Shown: positions 1-37,297 of the stretch, in pieces
How the letters are laid out: each line of letters begins with the position of its first letter
How positions within the stretch are numbered: position 1 is the first letter of the stretch
DNA from: Nocardioides sp.
GTDB lineage: Bacteria > Actinomycetota > Actinomycetes > Propionibacteriales > Nocardioidaceae
DNA: 37,297 nucleotides
Direction of reading: 5' to 3'
Assembly: GCA_025966445.1 (NCBI GenBank)
Contig: JAICRP010000003.1
Location: 1 to 37,297, forward strand
Position numbers and translations under genes: made by a program
The notes under the pieces: model-generated
What the model was told of the DNA's origin: nothing
What the model saw: only the letters and a program-made list of their open reading frames with translations
The model's database searches: none

Positions 1-988
1 CGTGGCTGTCGGAGCCGAGGGTCAGCCGGCTGCCCCCCTCGTGCAGGCGGCGGCTCGGGCCGACGCCGTCCCCGCGGGCGCGCTCGGGGGGGGGGCAGAA
101 GCAGGCGAAGGTACGGGTGGCGCCGAGGTGGCCGATGTCGTCGTCGGTCAGGTGGGTGGCGTGCACGGCGCTGGTCAGCGGCCCGAGCACCCCGTGGTCG
201 GCGAGCAGCTGGGTGGGGGTGGCGCCGTACGCCGCGACGCAGGCGTCGTTCTCCGCGGTCTGCTCCGACAGGTGCACGTGCAGCGGCTTGCCGGCGGCGG
301 CCTCCACGACCGTGCGGAGCTGGTCGTCGGGGACGGCGCGCACGGAGTGGATGGCCGCGCCGGCGTCGTCGAGGCCCTGGACGCGCTCGGCCCACGCGTC
401 GGCGGTGCCGTCGCTGAACCTCTCCTGGACGCCGACCGGGGGCTCGCCGAAGCCGCTGCTGAGGTAGGCCGTGTCAAGGATCCGGATCCGCAGACCGGCG
501 TCGCGGGCCGCCTGCTGCAGGGCGCGGCCCATGGCGTTGGGGTCGTCGTACGGCGTGCCGCCGGCCTGGTGGTGCAGGTAGTGGAACTCCCCCACGGCCG
601 TGATCCCGGACGCGACCATCTCGCGGTACGTGGCCCGCGCGAGCGCCAGGTACGAGTCCGGGTCGAGCCGCCCGGCCACCGCGTACATCTGCTCCCGCCA
701 CGTCCAGAACGTCCCCCGCTCCTGCTGCGTCCGCCCCCTCAGCGCCCGGTGGAACGCGTGGCTGTGGCAGTTCGCCAGGCCCGGGATGGTGAGGCCGGGG
801 ATCCGCTCGCTGGATGAGTACCCGGATATCCGGGTATTCCCACGGTTGTCAGGGTTTGCAACCCCTGACAAGTGCGAGGACTCCCTGACAAGTTCGACCG
901 TCGCGAACCTCCCACCCTCGATCTCGACGTACACCTCGTCGTGCACCGCGCCGTCGACCCAGGCGCGTTCGAGCACGTACGCCGTCAC
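1..988 (-). CDS. hutF: Formimidoylglutamate deiminase HutF, 3' end outside window
   Basis: Amidohydrolase-superfamily enzyme that converts N-formimidoyl-L-glutamate to N-formyl-L-glutamate and ammonia, the fourth step of one branch of histidine degradation. The frame starts with GTG at 988, overlaps the stop of the upstream gene by 4 bp (GTGA), and stays open to the left edge, giving about 329 residues. Visible family motifs are the metal-binding NCHSHAFHRALRGRTQ block, LHVHLSEQ and the terminal LGSDSH. The motif that usually reads CPTTER reads CPPPER here because of a 10-base G/C homopolymer (86-95). Roughly 25 residues just before the IPGLTIPGLANCHSH block look extra compared with the family as I know it, and they are encoded by palindromic DNA (see 819-893). 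Cytoplasmic. Downstream genes such as hutI would lie off the left edge. Family identity is confident; the integrity of the N-terminal insert is not. Confidence 0.9.
   Translation of the reverse strand, partial: MTAYVLERAWVDGAVHDEVYVEIEGGRFATVELVRESSHLSGVANPDNRGNTRISGYSSSERIPGLTIPGLANCHSHAFHRALRGRTQQERGTFWTWREQMYAVAGRLDPDSYLALARATYREMVASGITAVGEFHYLHHQAGGTPYDDPNAMGRALQQAARDAGLRIRILDTAYLSSGFGEPPVGVQERFSDGTADAWAERVQGLDDAGAAIHSVRAVPDDQLRTVVEAAAGKPLHVHLSEQTAENDACVAAYGATPTQLLADHGVLGPLTSAVHATHLTDDDIGHLGATRTFACFCPPPERARGDGVGPSRRLHEGGSRLTLGSDSH
819..893. repeat. Compound palindromic element inside hutF
   Basis: Seen directly: a perfect 18-bp palindrome TACCCGGATATCCGGGTA at 819-836, then a near-perfect 26-bp palindrome at 846-871 with TTGTCAGGG and CCCTGACAA as outer arms, then a second direct copy of CCCTGACAAGT at 883-893, exactly 20 bp after the first copy (863-873). 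The block is in frame with hutF and contributes the atypical N-terminal linker between the first beta strands and the barrel. It looks like a small mobile or repetitive palindrome that entered the gene without breaking it; this is inference. Confidence 0.7.
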
Positions 989-2187
989 GCCGGGTCCCCG
1001 GCCAGCTCGGCGAGGACGTCCGCCAAGGCCGACACCCCGGCCAGGCAGTCGTCCATCGACGCGGTCTCCAGCGGCGAGTGGGACACCCCCGTCGGGTTGC
1101 GGACGAAGAGCATCGCGGTCGGGATGCCGGCGGCCGACAGGATGCCGGCATCGTGACCAGCGGCGGTCGGGATGACCGGCCAGCCGCGCGGGCCCGCCAG
1201 GCGGGCGGCCAGCCCGGGCGAGAACTCCACGGATCCCGACACCGACTCCGGGGTCACGACCAGGCTGGTCCCGTCGCGCGAGGAGCGCTCGGAAGCCTGC
1301 CGCTCGATGGCGCCGACCAGGTCCTCCAACGCGCGAGCCGACGACGCCCGCGCGTCCAGCCACGCCGTGACGCGCGAGGGCACGGAGTTGGTCGAGTTCG
1401 GGGTCACCTCGAGCCGCCCGAACGTGGCCCGCTCACCGGCCAGCCGGGCCTGCTTGTTGGCGGCCAGCGCGGTCATCGCGTACGTGAGCATCGGGTCGGC
1501 CCGGTCCTCCATCCGCGTCGTCCCCGCGTGGTCGGCGGACCCGGTGAACTCGTAGCGGTACCGTCCGTGCGGCCAGATCCCGCTGGCCACCCCGACGGCG
1601 GCGGACCGGTCCACCAGGTCACGGCCCTGCTCGACGTGCAGCTCCACGAACGTGCCGACGCCCTCCAGCAGGGCGAGGTCCGGCGATCCGGACAGCCCGG
1701 CCGACGACAACCCGTCCTCGAGGCTGACACCTGACCGGTCCTTCAACGAGCGCGCCGTGTCCCACGACACCGCGCCCGTCGCGAGCCGCGACCCCAGGCA
1801 GGCCAGCCCGAACCGCGACCCCTCCTCCTCCACGAACACCGAGACGCCGAGCGGCCGGGACGGCGTGAACCCCCGCTCGCGCAGGGCGTCGACCGCCGCG
1901 AGCGCCGAGACCACGCCGAGCGGCCCGTCGTACGCCCCGCCGTCCAGCACCGAGTCCAGGTGCGAGCCCGTCAGCACAGCACCCGGGCCGGGCGAGCCCC
2001 ACCAGGCCACCACGTTGCCGACCGCATCCCGGGAGACGGACAGGCCGCGCGCCCCGCACTGCTCCTCGAACCAGGCCGCCAGCTCGCGCTCGGCCGAGAG
2101 CCACGGCTGCCGGAAGTACCCGCCCGACGACGCCGACCGCCCGACCGGCGCCAGGTCCGACCACATGGTCTCGAACGCGTCAGGCAT
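985..2187 (-). CDS. M20-family allantoate amidohydrolase / N-carbamoyl-amino-acid hydrolase-like enzyme
   Basis: Zn-dependent amidohydrolase of the allantoate amidohydrolase / L-carbamoylase group, 400 residues when started at the ATG at 2187 (MPDAFETMWSDLAPVG), which matches the usual beginning of actinobacterial homologues better than longer frames. Motifs: TGSHLDSVLDGGAYDG (metal His and Asp), FVEEEGSRF (catalytic and metal Glu), ELHVEQG, GSADHAGTTRM, and the C-terminal AAGHDAGIL and HSPLE histidines. Its last codons overlap hutF by 4 bp, so it is the first known gene of a hut operon. Because HutF makes N-formylglutamate and no HutG-type deformylase is seen here, this enzyme may do the deformylation; the true substrate (allantoate, N-carbamoyl or N-formyl amino acid) cannot be read from sequence. 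Confidence 0.88.
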   Translation of the reverse strand: MPDAFETMWSDLAPVGRSASSGGYFRQPWLSAERELAAWFEEQCGARGLSVSRDAVGNVVAWWGSPGPGAVLTGSHLDSVLDGGAYDGPLGVVSALAAVDALRERGFTPSRPLGVSVFVEEEGSRFGLACLGSRLATGAVSWDTARSLKDRSGVSLEDGLSSAGLSGSPDLALLEGVGTFVELHVEQGRDLVDRSAAVGVASGIWPHGRYRYEFTGSADHAGTTRMEDRADPMLTYAMTALAANKQARLAGERATFGRLEVTPNSTNSVPSRVTAWLDARASSARALEDLVGAIERQASERSSRDGTSLVVTPESVSGSVEFSPGLAARLAGPRGWPVIPTAAGHDAGILSAAGIPTAMLFVRNPTGVSHSPLETASMDDCLAGVSALADVLAELAGDPA

Positions 2188-2197
2188 GCTCGACCCC

Positions 2198-2812
2198 ATG
2201 GAGTTCCAGGACGTCGTCCGCCACCGCAAGATGGTCCGCGACTACGCGGAGGACCCCGTCGACCCGGCGATCGTCGACCGCGCGCTGCGCAACGCGGTGC
2301 GCGCACCCAACGCCGGCTTCAGCCAGGGCTGGGGCTTCCTCGTCCTCGACGAGGCCACCGACGTCCGCCGCTTCTGGGAGCTGACCACCGATCCCGAGGA
2401 CCTCGCCGAGCCCGACGCCTGGCTCACCGGCATGATGCACGCCCCGGTGGTCGTGATCCCCTGCTCGAGCAAGACGGCGTACCTGAAGCGGTACGCCCAG
2501 CCGGACAAGGGCTGGACCGACGAGGACGAGGCCCGCTGGCCGGTGCCCTTCTGGCACATCGACACGGGCATGGCCGCGCTGCTGATCCTCCAGACGGTGA
2601 CCGACGCGGGGCTCGGCGCGTGCTACTTCGGCATCCCGCCCGGGCGCGTGGCCGCAGTCCGCGGTGCCTTCGCCATCCCCGCAACCTTCGACCCGATCGG
2701 CGCGATCACCATCGGCCACCGGACGACCAGCGACGGGCTGCCGGGCTCCCCGAGCGTGCGGCCGCGCAAGCCGCAGGCGGACGTCGTCCACCGCGGGCGC
2801 TGGGCCGTCTGA
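2198..2812 (+). CDS. Nitroreductase family protein
   Basis: FMN-dependent nitroreductase-fold oxidoreductase of 204 residues, a normal length. The start MEFQDVVRHRKMVRDY and the segment APNAGFSQGWGFLVL (flavin phosphate-binding region) are typical of an actinobacterial nitroreductase subgroup; DTGMAALLILQTVTDAGLGACYFGIPP is the central helix and dimer region. The physiological substrate is unknown. The ATG at 2198 lies only 10 bp from the start codon of the divergent hydrolase (2187), leaving no room for a conventional 5' UTR or ribosome binding site; an in-frame ATG at 2186 would overlap the other gene. A leaderless transcript is likely. Its 3' side is a 147-bp gap that carries an operator-like dyad. 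Confidence 0.88.
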   Translation: MEFQDVVRHRKMVRDYAEDPVDPAIVDRALRNAVRAPNAGFSQGWGFLVLDEATDVRRFWELTTDPEDLAEPDAWLTGMMHAPVVVIPCSSKTAYLKRYAQPDKGWTDEDEARWPVPFWHIDTGMAALLILQTVTDAGLGACYFGIPPGRVAAVRGAFAIPATFDPIGAITIGHRTTSDGLPGSPSVRPRKPQADVVHRGRWAV

Positions 2813-2881
2813 ACCTCGGGGTGGCACCGCCTCAGTCCACCGGCCGCACGCCCCCCGGTCAACGCACCTCACCGGCGCCGG

Positions 2882-2897
2882 GTCTCATATCCGAGAC
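2882..2897. promoter_or_regulatory. Operator-like dyad matching the hutH-iclR intergenic site
   Basis: GTCTCATATCCGAGAC, a dyad with 5-bp arms, lies about 60 bp upstream of the acyl-CoA ligase start. Compared with the reverse complement of the site at 26961-26976 (GTCTCGCATCCGAGAC) it differs at only two of 16 positions. The TCT-N3-AT-N-C-N-AGA layout resembles the operator described for the IclR-type histidine regulator HutR of Corynebacterium, as I recall it. Binding by the IclR protein encoded at 27050 is inferred. Confidence 0.5.
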
Positions 2898-2959
2898 ACG
2901 GGTGACGCAGCCCGCGACCGGTCAGTAGGTTCGGGGCACGTTCCGACCAAGGAGTGCGC

Positions 2960-4504
2960 ATGATCCACGCCAGCCCGCTGCCCGAGGTCGAGATCCCCGA
3001 CCTCCCCTTGACCGACTACGTGCTCGCGCGAGCCGAGGAGCTCGGCGACAAGCCGGCCCTGATCGACGGCCCCAGCGGACGCACGCTGACCTACGGCGGC
3101 CTCCGCCAGGGAGTACGCGCGCTGGCCGGCGGCCTGGTGGCGCGCGGCTTCGAGCCCGGCCAGACCGTCGCCCTGCTCGCCCCGAACATCCCGGAGTACG
3201 CCATCGTCTTCCACGGCGTCGCGTACGCCGGCGGGGTCGTCACGACGATCAACCCGACGTACGTCGAGCGCGAGATCCACCACCAGCTCGTCGACGCGGA
3301 CGCCCGGCTGCTCGTCACGGTGGCGCCGTTCCTCGAGGTCGCCCGCGCGGCCGCCGAGGGCACCGCCATCGAGGAGATCTTCGTGATCGGCCAAGCAGAG
3401 GGGGCCCGTCCCCTCACCGACCTGATGGGTCCACCGCTCACCGAGCAGGTGCCGGTCGACGTCGACGACACCGTCGTGCTGCCCTACTCCTCCGGCACCA
3501 CCGGGATCTCCAAGGGCGTGATGCTGACCCATCGCAACCTCGTCGCCAACGTGGCCCAGACGCTGGGCGCCGCCGACATGCGCGAGGACGAGACGATCGT
3601 CGCCGTGCTGCCGTTCTTCCACATCTACGGCATGCAGGTGCTGATGAACTGCGGCCTGCGCGCGGGCGCCACCATCGTCACCCTCCCGCGCTTCGACCTC
3701 GAGCAGTTCCTGTCGGTCCACCAGGAGTACGGCGTCACCCGGTCGTTCGTCGCCCCACCGATCGTCGTGGCCATGGCCAAGCACCCGCTCGTGGACAACT
3801 ACGACATGTCCAAGCTCGAGCAGGTCTTCTCGGGCGCGGCTCCCCTGTCCGCCGAGCTCGCACTGGAGGCCGGGAGACGCCTCGACTGCGAGGTCGTCCA
3901 GGGCTACGGCATGACCGAGCTGTCACCGGTCTCGCACCTCACTCCCGCCGGCCAGTTCAAGCCGGGGTCCGTCGGTGTCACCGCGCCCAACACCGAGATG
4001 CGCATCGTCGACCCGCTGACCGGTGACGACCTCGACGTCGACGCCGACGGCGAGATCTGGGTGCGCGGTCCGCAGGTGATGAAGGGCTACCTCAACAACG
4101 AGCGGGCGACCGCCGACACGATCACCGACGAGGGGTGGCTGCGCACCGGCGACATCGGGCACGTCGACGCCGACGGCCACGTGTTCGTCGTCGACCGGCT
4201 CAAGGAGCTCATCAAGTACAAGGGCTTCCAGGTGGCCCCGGCCGAGCTGGAGGCCCTGCTGCTCACCCATCCGGCCGTCGCCGACGCCGCCGTGATCGGC
4301 AGGCCCGACGAGGAGGCCGGCGAGATCCCCGCGGCGTACGTCGTCCTGCGGCAGGGTTCGGAAGCCTCGGCCGAGGAGATCATCGAGTTCATCGACGGCC
4401 AGGTCGCCCACTACAAGCGGGTGCGCCACCTGGAGTTCATCGACGCGGTGCCGAAGTCGGCCAGCGGCAAGATCCTTCGCCGCGAGCTGAAAGCCCGGTC
4501 CTGA
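2960..4504 (+). CDS. Acyl-CoA synthetase, 4-coumarate--CoA ligase-like
   Basis: ANL-superfamily ligase of 514 residues that activates a carboxylic acid through an acyl-adenylate and forms the CoA thioester. The ATG at 2960 is chosen because AAGGAG ends 5 nt before it. Motifs in order: P-loop YSSGTTGISKGVM from about residue 176, GYGMTELSP near residue 315, GWLRTGDIGHVDADGHVF with the ribose-binding Asp, RLKELIKYKGFQVAP (hinge region) and the C-terminal KSASGKILRREL with the catalytic Lys. The pattern is closest to 4-coumarate/medium-chain acyl-CoA ligases; the substrate cannot be read. An operator-like dyad at 2882-2897 suggests control by the hut-linked IclR protein. It converges with the next gene with only 19 bp between stops. 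Confidence 0.92.
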   Translation: MIHASPLPEVEIPDLPLTDYVLARAEELGDKPALIDGPSGRTLTYGGLRQGVRALAGGLVARGFEPGQTVALLAPNIPEYAIVFHGVAYAGGVVTTINPTYVEREIHHQLVDADARLLVTVAPFLEVARAAAEGTAIEEIFVIGQAEGARPLTDLMGPPLTEQVPVDVDDTVVLPYSSGTTGISKGVMLTHRNLVANVAQTLGAADMREDETIVAVLPFFHIYGMQVLMNCGLRAGATIVTLPRFDLEQFLSVHQEYGVTRSFVAPPIVVAMAKHPLVDNYDMSKLEQVFSGAAPLSAELALEAGRRLDCEVVQGYGMTELSPVSHLTPAGQFKPGSVGVTAPNTEMRIVDPLTGDDLDVDADGEIWVRGPQVMKGYLNNERATADTITDEGWLRTGDIGHVDADGHVFVVDRLKELIKYKGFQVAPAELEALLLTHPAVADAAVIGRPDEEAGEIPAAYVVLRQGSEASAEEIIEFIDGQVAHYKRVRHLEFIDAVPKSASGKILRRELKARS

Positions 4505-4523
4505 CAGGAGAGCACGTCCGGGA

Positions 4524-5522
4524 CTAGTCGCGACCCCAGTCGGGCCGGTAGTCGAACCGCTTCGAGGTCGAGATCTCGAGACGCTCGTCGGTGCCGTACT
4601 CCGCCGTCCAGATCTGCACGTCCTCGGTGTCGATGCTCGCCCGGTCCGTGAACACGTAGTCGAGCCCGTCGGGCGACCAGTGCGGGTTGGCGTTCCGGCG
4701 TCCCGATGCCTTGTTGTCGGTCAGCCAGTCGATCTTCTTGCGGCACTGCTTCACACCGTTGCAGAGCCACGGCACGGTGCCCAGGTCGACGAACGTCGCG
4801 TCCGGGTCGCCACGGCCGTAGGCCTCGAACAGGACCAGCCCCTCGGTCGGGCCGCTGGTGGCAGGCGACAGGTCGTACACCTCGACACCGAGGCCCCACG
4901 GCAGGATCGGCGCCGGGTCGTCGCCGTCGACGTCGACCCGCATGATCGTGGACTTGCCGTCAGAGATACGCAGACGCGTCCAGGTGACGAAGGAGCCGTC
5001 GGGCGACACCTGCGCCCGACTGTCCTCGTACGTACCGGCGTCCCGCTTGTCCGACATCCGGAAGGGCCGCGACCCGTCGATGTTCACCGACCACTGCAGG
5101 GCCTCGGCCGGGACGTCGTCGACGAGAGGGCCCTTCACCTTCACGAAGAAGAGCCGCTTGTTGGAGATCCACGTCGGCGCTCCGATGCCCAGGCAGGGGT
5201 CCTTGCACCCGACGGGCAGCCGGTGGTCCTGGGTGCCGTTGCGGCGCACCAGCCGGACCTCGAAGCCCTCCTCGTCACCGGCCTCGTAGGCGATCCACCT
5301 GCCGTTGGGGGAGAACTGCGCATCGACGTGGTACTCCCCCTTGCCGGCGTGCGTCAGGGATCGCTGCTCGGTGCCGTCCGCGTTCGCGATCACGAGCGAC
5401 TCGCGTCCGTCGGCGGCCCGGTTGGTCCACACGATCCGGCCCTCGGTCGACGGCGCCGCGGCGGCGTGGGACGCGGGCGCGAGGAGGGCAAGCAGGGCGG
5501 CGGCGATCACAGGCGTGCGCAT
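4524..5522 (-). CDS. Secreted TolB-like (PD40) beta-propeller protein
   Basis: 332-residue exported protein. The N-terminus MRTPVIAAALLALLAPASHA is a clear Sec signal peptide with an AxA-type cleavage site near residue 23. The mature part has propeller blades of the TolB/PD40 type: IVWTNRAADGRESLVIANAD, then QFSPNGRWIAYE, QVSPDGSFVTWTR and HWSPDGLDYVFTD, each a xSPDGxxxxF/W hairpin. Two Cys pairs (GCKDPCLG and LCNGVKQCRK) may form disulfides, consistent with an extracytoplasmic location. The function is probably protein-protein interaction; no catalytic residues are seen. It is transcribed away from the LuxR gene at 5591, leaving a 68-bp divergent promoter region. Confidence 0.85.
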   Translation of the reverse strand: MRTPVIAAALLALLAPASHAAAAPSTEGRIVWTNRAADGRESLVIANADGTEQRSLTHAGKGEYHVDAQFSPNGRWIAYEAGDEEGFEVRLVRRNGTQDHRLPVGCKDPCLGIGAPTWISNKRLFFVKVKGPLVDDVPAEALQWSVNIDGSRPFRMSDKRDAGTYEDSRAQVSPDGSFVTWTRLRISDGKSTIMRVDVDGDDPAPILPWGLGVEVYDLSPATSGPTEGLVLFEAYGRGDPDATFVDLGTVPWLCNGVKQCRKKIDWLTDNKASGRRNANPHWSPDGLDYVFTDRASIDTEDVQIWTAEYGTDERLEISTSKRFDYRPDWGRD

Positions 5523-5590
5523 GGCGGCACGCTAGGCGTGGTCCGGACCGTCGGCAATGCCGAGAAATCGGGATTGACGCCGGGTCGATC

Positions 5591-6622
5591 ATGGATCCCA
5601 TGGGGCCCTCACTCGAGGGAGCACAGCGGGAGATCGCGGGGCTGCTCAGCGATCCGCCCACGGGTGCGCTGCTCGCCGACGGCGCGGTCCGGGCCCTGGG
5701 GCAGGTGGTCGGGCACGACGGGTACTGCCTCTTCGGTGTCGACCCAGCGACCGGGCTGCGTTCGGTCATGTTCTCCCGGCACGGCCTGACCGTGCCGACC
5801 GAGGTGCTGCTGCACAACGAGACCGTCGACCGCGACGCCAACCGCTACCTCGACCTCGCCCGCGCACCGGTACCGGTCGCGCCACTGACGCCACGGGACA
5901 CACCGCGGAGCCGCCGGCTGCACGAGATCCTCCCAGCCGACGGCTACCGCAGCGAACTACGGCTGGCGCTGGTCACGCCGGGCCACTACTGGGGTGCGCT
6001 CTCGCTGTTCCGCGACGATCCCCGCCGACCGTTCAGCGACCAGGACGTGGAGCACGCTCACGCCCTCGTGCCGCTGCTCAGCAGCGTGCTGCGCCGCTAC
6101 CAGGTCGGCCGACCGCGCGACGACCTGCGCGTGACGCAGAACGGCGGCACGGTGTGCCTGGACCGGACGGACGGCCTCGTCAGGATGGACGGCGGTGCCC
6201 GTGCCTGGTTGGGCGACATGGCGAACCAGTGGGCCGACGGAGCAGTGCCGGATGACCTGTTGCGCTGCGTCCACGAGGTGGCGGCGGCCGCGCGCCGCGC
6301 CCGGCCCGCGCTGGCCCGGACCCGGGTGTCCGGCGGGGACTGGCTGGTGGCCAGTGGCTCGTACGTCGGCTGCTCGGACGTCGACGTCGTGGTGCAGCTG
6401 CGCCCGGGGGACGTGACCACGGTGCTGCCGGCCTTCGCGGTGTGGTGCGGGCTGACCGACCGCGAGACCGGCGTCCTCCGACTGCTCGTGCAGGGCCTGG
6501 CGGCCAAGCAGGTCGCCCGCCGTCTGGCCGTCTCGGTGCTGACGGTCGGCGACCACCAACGTTCGATCTACCGGAAAGCCGGTGTCCGCGGCCGCGACGA
6601 GCTCGTCGCGCTCCTAGTCTGA
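5591..6622 (+). CDS. LuxR-family transcriptional regulator with GAF-like sensor region
   Basis: 343-residue regulator. The C-terminal 60 residues are a GerE/LuxR helix-turn-helix: LTDRETGVLRLLVQGLAAKQ (from about residue 283) followed by ARRLAVSVLTVGDHQRSIYRKAG, the recognition helix and dimer helix. The N-terminal about 190 residues (VVGHDGYCLFGVDPATGLRS, HYWGALSLFRDD, FSDQDVEHAHAL) resemble a GAF-type ligand-binding domain, the usual companion of this HTH in actinobacteria. No phosphoacceptor receiver domain is present. The start could also be the ATG at 5600; neither has a good Shine-Dalgarno. It lies 4 bp upstream of the peptidase gene, so it probably regulates its own operon (peptidase, transporter); the ligand is unknown. 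Confidence 0.88.
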   Translation: MDPMGPSLEGAQREIAGLLSDPPTGALLADGAVRALGQVVGHDGYCLFGVDPATGLRSVMFSRHGLTVPTEVLLHNETVDRDANRYLDLARAPVPVAPLTPRDTPRSRRLHEILPADGYRSELRLALVTPGHYWGALSLFRDDPRRPFSDQDVEHAHALVPLLSSVLRRYQVGRPRDDLRVTQNGGTVCLDRTDGLVRMDGGARAWLGDMANQWADGAVPDDLLRCVHEVAAAARRARPALARTRVSGGDWLVASGSYVGCSDVDVVVQLRPGDVTTVLPAFAVWCGLTDRETGVLRLLVQGLAAKQVARRLAVSVLTVGDHQRSIYRKAGVRGRDELVALLV

Positions 6623-6626
6623 GCCC

Positions 6627-7955
6627 GTGACCGACGATGCCGTGGCCAAGCTCCAGGCCCTCGTCCGCATCCCGACGGTCTCCGACCGAAACCCGGCCAA
6701 CGTCGACACCGCGGCGTTCGACGCCTTCCTCGCCGAGCACGAGCGGCTGTTCCCCCGCCTGTACGCCGCCCTGGAGCTGACCCGGGTCGGCACCCACGGC
6801 CTCCTCTTCCGCTGGGCTGGAACGTCCGCGGCCCGGCCCGTCGTCCTGATGGCACACCTCGACGTGGTCCCCGTCGACGAGACCGCCCCGTGGCGGCACC
6901 CGCCGTTCTCCGCCGAGATCCACGAGGGAGCGGTATGGGGGCGCGGCACCCTCGACGACAAGGGCTGCGTCGTCGCGATCAGCGAGGCCGTCGAGCGGCT
7001 GCTGGAGCAGCGACTCACGCCGGCCCAGGACGTGTGGCTCAGCTTCGGCTCCGACGAGGAGGTGAGCGGTACGGCGGCCCTCGAGGCCGTCGCCGAGCTC
7101 ACCCGCCGCGGCGTCGAGCCGTGGTTCGTGATCGACGAGGGTGGCGCGATCGCGGGCGACGCGTTCCCTGGGATCAAACCGCCGGTCGGCGCGATCGGCG
7201 TCACCGAGAAGGGCACGACGAGCATCGTGCTCAGGGTCGAGGGGCGCGGCGGGCACGCCTCCACGCCGGCCAGGAACGGCCCGACCGCCCGGCTCGCCCG
7301 CGCCATCTTGAAGGTCGACCGCAGCCCGATGCCGGCGTCCGTCCCGGACACGACCGTCGAGCTGTTCCGGCGGTTGTCCGCGCACGCCCCGCTGCCCCTC
7401 AGGCCACTGATGGGCAACGCCGACCGTCTCCGGCCGGTGCTCACGCGAGCGCTCGTCGCGGCCGGCCCCGAGTCCGCCGCGATGACCCGCACGACCTTCG
7501 CGACGACCACGCTGTCCGGCTCGCCCGCGCTCAACGTGATCGCCTCGTCGGCACGGGCCGGCATCAACGTGCGGGTGATGGTCGGTGACACGGTGGCCGA
7601 CGTGGTCGCCCACCTGCGCAAGGTGATCGGCGACAAGCGTGTGCACATCGACGTCGTCGAGGAGGGCGAGGCCAGCCCCGTCTCGCCCGTCGACGACGAG
7701 GCGTTCCGGCTCATCGAGTCCACGGTCGTCGAGCTGTTCCCCGACGCGGTCCCCGCGCCGTACGTGATGATGGCGGCGACCGACTCGAGGCACTTCACCA
7801 CCATCTGTCCGCGGGTCTACCGGTTCGCGCCGTTCCGGATGAGCAAGGCACAGCGGCAGGCCATCCACTCCTACGACGAGCACCTCGGGATCGACGACCT
7901 CCGCACCGGCGTCGACTGGTACCAGCGACTGATCGAGAGACTCCCACCGACATGA
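6627..7955 (+). CDS. M20/M25/M40-family metallopeptidase (dipeptidase/carboxypeptidase-like)
   Basis: 442-residue di-zinc hydrolase of the M20 family, probably cleaving a dipeptide or N-acyl amino acid. Metal and catalytic motifs: VLMAHLDVVPVDE (His77, Asp79), WGRGTLDDKG (bridging Asp110), SDEEVSG (Glu144 and Glu145), IDEGGAI, and the late DSRHFTTICPRVYRF with the last metal His. The lid or dimerization domain is marked by GRGGHASTPARNGPTARLA. GTG start 4 bp after the regulator stop; its stop overlaps the MFS start (ATGA), so regulator, peptidase and transporter form one operon. That suggests import followed by hydrolysis of a peptide-like compound, or hydrolysis of a peptide-like drug. The substrate is not identified. 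Confidence 0.9.
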   Translation: MTDDAVAKLQALVRIPTVSDRNPANVDTAAFDAFLAEHERLFPRLYAALELTRVGTHGLLFRWAGTSAARPVVLMAHLDVVPVDETAPWRHPPFSAEIHEGAVWGRGTLDDKGCVVAISEAVERLLEQRLTPAQDVWLSFGSDEEVSGTAALEAVAELTRRGVEPWFVIDEGGAIAGDAFPGIKPPVGAIGVTEKGTTSIVLRVEGRGGHASTPARNGPTARLARAILKVDRSPMPASVPDTTVELFRRLSAHAPLPLRPLMGNADRLRPVLTRALVAAGPESAAMTRTTFATTTLSGSPALNVIASSARAGINVRVMVGDTVADVVAHLRKVIGDKRVHIDVVEEGEASPVSPVDDEAFRLIESTVVELFPDAVPAPYVMMAATDSRHFTTICPRVYRFAPFRMSKAQRQAIHSYDEHLGIDDLRTGVDWYQRLIERLPPT

Positions 7956-9421
7956 CCCACGTCGGCACCGAACCTCACCAACGCGCGCTCGGCGCGCACT
8001 CGCTCGTCACGATCGTCGGCTTCCTCGTCTGCGTCGAGCTGGCCAGCGGCATCCTGCAGGGCTACTACACGCCGATCTTCAGCGACATCGCCGACCACCT
8101 CGACATCTCCGACGCCGACGTCAACTGGTTCGAGGCCGCCCAGCTGATCGTGTCCGCCCTGGCCGTCCCCGTGCTCGCGCGGCTCGGCGACATGGTCGGC
8201 GCCAAGTACGTGCTGCTCCTCTCCACGGCCATCACCGCCCTCGGCTCGTGGGTCCTGGCCTTCGCGCCGTCGTTCACGACGTTCCTCATCGGCTGGGCGC
8301 TCCAGGGTGCCTACGTGATCTGGCTGCCGATGGAGGTCGCGATCGTCTACCGGCGCACGGCCGGCTCCGGACGTCAGAACCTGCTCACCCGTCGCGCCGC
8401 GGGCATCCTCGTCGGCGCGCTCGAGCTGGCGGTGATCGTCGGCGCGCTGACCAGCGGAGCCATCGTCGAGAGCACGTCGATGACCGTCGTGCTGATGCTG
8501 CCCGCCGTCGTGGTCACGGTCTGCTTCTTCCTCATCCTGTTCGGGATCGAGCGGGACCCGGGCACGTCCGGCGGGAAGTTCGACCTGATCGGCTTCCTGC
8601 TCATCCCCGACGTCATCGGGTTCGTGATGGCAGGGCTCATCACGATCCGTCTCCAGGGCATCGACAGCCCGCTGGCCTGGATCCTGATCGTGCTCGGCCT
8701 GGCATCGCTGGCGCCGTTCATCATCTACGAGTCCCGGCACGAGGAACCGATCATCGACGTGCGGCTCTTCGCGAGCCGTCTGCAGTGGCCGGTGCAGCTG
8801 ACCGCCTTCCTCTTCGGCATGTCCGTGCTGGGCGCGCAGATCCCGCTGTCGACGTTCGCCCGGACCGACCCGGACGTCGCGGGGTACGGTCTGGGAGCCG
8901 ACGCGGCCTTCGTGTCCACGCTGATCGGGGTGTACGTCGTGTTCCTGGCCGTCGGCGCCTTCAGCCTGCCGCTGGCCTCCCGCCTGTTCGGACCCCGCGG
9001 CGCGTTGATCCTCTCCTCGCTGCTCGTCGCCCTCGGCTACGGGCTGTGGCTGCCGTTCCACGACAGCACGACGCAGGCACTGGTGAACATGGCGGTCGTC
9101 GGCGTCGGCTCCGGCGCCCTGGTCGCGGCCCTGCCCGCCAGTGCCGCCGCGGGTGCGCCACCCGAGCGCACCGGGTTCGCGACCGGGATGACCAACGCGA
9201 CCAAGACCATCGGCGGCGCCATCGCGTCGGCGATCTTCGCGATCGCGCTGGCCTCGACCGGCTCGCTGGAGGACCCGGCCGAGGGCCACGCCCCGCTCTC
9301 GGGCTACCTGACCGTCTGGTCCGTCTGCGCCGTGGCGGCCCTGCTGGCCGCGGTCGCGCTGCTGATGATGCCGAAGGTCTCCACGTCGCTCCCCGAGCCC
9401 GCCGAGGGTGCACGGGTGTGA
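7952..9421 (+). CDS. MFS transporter, 14 predicted membrane segments
   Basis: 489-residue major facilitator. I count 14 hydrophobic segments, from VTIVGFLVCVELASGIL near residue 17 to AVAALLAAVALLMM near 465, the topology of DHA2-type proton-coupled drug/metabolite exporters. Between segments 2 and 3, LARLGDMVGAKYVL fits the MFS motif A loop, and QLIVSALAVPVLARLGD is the usual helix before it. Located in the cytoplasmic membrane. It starts inside the stop of the peptidase gene (ATGA overlap) and its own stop overlaps the GTG of the next small gene, so the four genes from 5591 are probably one transcript. Direction and substrate cannot be told; export is the common role for this subgroup. Confidence 0.92.
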   Translation: MTHVGTEPHQRALGAHSLVTIVGFLVCVELASGILQGYYTPIFSDIADHLDISDADVNWFEAAQLIVSALAVPVLARLGDMVGAKYVLLLSTAITALGSWVLAFAPSFTTFLIGWALQGAYVIWLPMEVAIVYRRTAGSGRQNLLTRRAAGILVGALELAVIVGALTSGAIVESTSMTVVLMLPAVVVTVCFFLILFGIERDPGTSGGKFDLIGFLLIPDVIGFVMAGLITIRLQGIDSPLAWILIVLGLASLAPFIIYESRHEEPIIDVRLFASRLQWPVQLTAFLFGMSVLGAQIPLSTFARTDPDVAGYGLGADAAFVSTLIGVYVVFLAVGAFSLPLASRLFGPRGALILSSLLVALGYGLWLPFHDSTTQALVNMAVVGVGSGALVAALPASAAAGAPPERTGFATGMTNATKTIGGAIASAIFAIALASTGSLEDPAEGHAPLSGYLTVWSVCAVAALLAAVALLMMPKVSTSLPEPAEGARV

Positions 9422-9711
9422 GCCCACGACGTCGCTCGCGCCTCGGCGCCCAGCTGCTCACCGCCGTCCTCGGTGTGCTGGGCACGCTCGTGCTGTTGTT
9501 CGCGCTCGGTCGGCCGTCGGTGGGTCGGTTCCTGGCCGCGGGCTTGCTCCTCGGAGCGGCAGCCGTCGTCCGCTACAACTCGCTGCGCCGCGACGACCCC
9601 GGTCGCTACGGGCGGGCGGCGCAGATCCGGTCGCTGGTCTGGTCGGTGGTCATCGTGGTCGTGTTCGTGGGCGCGTCGATCCTCCTCTCGCAGCTGCTCG
9701 GCAGCAGCTGA
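9418..9711 (+). CDS. Small two-helix membrane protein
   Basis: 97-residue protein from the GTG at 9418, overlapping the MFS stop by 4 bp (GTGA). After a basic N-terminus (SPRRRSRLG) there is a long hydrophobic stretch LLTAVLGVLGTLVLLFALG, then AAGLLLGAAAVVRYN, and a final segment SVVIVVVFVGASILLSQLL, so two or three membrane passes with the middle loop rich in Arg. No known domain recognised. Coupling to the transporter gene suggests an accessory or simply co-expressed membrane protein. Confidence 0.75.
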   Translation: MSPRRRSRLGAQLLTAVLGVLGTLVLLFALGRPSVGRFLAAGLLLGAAAVVRYNSLRRDDPGRYGRAAQIRSLVWSVVIVVVFVGASILLSQLLGSS

Positions 9712-9765
9712 ACGGACGCGTCAGGAGGTGGGCAGGACGGTCTCACCGCTGAACGACGGCGAGTC

Positions 9766-9891
9766 TCAGCGCCGAACGGTCGCTCGGCAGGCCAGGCGCA
9801 GGTCCCCGGTCATCAGGTAGGCCGAGCGGAACAACGTCCCGCTGTGGGCGTGAACGAAGTCGGTGAACCGCTCCTCGTCCGTCGCGCTCAT
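9766..9891 (-). pseudogene. Truncated SigE-like sigma-70 factor remnant (41 codons)
   Basis: An ATG at 9891 preceded by AGGAGG opens a 41-codon frame that reads like the first helices of actinobacterial SigE-family ECF sigma factors: DEERFTDFVHAHSGTLFRSAYLMTGD corresponds in pattern to their FxxFVxxRxxxLxRTAYLLTGD region 2 start. It then ends RLACRATVRR and stops at 9766. Sequence past the stop (to 9721) shows no sigma region 2.3, 2.4 or 4. A complete protein would be about 165-180 residues, so this is either a decayed remnant or a very short protein kept for some other use; the intact ribosome binding site argues that it is still translated. Confidence 0.5.
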
Positions 9892-9989
9892 GGTTCCTCC
9901 TGGACCGGGGCCCGAGCCACCACCTCCCCAACGCACTGGGGGAACGGTTCGGTTCAGTGTCCTTGCCCACGCCGGGTTAACCTCGTGGC

Positions 9990-10550
9990 ATGGCCGAACA
10001 GCCGGACCGCAGCCATCGGGAGCCCGAGCTCGACGAGCGCACGGGCAGGTCCGCCGCTGCGCAGCGCATGCAGCGCAAGAACGAGTGGGTCGACCACCAG
10101 CTGCGGCTGGCCATGGAGCGCGGCGAGTTCGACAACCTCCCCGGCGCCGGCAAGCCGATCAAGGACCTCGGCGCCCAGCACGACCCCGACTGGTGGATCA
10201 AGCGGCTGGTCGAGCGCGAGAAGATCACCGGTGTCCTGCCCCCCGCGCTCCAGCTGCGCAAGGACGACGCCGAGCTCGACGCGAGGCTCGACCGTCACAC
10301 CGCCGAGTCCGAGGTACGCCGCGTGCTCGAGGAGTTCAACGCCCGGGTGATGAAGGCGCGGTACACCCCGGTCGACGGCCCACCGTTGATCACGATGCCG
10401 CGCGACGTCGAGGCCGAGGTCGGTCGGTGGCGCGCTCGGCTGCACGAGCGTCGGGAGGCCGCCCGAAAGCAACCCGCCGCCCAGCAAGCCGAGACCCCGG
10501 AGCCCGAGCCCCCGCGCAAGCGCTGGCGCTGGTCCCGCAAGGGTTCCTAG
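9990..10550 (+). CDS. DUF1992 (DnaJ-homologue subfamily C member 28 type) domain protein
   Basis: 186-residue protein with the DUF1992 core at residues about 35-110: a helix with KNEWVDHQLRLAMERGEF, then DNLPGAGKPIKDLG (the hallmark NLPGxGKPL-type motif), then DPDWWIKRLVEREKITGVLP. The C-terminal third is Arg/Ala/Pro-rich and probably disordered (ARKQPAAQQAETPEPEPPRK). The family's biochemical role is not established; the domain name comes from eukaryotic DNAJC28. It converges with the CHAP gene with 5 bp between stops. Only the ATG start at 9990 fits the family's beginning. Confidence 0.88.
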   Translation: MAEQPDRSHREPELDERTGRSAAAQRMQRKNEWVDHQLRLAMERGEFDNLPGAGKPIKDLGAQHDPDWWIKRLVEREKITGVLPPALQLRKDDAELDARLDRHTAESEVRRVLEEFNARVMKARYTPVDGPPLITMPRDVEAEVGRWRARLHERREAARKQPAAQQAETPEPEPPRKRWRWSRKGS

Positions 10551-10555
10551 CGACG

Positions 10556-12745
10556 TCAGACCAGGTCGGGCAGCACCAGCGGGACCCGCTGCGAGGTGTG
10601 GGTCGCGCCCCACTCGAGCTTGCTCATCGACGTGCACGAGAGGGCGGAGCCGTTCTTGCGCGCCGGCACCGTGCGGCAGAAGGCGACGCCCGACCCGGAC
10701 GGCACGAAGGCGCGGTACCCCGGGTTGCCCCACGACGCGACGTGCGAGGCGCTGGTGCGCCACCCCGAGCTGGTGAGCACCTGGCAGGCGAGGCGCTGCT
10801 GACGCACGGTGCCGGCACGGCCGCACAGTGCGGGGCCCACCGCCAGCGAGACCCAGGTGCGGTTGTCGGCCTGCAGCGAACGAGCCGTGCGCGTCGACCG
10901 GCCGGTCTCCCACCGGGACGCTGAGGGCGACAGCTCGGCGCAGGCCACCGTACGGCCGACCAGCCGGCACCACGTGACGCCCCCGGACCGGTCGGTCAGG
11001 AAGGCCCGGGTCCCGGCAGTGCCGGGCTTGGCCTTGCGGGGCAGCGCGACGGTGCGCCAGCCGTTGCTGCCGAGCACGCGGCAGGCGCCACGGCGGTCAG
11101 CACTCGGCGACCAGCAGGCTGCCGGACCGGCCGACGAGCCCACCCAGGTCGGGTACGCCGGGGCGCCGGCGGGCAGGCGGCGGGAGACGCGGTCGGGGCT
11201 CCAGGTCAGGGTGAACGGGTTGAGGTCGGTGCAGGCGGTACGGGCCCCGCGGCCGCCGGGGAGCCAGCGGCAGAAGGCGATCGCGCCCTGCTGGGTCGCG
11301 ACGAAGGCGCGGCCGTCCTCGTTGCCCCACGACACGTCGCCGGGGGTGGTGACCGAGTGCCACCCGGTCAGGGTCAGCACCGAGCAGGTCGCGGTGGGCT
11401 TCCGCGCTGACCCGGTCAGTCCGCACCGAGCCGGCCCGCTGGGCGTGCTCACCCAGGTGGCGTCGGCGACCAGTCGCGGAGTGCCTCCCGACGTGCGGTC
11501 GGCCCCCCAGGCGCGGGTGCCCGCGTCGAAGGTCGTGCACGAGAGGGCCGACCGGCCGACCTGCCGGCAGTACGAGACGCTGCCGTCGGTGCCCGCCAGG
11601 AACGCCCGGGACGCGGGGTTGCCCCACGCCGTCCGGCGGTACAGCCCGACCGCTCGCCAGCTCCCGTCGACCAGCACCCGGCAACCGAGCCGCATCCGGC
11701 GGTCGGTGCCGAGTCGCCCGCAGAGGGCGGGTCCGGCGGACGTCTCGACCCAGGCCCGGTCGGCCGACTCCGTCCCGGGGAGCACCTTCACCCGGCCCGG
11801 GTGCGAGGTGTGCCCGGCCGCGTCGTAGGCCACCACCGAGTAGGTGGCCGTCTGCCCGGCCAGCGGGTTGCCGTCGCGGAAGGACGTCCCGCGGACGCTC
11901 CCGATCGGCACCCCGTTGCGGAGCACGCGGTAGCCCGCGACCCCCCAGGTGTCGCTCGAGGCGCGCCAGCTGACGACGCTCCGGCCGCGGTGGGCGGCCA
12001 CTCGGACGTCGGTCGGTTCGGTCGGCGGAGTGGTGTCGACCGGAACGACGTCGTCGAGGTGGATGAACTTGTCGGGGTAGCCGCTCATGCCGGGGCTGAC
12101 CGTGGTGAAGTGGAAGCCGTTGTGGCCGTCGGTGTTCATCTCCGAGATCAGGATGGTGCCGCCGCTGTAGACGTCCTCGACGTAGGAGACGTGGCCGCGC
12201 TTGTACCAGCCGATCGCGCCGACGGCCGGGTACTTGTCGGGCTTGTGGCCGATGCTCTTGGCGACCTTGCCCCAGTCGGAGGCGTTGCCCCAGTGCCGGC
12301 CGGCGTACCAGTTGGAGAACGACAGCCCGTTGCGCATGGCCAGCCGGTACGCCACCCACGAGGTGCACTGACCTTGCAGGAAGCCTCGGGAGTCGCCGAC
12401 GCAGCCGGCGCCGAGGGAGCCCTCGTTGCAGTCCGGCGCGGCCGGGTACGGGTAGCCGTAGCCCGCCGCGGCATGGGTGCCGAAGACCCCGACCCAGCGC
12501 TCGTTGCCGAACGGACCGACGTAGGTTCCCGTCGCGGTGCCGTTGGCGATCGCTTGCTGCAGCTGCAGCTCGGCCTGTTCCTGGTCTGGACCTGTCTGGT
12601 CCGGTGTCTGCCCCGGGTCGGCCCGCGCGGGGGCCGTGACGACGGCGAGCAGCACCACCAGCATGGCCAGCACCACGGCCAGCACGAGCACCGTCCAGCG
12701 CACGGCGCGGGTGATCGCGTCGTAGCTGGGTCGGATGGCGTGCAC
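10556..12745 (-). CDS. Secreted CHAP-domain protein with a fibronectin-III-like domain and four Cys-containing repeats
   Basis: 729-residue exported protein. Residues 16-42 (WTVLVLAVVLAMLVVLLAVV then APARA) are a signal peptide or membrane anchor. Residues about 100-235 form a CHAP (NlpC/P60-like amidase) domain: GQCTSWVAYR with the probable catalytic Cys127, GAIGWYKRGHVSYVEDV with His185, and VYSGGTILISEMN completing the sheet. Residues about 241-330 (TTPPTEPTDVRV, VSWRASSDTWGVAGYRVLRNG) are an FN3-like module. The remainder is four tandem copies of an about 100-residue repeat (see 10559-11755). Such a protein probably cuts peptidoglycan peptide bonds at the cell surface; the repeats may bind wall or sugar. 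GTG start at 12745 with GAGG upstream. The CHAP call is confident, the repeat function unknown. Confidence 0.85.
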   Translation of the reverse strand: MHAIRPSYDAITRAVRWTVLVLAVVLAMLVVLLAVVTAPARADPGQTPDQTGPDQEQAELQLQQAIANGTATGTYVGPFGNERWVGVFGTHAAAGYGYPYPAAPDCNEGSLGAGCVGDSRGFLQGQCTSWVAYRLAMRNGLSFSNWYAGRHWGNASDWGKVAKSIGHKPDKYPAVGAIGWYKRGHVSYVEDVYSGGTILISEMNTDGHNGFHFTTVSPGMSGYPDKFIHLDDVVPVDTTPPTEPTDVRVAAHRGRSVVSWRASSDTWGVAGYRVLRNGVPIGSVRGTSFRDGNPLAGQTATYSVVAYDAAGHTSHPGRVKVLPGTESADRAWVETSAGPALCGRLGTDRRMRLGCRVLVDGSWRAVGLYRRTAWGNPASRAFLAGTDGSVSYCRQVGRSALSCTTFDAGTRAWGADRTSGGTPRLVADATWVSTPSGPARCGLTGSARKPTATCSVLTLTGWHSVTTPGDVSWGNEDGRAFVATQQGAIAFCRWLPGGRGARTACTDLNPFTLTWSPDRVSRRLPAGAPAYPTWVGSSAGPAACWSPSADRRGACRVLGSNGWRTVALPRKAKPGTAGTRAFLTDRSGGVTWCRLVGRTVACAELSPSASRWETGRSTRTARSLQADNRTWVSLAVGPALCGRAGTVRQQRLACQVLTSSGWRTSASHVASWGNPGYRAFVPSGSGVAFCRTVPARKNGSALSCTSMSKLEWGATHTSQRVPLVLPDLV
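10559..11755 (-). repeat. Four tandem about 100-residue protein repeats in the CHAP protein
   Basis: Residues about 331-429, 430-531, 532-628 and 629-729 repeat one pattern: aWVxxxxGPAxCG, then C-x-VL-x-x-x-GWR, then WGNxxxRAF (WGN kept in three of four copies; TAGTRAF in copy 3), then GxxxxCR and a final C before a W-x-x-x-R-x-x-R tail. Each copy has four cysteines in equivalent places, suggesting two disulfides per repeat in an exported setting. DNA identity between copies is low, so the duplications are old. I do not recognise it as a named domain. Confidence 0.8.
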
Positions 12746-12910
12746 GGCGGACCTCGGAGCAGGGAAGGAGTAGGACGAACGTCATGGTCGGCGTCATACC
12801 GGCGGCCGGGACGGGAATGGGCAAAGCCGCCCACGTGGCGACGATGAGAGGTAAAAGCCGTGAGAAATGCGTCATACCCGCCGCGTCCACGCGGGGGGTA
12901 CGTTCCGGCC
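12746..12910. other. Divergent intergenic region with a 10-bp direct repeat
   Basis: 165 bp between the CHAP gene and the lyase operon. It holds two direct copies of GCGTCATACC at 12791-12800 and 12870-12879, 79 bp apart, each followed by a GC-rich CGCCG/GGCGG stretch. I see no convincing -35/-10 pair and no riboswitch core of the ydaO or cobalamin type. The repeats could bind a regulator of either gene. Confidence 0.35.
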
Positions 12911-14002
12911 ATGACACCCCCCTCCGGCCGCAGCCCGAAGGACTTCTTCCGCCCGCTGGCCGTCGGTGCTCCCGAGCCACTCCGAGAGATCCCGGCCAGG
13001 CCGTCCCGGGCCATCCACTTCTTCGACCCCTCGAACGCCAAGATGGCAGCCAAGGTGCCGCAGCTGGTCGGCACCGTCGACGTGCTGCTCGGCAACCTCG
13101 AGGACGCGATCAAGGCCGACAACAAGGCGGCCGCGCGTGCGGGCCTGGTGACCATCGCGGAGCAGACCGACTTCGGGCCCACCCAGCTGTGGACCCGGGT
13201 CAACGCCCTCGACAGCCCCTGGGTCCTCGACGACCTGACGACCCTCGTCTCGGCCATCGGCGACAAGCTCGACGTGGTGATGGTGCCGAAGGTCCAGGGC
13301 GCCGAGGACATCGCGTACGTCGACCGGTTGCTCGCCCAGCTCGAGGCCAAGGCCGGTCTCGACCGGCCGATCCTGGTGCACGCGATCCTGGAGACGGCCC
13401 GCGGCGTCGCGAACGTCGAGGAGATCTGCGGCGCCTCGCCGCGGATGCAGGGGCTGTCGCTCGGGCCGGCGGACCTGGCGGCCGACCGGCGGATGAAGAC
13501 CACGCGCGTCGGCGGCGGGCACCCGGGGTACCTCGTCCGTCAGGACCCGACCACGACGTCGGACGGCGTCGAGGCCAACACACGCGCGACGTACCAGCAG
13601 GACCTGTGGCACTACACGATCGCGCGCATGGTCGACGCGTGCGCCATGCACGGGATCTCGCCGTACTACGGCCCGTTCGGCGACATCGGAGACCCCGTCG
13701 CCTGCGAGGACCAGTTCCGCAACGCCTTCCTGCTGGGGTGCGTCGGTGCGTGGAGCCTGCACCCCTCGCAGATCGAGATCGCCCATCGCGTCTTCTCGCC
13801 GTCCGTCGAGGACATCGCGCACGCCCGACGCGTCGTCGCCGCGATGGGCGACGGCACGGGGGCGGTGATGCTCGACGGGAAGATGGAGGACGACGCCTCG
13901 CTCAAGCAGTGCCTGGTGCTCGTCGAGCTCGCCGAGCAGCTGGCGGCGGTCGACCCCGCCCTGAAGGAGCGGTACGACGCGATCGAGGTCGACCCCTCGT
14001 GA
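12911..14002 (+). CDS. L-malyl-CoA/beta-methylmalyl-CoA lyase (Mcl1-like)
   Basis: HpcH/HpaI aldolase-citrate lyase family, 363 residues from the ATG at 12911. The family reversibly splits malyl-CoA to acetyl-CoA and glyoxylate, or methylmalyl-CoA to propionyl-CoA and glyoxylate, with Mg2+. Close to proteobacterial Mcl1 in pattern: [31 protein letters not shown] (metal site), [10 protein letters not shown] (CoA-binding Arg), [27 protein letters not shown] (metal Glu), [35 protein letters not shown] and a late [11 protein letters not shown]. It fits the ethylmalonyl-CoA pathway or C1/C2 assimilation. Its stop overlaps the next lyase by 4 bp, so the two are co-translated. An in-frame GTG at 12860 would add 17 residues without family support. 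Confidence 0.85.
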
Positions 14003-14877
14003 CCGCGGACTTCCGGCCGCGGCGGTCGGTGCTCTACATGCCGTCCTCCAACGAGCGCGCGCTGGAGAAGGCGAAGACGATCCCGTGCGACGCGCTGATC
14101 CTCGACCTCGAGGACGCCGTCGCTCCCGACGCGAAGCCCACCGCCCGGGACGCTGCGTGCGCGGCGGCCGCGTCCGGTGCGTACGGCCGGCGCGAGGTGA
14201 CCATCCGCGTCAACGGCGCGGACACCGAGTGGCACGCCGACGACCTGGCCGCCGCGTGCGCTGCCGGTCCCGACGGGATCGTCGTGCCGAAGGTCTCGTC
14301 GGCCGAGGAGGTCCTCGCCCTCGTCGACGCGATGTCCGCTCACGGAGCACCGGACCACACCGCACTCTGGGCGATGGTCGAGACACCGCGCGCCATGCTG
14401 CACGCCGAGGAGATCGCCGCCGCGTCCGAGCGGCTGACCGTCCTGGTGATGGGGACGAACGACCTCGCCAAGGAGCTGTACCCAAGCATGCATCCGGGGC
14501 ACGTGCCGGGCCGCGCCCCCCTGCTGACCGGGCTCTCTCTTGCGCTGCTGGCCGCCCGCGCCACCGGCACGGCGATCGTCGACGGCGTCTACAACGACGT
14601 GAAGGACGCCGACGGCTTCCTGGCCGAGTGCCGCCAGGGGCGCGAGATGGGCTTCGACGGCAAGACCCTCATCCACCCGGGCCAGGTCGAGGGAGCCAAC
14701 GCCGCGTTCGCCCCGAGCGAGCAGGCGGTCGAGGACGCGCGCGGCGTCCTGCAGGCCTGGGAGGACGGCGCGGGTTCAGGCGTGGTCACGTACCAGGGCC
14801 GGATGGTCGAGTCCCTCCACGTCGACACGGCCCGGCGGACGTTGGCCGTCCACGAGGCGATCAGCGCGCTCGCGTGA
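13999..14877 (+). CDS. CitE-like CoA-ester lyase/thioesterase (HpcH/HpaI family)
   Basis: 292-residue second member of the HpcH/HpaI-CitE family, started at the GTG overlapping the previous stop. Motifs: [34 protein letters not shown] (Mg-binding Asp/Glu), [12 protein letters not shown] (CoA Arg), [24 protein letters not shown] (metal Glu) and [12 protein letters not shown], then [11 protein letters not shown]. Its beginning is the standard CitE/RipC start. In bacteria with Mcl1, a paralogue (Mcl2) hydrolyses (3S)-malyl-CoA to malate and CoA; this gene could play that role, or be a citramalyl-CoA lyase. Tandem, coupled genes favour paired steps of one pathway. The exact reaction is not readable from sequence. 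Confidence 0.85.
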
Positions 14878-14887
14878 TGGCTCGGAG

Positions 14888-15076
14888 TCAGTCGCGGGCG
14901 GCGTGCTTCCCGCCGGTGGCCTCGATGCCGTAGGTGTTCTCGGCGGGCGCGTCGGGGTCGACGTGCTTGGGCTCCGGAGTCTCGGCCGCAGAGGTGGCCG
15001 CGTCGGACGTGGGCGCGTCGGTGCCGTCGTCGCGCTCGCCACCAAGGGCTTCCTTGATGCTGTCCATGAAACCCAT
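14888..15076 (-). CDS. Small acidic hypothetical protein
   Basis: 62 residues from the ATG at 15076, chosen because AGGAGG lies 6 nt upstream. It begins with a short amphipathic helix (MGFMDSIKEALGG) followed by a low-complexity, acidic, Ala/Thr/Pro-rich stretch and ends GIEATGGKHAARD. No domain recognised. Many actinobacteria carry small proteins with an MGFxDxxKEALxG helix start; their role is unknown. It converges with the lyase operon, 10 bp from its stop. Confidence 0.6.
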   Translation of the reverse strand: MGFMDSIKEALGGERDDGTDAPTSDAATSAAETPEPKHVDPDAPAENTYGIEATGGKHAARD

Positions 15077-15188
15077 CGCGTTCCTCCTGGTCCGAGGGGA
15101 TGCACCGAGTATCAGCCTCAACAGGGCCGTCGGAGCGCCGAATGCGCAGTTTCCCGGTCCGGGCGTGTCGGAGCCCTAAGGTCGAGAC

Positions 15189-15923
15189 GTGTCGACGACC
15201 AGCCCTGCGGGCGACGAGGTCCAGCTCGTCGCGGACCACGTCGGGGCCACCGTCGCCCAGCTCGAGCGGCGCATCCGCGCGCGGTTCGGCGACCGCGGAC
15301 TGACGCGCGCCGCCCGCGATCTCGCCGACCTCGTCGACGTCGTGCAGCAGTCGGCCGGGGCCTCGCAGGTCCGGCTGCACCGCACCACCGTCCTCGCGCG
15401 CGCGGTCAGCGTGACCATCGTGGTGGCCACCGTCGTCGCCCTGGTGATCACCCTGGAGGAAGCGGTCACCGAGGGCCTCGACAACGGATTCGACTGGCTG
15501 CCCCTCATCGAGAGCACGATCAGCGACATCGTCTTCGCCGCCATCGCGGTGCTGTTCCTGTGGGCGTTCCCGGAGCGGTACGAGCGCAAGACGCTGCTCG
15601 GCCTGCTGCACCGACTGCGGTCGCTGGCCCACGTGATCGACATGCACCAGCTCTCCAAGGACCCCGAGCAGGTCAGCCCGACCTACACCCCCACGCCCGA
15701 GAGCGTCAGCCACGGCCTCGACGCCGAGCAGCTCCACCACTACCTCGACTACTGCTCCGAGATGCTCAGCCTCACCGCCAAGACCGCGGCCCTGTGCGCC
15801 GAGCACAGCTCCGACCCGGTCGTGCTCAGCACCGTCTCCACGCTCGAGACGCTGACCACCGAGCTGTCCAGCAAGATCTGGCAGAAGATCTCGCTGCTCC
15901 CCCGCCCCGAGACGACCCGCTGA
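15189..15923 (+). CDS. Hypothetical membrane protein
   Basis: 244 residues from a GTG at 15189. The N-terminal about 60 residues are charged and helical (VAQLERRIRARFGDRGLTRAA), followed by two membrane segments: AVSVTIVVATVVALVITL near residues 75-92 and IVFAAIAVLFLWAFP near 115-130. The cytoplasmic C-terminus is helical (GLLHRLRSLAHVIDMHQLSK and later SKIWQKISLLPRPE). No catalytic motif or named domain recognised. It lies 15 bp before the next gene and probably shares its transcript. Confidence 0.75.
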   Translation: MSTTSPAGDEVQLVADHVGATVAQLERRIRARFGDRGLTRAARDLADLVDVVQQSAGASQVRLHRTTVLARAVSVTIVVATVVALVITLEEAVTEGLDNGFDWLPLIESTISDIVFAAIAVLFLWAFPERYERKTLLGLLHRLRSLAHVIDMHQLSKDPEQVSPTYTPTPESVSHGLDAEQLHHYLDYCSEMLSLTAKTAALCAEHSSDPVVLSTVSTLETLTTELSSKIWQKISLLPRPETTR

Positions 15924-15938
15924 CCCCCTCCTGACACC

Positions 15939-17963
15939 ATGGCGCGCATGGGCCAGACGACCACCGTCCCGACCGTGAGGGCCGCCGACGGGGCCGTCGT
16001 TCGTCGTCTGGTCCTGGGCAGCGCGCTCATGCTGTTCCTCGAGCTGGCGCTCATCCGCTGGCTCGGCTCGAACATCGTGCACCTGTCCTACTTCTCGAAC
16101 TTCGTGCTCCTCGGCTCGTTCCTCGGCATCGGGATCGGCTTTCTCGTCAGCCGGCGCAGCTGGTCCCTGATCCCGGCGGCGCCGGTGCTGCTGGCCCTGC
16201 TGGTGTTCGGCGTGCGGCAGTGGCCGGTGTCGCTCGACCGCACCGGCTCCGACGTCATCTACTTCACCTCGCTCCAGGCGACCGGCCCGCCGGCGTGGCT
16301 GGTCCTGCCCGTGGTGTTCGTCGTGGTGGCACTCGTGCTCGCGGGTCCCGCCGAGATCGTCGGCCGGTGCTTCCCGGGCCTGCCGCCGCTGACCGCCTAC
16401 CGCTGGGACCTGATCGGCTCGCTCGTCGGCATCGGTGGCTTCACGGTGCTCTCGTTCCTCTGGGCGCCCCCCGTCGTCTGGGGGATCATCGTGGCCCTCG
16501 CCTTCGTCGTGCTCGTGCCGAACCTCAAGCGGGTGCTGGCGATCGCGGCCGGCACGCTGATCGTGGGCGTGCTGCTCGTGGAGACGATGGCTCCCGGCAC
16601 CAGCTGGTCGCCGTACTACAAGATCACGACCGAGGACGTCGTCCCCGGCAACCCCGACTTCGTCGACATCTCGGTCAACGGCGTCCCGCACCAGCTGATG
16701 GCACCGGCGCAGTGGAAGCTCGAGCAGGGCGAGCAGCAGTACGCCACGCCGTACCTGCGGATCAAGGACAACTCCCTCGACGACGTGCTGATCGTGGGCG
16801 CGGGCTCGGGCTCCGACGTGGCCATCGCGCTGTCCAAGGGTGCCACCCACATCGACGCCGTCGACATCGACCCGCGGATCATGCAGATCGGCGTCGAGCG
16901 CAACCCCGACCGGGCCTACCAGAACCCGCGAGTGACCCGGCACGTCAACGACGGGCGGGCGTTCCTGACCGGCACCGACAAGAAGTACGACCTGATCCTC
17001 TTCGCGCTGCCCGACTCGCTGACGCTCGTCAGCGGCGCCTCGCAGATCCGCCTCGAGTCGTTCCTGTTCACCGACCGGGCGATCGAGGAGGCCCGCGACC
17101 ACCTCAAGCCCGACGGTGCGTTCGCGATGTACAACTACTACCGCGAGGTGTGGCTGATCGACCGGCTGGCGGGCACCGCCTCCGACGTCTTCGACCACAC
17201 GCCGTGCGTGGACACCTTCGCCGGCGCCCAGGCCGTCGTCACGGTCGCCGTCGACCCGGCCAACCAGCAGTGCGAGACGACGTACCAGCCCTCGGGCGCG
17301 GTGATCGCGCCGGCCACCGACGACCGCCCGTTCCTCTACTTCAAGGGCGACGGCTTCCCGAGCCTCTACCTCTGGGCGATCGGGGGGATCCTGCTCGTCT
17401 CCGTGATCGCGCTGCGCGCGCTCGGCGGGACGTTCCGGTCCATGCGGCCCTACGCCGACCTGTTCTTCATGGGCGCCGCGTTCCTGCTCCTGGAGACCAA
17501 GAACGTCGCGACGTTCGCGATGCTGTTCGGCACCACCTGGCTGGTGAACGCCCTGGTGTTCGCCGGCGTGCTGGTGATCGTGCTGGCCGCCGTCGAGACG
17601 GAGAGACGGGTTCGCACGCCACCCCTCGCGGTGGTCTTCGCCGGGATCGCGCTGTCCTTGGCGGTGGCGTACCTCGTCCGGCCCGACTGGCTGCTGCCCC
17701 TGCCGTTCGTCCCCCGACTCGTGGTCGCGGTGCTGCTGGCGTTCATGCCGATCTACCTGGCCAACATCGCGTTCGCCAAGAGGTTCAAGGAGGCCGCCGA
17801 CTCGCAGGCCGCGTTCGCGATCAACATCATGGGGGCGATCGTCGGAGGCTGCCTCGAGTACGCCGCGCTGCTGACCGGGTACGGGAACCTGCTCATCGTC
17901 GTGGGCGTGATCTATGGGCTGGCGTTCACGTTGAAGCCGGGGACCTCAGCGGTGCACGCGTAG
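15939..17963 (+). CDS. Polytopic membrane protein with spermidine-synthase-like methyltransferase-fold domain
   Basis: 674 residues. About six hydrophobic helices at residues 20-215 (for example LMLFLELALIRWLG, NFVLLGSFLGIGIGFLVS) are followed by a soluble Rossmann domain at about 270-440 and another six or so helices to the end. The soluble part has the nucleotide-binding loop VLIVGAGSGSDVAIALSKG, the acidic turn IDAVDIDPRIMQIG and NDGRAFL, as in spermidine synthases. Where aminopropyltransferases usually have a DSTDP-type motif, this protein has FALPDSLTL, so normal spermidine synthesis is doubtful. Members of this fused membrane family are often annotated as spermidine synthase. Start at 15939 or 15948. 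Its last 18 bases overlap the convergent arginase gene. Confidence 0.85.
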   Translation: MARMGQTTTVPTVRAADGAVVRRLVLGSALMLFLELALIRWLGSNIVHLSYFSNFVLLGSFLGIGIGFLVSRRSWSLIPAAPVLLALLVFGVRQWPVSLDRTGSDVIYFTSLQATGPPAWLVLPVVFVVVALVLAGPAEIVGRCFPGLPPLTAYRWDLIGSLVGIGGFTVLSFLWAPPVVWGIIVALAFVVLVPNLKRVLAIAAGTLIVGVLLVETMAPGTSWSPYYKITTEDVVPGNPDFVDISVNGVPHQLMAPAQWKLEQGEQQYATPYLRIKDNSLDDVLIVGAGSGSDVAIALSKGATHIDAVDIDPRIMQIGVERNPDRAYQNPRVTRHVNDGRAFLTGTDKKYDLILFALPDSLTLVSGASQIRLESFLFTDRAIEEARDHLKPDGAFAMYNYYREVWLIDRLAGTASDVFDHTPCVDTFAGAQAVVTVAVDPANQQCETTYQPSGAVIAPATDDRPFLYFKGDGFPSLYLWAIGGILLVSVIALRALGGTFRSMRPYADLFFMGAAFLLLETKNVATFAMLFGTTWLVNALVFAGVLVIVLAAVETERRVRTPPLAVVFAGIALSLAVAYLVRPDWLLPLPFVPRLVVAVLLAFMPIYLANIAFAKRFKEAADSQAAFAINIMGAIVGGCLEYAALLTGYGNLLIVVGVIYGLAFTLKPGTSAVHA

Positions 17964-18860
17964 CAGGGTGCTCTTGCCGAAGAGGCTCTCGACCAGGTCC
18001 ACCGCGAGCCGTGCGGTCTCGCTCCGCACGTCGAGGGCCGGGTTGAGCTCGACGATGTCGAGGCTGCCCAGCCTGCCGGTGTCGGCGACCATCTCCATGC
18101 AGAGGTGGGCCTCGCGGTAGGTCGGTCCGCCGCGGACAGGGGTCCCGACCCCTGGAGCGATCGTGTCGTCGAGGAAGTCCAGGTCGAGGCTGACGTGCAC
18201 GTGCGTGTCGGGCTCGAGGTCGTCGAGCGCCATCCGCATCGCCTCGCGCACACCGACCTCGTCGAGGTACCGCATGTCGAAGACCTCGATGCGGTGCTCG
18301 TGCAGCAGGTGCTTCTCGCCCAGGTCGACGTCGCGCAGGCCGATCTGGCGGACGTCACCGGGGGCGATCGCAGGCACCGCACCCGACATCTCGACCAGCT
18401 CCGTCGGACCGTGGCCGGTCAGCACGGCCACGGGCATTCCGTGCATGTTGCCCGACGGCGTGATCGACGCGGTGTTGTAGTCCGCGTGGGCATCGAACCA
18501 CAGCAACCGCAGCGGCCGGCCCTGCTCGCGGCAGTGCCGGGCGACCGCGGCCACCGAGCCGATCGCGAGGCAGTGGTCACCGCCGAGCATGACCGGCATC
18601 GAGCCGGCCGACACCTCGGCGTACACCGCGTCGTGCACCGCCCGGTTCCAGGCGATCACCTCGGGCAGGTGCCGATAGCCATCGACCGGCGGCGCCATCG
18701 GGTTCGTCGGGCCGGTCAGGTCGCCGCGGTCGGTGACGGTCGCCCCGAACCTCTCCAGGGACTGCTGGATGCCGGCGAGGCGCAGGGCGCCGGGCCCGAG
18801 GCGGCAGCCCACGACGCTGGCGCCGACGTCGGTCGGGGCGCCGATGAGGCTGATGTCCAC
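17946..18860 (-). CDS. rocF: Arginase
   Basis: Ureohydrolase that cleaves L-arginine to ornithine and urea with a Mn2+ pair. With the GTG at 18860 the protein (VDISLIGAPTDVGAS) has 304 residues, a usual arginase length; an upstream TTG at 18896 would add 12 residues without family match. Metal motifs: MLGGDHCLAIGS (first His), LLWFDAHADYNT (Asp-x-His-x-Asp) and VSLDLDFLDDTIAPG (last two Asp). The substrate-loop SGNMHGMPVAVL is the arginase form of the motif. No good ribosome binding site; CAATCT about 10 nt upstream of the GTG could be a -10 box for a leaderless mRNA. It overlaps the convergent membrane protein gene by 18 bp. Confidence 0.9.
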   Translation of the reverse strand: MDISLIGAPTDVGASVVGCRLGPGALRLAGIQQSLERFGATVTDRGDLTGPTNPMAPPVDGYRHLPEVIAWNRAVHDAVYAEVSAGSMPVMLGGDHCLAIGSVAAVARHCREQGRPLRLLWFDAHADYNTASITPSGNMHGMPVAVLTGHGPTELVEMSGAVPAIAPGDVRQIGLRDVDLGEKHLLHEHRIEVFDMRYLDEVGVREAMRMALDDLEPDTHVHVSLDLDFLDDTIAPGVGTPVRGGPTYREAHLCMEMVADTGRLGSLDIVELNPALDVRSETARLAVDLVESLFGKSTLLRVHR

Positions 18861-18912
18861 GCTGCGCAGATTGTCAGGCAGGCCGCACGTGGGCAAGGAC
18901 TAGGGTGCCGCC

Positions 18913-19902
18913 GTGCTCAGGAGCGAGACCCACTGGCTCTGGGACAGCTGGATCGCCGACGACGGCGATGCGTACCACCTGTTCTACCTCCAGGCGCCGC
19001 GATCGCTCGGGGATGCCGGGCGACGTCACCTCAACGCGACGGTGGGCCACGCGGTGTCCACCGACCTGGTCTCGTGGGAGGTGCTCCCCGAGGCCCTCGG
19101 CCCGACGCCGGGGTCGTGGGACGACCTGTCGATCTGGACCGGCTCGACGGTGCTCGGCGACGACGGCGTGTGGCGGACGTTCTACACGGCGACCAGCACC
19201 CGCGGGTACGGCGTGAGGGACCAACGCGTCGGCCTCGCCGAGTCCGACGACCTGGTCACCTGGCGCAAGGTCGGTACCTCACCGCTGCTGGTGGCCGACC
19301 CGCGCTGGTACCAGACCCTCCCCGAGGACGTCACCGCCAGCGAGACCTGGCGCGACCCCCAGGTCTTCCGTGACCCCGACGGCGACGGCTGGCACATGCT
19401 CGTCACCGCCCGCTCCCTCACCCACGGGCCCCACGACGACGGCGTCCTCGCCCACGCGCGCTCCCACGACCTCCGGCACTGGGAGCTCGGGCCGCCGGTG
19501 TGCGACGCCGGGTTCGGCTTCGGCCAGCTCGAGGTGGCCCAGGTCAAGCAGGTCGAGGGCCGCTGGGTGCTGGTGTTCACCTGCCATCCGCAGGAGATGA
19601 CGGCCGAACGCCGCGCGGCCACCGGCGACTACTGCACCTGGTCGGTCCCGGGTACGTCGGCGACGGGTCCGTGGGACGTCGGCCTCGCCCGCCCCTTCAC
19701 CGCCGAGCCCGACCTCTTCGCCGCGCCCCTCGTCCAGCGCCGCGACGGGACGTGGGCGCTGGTCGGGTTCCTCAACACCGAGCCGAAGGGCGCGCTGAAC
19801 TTCCACATCACCGACCCCATCCCGGTCGGGTTGGACGAGCACGGGACGTTGAGGGCGGACAACGTCATACGTTCTGGTCGCCCTGGCGACCCGTTCGTAT
19901 GA
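18913..19902 (+). CDS. Beta-fructosidase-like five-bladed propeller glycoside hydrolase
   Basis: 329 residues from the GTG at 18913. The fold pattern matches GH32/GH43-type propellers: HWLWDSWIADDGDAYHLFYL at the start (nucleophile-region Asp), SIWTGSTVLGDDGVWRTFYT, ETWRDPQVFRDPDGDGWHML (the conserved RDP) and LEVAQVKQVEGRWVLVFTCH in the position of the acid/base Glu. No signal peptide, so it acts in the cytoplasm, probably on a short fructoside or related sugar. The last about 14 residues (DNVIRSGRPGDPFV) and the stop codon are encoded by a large palindrome (19862-19905), so the natural C-terminus has been replaced or extended by repeat DNA. Divergent from arginase with 52 bp between. Confidence 0.75.
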   Translation: MLRSETHWLWDSWIADDGDAYHLFYLQAPRSLGDAGRRHLNATVGHAVSTDLVSWEVLPEALGPTPGSWDDLSIWTGSTVLGDDGVWRTFYTATSTRGYGVRDQRVGLAESDDLVTWRKVGTSPLLVADPRWYQTLPEDVTASETWRDPQVFRDPDGDGWHMLVTARSLTHGPHDDGVLAHARSHDLRHWELGPPVCDAGFGFGQLEVAQVKQVEGRWVLVFTCHPQEMTAERRAATGDYCTWSVPGTSATGPWDVGLARPFTAEPDLFAAPLVQRRDGTWALVGFLNTEPKGALNFHITDPIPVGLDEHGTLRADNVIRSGRPGDPFV

Positions 19903-19905
19903 CGT
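19862..19905. terminator. Palindromic element, likely bidirectional terminator
   Basis: Outer arms ACGTCATACG (19862-19871) and CGTATGACGT (19896-19905), an unpaired 4-nt bulge on each side, then inner arms GGTCGCC and GGCGACC with a 2-nt loop. It lies between convergent genes ending at 19902 and 19921. The outer part shares the ACAACGTCA(T/G)ACG pattern with the palindrome at 37053-37116. The TGA of the glycosidase gene lies in the right arm. Confidence 0.7.
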
Positions 19906-19920
19906 CCCGGGGCACCTGGG

Positions 19921-20673
19921 TCAGCCACCACCCAGCAGGCGGTTGATCCGCTCGGCGGTCTCCGGGTCGGTGGTGACGACGCGACGCAGGCCGTGCGGGG
20001 TGCGGTGCCAGCCGGGCGGGACGACGGGTCGACCGACGAGGACGGGTCGGTCCGGGTCGGTGTTGTCGACGACGAGGTCGGCGGAGCGGACGGGGTCGAC
20101 GGCGTCGCGGTAGAGACGTTGGGCGTCGAGGTACCTGCGCTGGTCGTCGTGGCCGGGGTCCGCGGCGACGCCGTCGCGCGCGGCCATCCGGCGTACGCGC
20201 TCCTCGTCGCCCACCTCCAGCCACACGACCAGGTCCCAGCAGTCGCGGAGCTCCTCGCGCTGGGCGAAGACCGCGTCCACGACCAGGACGCCGTGGTCGG
20301 GCACGGCCAGCCGCGGCTCGTCGAGCAGGGCGTCGGTGGCGAGGTCGTGGTGGCGACAGCGGTACGCCGATCCGGGACCCTGGCACCACGGGTCCAGGAG
20401 CTCGCGGCGCAGCGCCCGGTAGTCGAACGACCGCGCCCAGACCGTCTCCCCGGTGCGACCGAGCTCGTGGCGGAAGGTTCGCGGGTGGTGGAAGTCGTCG
20501 ACCGTCGCGCGCACCGTCACCCGGCCGGTCCCGTCCAGGTGCCGGGACAGGTCGTCGGCGAACCACGTCTTCCCGGCTCCGTCACCGCCGTCGACGGCCA
20601 CGAGGAGAGGTCGGTCGAGGTCAGGCAGGGCGTCGGCGACGCGGGCGAGCGCCGCGAGCCGTTCGGGAGTCAC
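19921..20673 (-). CDS. Uridine kinase-like P-loop NTPase
   Basis: 250 residues from the GTG at 20673 (VTPERLAALARVADALPD), overlapping the preceding gene's stop by 4 bp. It has the Walker A motif VAVDGGDGAGKTWFADDL at about residue 25-40, the TVDDFHHPR motif that binds nucleoside in uridine kinases, and VPDHGVLVVDAVFAQREELR in the place of Walker B. The pattern fits the small actinobacterial uridine kinase-like family, which phosphorylates nucleosides or other hydroxyl substrates; the natural substrate is not certain. Cytoplasmic. Longer upstream reading in this frame runs through neighbouring genes and is not supported. Confidence 0.8.
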   Translation of the reverse strand: MTPERLAALARVADALPDLDRPLLVAVDGGDGAGKTWFADDLSRHLDGTGRVTVRATVDDFHHPRTFRHELGRTGETVWARSFDYRALRRELLDPWCQGPGSAYRCRHHDLATDALLDEPRLAVPDHGVLVVDAVFAQREELRDCWDLVVWLEVGDEERVRRMAARDGVAADPGHDDQRRYLDAQRLYRDAVDPVRSADLVVDNTDPDRPVLVGRPVVPPGWHRTPHGLRRVVTTDPETAERINRLLGGG

Positions 20674-21176
20674 CCGTCGGAGCCTCGCACGTGCGTGCCG
20701 CCCGGGGGCCGGCGCACCATGAAGTCCCACACCAGGCCGTGACCGACGAGCACCAGCAGGATCAGCAGGATCGCCTCGGCCTGGATCGGCAGGATGCCGA
20801 TCCCCTTGGCGATCTCCGGGTAGGCGCCGATGATCGCCACGGAGAGGTAGATCGCCAGGGTCGCGAAGTACTTCGCCCGTGGCTGCGGGTCGCTGGCCGC
20901 GCGCAGCACGCGCAGGATCCGCAAGGTCGAGAGGCACCCGACGATCGCGACGCCGACGAAGCTGACCCGCCAGATGGCCGGGGTCTCGGTGCCGCCCACC
21001 TGGGCGAAGAGCCCCATCAGGGCGGGCAGCAGGAAGGTCAGGTACACCCCGCCCACGGCCCGACGCTCGTCCTCGACGCCCACCCACGCGGTGTTCAGCT
21101 GGAGCACGTTCCACCAGAGTCCGAGCAGGGTGAAGCACGTCGCCGAGAACAACGCGTAGAACGTCGAGATGTCCAT
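20670..21176 (-). CDS. Hypothetical membrane protein, four or five segments
   Basis: 168 residues from the ATG at 21176. Hydrophobic segments: TFYALFSATCFTLLGLWWNV, VYLTFLLPALMGLFAQV, VSFVGVAIVGCLSTLRILRV, YFATLAIYLSVAIIGAYP and ILLILLVLVGHGLVWDFMV. The C-terminus is short and basic. No named domain recognised. Co-translated with the downstream kinase-like gene (GTGA overlap); 83 bp separate it from the divergent nucleotidyltransferase-like gene. Confidence 0.75.
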   Translation of the reverse strand: MDISTFYALFSATCFTLLGLWWNVLQLNTAWVGVEDERRAVGGVYLTFLLPALMGLFAQVGGTETPAIWRVSFVGVAIVGCLSTLRILRVLRAASDPQPRAKYFATLAIYLSVAIIGAYPEIAKGIGILPIQAEAILLILLVLVGHGLVWDFMVRRPPGGTHVRGSDG

Positions 21177-21259
21177 GGCTGGTCATCGTAGGGAGGGCCC
21201 GTCCCGATCGATCACCCGATTTCATGGCCGCGAGACCACCCGCCCACCAGGATGGGGGC

Positions 21260-22459
21260 ATGCACGAGAAGGAACGGTTCGTCCAACGCGGTGGTGTGTT
21301 CGGCCTCGACGACGTGGTCGGCGACTTCGACGCCTCCGGGGTCGAGGCCGTGCGGGGCATCGCGGACATGATCCGCACCCAGGCCCGCGAGTCGGTGCGG
21401 AGCGCGATGGCGCTGGCGGGCAGCGCGGCGCAGTCGAAGTTCCAGCTGTTCCCCGGCGACTGCGACTTCTTCGAGCGTGTGCACATCCAGGCACCCACCC
21501 GCGAGGACGCCGTCGAGATCCTGGCCGCGACCATGATCGAGTCCGTGGCGCGGACGTTCACCAACCCACACCTGCAGTTCGTCGAGATGAAGCTCGGTCT
21601 GTACCCCGCGGCGTACAGCCGCGAGCAGGAGCCGGTGTCGCAGGGCTCGCCCATCACCTGGGGCCTCGAGGAGATCGACGTACGGGTCGTGCGGGTCGTC
21701 GACGCCACCGGTGAGAGCCACCGGCTGCGGATGCACGAGGTCGCCATGGATCCCGGTTTCGTCAAGCTGGACTGGGTGTTCGCGGACCGTGACCGCGACC
21801 GGGTCGTGCCGGTCTCCAAGGTGATCGACGCGACCTGGGAGGCACCGGACGGGTCGATCGTGGCCCTCGACGGCGTGCTCGACAGCTTCTACCAGGAGGT
21901 CTACCTCGACCCCGAGAGCCAGATCGACGTGCAACGGCTCGTCCAGCACGTCTCGCCGGACGGCCTGGAGAACTACCTCGAGCAGATCGCGGGCGAGATC
22001 GCCCGGTACTCCACGGAGGGACACGAGAACTACGGCAAGGTCGCCAAGCGGCTCTACAACATCACCCGGATCCTGCGGCGCGACGCCGATGCGTCGTACC
22101 TGCGGCAGCTCTTCGACGACCCACCGGCCCGGCTCTACCAGGTCGGCGGAACCATGCACGCGCTCAGCGAAGCCATCCGCGCCGACCGGCTCGACCGCGA
22201 GACGATCGTCGCCCAGCTCGCGGCCCTCGAGGGCACCATCGCCGACTGCTACAGCGGTGAGGACCGCGAGGAGATCCTGGACCTGGTTCGACGGCTGCCC
22301 GAGATGGACGAGGACGAGCTGATCGCCGCGGCCGACCGGATCGCGGTGGCCTCCAACGTCCAGGTGAGCAGCTACTTCCAGCAGAAGATCGCCGAGTCCC
22401 CTGGCCTCACGTCCGTCTACGACCTCATCCTGAAGGAAGCGCCGGGCCACCAGCCGTGA
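21260..22459 (+). CDS. Putative Pol-beta-superfamily nucleotidyltransferase
   Basis: 399 residues from the ATG at 21260, preceded by a purine-rich AGGATGGGGG. I do not recognise a named family, but the catalytic pattern hG[GS]-x(9-13)-D-h-D is visible: LAGS at residues 52-55, 11 residues (AAQSKFQLFPG), then D67-C68-D69 followed by FFERV. A third acid is available as D171 in the beta-strand-like FVKLDWVF. A helical region with ENYGKVAKRLYNITRILRR (about 256-274) resembles the helix that follows the catalytic core in nucleotidyltransferases. Such enzymes transfer NMP to RNA, protein or a small molecule. Its stop overlaps the exonuclease start by 4 bp. It could instead be an inactive homologue or an unrelated fold; the motif match is by eye only. 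Confidence 0.55.
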   Translation: MHEKERFVQRGGVFGLDDVVGDFDASGVEAVRGIADMIRTQARESVRSAMALAGSAAQSKFQLFPGDCDFFERVHIQAPTREDAVEILAATMIESVARTFTNPHLQFVEMKLGLYPAAYSREQEPVSQGSPITWGLEEIDVRVVRVVDATGESHRLRMHEVAMDPGFVKLDWVFADRDRDRVVPVSKVIDATWEAPDGSIVALDGVLDSFYQEVYLDPESQIDVQRLVQHVSPDGLENYLEQIAGEIARYSTEGHENYGKVAKRLYNITRILRRDADASYLRQLFDDPPARLYQVGGTMHALSEAIRADRLDRETIVAQLAALEGTIADCYSGEDREEILDLVRRLPEMDEDELIAAADRIAVASNVQVSSYFQQKIAESPGLTSVYDLILKEAPGHQP

Positions 22460-23118
22460 CCACGACGTCCGAGGACGAGGCCCCCGACGAGCTCGAGACC
22501 CCGCCATCGGTCCGCGCGGACGCCTACATCTCCGCCGACATCGAGGCCGACGGCCCGATCCCGGGGCCGTACTCGATGCTCTCGCTCGGCATGTGCATCG
22601 CCGGGGAGCAGGACGCCTCCGGCACCTTCCGGCCCATCCAGCCGGAGTCGGCTCGCTTCTACCGCGAGCTCAAGCCGATCTCCGACCGCTTCGAGCAGGG
22701 CGCGCTCGACGCGATCGCGGGGAGCGGGATCGACCGCGAGCGACTGAAGACCGAGGGCGCCGACCCCGCGGACGCGATGACCGAGGCCGCCCGCTGGGTG
22801 CTGGACCTGGCCGCCGGCCGGCGGCCGGTCTTCGTCGGCTGGCCCATGGGCTACGACTGGATGTTCCTGACGTGGTACTTCCACTCGTTCTCCGAGATCG
22901 GCTCGCCCTTCTCGTTCGCCTCCGCCCTGGACATGAAGACGATGGTGTACGTCGGCACCCACCGCGTCCTGGACGAGCTCGGCAAGAGGCACCTGCCCGA
23001 CGAGGTGGTCCCCAAGCGACCGCACACGCACCACGCCCTCGACGACGCGATCGAGCAGGCCGAGCTGTTCCAGAACCTGCGTCGCTGGCGGATCCCCGCC
23101 TTCGACGACCTGCCCTGA
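22456..23118 (+). CDS. DEDDh-type 3'-5' exonuclease-like protein
   Basis: 220 residues from the GTG overlapping the upstream stop. RNase H-fold exonuclease motifs: Exo I as ADIEADGP (Asp28, Glu30), Exo II as FVGWPMGYDWMFLTWY (Asp134), and Exo III as THHALDDAIEQAELF (His192, Asp197), i.e. the full DEDDh set. The N-terminal about 20 residues are acidic and disordered. Members of this fold trim 3' ends of DNA or RNA (DnaQ, oligoribonuclease, RNase T). The insertion PIPGPYSMLSLGMCIAGEQ and FASALDMKTMVYV is shared with a group of uncharacterised actinobacterial exonucleases. Tight coupling to the nucleotidyltransferase-like gene suggests opposite actions on the same nucleic-acid end. Confidence 0.75.
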   Translation: MTTTSEDEAPDELETPPSVRADAYISADIEADGPIPGPYSMLSLGMCIAGEQDASGTFRPIQPESARFYRELKPISDRFEQGALDAIAGSGIDRERLKTEGADPADAMTEAARWVLDLAAGRRPVFVGWPMGYDWMFLTWYFHSFSEIGSPFSFASALDMKTMVYVGTHRVLDELGKRHLPDEVVPKRPHTHHALDDAIEQAELFQNLRRWRIPAFDDLP

Positions 23119-23170
23119 ACCCACCCTCGCGGGTGGTCACTCGTCGCCCGAACTCTGGTTCCGTGGAGCG

Positions 23171-23713
23171 ATGGGCACTGTTGGTTGGATCATCCTCATC
23201 GTCGTCATCGCCGTGATCGTCATCGGCGTCGCCGTCGCACTCATGGGCAACAAGCGCACCGCTGCCAAGCGTGAGGAGGCCGAGCGCCTGCGCACCGAGG
23301 CCGCCGAGCGCACCGCCAGCGTCGAGGCCTCGCGCCGCGAGGCCGACGAGCAGGCCGCTCGGGCAGAGGTCGCCCGCGCCGAGGCCGCGCGTGCCGAGGA
23401 GGCCGCCCTCCAGGCGAAGCAGGGTGTGCAGGTCGAGGAGGCTCGGGTCGAGGACCAGGTCCGTGCCGCCGACCGGGTCGACCCCGACGTCAACACGCGT
23501 TCGGACGACTACCGACCCGCCGCACCGACGTCGCCGGCCGCGGGGGCCACCACGACCGCGACCGACACCACGCACGACGACGACACGGTCACCGGTGAGA
23601 GCACCACCGTCGACCCCGAGTCGAGCAGGTGGGGCCGCCACACCGACGAGACGGCGACCGTCGACCCTGCGCACGAGCAGGAGACCGCACCGCGCCGCAC
23701 CGACCCGGCCTGA
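23171..23713 (+). CDS. Single-pass membrane protein with coiled coil
   Basis: 180 residues. An N-terminal membrane anchor (VGWIILIVVIAVIVIGVAVALMG, residues 4-26) is followed by a long charged helix rich in Ala, Glu and Arg (residues about 30-100) with repeated AARAEVARAEAARAEEA, then a disordered acidic Thr/Ser/Asp-rich tail. No catalytic domain. Such proteins are common and unassigned in high-GC actinobacteria. GGAG lies 5-8 nt before the ATG. It ends 6 bp before the convergent hutU. Confidence 0.8.
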   Translation: MGTVGWIILIVVIAVIVIGVAVALMGNKRTAAKREEAERLRTEAAERTASVEASRREADEQAARAEVARAEAARAEEAALQAKQGVQVEEARVEDQVRAADRVDPDVNTRSDDYRPAAPTSPAAGATTTATDTTHDDDTVTGESTTVDPESSRWGRHTDETATVDPAHEQETAPRRTDPA

Positions 23714-23719
23714 TCTGGA

Positions 23720-25372
23720 TCAGCCCCGCATCGGCACCCGTACGTCGCGCTCCGCGGCGACCTCGACCGCCCGGTCGTACCCCGCGTCGACGTGCCGGAT
23801 GACGCCCATGGCCGGGTCGTTGGTCAACACCCGCTCGATCTTCTGCGCCGCCAGCGCGGTGCCGTCGGCCACGCACACCTGCCCGGCGTGCAGCGAGCGA
23901 CCCATGCCGACGCCGCCGCCGTGGTGGAACGACACCCACGTCGCCCCCGACGCGGTGTTGACGAGCGCGTTGAGGATCGCCCAGTCGGCGATGGCGTCCG
24001 AGCCGTCGAGCATCGACTCGGTCTCGCGGTAGGGCGAGGCGACCGAGCCGCAGTCGAGGTGGTCGCGGCCGATCACGACGGGCGCCTTCAGCTCTCCGGA
24101 CGCCACCATCTCGTTGAACTTGAGGCCGGCCAGGTGCCGTTCGCCGTACCCCAGCCAGCAGATCCGCGCCGGCAGCCCCTGGTAGTGCACCCGTTCGCCG
24201 GCCATCGTGATCCACTTCCGCAGCCGCTCGTTGTCGGGGAACAGCTCGAGGATCGCGCGGTCGGTGGCGGCGATGTCGGCCGGGTCGCCGGAGAGTGCGG
24301 CCCAGCGGAACGGCCCCCTGCCCTCGCAGAAGAGCGGCCGGATGTAGGCCGGCACGAACCCCGGGAACTCGAACGCGCGGTCGTACCCGCCCTTGCGGGC
24401 CTCGTCGCGGATCGAGTTGCCGTAGTCGAAGACCTCGGCACCGGCGTCCTGGAACTCCACCATCGCCCGTACGTGCGCGGCCATCGACGCCTGGGCGTCC
24501 TTGGTGAAGCCGGCCGGGTCGCGGTCGGCCGCGTCGTGCCAGTCGTCGAACGCGACGCCCACGGGCAGGTACGACAGCGGGTCGTGCGCCGAGGTCTGGT
24601 CGGTGACGACGTCGATCGGCGCCTTCATCTCCAGCAGCCTCGGGAACAGCTCGGCCGCGTTGCCGAGCACGCCGATCGACAGCGGCCGCCGCTCGTCACG
24701 CGCGGCGACTGCCATCTCCACCGCCTCCTCGAGGGATGACGCCTGGGTGTCGAGGTAGCGGTGCTCGATGCGGCGGGTGATGCGCGTCTGGTCGACGTCG
24801 ATGCAGATCGCCACGCCGTCGTTCATGGTGACGGCCAGGGGCTGCGCGCCGCCCATGCCTCCGAGGCCGGCCGTCAGCGTGATCGTGCCGGCCAGCGTGC
24901 CGCCGAACCGCTTGTCGGCGACCGCCGCGAACGTCTCGAACGTGCCCTGCAGGATGCCCTGCGTGCCGATGTAGATCCACGACCCGGCGGTCATCTGCCC
25001 GTACATGGTCAGGCCGAGGTCCTCGAGCCGCCTGAACTCCTCCCAGTTGGCCCAGTCGCCCACCAGGTTGGAGTTCGCGATCAGCACGCGGGGAGCCCAC
25101 TCGTGGGTGCGCATCACGCCGACCGGCTTGCCCGACTGCACCAGGAGGGTCTCGTCGTCCTCGAGGTCGCGCAGGGAGCGGACGATCGCGTCGTACGCCG
25201 GCCAGCTCCGGGCAGCCTTGCCCGTACCGCCGTACACGACGAGGTCCTCCGGGCGTTCGGCCACCTCGGGGTCGAGGTTGTTCATCAGCATCCGCAGCGG
25301 CGCCTCGGTCTGCCAGGACTTGGCAGTCAGGTCGGTGCCGGTCGCGGCGTGGATGGGGAGGCGATCGTTCAC
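23720..25372 (-). CDS. hutU: Urocanate hydratase HutU
   Basis: NAD-dependent urocanase, 550 residues (normal length), converting urocanate to 4-imidazolone-5-propionate. Motifs: [16 protein letters not shown] at the start, [46 protein letters not shown] (NAD-binding region), [39 protein letters not shown] with the active-site Cys, and [20 protein letters not shown] start at 25372 overlaps the hutH stop (GTGA), so hutH and hutU are co-translated. The gene lies about 21 kb from hutF, so the pathway is split on this chromosome. Confidence 0.98.
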
Positions 25373-26904
25373 TGGAGTTCTCCGATCTTCGACTCGACGG
25401 CGGCGAGCACCGCGCCGGACTGGACGAGGGAGACCGTGGCCTCGATCTCCGGGGACAGGTAGCGGTCGGGGCCCGGACCCTGCACGCCGTTCGCGCGCAG
25501 CAGGTCGACCACGGCGCCGGTGCCGGCGGCCGGCTCGAGCGGACGACGGAGGTCGAGCGCGCGGGCGGCGGTCAGCAGCTCGATCGCGACGACGCGGGAC
25601 AGGCCGTCGACCGAGCGACGCAGCTTCCGCGCAGCGTTCCAGCCCATCGACACGTGGTCCTCCTGCATGGCCGACGACGGGATCGAGTCGACGGAGGCGG
25701 GGACCGCGAGCCGCTTCATCTCCGAGACGATGGCGGCCTGTGTGTACTGCGCGATCATGTGGCCGCTGTCGACGCCGGGGTCGTCGGCGAGGAAGGGCGG
25801 CAGGTCGTGGTTGCGGGCGCGGTCGAGGAACCGGTCGGTCCGCCGCTCGCTGATCGACGCCGTGTCAGCAGCGACGATCGCGAGGAAGTCGAGCACGTAC
25901 GCCACCGGGGCGCCGTGGAAGTTGCCGTTGCTGCGGACCTCGTCGCCGACGACCACCGGGTTGTCGACCGCCGAGGCCAGCTCGCGTCCGGCGATGGTGG
26001 CGGCGTGCTCGACGGTGTCACGGGCGGCTCCGTGCACCTGCGGGGAGCAGCGCAACGAGTACGCGTCCTGCACCCGGTGGAACATGTCCTCCCGGTGGCT
26101 GGCCATCACGCCCGAGCCGGCGAGCACGGCGCGGAGGTTGGCGGCCGAGAGCCCTTGTCCCACCTGGGGCCTGAGCTCCTGCAGCTCGGCGGCGAAGACC
26201 CGGTCGGTGCCCATCTGCGCCTCGACGCTCATCGCCGCGGCGACGTCGGCGGTCCGCAGCAGCATCCGCAGGTCGGTGATCGCGAGGACGAGCATCCCCA
26301 GCATCCCGTCGGTGCCGTTGATGAGGGCCAGGCCCTCCTTCGCCTCGAGCTCGACGGGGCTGAGCCCGGCGGCGGCCAGCGCGTCGGCCGCCGGCAGGAG
26401 GGTGCCTTCGGCGTCGCGCACCTCGCCCTCGCCCATCAGCGCCAGCGCACAGTGCGAGAGCGGGGCCAGGTCGCCGGAGCAGCCCAGCGACCCGTACTCC
26501 CGCACCACCGGCGTGATCCCCGCCGACAGCAGCGCCGCCATCAGCTCGGCGGTCTCGCGGCGGATCCCCGTGTGCCCGGTCGCCAGCGTCGAGAGTCGCA
26601 GCAGCATCAGCGCGCGGACCACCTCGCGCTCGACCTCGGGCCCGGACCCGGCGGCGTGGGAGCGGACCAGCGAGCGTTGGAGCTGCTCGCGCATCCCGGC
26701 CGGGATGTGCCGGGTCGCCAGCGCCCCGAACCCCGTCGAGATCCCGTACGCCGGTTCGCTCGCCGCCGCCAGCCGCTCCACCACTCCGCGCGCCTGCTCG
26801 ATGGCCGTCACCGCCTCCGCGGTCAGCGCCACCGGCGCACCGCCCCGAGCCACCTCGACCACGTCGGCGATCGACATCGGCCCCACGTCCACCTGCACCG
26901 TCAT
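25369..26904 (-). CDS. hutH: Histidine ammonia-lyase HutH
   Basis: 511-residue histidase, the first step of histidine degradation: L-histidine to trans-urocanate and ammonia. The ATG at 26904 puts the MIO-forming tripeptide at residues 142-144, the same numbers as in Pseudomonas histidase, which supports this start. That tripeptide reads Cys-Ser-Gly ([16 protein letters not shown]) rather than the common Ala-Ser-Gly; I believe the Cys form also occurs in other actinobacteria. Other motifs: [15 protein letters not shown] (Tyr in the active site), SAADNPVV-like [24 protein letters not shown], and [15 protein letters not shown]. An operator-like dyad lies 57 bp upstream, shared with the divergent IclR gene. 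Confidence 0.97.
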
Positions 26905-26960
26905 GGCCCCATGCAACTCCCGCGCGGGCACCCAGCGGCAGAGGGGGAAGCGCTGGAGCC

Positions 26961-26976
26961 GTCTCGGATGCGAGAC
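26961..26976. promoter_or_regulatory. Putative IclR/HutR operator between hutH and the regulator
   Basis: GTCTCGGATGCGAGAC, a dyad with 6-bp arms (GTCTCG/CGAGAC), in the 145-bp gap between divergent hutH (26904) and the IclR gene (27050). On the hutH strand the TAGTCT beside and within it could be a -10 box, so binding would block hutH transcription. Its near-copy is at 2882-2897. Position and symmetry are seen; the binding protein is inferred. Confidence 0.6.
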
Positions 26977-27049
26977 TAGTGGGCTCGGTGGTTGAGGTAT
27001 GAGGGCCGCCAGGCCCGAGCCTCGAAACCGCCACCCCGAAGGAGCTGCC

Positions 27050-27802
27050 ATGGGCCAGGTACCTGCCGCGACCAGGGCCCTGCGCGTGCTGCGCTTCCTG
27101 GCGAGCCAGCCGGAGCCGACGTCGATCGACCGGATCATGCGGGCGTGCGGGCTGCCGCGCAGCACCGCGTACCACCTGCTCACCGCGATGGCCGAGGAGG
27201 GGTTCGTCGCGCACCTGGCGGAGGAGCACCGGTGGGGGCTGGGGGTGGCGGCGTTCGAGGTGGGCAGCGGGTACACGCGGCAGGAGCCCCTGCAGCGGAT
27301 CGCCCGTCGGCTGCTCGCCGACCTCGCCGACACGACCGGCCAGAGCGCGCACCTGGCCGTCCTGCACGGGCGCGACGTGCTCTACGTCGTCGAGGAACGG
27401 GCCCCCGGCCGGCCTCCGCTGGTGACCGACGTCGGGGTCCGGCTCCCGGCGCACCTGACGGCGAGCGGTCGGGCGATCCTGGCGGCGCTGCCCTCGGCCC
27501 AGGTACGCGCGCTCTATCCCGACGCGGGCGCGTTCGTCGACCGGCACGGCACCGGTCCGCGGAGCCTCAGCCAGCTGCGCACGTTGCTCAGCGACACCCG
27601 GCAGCGGGGATACGCGATCGAGGAGGGTGAGGTCACGCCGGGGTTGTCGAGCGTCGCCTCCGCGGCCCTCGACCACAACGCGCACCCGGTCGCCGGGATC
27701 GCGCTGACGTTCGCCGACGGCGAGGTGACCAACCTGGCGGCGGCCGTGCGGCGGACGGCGTCGGCCCTCGGCCGGCGGCTCGGTGGCCTGGACCGGCAGT
27801 GA
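27050..27802 (+). CDS. IclR-family transcriptional regulator (probable hut regulator)
   Basis: 250 residues from the ATG at 27050, which has AAGGAG upstream. N-terminal winged helix-turn-helix (residues about 5-65: TRALRVLRFLASQPEPTSID, RACGLPRSTAYHLLTAMAEEG) and C-terminal IclR effector domain (about 75-245: SAHLAVLHGRDVLYVVEE, LPAHLTASGRAILAAL, RGYAIEEGEVTPGLSSVA and PVAGIALTFADGEV). It is divergent from hutH with the dyad 26961-26976 between them, the arrangement of HutR-type repressors; urocanate or histidine would be the expected inducer by analogy. The second dyad at 2882 suggests it also acts on the distant locus. Confidence 0.9.
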   Translation: MGQVPAATRALRVLRFLASQPEPTSIDRIMRACGLPRSTAYHLLTAMAEEGFVAHLAEEHRWGLGVAAFEVGSGYTRQEPLQRIARRLLADLADTTGQSAHLAVLHGRDVLYVVEERAPGRPPLVTDVGVRLPAHLTASGRAILAALPSAQVRALYPDAGAFVDRHGTGPRSLSQLRTLLSDTRQRGYAIEEGEVTPGLSSVASAALDHNAHPVAGIALTFADGEVTNLAAAVRRTASALGRRLGGLDRQ

Positions 27803-27859
27803 CCTCGAGGGCACGGTGTCGTTGAACGTGCAGAGGCACGACACGTCGGGAGGGACCCC

Positions 27860-29578
27860 ATGAACCGTCGTACCGCGCGAGCAGCGGGCCTGGTGGCGCT
27901 GCTGGTGAGCGCCGGCACGCTCGTCCAGCCCGTCCACGCCGCCGCACCGGCGCCCCAGAACACCTGCACGGGTGCGTTCTGCGTGACGTTCGACCTGGTG
28001 ACGTACGACGCCCTCGCGCCGACGCAGCCGACCACCGCCGCCGCCCAGCCCACCAACCTGGCGCTCCGGTTCACCGACACCTCCTCCGCCGTCGCCACCG
28101 ACAAGTCCACGTGGCTCACGAAGGTCTCGGCGGTGCTGGGCTCGACGTCGTCCAAGGCGTTCGCCGTCACGGCTCCCGATCAGCTGCCGCTCGGCGCGTA
28201 CCTCGCCGGCACGGCGGCCACCGCAAGCGGCTGCGCCGCCGCCACCGACTTCGCCGCCGCCTGCCCGGCCGGCTCCGGAACGGGGCTGGTCGAGGTCGGG
28301 GGTGTGCTCCCGACGACCATCAAAAGGGCGACCTTCGGGATCTCCCGCGTCACCACGGGTGCCGGGGGTGCGATCACCGCCGAGCTCACGGTGCGCATCG
28401 ACGGCGAGCTGCTGCCCAGCACGACCACGACCCCGCTCACCTTCTCGCCGGCCACCGCCACCACCGGTCCGACGTTGACCATGGACACCCGCCCCGCCGT
28501 GACGCCTCCGGTGGGGTACCTCTCAGCGGAGCTGTCGCTCAACGCCGTCGCGCTCGACCTCAACGGCCTCGTCACCGAGGCGGCCGCCGGCGCGGTGAAC
28601 CCGCCCGTCGCCTTCGTCCGCCAGTCGCCGACCTGCACGACGGTCAGCGCCACGCTCGCGGCCGACGCGCGGGGCACCGCCACCGCGGCCAGCTCGTTCC
28701 CTCAGGGAGTCAAGGACTGTCCGGCCCCCGCCGACCTGGTGTCGGTGGTGCCGGACCCGACCAACCCCAGGGCCTTCACGTTCACGATGAAGCCGCCCAC
28801 CGCGGCGGTCGCCGGGCGGACGGCGTCACTGGAGTACGTCTTCGGTGACGGCGCGAAGGCCCTCGCCGGCGCCAGCACGTCGCACACGTACCCGGTCGCC
28901 AGCCCGGTCGTCGCGCTGGTCAGCGTGCTCGACAGTGCCGGCGCGAGGAGCACCGCGCTGCAGGTCGAGATCGGCGCGGCTGCCGTGCGCGGCAAGCAGA
29001 AGGAGGGCAGCCTCGTCATCGGCTCGGTGACCGACCAGGGCACGGGTGTCGGCCTCGGCGACCAGGAGGTGCTCGCGTACCGCTGCGACACCCGTCGGAC
29101 CCCGATCAGCGAGTGCTCCTCCGTCGGGAGGGCGACCACCCGGTCGACGGGGAAGTACCGCCTGAAGATCCCCGAGGTCGAGAGGTTGGGGTTCGTGCTC
29201 GTCGCGTACGCCGGCACCGCGACCACCTCGAGCAGCCGGTCCGCGCGCTTCGGAGCAGCCCGCGCCATCGACGTGCTGCCTCAACCGGAGGTGACCCTCG
29301 AGCTCTCGAAGAAGCAGGTACGTCCCGGCGGCACGGTCACGCTCAGCGGCAAGGTCCGGCCGGGCAAGCAGGGGAAGTCCGTCCGGCTCCAGGGCTTCCT
29401 CCGCGGCCAGTGGCGCTCGATCGGCAGGACCACCGTCTCCCAGCAGGGCCGCTACGCGCTGGCCTACGTCGTCCGCGTCCCCGGACGCGACAAGGTGAAG
29501 GTTCGCGCGCTGGTCGATGGCACGGCCACGACGCTGCGGGCGACCAGCCCGGCGAAGGGGATCACGATCCTGCGCTGA
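27860..29578 (+). CDS. Secreted protein with PKD-like and Ig-like domains
   Basis: 572 residues with a Sec signal peptide (MNRRTARAAGLVALLVSAG, cleavage after VHAA near residue 30). GGAGG lies upstream of the ATG. The mature N-terminal two-thirds is Thr/Ala-rich beta sequence with two or three Cys pairs (NTCTGAFCVTFD, SGCAAATDFAAACP, PTCTTV with KDCPAP). Residues about 318-375 (SLEYVFGDGAKALAGASTSH then TYPVASPVVALVSV) match a PKD domain. Residues about 480-572 (LSKKQVRPGGTVTLSGKVRP, RLQGFLRGQWRSIGRTTV) form an Ig-like bacterial surface domain. No enzyme motif. Probably a cell-surface or exported binding protein; the N-terminal region is not recognised. Confidence 0.8.
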   Translation: MNRRTARAAGLVALLVSAGTLVQPVHAAAPAPQNTCTGAFCVTFDLVTYDALAPTQPTTAAAQPTNLALRFTDTSSAVATDKSTWLTKVSAVLGSTSSKAFAVTAPDQLPLGAYLAGTAATASGCAAATDFAAACPAGSGTGLVEVGGVLPTTIKRATFGISRVTTGAGGAITAELTVRIDGELLPSTTTTPLTFSPATATTGPTLTMDTRPAVTPPVGYLSAELSLNAVALDLNGLVTEAAAGAVNPPVAFVRQSPTCTTVSATLAADARGTATAASSFPQGVKDCPAPADLVSVVPDPTNPRAFTFTMKPPTAAVAGRTASLEYVFGDGAKALAGASTSHTYPVASPVVALVSVLDSAGARSTALQVEIGAAAVRGKQKEGSLVIGSVTDQGTGVGLGDQEVLAYRCDTRRTPISECSSVGRATTRSTGKYRLKIPEVERLGFVLVAYAGTATTSSSRSARFGAARAIDVLPQPEVTLELSKKQVRPGGTVTLSGKVRPGKQGKSVRLQGFLRGQWRSIGRTTVSQQGRYALAYVVRVPGRDKVKVRALVDGTATTLRATSPAKGITILR

Positions 29579-29584
29579 CCGCCG

Positions 29585-31018
29585 TCAGCGCTGCCAGCGG
29601 GTCACGGCCGCGACGGTCTCGTCGGACTGGCCGTCGAAGAGCTCCAGCTCCGACTCGCGGAGGGCGACGACCGAGGCCGACAACGCGGCACCGAGGGCGT
29701 ACTGCACCACCGCGTCGGTCGCGAAGGCGTCCACGGCCTCGCGCAGGGACTGCGGGAGCCGCTTGATCCCTCGCGACTGCAGCTCGTCGGACGACAGGAC
29801 GGCCGGGTCGACGTCGACCGGGTCGGGCAGCGAGGCACCGGCGGCCAGACCGGAGAGGCCGGCGCCGATCAGGCCCGCGAGCACGAGGTACGGGTTGGCG
29901 TGCAGGTCGAAGCACTTGACCTCGACGTTGGCGACCGACGAGGTCGCCCCGGGGGACCCGGTGACCATGCGCACGGCGGCCTCGCGGTTCTCCAGCCCCC
30001 AGCAGGCGTAGGTCCCCGCCCAGTGCGAGGGCACGTGCCGGAGGTACGACGTGACGCCGGGTGCGCCGACCGCCATCAGGGCGGGCAGGTGCTGGAGGAC
30101 CCCCGCAGCGAACGCCTCGCCGTCGGCCGTCAACCCGAGGCGGGCGTCGGGGCCACCGGACATCAGGTTCGTGCCGTCCCGCCACAGCGAGAGGTGCACG
30201 TGCCCACCGTTGCCGACGCCGGGCACGGCGACCTTCGGCGAGAACGACGTGCGGAGGCCGTGCCGGACCCCGACCGCCGCGATGACGCTGCGCACCAGCA
30301 CCGAGGTGTCGGCCGCGGACACCGGGTCCTCGGCGGCGACGGAGAGCTCGAGCTGCCCCGGCGCGTACTCGGGGTGGAACTGCTCGACCACCACGCCGGA
30401 GTCGGCCAGGGCCGCGAGCAGGTCGGCGGCGTAGTCGGACGCGTCGACCAACCGGGCCATGCCGTACGCCGGCCCGCGCGCGGCGGGCCTGAAATCGTCG
30501 TCGGAGTCGTCGCCGACATCGTGGCTGACCACCCACTCGAGCTCGACCGCGGCCTTCACGGTGATGCCCTGGGTGGCCAGCGTTCCGAGGAGCGAGGCGA
30601 GCAGCAGCCGGCCGCACTGGTCGTGCGGCGTGCCGTCCTGCTGGTAGCGGTCGGCGGGGGCCCAGGCCCAGCCGGACGTACCGCCCAGCGGCACTACGCG
30701 ACCTACGTCCGGCATCACGCGCAGGTCGCCGACGGCTTCGCGCCCGGCGCCGTCGCCGGCGATCCAGTCGTCGAAGCGGAACCGGTCGAACGAGACCGAC
30801 GAACCGGCCCCCCAGGCGGCCAGGTGCGGCAGGCGGCTGAGCGGGACGGCCTTCACCCTGGCGACGCCGGAGTTGTCGACGAACGTGGTCGCGACACCCA
30901 CCACGCCGCGCTCGGCGAGCGGCGCCAGCAGCGTCGAGGCAGTGGCCGCGCGGGCGTCGCGCTCGGTCTGGTCCAGGTCGGCGACGTGCTCCACACTCGC
31001 ATCGTAGGGAGTCCGCAT
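29585..31018 (-). CDS. Glutamine synthetase-like ligase (GlnA3/GlnA4 or FluG C-terminal type)
   Basis: 477 residues from the ATG at 31018 (MRTPYDASVEHVADL); a later GTG codon is possible because no clear ribosome binding site precedes either. GS catalytic motifs: KAAVELEWVV (metal Glu pair, about residue 160), EQFHPEYAPGQLELS, GVGNGGHVHLSLW (about 270), YLRHVPSHWAGTYACWGLEN with ENREAAVRM, and VEVKCFDLHANPYLVLAGLI (about 370). It lacks the typical housekeeping GlnA ends, pointing to the gamma-glutamyl-amine ligase group that attaches glutamate to amines such as polyamines or ethanolamine. It diverges by 72 bp from an amidohydrolase, the other half of fungal/plant FluG, supporting a linked function. 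The substrate is unknown. Confidence 0.88.
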   Translation of the reverse strand: MRTPYDASVEHVADLDQTERDARAATASTLLAPLAERGVVGVATTFVDNSGVARVKAVPLSRLPHLAAWGAGSSVSFDRFRFDDWIAGDGAGREAVGDLRVMPDVGRVVPLGGTSGWAWAPADRYQQDGTPHDQCGRLLLASLLGTLATQGITVKAAVELEWVVSHDVGDDSDDDFRPAARGPAYGMARLVDASDYAADLLAALADSGVVVEQFHPEYAPGQLELSVAAEDPVSAADTSVLVRSVIAAVGVRHGLRTSFSPKVAVPGVGNGGHVHLSLWRDGTNLMSGGPDARLGLTADGEAFAAGVLQHLPALMAVGAPGVTSYLRHVPSHWAGTYACWGLENREAAVRMVTGSPGATSSVANVEVKCFDLHANPYLVLAGLIGAGLSGLAAGASLPDPVDVDPAVLSSDELQSRGIKRLPQSLREAVDAFATDAVVQYALGAALSASVVALRESELELFDGQSDETVAAVTRWQR

Positions 31019-31090
31019 CGGGTGGGCGCCCGGGAGGAGGTGCGCGGTGCGACGCCTGTCGCTGTCGCTCGAGAAGGTCGACGAGACGGC

Positions 31091-32233
31091 GTGAACCCCG
31101 ACGACGAGACGCCGTACGTCGCCGGGACGCTCGTCGACCACCACTGCCACGGCCTGGTGCTGCGGGACCTCGACCGGCCGGACCTCGAGGGACTGATGAA
31201 CGAGGGCTCCGGCGTCGGGCGCTGGACCGGGTCGTCGTTCGACTCGCTGCTCGGCGTCGCGATCCGCCGGCACTGTGCCCCGCTGCTCGGGCTCGAGCCG
31301 CACACCGACGTCGACACCTACCTGTTGCGCCGCCGGGCGCTGGGCCACGACGAGGTCGCCCGGCGGATGCTGGTGGCGTCCGGCATCGACACGTTCCTCG
31401 TCGACACCGGCCTCCTGCCCGGTGAGATCTGCACGCCGGCCGAGGTCGCGGCCATGGCCGACCCAGGGGCCCGCTCCTACGAGGTCCTCCGGCTCGAGAC
31501 GACGGCCCAGGACCTGCTGGCCGCCGGCACTCCAGTCGGCGAGCTGATGACCGCCGTCGGGCAGCGGCTCACGGAGTCCGAGGCGGTCGCCGCCAAGAGC
31601 ATCGCGGCGTATCGCTGCGGCCTCGACCTTCCCGGCGAGCGGCCCGGCGAGCCCGACGTGCTGGTCGCGCTCAACGCACTCCGGCCCGACGACTCCGGCG
31701 CGTACCGGATCGCCGACCCGACGGTGATCGCCGCGCTGGCCTGGACCGCGATCGACGCGGGCCTCCCGCTGCAGCTCCACGTCGGGTACGGCGACAGCGA
31801 CATCGACCTGCTGCGCTGCGACCCGCTGCACCTCACGCCCTTCCTCCGCGCGACCGCCTCGCAGAGCGTGCCTGTGCTGCTGCTGCACAACTACCCGTTC
31901 CACCGGCACGCGGCCTACCTCGCCCAGGTCTTCGACCACGTCTTCATCGATGTCGGCCTGGCGGTGCACAACACCGGAGCCCTGTCGCGGCGGGTGATCG
32001 AGGAGACCCTCGAGCTGGTGCCGTTCGGCAAGCTGCTGCACTCCTCCGACGCCTTCGGGCTGCCGGAGCTCTACCTGCTCGGGAGCCTGCTGTTCCGCCG
32101 CGGCCTCAACGGCGTCCTGGCCGACCTGGTCCGGCGCGACGAGCTCACGGCGGCCGACGCGACCCGGCTCGGCGCGATGGTGGCCGGCGGCAACGCGCGC
32201 CGCGCGTACGGCCTCGAAGTTACCCGCCGGTAG
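31091..32233 (+). CDS. Amidohydrolase-2 family protein (FluG N-terminal type)
   Basis: 380 residues from the GTG at 31091. Metal-dependent TIM-barrel hydrolase: VDHHCHGLVL near residue 16 (His18-x-His20), LQLHVGYGDSDIDLL (about 230), VLLLHNYPFHRHAAYLAQVF (about 265) and GKLLHSSDAFGLPELYLLGS with the last Asp near 319. This is the amidohydrolase found N-terminal to the GS domain in FluG and nodulin-like GS proteins, and as a free gene beside GS-like genes in actinobacteria. It may hydrolyse a gamma-glutamyl amide or deaminate the substrate of its partner. Cytoplasmic. Apparent longer open frame upstream runs antisense through the GS-like gene and is not used. Confidence 0.85.
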   Translation: MNPDDETPYVAGTLVDHHCHGLVLRDLDRPDLEGLMNEGSGVGRWTGSSFDSLLGVAIRRHCAPLLGLEPHTDVDTYLLRRRALGHDEVARRMLVASGIDTFLVDTGLLPGEICTPAEVAAMADPGARSYEVLRLETTAQDLLAAGTPVGELMTAVGQRLTESEAVAAKSIAAYRCGLDLPGERPGEPDVLVALNALRPDDSGAYRIADPTVIAALAWTAIDAGLPLQLHVGYGDSDIDLLRCDPLHLTPFLRATASQSVPVLLLHNYPFHRHAAYLAQVFDHVFIDVGLAVHNTGALSRRVIEETLELVPFGKLLHSSDAFGLPELYLLGSLLFRRGLNGVLADLVRRDELTAADATRLGAMVAGGNARRAYGLEVTRR

Positions 32234-32328
32234 GATTCATCTCACCCGTCCAGCCACTGCCGCCCCTCCGGGCTCGGCCCTAGGCTCGGGCAGGCCGGAG
32301 ACGAACCGCCAGACGTTGGGAGTCATGC

Positions 32329-35298
32329 GTGAACTGGGTCCTGGTCATCGGCCTGCTGATGAACGTGATCGCGCTGCCGATCGTCGCCCGGCGGGTCGTG
32401 TTCCTGAACCGGCTGATCACCTCCGGGCAGCCGGCGCCCGGACGGGTCGAGGGCGTCACCGGACGCCTGGGCGCCGCGGCGAAGCGCCAGGTCGTGGAGG
32501 TCTTCGGCCAGAAGAAGCTGCTGAAGTGGAGCCTCCCGGGGGCCGCTCACTTCTTCGTGTTCTGGGCCTTCCTGATCCTCGGCACCGTCTACATCGAGGC
32601 ATACGGCGCGCTGTTCAACCCGGACTTCGCGATCCCGGTGATCGGCCATTGGCCCGTGCTCGGGTTCTTGCAGGACTTCATCGCGCTGATGGCGCTCGCG
32701 GGCATCATCACCTTCGCGATCATCCGGCTGCGCAACTCGCCCGAGCGGCTCGGTCGCCGGTCGCGCTTCAAGGGCTCGCACCTCACGGGTGCCTGGGTCG
32801 TGCTGTTCATGATCTTCAACGTCATCTGGACGCTGTTCCTGTTCCGCGGCGCGGCCTCGGCGCTGGGCAACCTGCCCTACGAGAGCGGCGCGTTCGTGTC
32901 GATCGGCATCGGGAACCTGCTCGACGGGCTCAGTCACCAGACGCTGGAGGTCCTGGAGGGCATCGGCCTGCTGCTGCACATCGGCGTCATGCTGGTGTTC
33001 CTCGTCATCGTCGTGCACTCCAAGCACCTCCACATCTTCGTCGCCCCGCTCAACGTGATGTTCGGTCGCCAGCCGGTGGCCCTCGGCGCGGCGGTGCCGA
33101 TGATGTCGGCCGGCAAGCCGGTCACCATGGAGGACCTCGAGGAGCTCGACGAGGACGCCAAGCTCGGGGTCGGCGCGGTCGAGGACTTCACCTGGAAGGG
33201 CCTGCTCGACTTCGCGACCTGCACCGAGTGCGGCCGCTGCCAGTCCCAGTGCCCGGCGTGGAACACCGAGAAGCCGCTCTCCCCGAAGATGCTGATCCTC
33301 GACCTGCGCGACCACGCGTTCGCCAAGGCGCCGTACATCCTGGCCGACGAGTCCGCCCGCGACGGGCTCTCGGACGCGGTGAAGACGGAGGCCGCGCGTC
33401 CGCTCATCGCCGACGAGGCGTCGTACGGCGTCATCGACCCCGACGTCCTGTGGTCCTGCACCAACTGCGGCGCGTGCGTCAACCAGTGCCCGGTCGACAT
33501 CGAGCACGTCGACCACATCATCGACATGCGCCGCTACCAGGTGCTCGTCGAGAACAACTTCCCGGCCGAGCTGAGCCAGCTGTTCCGCGGCCTCGAGGGC
33601 AAGGGCAACCCGTGGAACATGTCGCCGACGATGCGGATGGACTGGGCCAAGGGCCTGGACTTCGACGTGCCGGTGGTCGGCGAGGACCTCGAGTCGCTGG
33701 AGTCGGTCGACTGGCTGTTCTGGGTCGGCTGCGCGGGGGCGTACGAGGACCGCGCCAAGAAGACGACGCGCGCCGTGGCCGAGCTGCTCAACATGGCCGG
33801 CATCTCGTTCGGCGTGCTGGGCAACGGCGAGACGTGCACCGGCGACGCCGCGCGCCGCGCCGGCAACGAGTTCGTCTACCAGGGACTCGCGCAGCAGAAC
33901 GTCGCCACCCTCACCGAGGCGAGGGTCAAGCAGGTCGTCACCACGTGCGCGCACTGCTTCAACACCCTCAAGAACGAGTACCGCGACTTCGGGCTCGAGC
34001 TCGAGGTCGTGCACCACACCCAGCTGCTGAACCGGCTGGTGCGCGACGGCAGGCTGACGCCGGTCGCCGACGGGGCGGGCGCCGCGAGGCGCTCGATCAC
34101 CTACCACGACCCGTGCTTCCTCGGCCGGCACAACCAGGTGTACAGCCCGCCGCGCGAGCTGCTCCAGGTGCTGCCCGGCGCCGAGTACGTCGAGATGGAG
34201 CGGTCCGCCGAACGGTCCTTCTGCTGCGGCGCCGGCGGCGCCCGCATGTGGATGGAGGAGCGGATCGGCGAGCGGATCAACGAGAACCGCACGCGCGAGG
34301 CCGTCGCCACCGGCGCCGACCAGATCGCCGTCGGCTGCCCGTTCTGCCGGGTCATGCTCGACGACGGGCTGACCTCGGCGCAGAGCAAGGGCGAGGCCGG
34401 CGAGGCGGTCGAGGTGCTCGACGTGGCCCAGATGCTGCTCGCCTCGGTGAAGGGCGTCTCGGCGACCCGGGCGAGAGCCGGTGTCGGGTCTGGCGCCGGT
34501 ACGGCGCCCGGTCCCGCCGCACCGCCCGCCGCCGGCGAGTCCGACTCCTCGCCGACCCCCGGTGAGCCACCGAGCGAACCGCCGGCCGCCCCGGCCGCGA
34601 CGGCCGGCGGCTCGCTGTTCGACGACGGCGGCGGCTCGTTGTTCGGCGATGCCGAGGAGCAGGCCGACATGCCCCAGGCCACCGAGGCGAAGTCCGAGGT
34701 GGAAGGTACCCAGCACGCCGAGGGCAAGCTGGGCGACTCCCTGCTCGGCGACGGGGCGTCGCTCTTCGACACCCCGGTCGAGGAGGAGGAGGAGGCGGCC
34801 CGGCCCGAGCCCGCGACGGTCGAGCCCGCGGCCACCGCGGCGGTCGGCAGCACCATCCCCGAGGGGACCTCGCTCTTCGACGTCGGCGACGAGGAGCCGG
34901 AGCCCGCGAAGGTCGCGCCGCCGCCGGAGCAGTCGTCGGAGCAGTCGTCGGAGCCCGCACTGGGCAGCGAGATCCCCGAGGGCACCTCGCTCTTCGACCT
35001 CGGCGAGCCGGAGCCAGGACCAGCACCGGCCGCCCCGGCCGCGCCTGCGGCCGACTGGGAGGTCGGCGACGACATCCCCGAGGGGCAGTCGCTCTTCGAC
35101 GTCAACCGTCCCGACCCGGTCGAGCTCAGCCGGCAGGCCACTCCGGCCGCCTCGGAGGACCCCGAGACCATCCTGGACGCCGACGACGAGCCGGAGGCGG
35201 AGCCGGCGCAGAAGCCGAAGCCTGCGCCCAGCGGCGAGACCCACACGCCCCGGACCGACGCCGACATCAACCAGGGCGGGTCCTTGTTCGACCTGTGA
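32329..35298 (+). CDS. etfD: EtfD-like membrane Fe-S oxidoreductase with repetitive tail
   Basis: 989 residues from the GTG at 32329, with GGGAG upstream. N-terminal membrane part (about residues 1-240) has four to six helices in the nitrate reductase gamma/HdrE style, then two 4Fe-4S sites: CTECGRCQSQCPAW (about 298) and CTNCGACVNQCPVD (about 377). Two CCG domains follow: CAHCFNTLKNEY, HDPCFLGRHNQVY, FCCGAGGARMW and CPFCRVMLDDG. This is the layout of mycobacterial EtfD, which passes electrons from ETF (fatty acyl-CoA oxidation) to menaquinone. Residues about 700-989 are a Pro/Ala/Glu-rich disordered tail with seven SLFD-type motifs (see 34612-35298). Located in the cytoplasmic membrane. The core call is strong, the tail function unknown. 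Confidence 0.88.
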   Translation: MNWVLVIGLLMNVIALPIVARRVVFLNRLITSGQPAPGRVEGVTGRLGAAAKRQVVEVFGQKKLLKWSLPGAAHFFVFWAFLILGTVYIEAYGALFNPDFAIPVIGHWPVLGFLQDFIALMALAGIITFAIIRLRNSPERLGRRSRFKGSHLTGAWVVLFMIFNVIWTLFLFRGAASALGNLPYESGAFVSIGIGNLLDGLSHQTLEVLEGIGLLLHIGVMLVFLVIVVHSKHLHIFVAPLNVMFGRQPVALGAAVPMMSAGKPVTMEDLEELDEDAKLGVGAVEDFTWKGLLDFATCTECGRCQSQCPAWNTEKPLSPKMLILDLRDHAFAKAPYILADESARDGLSDAVKTEAARPLIADEASYGVIDPDVLWSCTNCGACVNQCPVDIEHVDHIIDMRRYQVLVENNFPAELSQLFRGLEGKGNPWNMSPTMRMDWAKGLDFDVPVVGEDLESLESVDWLFWVGCAGAYEDRAKKTTRAVAELLNMAGISFGVLGNGETCTGDAARRAGNEFVYQGLAQQNVATLTEARVKQVVTTCAHCFNTLKNEYRDFGLELEVVHHTQLLNRLVRDGRLTPVADGAGAARRSITYHDPCFLGRHNQVYSPPRELLQVLPGAEYVEMERSAERSFCCGAGGARMWMEERIGERINENRTREAVATGADQIAVGCPFCRVMLDDGLTSAQSKGEAGEAVEVLDVAQMLLASVKGVSATRARAGVGSGAGTAPGPAAPPAAGESDSSPTPGEPPSEPPAAPAATAGGSLFDDGGGSLFGDAEEQADMPQATEAKSEVEGTQHAEGKLGDSLLGDGASLFDTPVEEEEEAARPEPATVEPAATAAVGSTIPEGTSLFDVGDEEPEPAKVAPPPEQSSEQSSEPALGSEIPEGTSLFDLGEPEPGPAPAAPAAPAADWEVGDDIPEGQSLFDVNRPDPVELSRQATPAASEDPETILDADDEPEAEPAQKPKPAPSGETHTPRTDADINQGGSLFDL
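34612..35298 (+). repeat. SLFD short-motif repeats in the EtfD tail
   Basis: The tail from about residue 762 repeats a short motif: GGSLFDDG, GGSLFGDA, GASLFDTP, EGTSLFDVG, EGTSLFDLG, EGQSLFDVN and finally GGSLFDL at the very C-terminus. Three copies carry IPEG before SLFD. Spacing in the later part is about 35-40 residues, with Pro/Ala/Glu linkers. It looks like a string of docking motifs. Confidence 0.75.
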
Positions 35299-35327
35299 CA
35301 CCCGTGCTGACCTGGGCAAACGCGGAT

Positions 35328-35389
35328 TGACATCATCTGACGCCGAAATGACGTCATCAATGCCTTGACATGACATCACGGTGGTGTCA
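35328..35389. promoter_or_regulatory. Operator array and leaderless promoter of the RHH gene
   Basis: TGAC-type half-sites line the promoter: TGACATCA at 35328, TGACG at 35338, TGACGTCA at 35349, TGACA at 35366, TGACATCA at 35371 and TGTCA at 35385. The full octamers are 21 and 22 bp apart, two helical turns. A TTGACA at 35365-35370 followed 17 bp later by CATGCT fits a -35/-10 pair whose transcript would begin about at the ATG at 35401. Overlap with the -35 fits repression. Confidence 0.65.
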
Positions 35390-35400
35390 TGCTGATGCCC

Positions 35401-35940
35401 ATGGACATCACCCCCTACGTCGACTCCCTCAAGCGGGACCTGCTGGCCGCCGCCGAGGGCGCCGGGCCAGAGGCGCGGCAGGTCGCGGAGCGACTCAGCT
35501 ACGCGATCGACCCGGCCGCCCGGCTGGCGCTGATGGAGGCCATCTCGCAGGCCGCCGCCGAGATCACGGCCGAGCTGCCCAGCGGCGGCGTCGACGTGCG
35601 GCTCGACGGTCGTGACCTCGACTTCGTCGTCCACGCGCCCAGCACCGTCCCGGCCCCGCCTGCTCCCCCCGCCCCGCCGATGCTCGGCGAGGACGACGAG
35701 GAGGGCGGCCTGGCCCGGATCACGCTGCGGATCCCCGAGTCCGTCAAGACCAAGGCCGAGGACGCCGCGGCGAAGTCCGGCCAGTCCCTCAACACCTGGC
35801 TGGTCAACGTCGTCCGAGCCGCGACCCGCGACGGCGCGATCAACGTCGACATCGACCTCTCGAGCATCCCGTTCTTCGGCAACGACCCCTTCGGGGGAGG
35901 CAAGCAGCGCGGCAACCGCCGCATGACCGGCTGGGTCTGA
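35401..35940 (+). CDS. Ribbon-helix-helix (HicB/Arc-like) DNA-binding protein
   Basis: 179 residues from the ATG at 35401 (MDITPYVDSLKRDLLAAAEG). Upstream in-frame ATGs at 35389 and 35395 exist but overlap the probable -10 box. The N-terminal 80 residues are a helical plus beta region of unknown type. Residues about 100-140 (LARITLRIPESVKTKAEDAA and SGQSLNTWLVNVVRAATRD) form a MetJ/Arc/HicB RHH motif: one strand and two helices. The end INVDIDLSSIPFFGNDPFGG is unusual. RHH proteins bind tandem short sites, so it probably binds the array just upstream and represses itself. No toxin gene lies next to it; a GSGD-repeat protein follows after 77 bp. Confidence 0.85.
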   Translation: MDITPYVDSLKRDLLAAAEGAGPEARQVAERLSYAIDPAARLALMEAISQAAAEITAELPSGGVDVRLDGRDLDFVVHAPSTVPAPPAPPAPPMLGEDDEEGGLARITLRIPESVKTKAEDAAAKSGQSLNTWLVNVVRAATRDGAINVDIDLSSIPFFGNDPFGGGKQRGNRRMTGWV

Positions 35941-36017
35941 CCGGACCCGCACCCCACCACCCCTCTCAGGGACGGCCACCGGCCGGTCCCGCGGACGAAC
36001 ACACCCAGGAGACAGTC

Positions 36018-36845
36018 ATGAGCAGCTACGAGTTCGAGACCCACGAGCCCGTCGACCTGTACGTCGAGCTCGGCAAGGGCGAGGTCGAGGTCACCGCCAC
36101 CGACACCACCGCCACCACCGTCGAGGTCGAGGGCCGCGACCCCGAGCGCGTCGAGGTCCGTCAGGACGGCCGGCAGATCAGCGTGATCGGCCCCAAGGGC
36201 AACCGCGGCGGGTTCTTCGGCGGCGAGCAGGCGTACACCGTCACGATCAGCCTCCCGATCCACAGCAACGCGGTCCTCAAGACCGGCAGCGCCGACATCG
36301 CCCTCGACGGCACGTTCGGCCACGGCCAGGTCAAGAGCGGCTCCGGCGACTGCCGGCTCGACACGTTCGACGGCCCGCTGATCGTCGAGACGGGCTCCGG
36401 CGACATCGTGCTCACCCGGGCCGGCGCCGAGCTCCGCGTCAAGAGCGGCTCCGGCGACGTCGACGTGGCCCACGCCGAGGGCACCCTCTCGGTGTCGACC
36501 GGCTCCGGCGACGTCGAGATCGGGACGACGAACGGCCAGGCGGTCGTGAAGACCGGCTCCGGCGACCTCGAGATCGGCCACGCCGGCGACGGCGTCTCGA
36601 TGAGCACCGGCAGCGGCGACATGAAGATCGGCTCCGCTACCCGGGGCAAGTTCAACGCCAAGGGTGCCTCGGGCGACGTGATGATCGGCATCCCTGCTGG
36701 CATCCCGGTCTGGACCGACGTGACCACCGTCAGCGGCTCGATCCACTCCGACCTGCGCGGCGCCGGCCAGCCCGAACCGGGCGCCGACTACGTCGAGCTG
36801 CGGGCCAAGACCGTCAGCGGAGACATCGAGCTCCGCGAAGTCTGA
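36018..36845 (+). CDS. DUF4097-type GSGD-repeat beta protein
   Basis: 275 residues; AGGAGA lies 6-11 nt before the ATG at 36018. After an N-terminal beta region (YEFETHEPVDLYVELGKGEV), seven to nine repeats of about 19 residues follow, each with (K/S/E)(T/S)GSGD then a hydrophobic-x-hydrophobic strand: KSGSGDCRL, ETGSGDIVL, KSGSGDVDV, STGSGDVEI, KTGSGDLEI, STGSGDMKI, KGASGDVMI. This is the DUF4097 beta-strand repeat family, probably a beta-solenoid adhesin or scaffold. No signal peptide or membrane segment. It follows the RHH gene and precedes a 50-residue gene, and the three likely form an operon. Confidence 0.85.
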   Translation: MSSYEFETHEPVDLYVELGKGEVEVTATDTTATTVEVEGRDPERVEVRQDGRQISVIGPKGNRGGFFGGEQAYTVTISLPIHSNAVLKTGSADIALDGTFGHGQVKSGSGDCRLDTFDGPLIVETGSGDIVLTRAGAELRVKSGSGDVDVAHAEGTLSVSTGSGDVEIGTTNGQAVVKTGSGDLEIGHAGDGVSMSTGSGDMKIGSATRGKFNAKGASGDVMIGIPAGIPVWTDVTTVSGSIHSDLRGAGQPEPGADYVELRAKTVSGDIELREV

Positions 36846-36888
36846 TCCACCACCAACCGTCCATCACCAACTCCAAGGGAGCACCGCC

Positions 36889-37041
36889 ATGAACGACAAC
36901 ACCTACCTCAACGAGCAGCTCACCCACCACCTCATCCGCGAGCGGGTCGCCCGCGCCTCCGAGCCGCACCTCCACACCGGCTCGCGCCGGCACCGCGTCG
37001 CCGAGGGTCTGCACCGCCTGGCGGAGCGCATCGAGAAGTGA
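36889..37041 (+). CDS. Small basic protein, 50 residues
   Basis: ATG at 36889 with AAGGGAG 8 nt upstream; reads to TGA at 37039. The sequence is helical and Arg/His-rich (LNEQLTHHLIRERVARASE, then HRVAEGLHRLAERIEK), which suggests a small amphipathic or DNA/membrane-associated protein. No family recognised. It lies 43 bp after the GSGD-repeat gene, with the palindromic terminator immediately downstream, so it is the last gene of that operon. Confidence 0.7.
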   Translation: MNDNTYLNEQLTHHLIRERVARASEPHLHTGSRRHRVAEGLHRLAERIEK

Positions 37042-37052
37042 CGCCGCCCCTC

Positions 37053-37116
37053 CACCCCCACAACGTCAGACGAACCGTGGCCCGTACGCCACGGTTCGTC
37101 TGACGTTGTGGGGGTG
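37053..37116. terminator. 28-bp-arm perfect palindrome, bidirectional terminator
   Basis: Two perfect 28-bp arms (37053-37080 and 37089-37116) around an 8-nt loop CCCGTACG. The arm holds CACAACGTCAGACGAACC. It lies between the small gene ending at 37041 and dcd ending at 37119 from the other side, the place expected for a bidirectional terminator. It shares ACAACGTCA(T/G)ACG and GTTCGT(A/C)TGACGT with the palindrome at 19862-19905, so both belong to one dispersed repeat family. Confidence 0.85.
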
Positions 37117-37118
37117 CT

Positions 37119-37297
37119 TCAGCGTTCGGAGATGTCGGTGCGGTGGAAGTTCTGGAACGACCGTGAGGGCGTCGGGCCGCGCTGGCCCTGGTAGCGGGAG
37201 CCGTACTTCTCCGAGCCGTAGGGATGGTCGGACGGCGACGACAGCCGGAAGAAGCAGAACTGGCCGATCTTCATCCCCGGGTAGAGCTTGATCGGCA
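37119..37297 (-). CDS. dcd: dCTP deaminase, C-terminal part
   Basis: The last 59 codons of dCTP deaminase, which makes dUTP (or dUMP in bifunctional forms) from dCTP for thymidylate synthesis. Read on the minus strand: [20 protein letters not shown], then [20 protein letters not shown], the conserved C-terminal segment with the nucleotide-contacting Tyr/Gln/Gly residues, then HRTDISER and stop. The 5' end lies outside the right edge. The terminator at 37053-37116 lies just beyond its stop. Confidence 0.93.

Follow-up and report, generated by a model that had tools for sequence, protein, structure and literature searches.

A Mg662-like nucleotidyltransferase recurrently paired with a Cap18-like DEDDh exonuclease: a candidate module for remodelling nucleic-acid 3′ ends

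Do two overlapping genes of a Nocardioides genome, one with the motifs of a nucleotidyltransferase (NTase) and the other with those of a DEDDh exonuclease, encode enzymes that add to and trim the same 3′ ends? This was proposed in a first-pass annotation of the DNA analyzed here (the window; all 37,297 nt of the stretch taken from Nocardioides sp. contig JAICRP010000003.1), and both of its ORFs were recovered with the same coordinates and 4-bp stop/start overlap. The called NTase ORF occupies positions 21260-22459 of the forward strand and encodes 399 amino acids; a further in-frame ATG is found at 21224. The exonuclease ORF (22456-23118, forward strand; 220 amino acids) begins with a GTG codon (22456-22458) that overlaps the TGA stop codon of the NTase (22457-22459) to form GTGA at 22456-22459 of that strand. 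A 4-bp overlap was also observed in N. islandensis (L018; ATGA) and N. agariphilus (L019; GTGA). Since the sequence on either side of the pair could be aligned among the window, L018 and L019, all three hold it at a single inherited site. Among them, pairwise dN/dS was 0.16-0.19 (NTase) and 0.24-0.42 (exonuclease), and both genes are under purifying selection in the Nocardioides copies. Scans for promoter and terminator consensus sequences gave no match.

Next to the pair is a gene (23171-23713) whose small product is predicted to be a membrane protein and has a tail rich in Ala and Glu; the gene aligns in L018 and L019. In an empty-site comparison, this gene was found in three of 39 relatives, the window's own genome counted, and no empty site was obtained; in genome G021, the membrane-protein gene alone aligned near the site of the pair. 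A distant version of the pair was seen in Nocardioides halotolerans (L051), where the NTase is 42% identical over the best segment and the exonuclease lies upstream. Judging from these sequences, the genus holds two very different versions of the pair (L018/L019 versus L051).

Each element of the Pol-beta-superfamily pattern previously assigned to the NTase was present, namely L52-A-G54-S55, eleven residues and D67-C-D69, D171 in FVKLDWVF, and the K260-VAKRLYNI helix. On the forward strand, LAGS-x11-DCDFFER (residues 51-73; 21410-21478) carries the GS motif and the first two carboxylates, D67 and D69; FVKLDWVF (residues 167-174; 21758-21781) carries the third, D171, which the model places in a strand; and NYGKVAKRLYNITR (residues 257-270; 22028-22069) forms a helix that may contact the triphosphate or nucleic acid. 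Using patterns from a seven-homolog alignment, 345 stretches were identified in 84,980 species genomes and 281 were confirmed as NTase relatives. The best 80 of these 281 were kept (44 from Chloroflexota, 23 from Actinomycetota, 10 from Cyanobacteriota, two from Helarchaeota and one from Armatimonadota), and all linkage counts refer to those 80 loci, among which L048 duplicates L011, and L018 duplicates L010. An alignment of the window NTase with 69 of the kept loci (A3) omitted L021, L025, L046, L050, L053, L057, L060, L066, L081, L085 and L087 as incomplete or near-duplicate, L085 having a stop within its extended frame. In A3, G54, S55, D67 and D69 were each conserved in 70/70 proteins, as were N257, G259, K260, R264, N267 and R270 of the helix, and D171 was conserved in 68/70. 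Because these residues are invariant or nearly so in 70 proteins, the motif pattern is not attributable to chance, and the conservation of D67, D69 and D171 on which the proposal had been made to depend was borne out.

A GS motif, a DxD and a third carboxylate are the defining motifs of the DNA polymerase beta-like superfamily, and the window NTase, by its sequence, has all three. Its core spans approximately residues 22-214 and is followed by a helical C-terminal domain (approximately residues 220-395). No match was found for it in Pfam, NCBIfam or PADLOC at E ≤ 1, and PHROGs returned nothing significant (two rows, E = 0.11 and 0.24). Comparison of window positions 21260-21330 with the first 56 residues of the L029 protein showed that a helical N-terminal part of ~45 residues, present in most other NTase homologs, is absent from the three Nocardioides NTases. 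Two NTases that adjoin an exonuclease have D171 replaced, by N in L041 (7830-9179, forward strand) and by G in L076 (7839-9161, forward strand), and are possibly inactive or repurposed. In the NTase tree, the branch leading to the window clade was very long, with a warning of joined long branches, and this placement was not used.

The structure prediction and fold search suggested for the 399-residue protein likewise turned out in favor of an NTase. AlphaFold2 models of the window NTase (mean pLDDT 86.4, pTM 0.84) and of the L029 NTase, which is 38% identical to it (mean pLDDT 86.8, pTM 0.85), shared one outstanding PDB match, Mg662 of Megavirus chilensis, with Foldseek values to 4ams of 5.3e-7 and 8.5e-6, respectively. 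VIA aligned 301 residues of the window model with Mg662 (Z 20.8, rmsd 3.7) and 303 residues of the L029 model (Z 20.9, rmsd 3.5), and the next unrelated rows were far lower (Z 9.0 and 7.4, respectively). The modeled product of the first gene thus has the NTase core fold, with Mg662 as its best match. PDB titles describe Mg662 as an "ORFan nucleotidyl transferase" (4ams, 4amq and 4xul, the last with GTP). The likeness extends over nearly the whole length, including the helical C-terminal domain, although Mg662 is a giant-virus protein and the two share only 10-11% identity. Mg662 chains were listed neither by a sequence search of the PDB with the window NTase nor by a 70-row profile at E ≤ 10, and the kinship is therefore one of fold. 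The PDB rows that did appear for the NTase, four by sequence (E = 0.008-0.016; centriole proteins and a methyltransferase) and five by profile (E = 0.34-2.1), were taken as chance matches. A search of BFVD returned 15 viral models at E ≤ 0.001, several of them named virophage or giant-virus proteins. Among the uncharacterized viral proteins whose predicted models resemble the window NTase were Zamilon virus V6BPH6 (Foldseek E = 9.6e-14, TM by query 0.65), Pithovirus LCPAC102 A0A481Z405 (E = 1.3e-13, TM 0.56) and mavirus A0A1L4BK94 (E = 2.6e-6, TM 0.44).

In the product of the second gene, the DEDDh set (D28, E30, D134, H192 and D197) was in place as first described. D28, E30, H192 and D197 were found in all 38 aligned exonucleases, eight of which are not NTase-adjacent, and D134 in 37 of the 38. 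The protein matched the PADLOC family PDLC00753, "Effector, Exonuclease" (E = 2.2e-40), and PDB entry 7t2s, a 3′-5′ exonuclease (E = 1.8e-27) that we take to be the CBASS Cap18 of Liang et al. (2022). With 7t2s as a sequence relative that has the same catalytic set, the second gene encodes, on sequence grounds, a DEDDh exonuclease of the 7t2s/Cap18 kind with predicted 3′-5′ activity. It differs from 7t2s/Cap18 in lying outside a CBASS operon and in having a partner from another NTase family, and it branches with two unpaired actinobacterial exonucleases, apart from the plasmid/CBASS branch. Rv2179c-like exoribonucleases (PF16473) also resemble it (30.9 bits versus a Pfam cut-off of 27), but over residues 105-207 only and far more weakly than PDLC00753. 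According to a review, Cap18 degrades ssDNA or ssRNA in the 3′-5′ direction and needs no cyclic oligonucleotide (PMC10419184). At E ≤ 1e-8, 95 plasmid records contained relatives of the exonuclease. Five regions bearing such relatives, from plasmids or phages, were examined: L122 is a CBASS operon, L121 lies near an annotated nucleotidyltransferase and an HNH endonuclease, and one is a phage. Members of the family also occur in large phages (six records of 462-735 kb, including Sinorhizobium and Agrobacterium phages), and one phage exonuclease (L124) is placed in the tree close to the paired clade of Cyanobacteriota.

Rare adjacency of the two genes among homologs would have spoken against the pairing. 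An exonuclease gene adjoined the NTase in 49 of the 80 loci, none was present in 20 whose flanks measured 1.5 kb or more on each side, and 11 were cut too short to judge; the L046 exonuclease is itself cut by a contig end. Paired loci made up 21/23 of those that could be judged in Actinomycetota, 20/35 in Chloroflexota, 8/9 in Cyanobacteriota, 0/1 in Helarchaeota and 0/1 in Armatimonadota, so that the pair extends far past the actinobacteria named in the first-pass annotation. Relative to the NTase, the exonuclease was upstream on the same strand in 36 pairs, downstream and convergent in eight, downstream on the same strand in three, and upstream and divergent in two. All eight convergent pairs were cyanobacterial, and in this orientation the two genes do not form one operon. 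A 4-bp overlap occurred in 8/36 loci with the exonuclease-NTase order when the chosen start was used (11/36 if any available start codon was allowed), and in 2/3 loci with the NTase-exonuclease order in addition to the window. Among the ORF clusters listed for the 80 loci, those of at least 22 loci were the pair itself or frames overlapping it; the next largest comprised 11 loci at scattered places, and no other broadly recurrent neighbor was found. When the exonuclease was sought with a three-row profile in the 20 genomes without adjacency, it was absent from 18 and located elsewhere in two. The exonuclease is thus a frequent but not obligatory partner of the NTase, which, given its occurrence in those 18 genomes, can apparently work alone.

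Some NTase loci had neighbors of their own. In three of the four genomes of an actinobacterial family, f36 (L012, L014 and L015), no exonuclease was seen within ~4-9 kb of the NTase, and the fourth (L011) has one; apparent prs and glmU genes, named by sequence inspection, adjoin the NTase of L012 and L015. In six related actinobacteria (L052, L055, L066, L082, L087 and L090), a glutamine amidotransferase-like gene, assigned from a Pfam match for L052, follows the NTase, and its start coincides with the NTase stop codon or is only a few bases away. Exonuclease VII subunit genes seem to come after the NTase in four Microbacteriaceae (L037, L054, L059 and L089). The large subunit was found in L037, and the neighbor ORFs gave three large- and four small-subunit matches, the loci being assigned by size and order.

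The history of the pair was examined in a tree of 57 exonucleases, in which paired sequences fell in three parts. The Nocardioides clade stood beside L116, which is 51% identical to the window exonuclease, and L117, from two other Actinomycetota; both are unpaired, with no NTase match in their 16- and 15-kb stretches, respectively, or in their genomes. A cyanobacterial clade stood beside a large-phage exonuclease and the unlinked L119, from a Chloroflexota genome that has an NTase elsewhere. The third part was a large Chloroflexota/Actinomycetota clade that enclosed three proteobacterial plasmid exonucleases. For groups named after the tree was seen, a single clade of the 49 paired rows (versus the other eight) was rejected (delta lnL 206, AU p = 3e-80), as was a single clade of the 51 rows from NTase-bearing genomes (versus six; delta lnL 106, p = 4.6e-5), which adds L118 and L119, unlinked but with an NTase elsewhere in their genomes (G456 and G465). 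As the paired exonucleases are not one clade, the pair was probably formed more than once. At some nodes, loss of the partner could take the place of gain, but the differing gene orders favor separate gains.

Co-occurrence was also examined in whole genomes. The NTase was present in six of 151 Chloroflexota genomes, one of these rows (G512) covering the C-terminal part only, and a strong exonuclease match (E < 1e-40, leaving out four weaker rows of E = 3e-18 to 4e-11) was present in seven; both occurred in three and were adjacent in two. The exonuclease was therefore found in 3/6 NTase genomes versus 4/145 others (p = 0.001) with the center genome G456 included, and in 2/5 versus 4/145 (p = 0.013) without G456, which had been picked knowing that both genes were present. 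In 396 Actinomycetota genomes, counting that of the window, there were six strong NTase and four strong exonuclease matches (two NTase rows of E = 0.003 and 0.007 and 11 weaker exonuclease rows being left out), and both occurred in two. The association there is thin (2/6 versus 2/390 with the window's own genome; 1/5 versus 2/390, p = 0.04, without it).

In order to see the pair in its setting, we collected 139 ORFs flanking it, up to two on each side, from 36 of the 80 loci; the ORFs were chosen by composition, and L018, L050 and L087 (<4 kb on one side) and ORFs of >1000 amino acids were excluded. The commonest Pfam neighbors, with three or four members each, included exonuclease VII subunits, a transporter component, DnaG, ArgS, ribosomal protein S20, subtilase and glycosyltransferases. 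A defence island was not indicated, as none of the 65 PADLOC families matched at E ≤ 1e-5, 25 of which were listed, exceeded three of the 139 ORFs in raw counts taken without a random-ORF control. Rows in favor of defence were RT_UG29 (3), RTasDnaG-like (3), subtilase (3), MzaA (2; best 4.3e-60), IetS (2) and mad8 (2), together with single rows for mad3, LeoA, LeoBC, GajA, PtuA and capH; the RT_UG29 and RTasDnaG-like rows are probably the three DnaG ORFs. Assignment to CBASS was rejected, since the paired NTase has no PADLOC match as a cyclase at E ≤ 1, and neither a third gene recurring among the 80 loci nor a PADLOC family recurring among the 36 loci, which include L019, was found as an effector. 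A CCA-adding enzyme or poly(A) polymerase was rejected as well, because the PolyA_pol head domain (PF01743) is absent from the NTase at Pfam E ≤ 1. Of 19 genomes, 18 had a separate PF01743 enzyme and only one, from Helarchaeota, gave no match, which disfavors replacement of the CCA enzyme and implies that the NTase would supply an additional activity. A phage origin was also discarded, none of the 50 viral-contig stretches with the NTase pattern being confirmed and no phage record matching; the one plasmid match of the NTase was from Oscillatoria (70 residues, 31%, E = 6e-5).

What, then, might the pair do? We tentatively prefer, at somewhat less than an even chance, a module in which two enzymes remodel the 3′ ends of nucleic acids, most likely RNA, by addition and trimming. 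The Mg662-like NTase would extend a 3′ end by at least one nucleotide, and the Cap18-like exonuclease would take 3′ nucleotides off the same class of ends; the outcome would be protection, repair or marking of the end, or marking followed by degradation. We infer the action of both enzymes on one substrate, RNA as that substrate, and the order of events. A nuclease found recurrently beside a conserved NTase, in several orders and with some overlaps, is best explained by a shared nucleic-acid end. Many untemplated NTases of the Pol-beta-like superfamily act on RNA, and RNA is favored for that reason; DNA may be the substrate of the pair. The add-and-trim proposal is accordingly upheld in both enzyme types and in their linkage, whereas its same-substrate chemistry stays conjectural. 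The proposal also left out that the exonuclease is kin to a CBASS enzyme and that the NTase has a giant-virus counterpart in fold. For a nucleotide-modified protein, the other target initially suggested, no support was found. Counting against end-editing are the 20 of 69 judgeable loci without an adjacent exonuclease, the two paired NTases that lack D171, the convergent cyanobacterial pairs, and the unpaired state of the archaeal and Armatimonadota NTases that could be judged (two loci). The main rival, drawn from the exonuclease's CBASS kinship and in our view unlikely, is a nucleotide-signal module in which the NTase would make a cyclic or linear oligonucleotide like CD-NTases do and the exonuclease would degrade or temper the product or the trigger. 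In its favor, relatives of the exonuclease adjoin an oligonucleotide cyclase of CBASS in L122 and lie close to genes annotated as a nucleotidyltransferase and an HNH endonuclease in L121, and the fold comparison listed DncV and cGAS at Z 5-6.5, aligned chiefly over the core of the NTase. The NTase's strong whole-length match is nevertheless Mg662, with the CD-NTase rows far below; it matched no PADLOC family at E ≤ 1, and no effector or sensor gene recurs near the pair.

Ranked next, and likewise unlikely, is an anti-phage or other conflict system that acts on RNA ends, for example in tRNA disabling and repair. The patchy distribution of the NTase (six strong matches in 396 Actinomycetota genomes and six in 151 Chloroflexota genomes, with the window's own genome and G456 included), the two distant versions within Nocardioides, and the exonuclease kin in a CBASS operon and six large-phage records would all suit it; the ordinary character of the commonest neighbors (exonuclease VII, DnaG, ArgS and S20), the low PADLOC counts around the pair, the lack of NTase relatives in phage records or confirmed viral contigs, and the syntenic place of the pair in three Nocardioides genomes would not. 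MenT-type toxins reportedly block RNA 3′ ends, and overlap of the two genes in both orders could recall a toxin-antitoxin-like pair in which the NTase blocks such ends and the exonuclease clears them; we consider this improbable and rejected it as an assignment, since the two do not consistently co-occur, the three-row profile having found no exonuclease in 18 of the 20 genomes whose NTase is unpaired. Least probable of all, and very much so, is that two unrelated housekeeping enzymes stay together only through inherited gene order. Although one arrangement accounts for 36 of the 49 pairs and arrangements cluster on the NTase tree, there are four arrangements, and the paired exonucleases lie in three parts of their tree, where a single clade was rejected.

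The first-pass annotation knew of no bacterial operon of this make-up, and none was found in a search of titles and the opening parts of abstracts of open-access journal papers; Mg662 by name gave no match in the searchable papers. It is possible, though doubtful, that the preferred reading extends to an undescribed RNA 3′-end editing module in which a cellular Mg662-type NTase recruited Cap18-type exonucleases some three times, and in which reversible addition and trimming would serve regulation or repair separately from CCA addition, poly(A) tailing and CBASS. The repeated pairing suggests an unstudied end-editing system in scattered bacteria, and the Mg662-like NTase is also present in Asgard archaea (Helarchaeota), so far without a partner. 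A multi-phylum family unseen by four libraries now has a recognizable predicted catalytic fold and a preferred partner, and its function is directly testable. A protein of giant viruses and virophages that had been deposited as an ORFan gains cellular kin, and exonucleases of the Cap18 kind appear also to partner a different NTase family, whereas the passages available from the literature treat Cap18 with CBASS only. In eukaryotes, a TUTase is paired with SDN1 in tailing and trimming. SDN1 has been described as a DEDDh 3′-5′ exonuclease (PMC6123492). With homology confined to the superfamilies, the chemistry of the bacterial pair would, if the inference holds, be analogous to the tailing and 3′ trimming carried out by eukaryotic TUTases and DEDDh nucleases such as SDN1.
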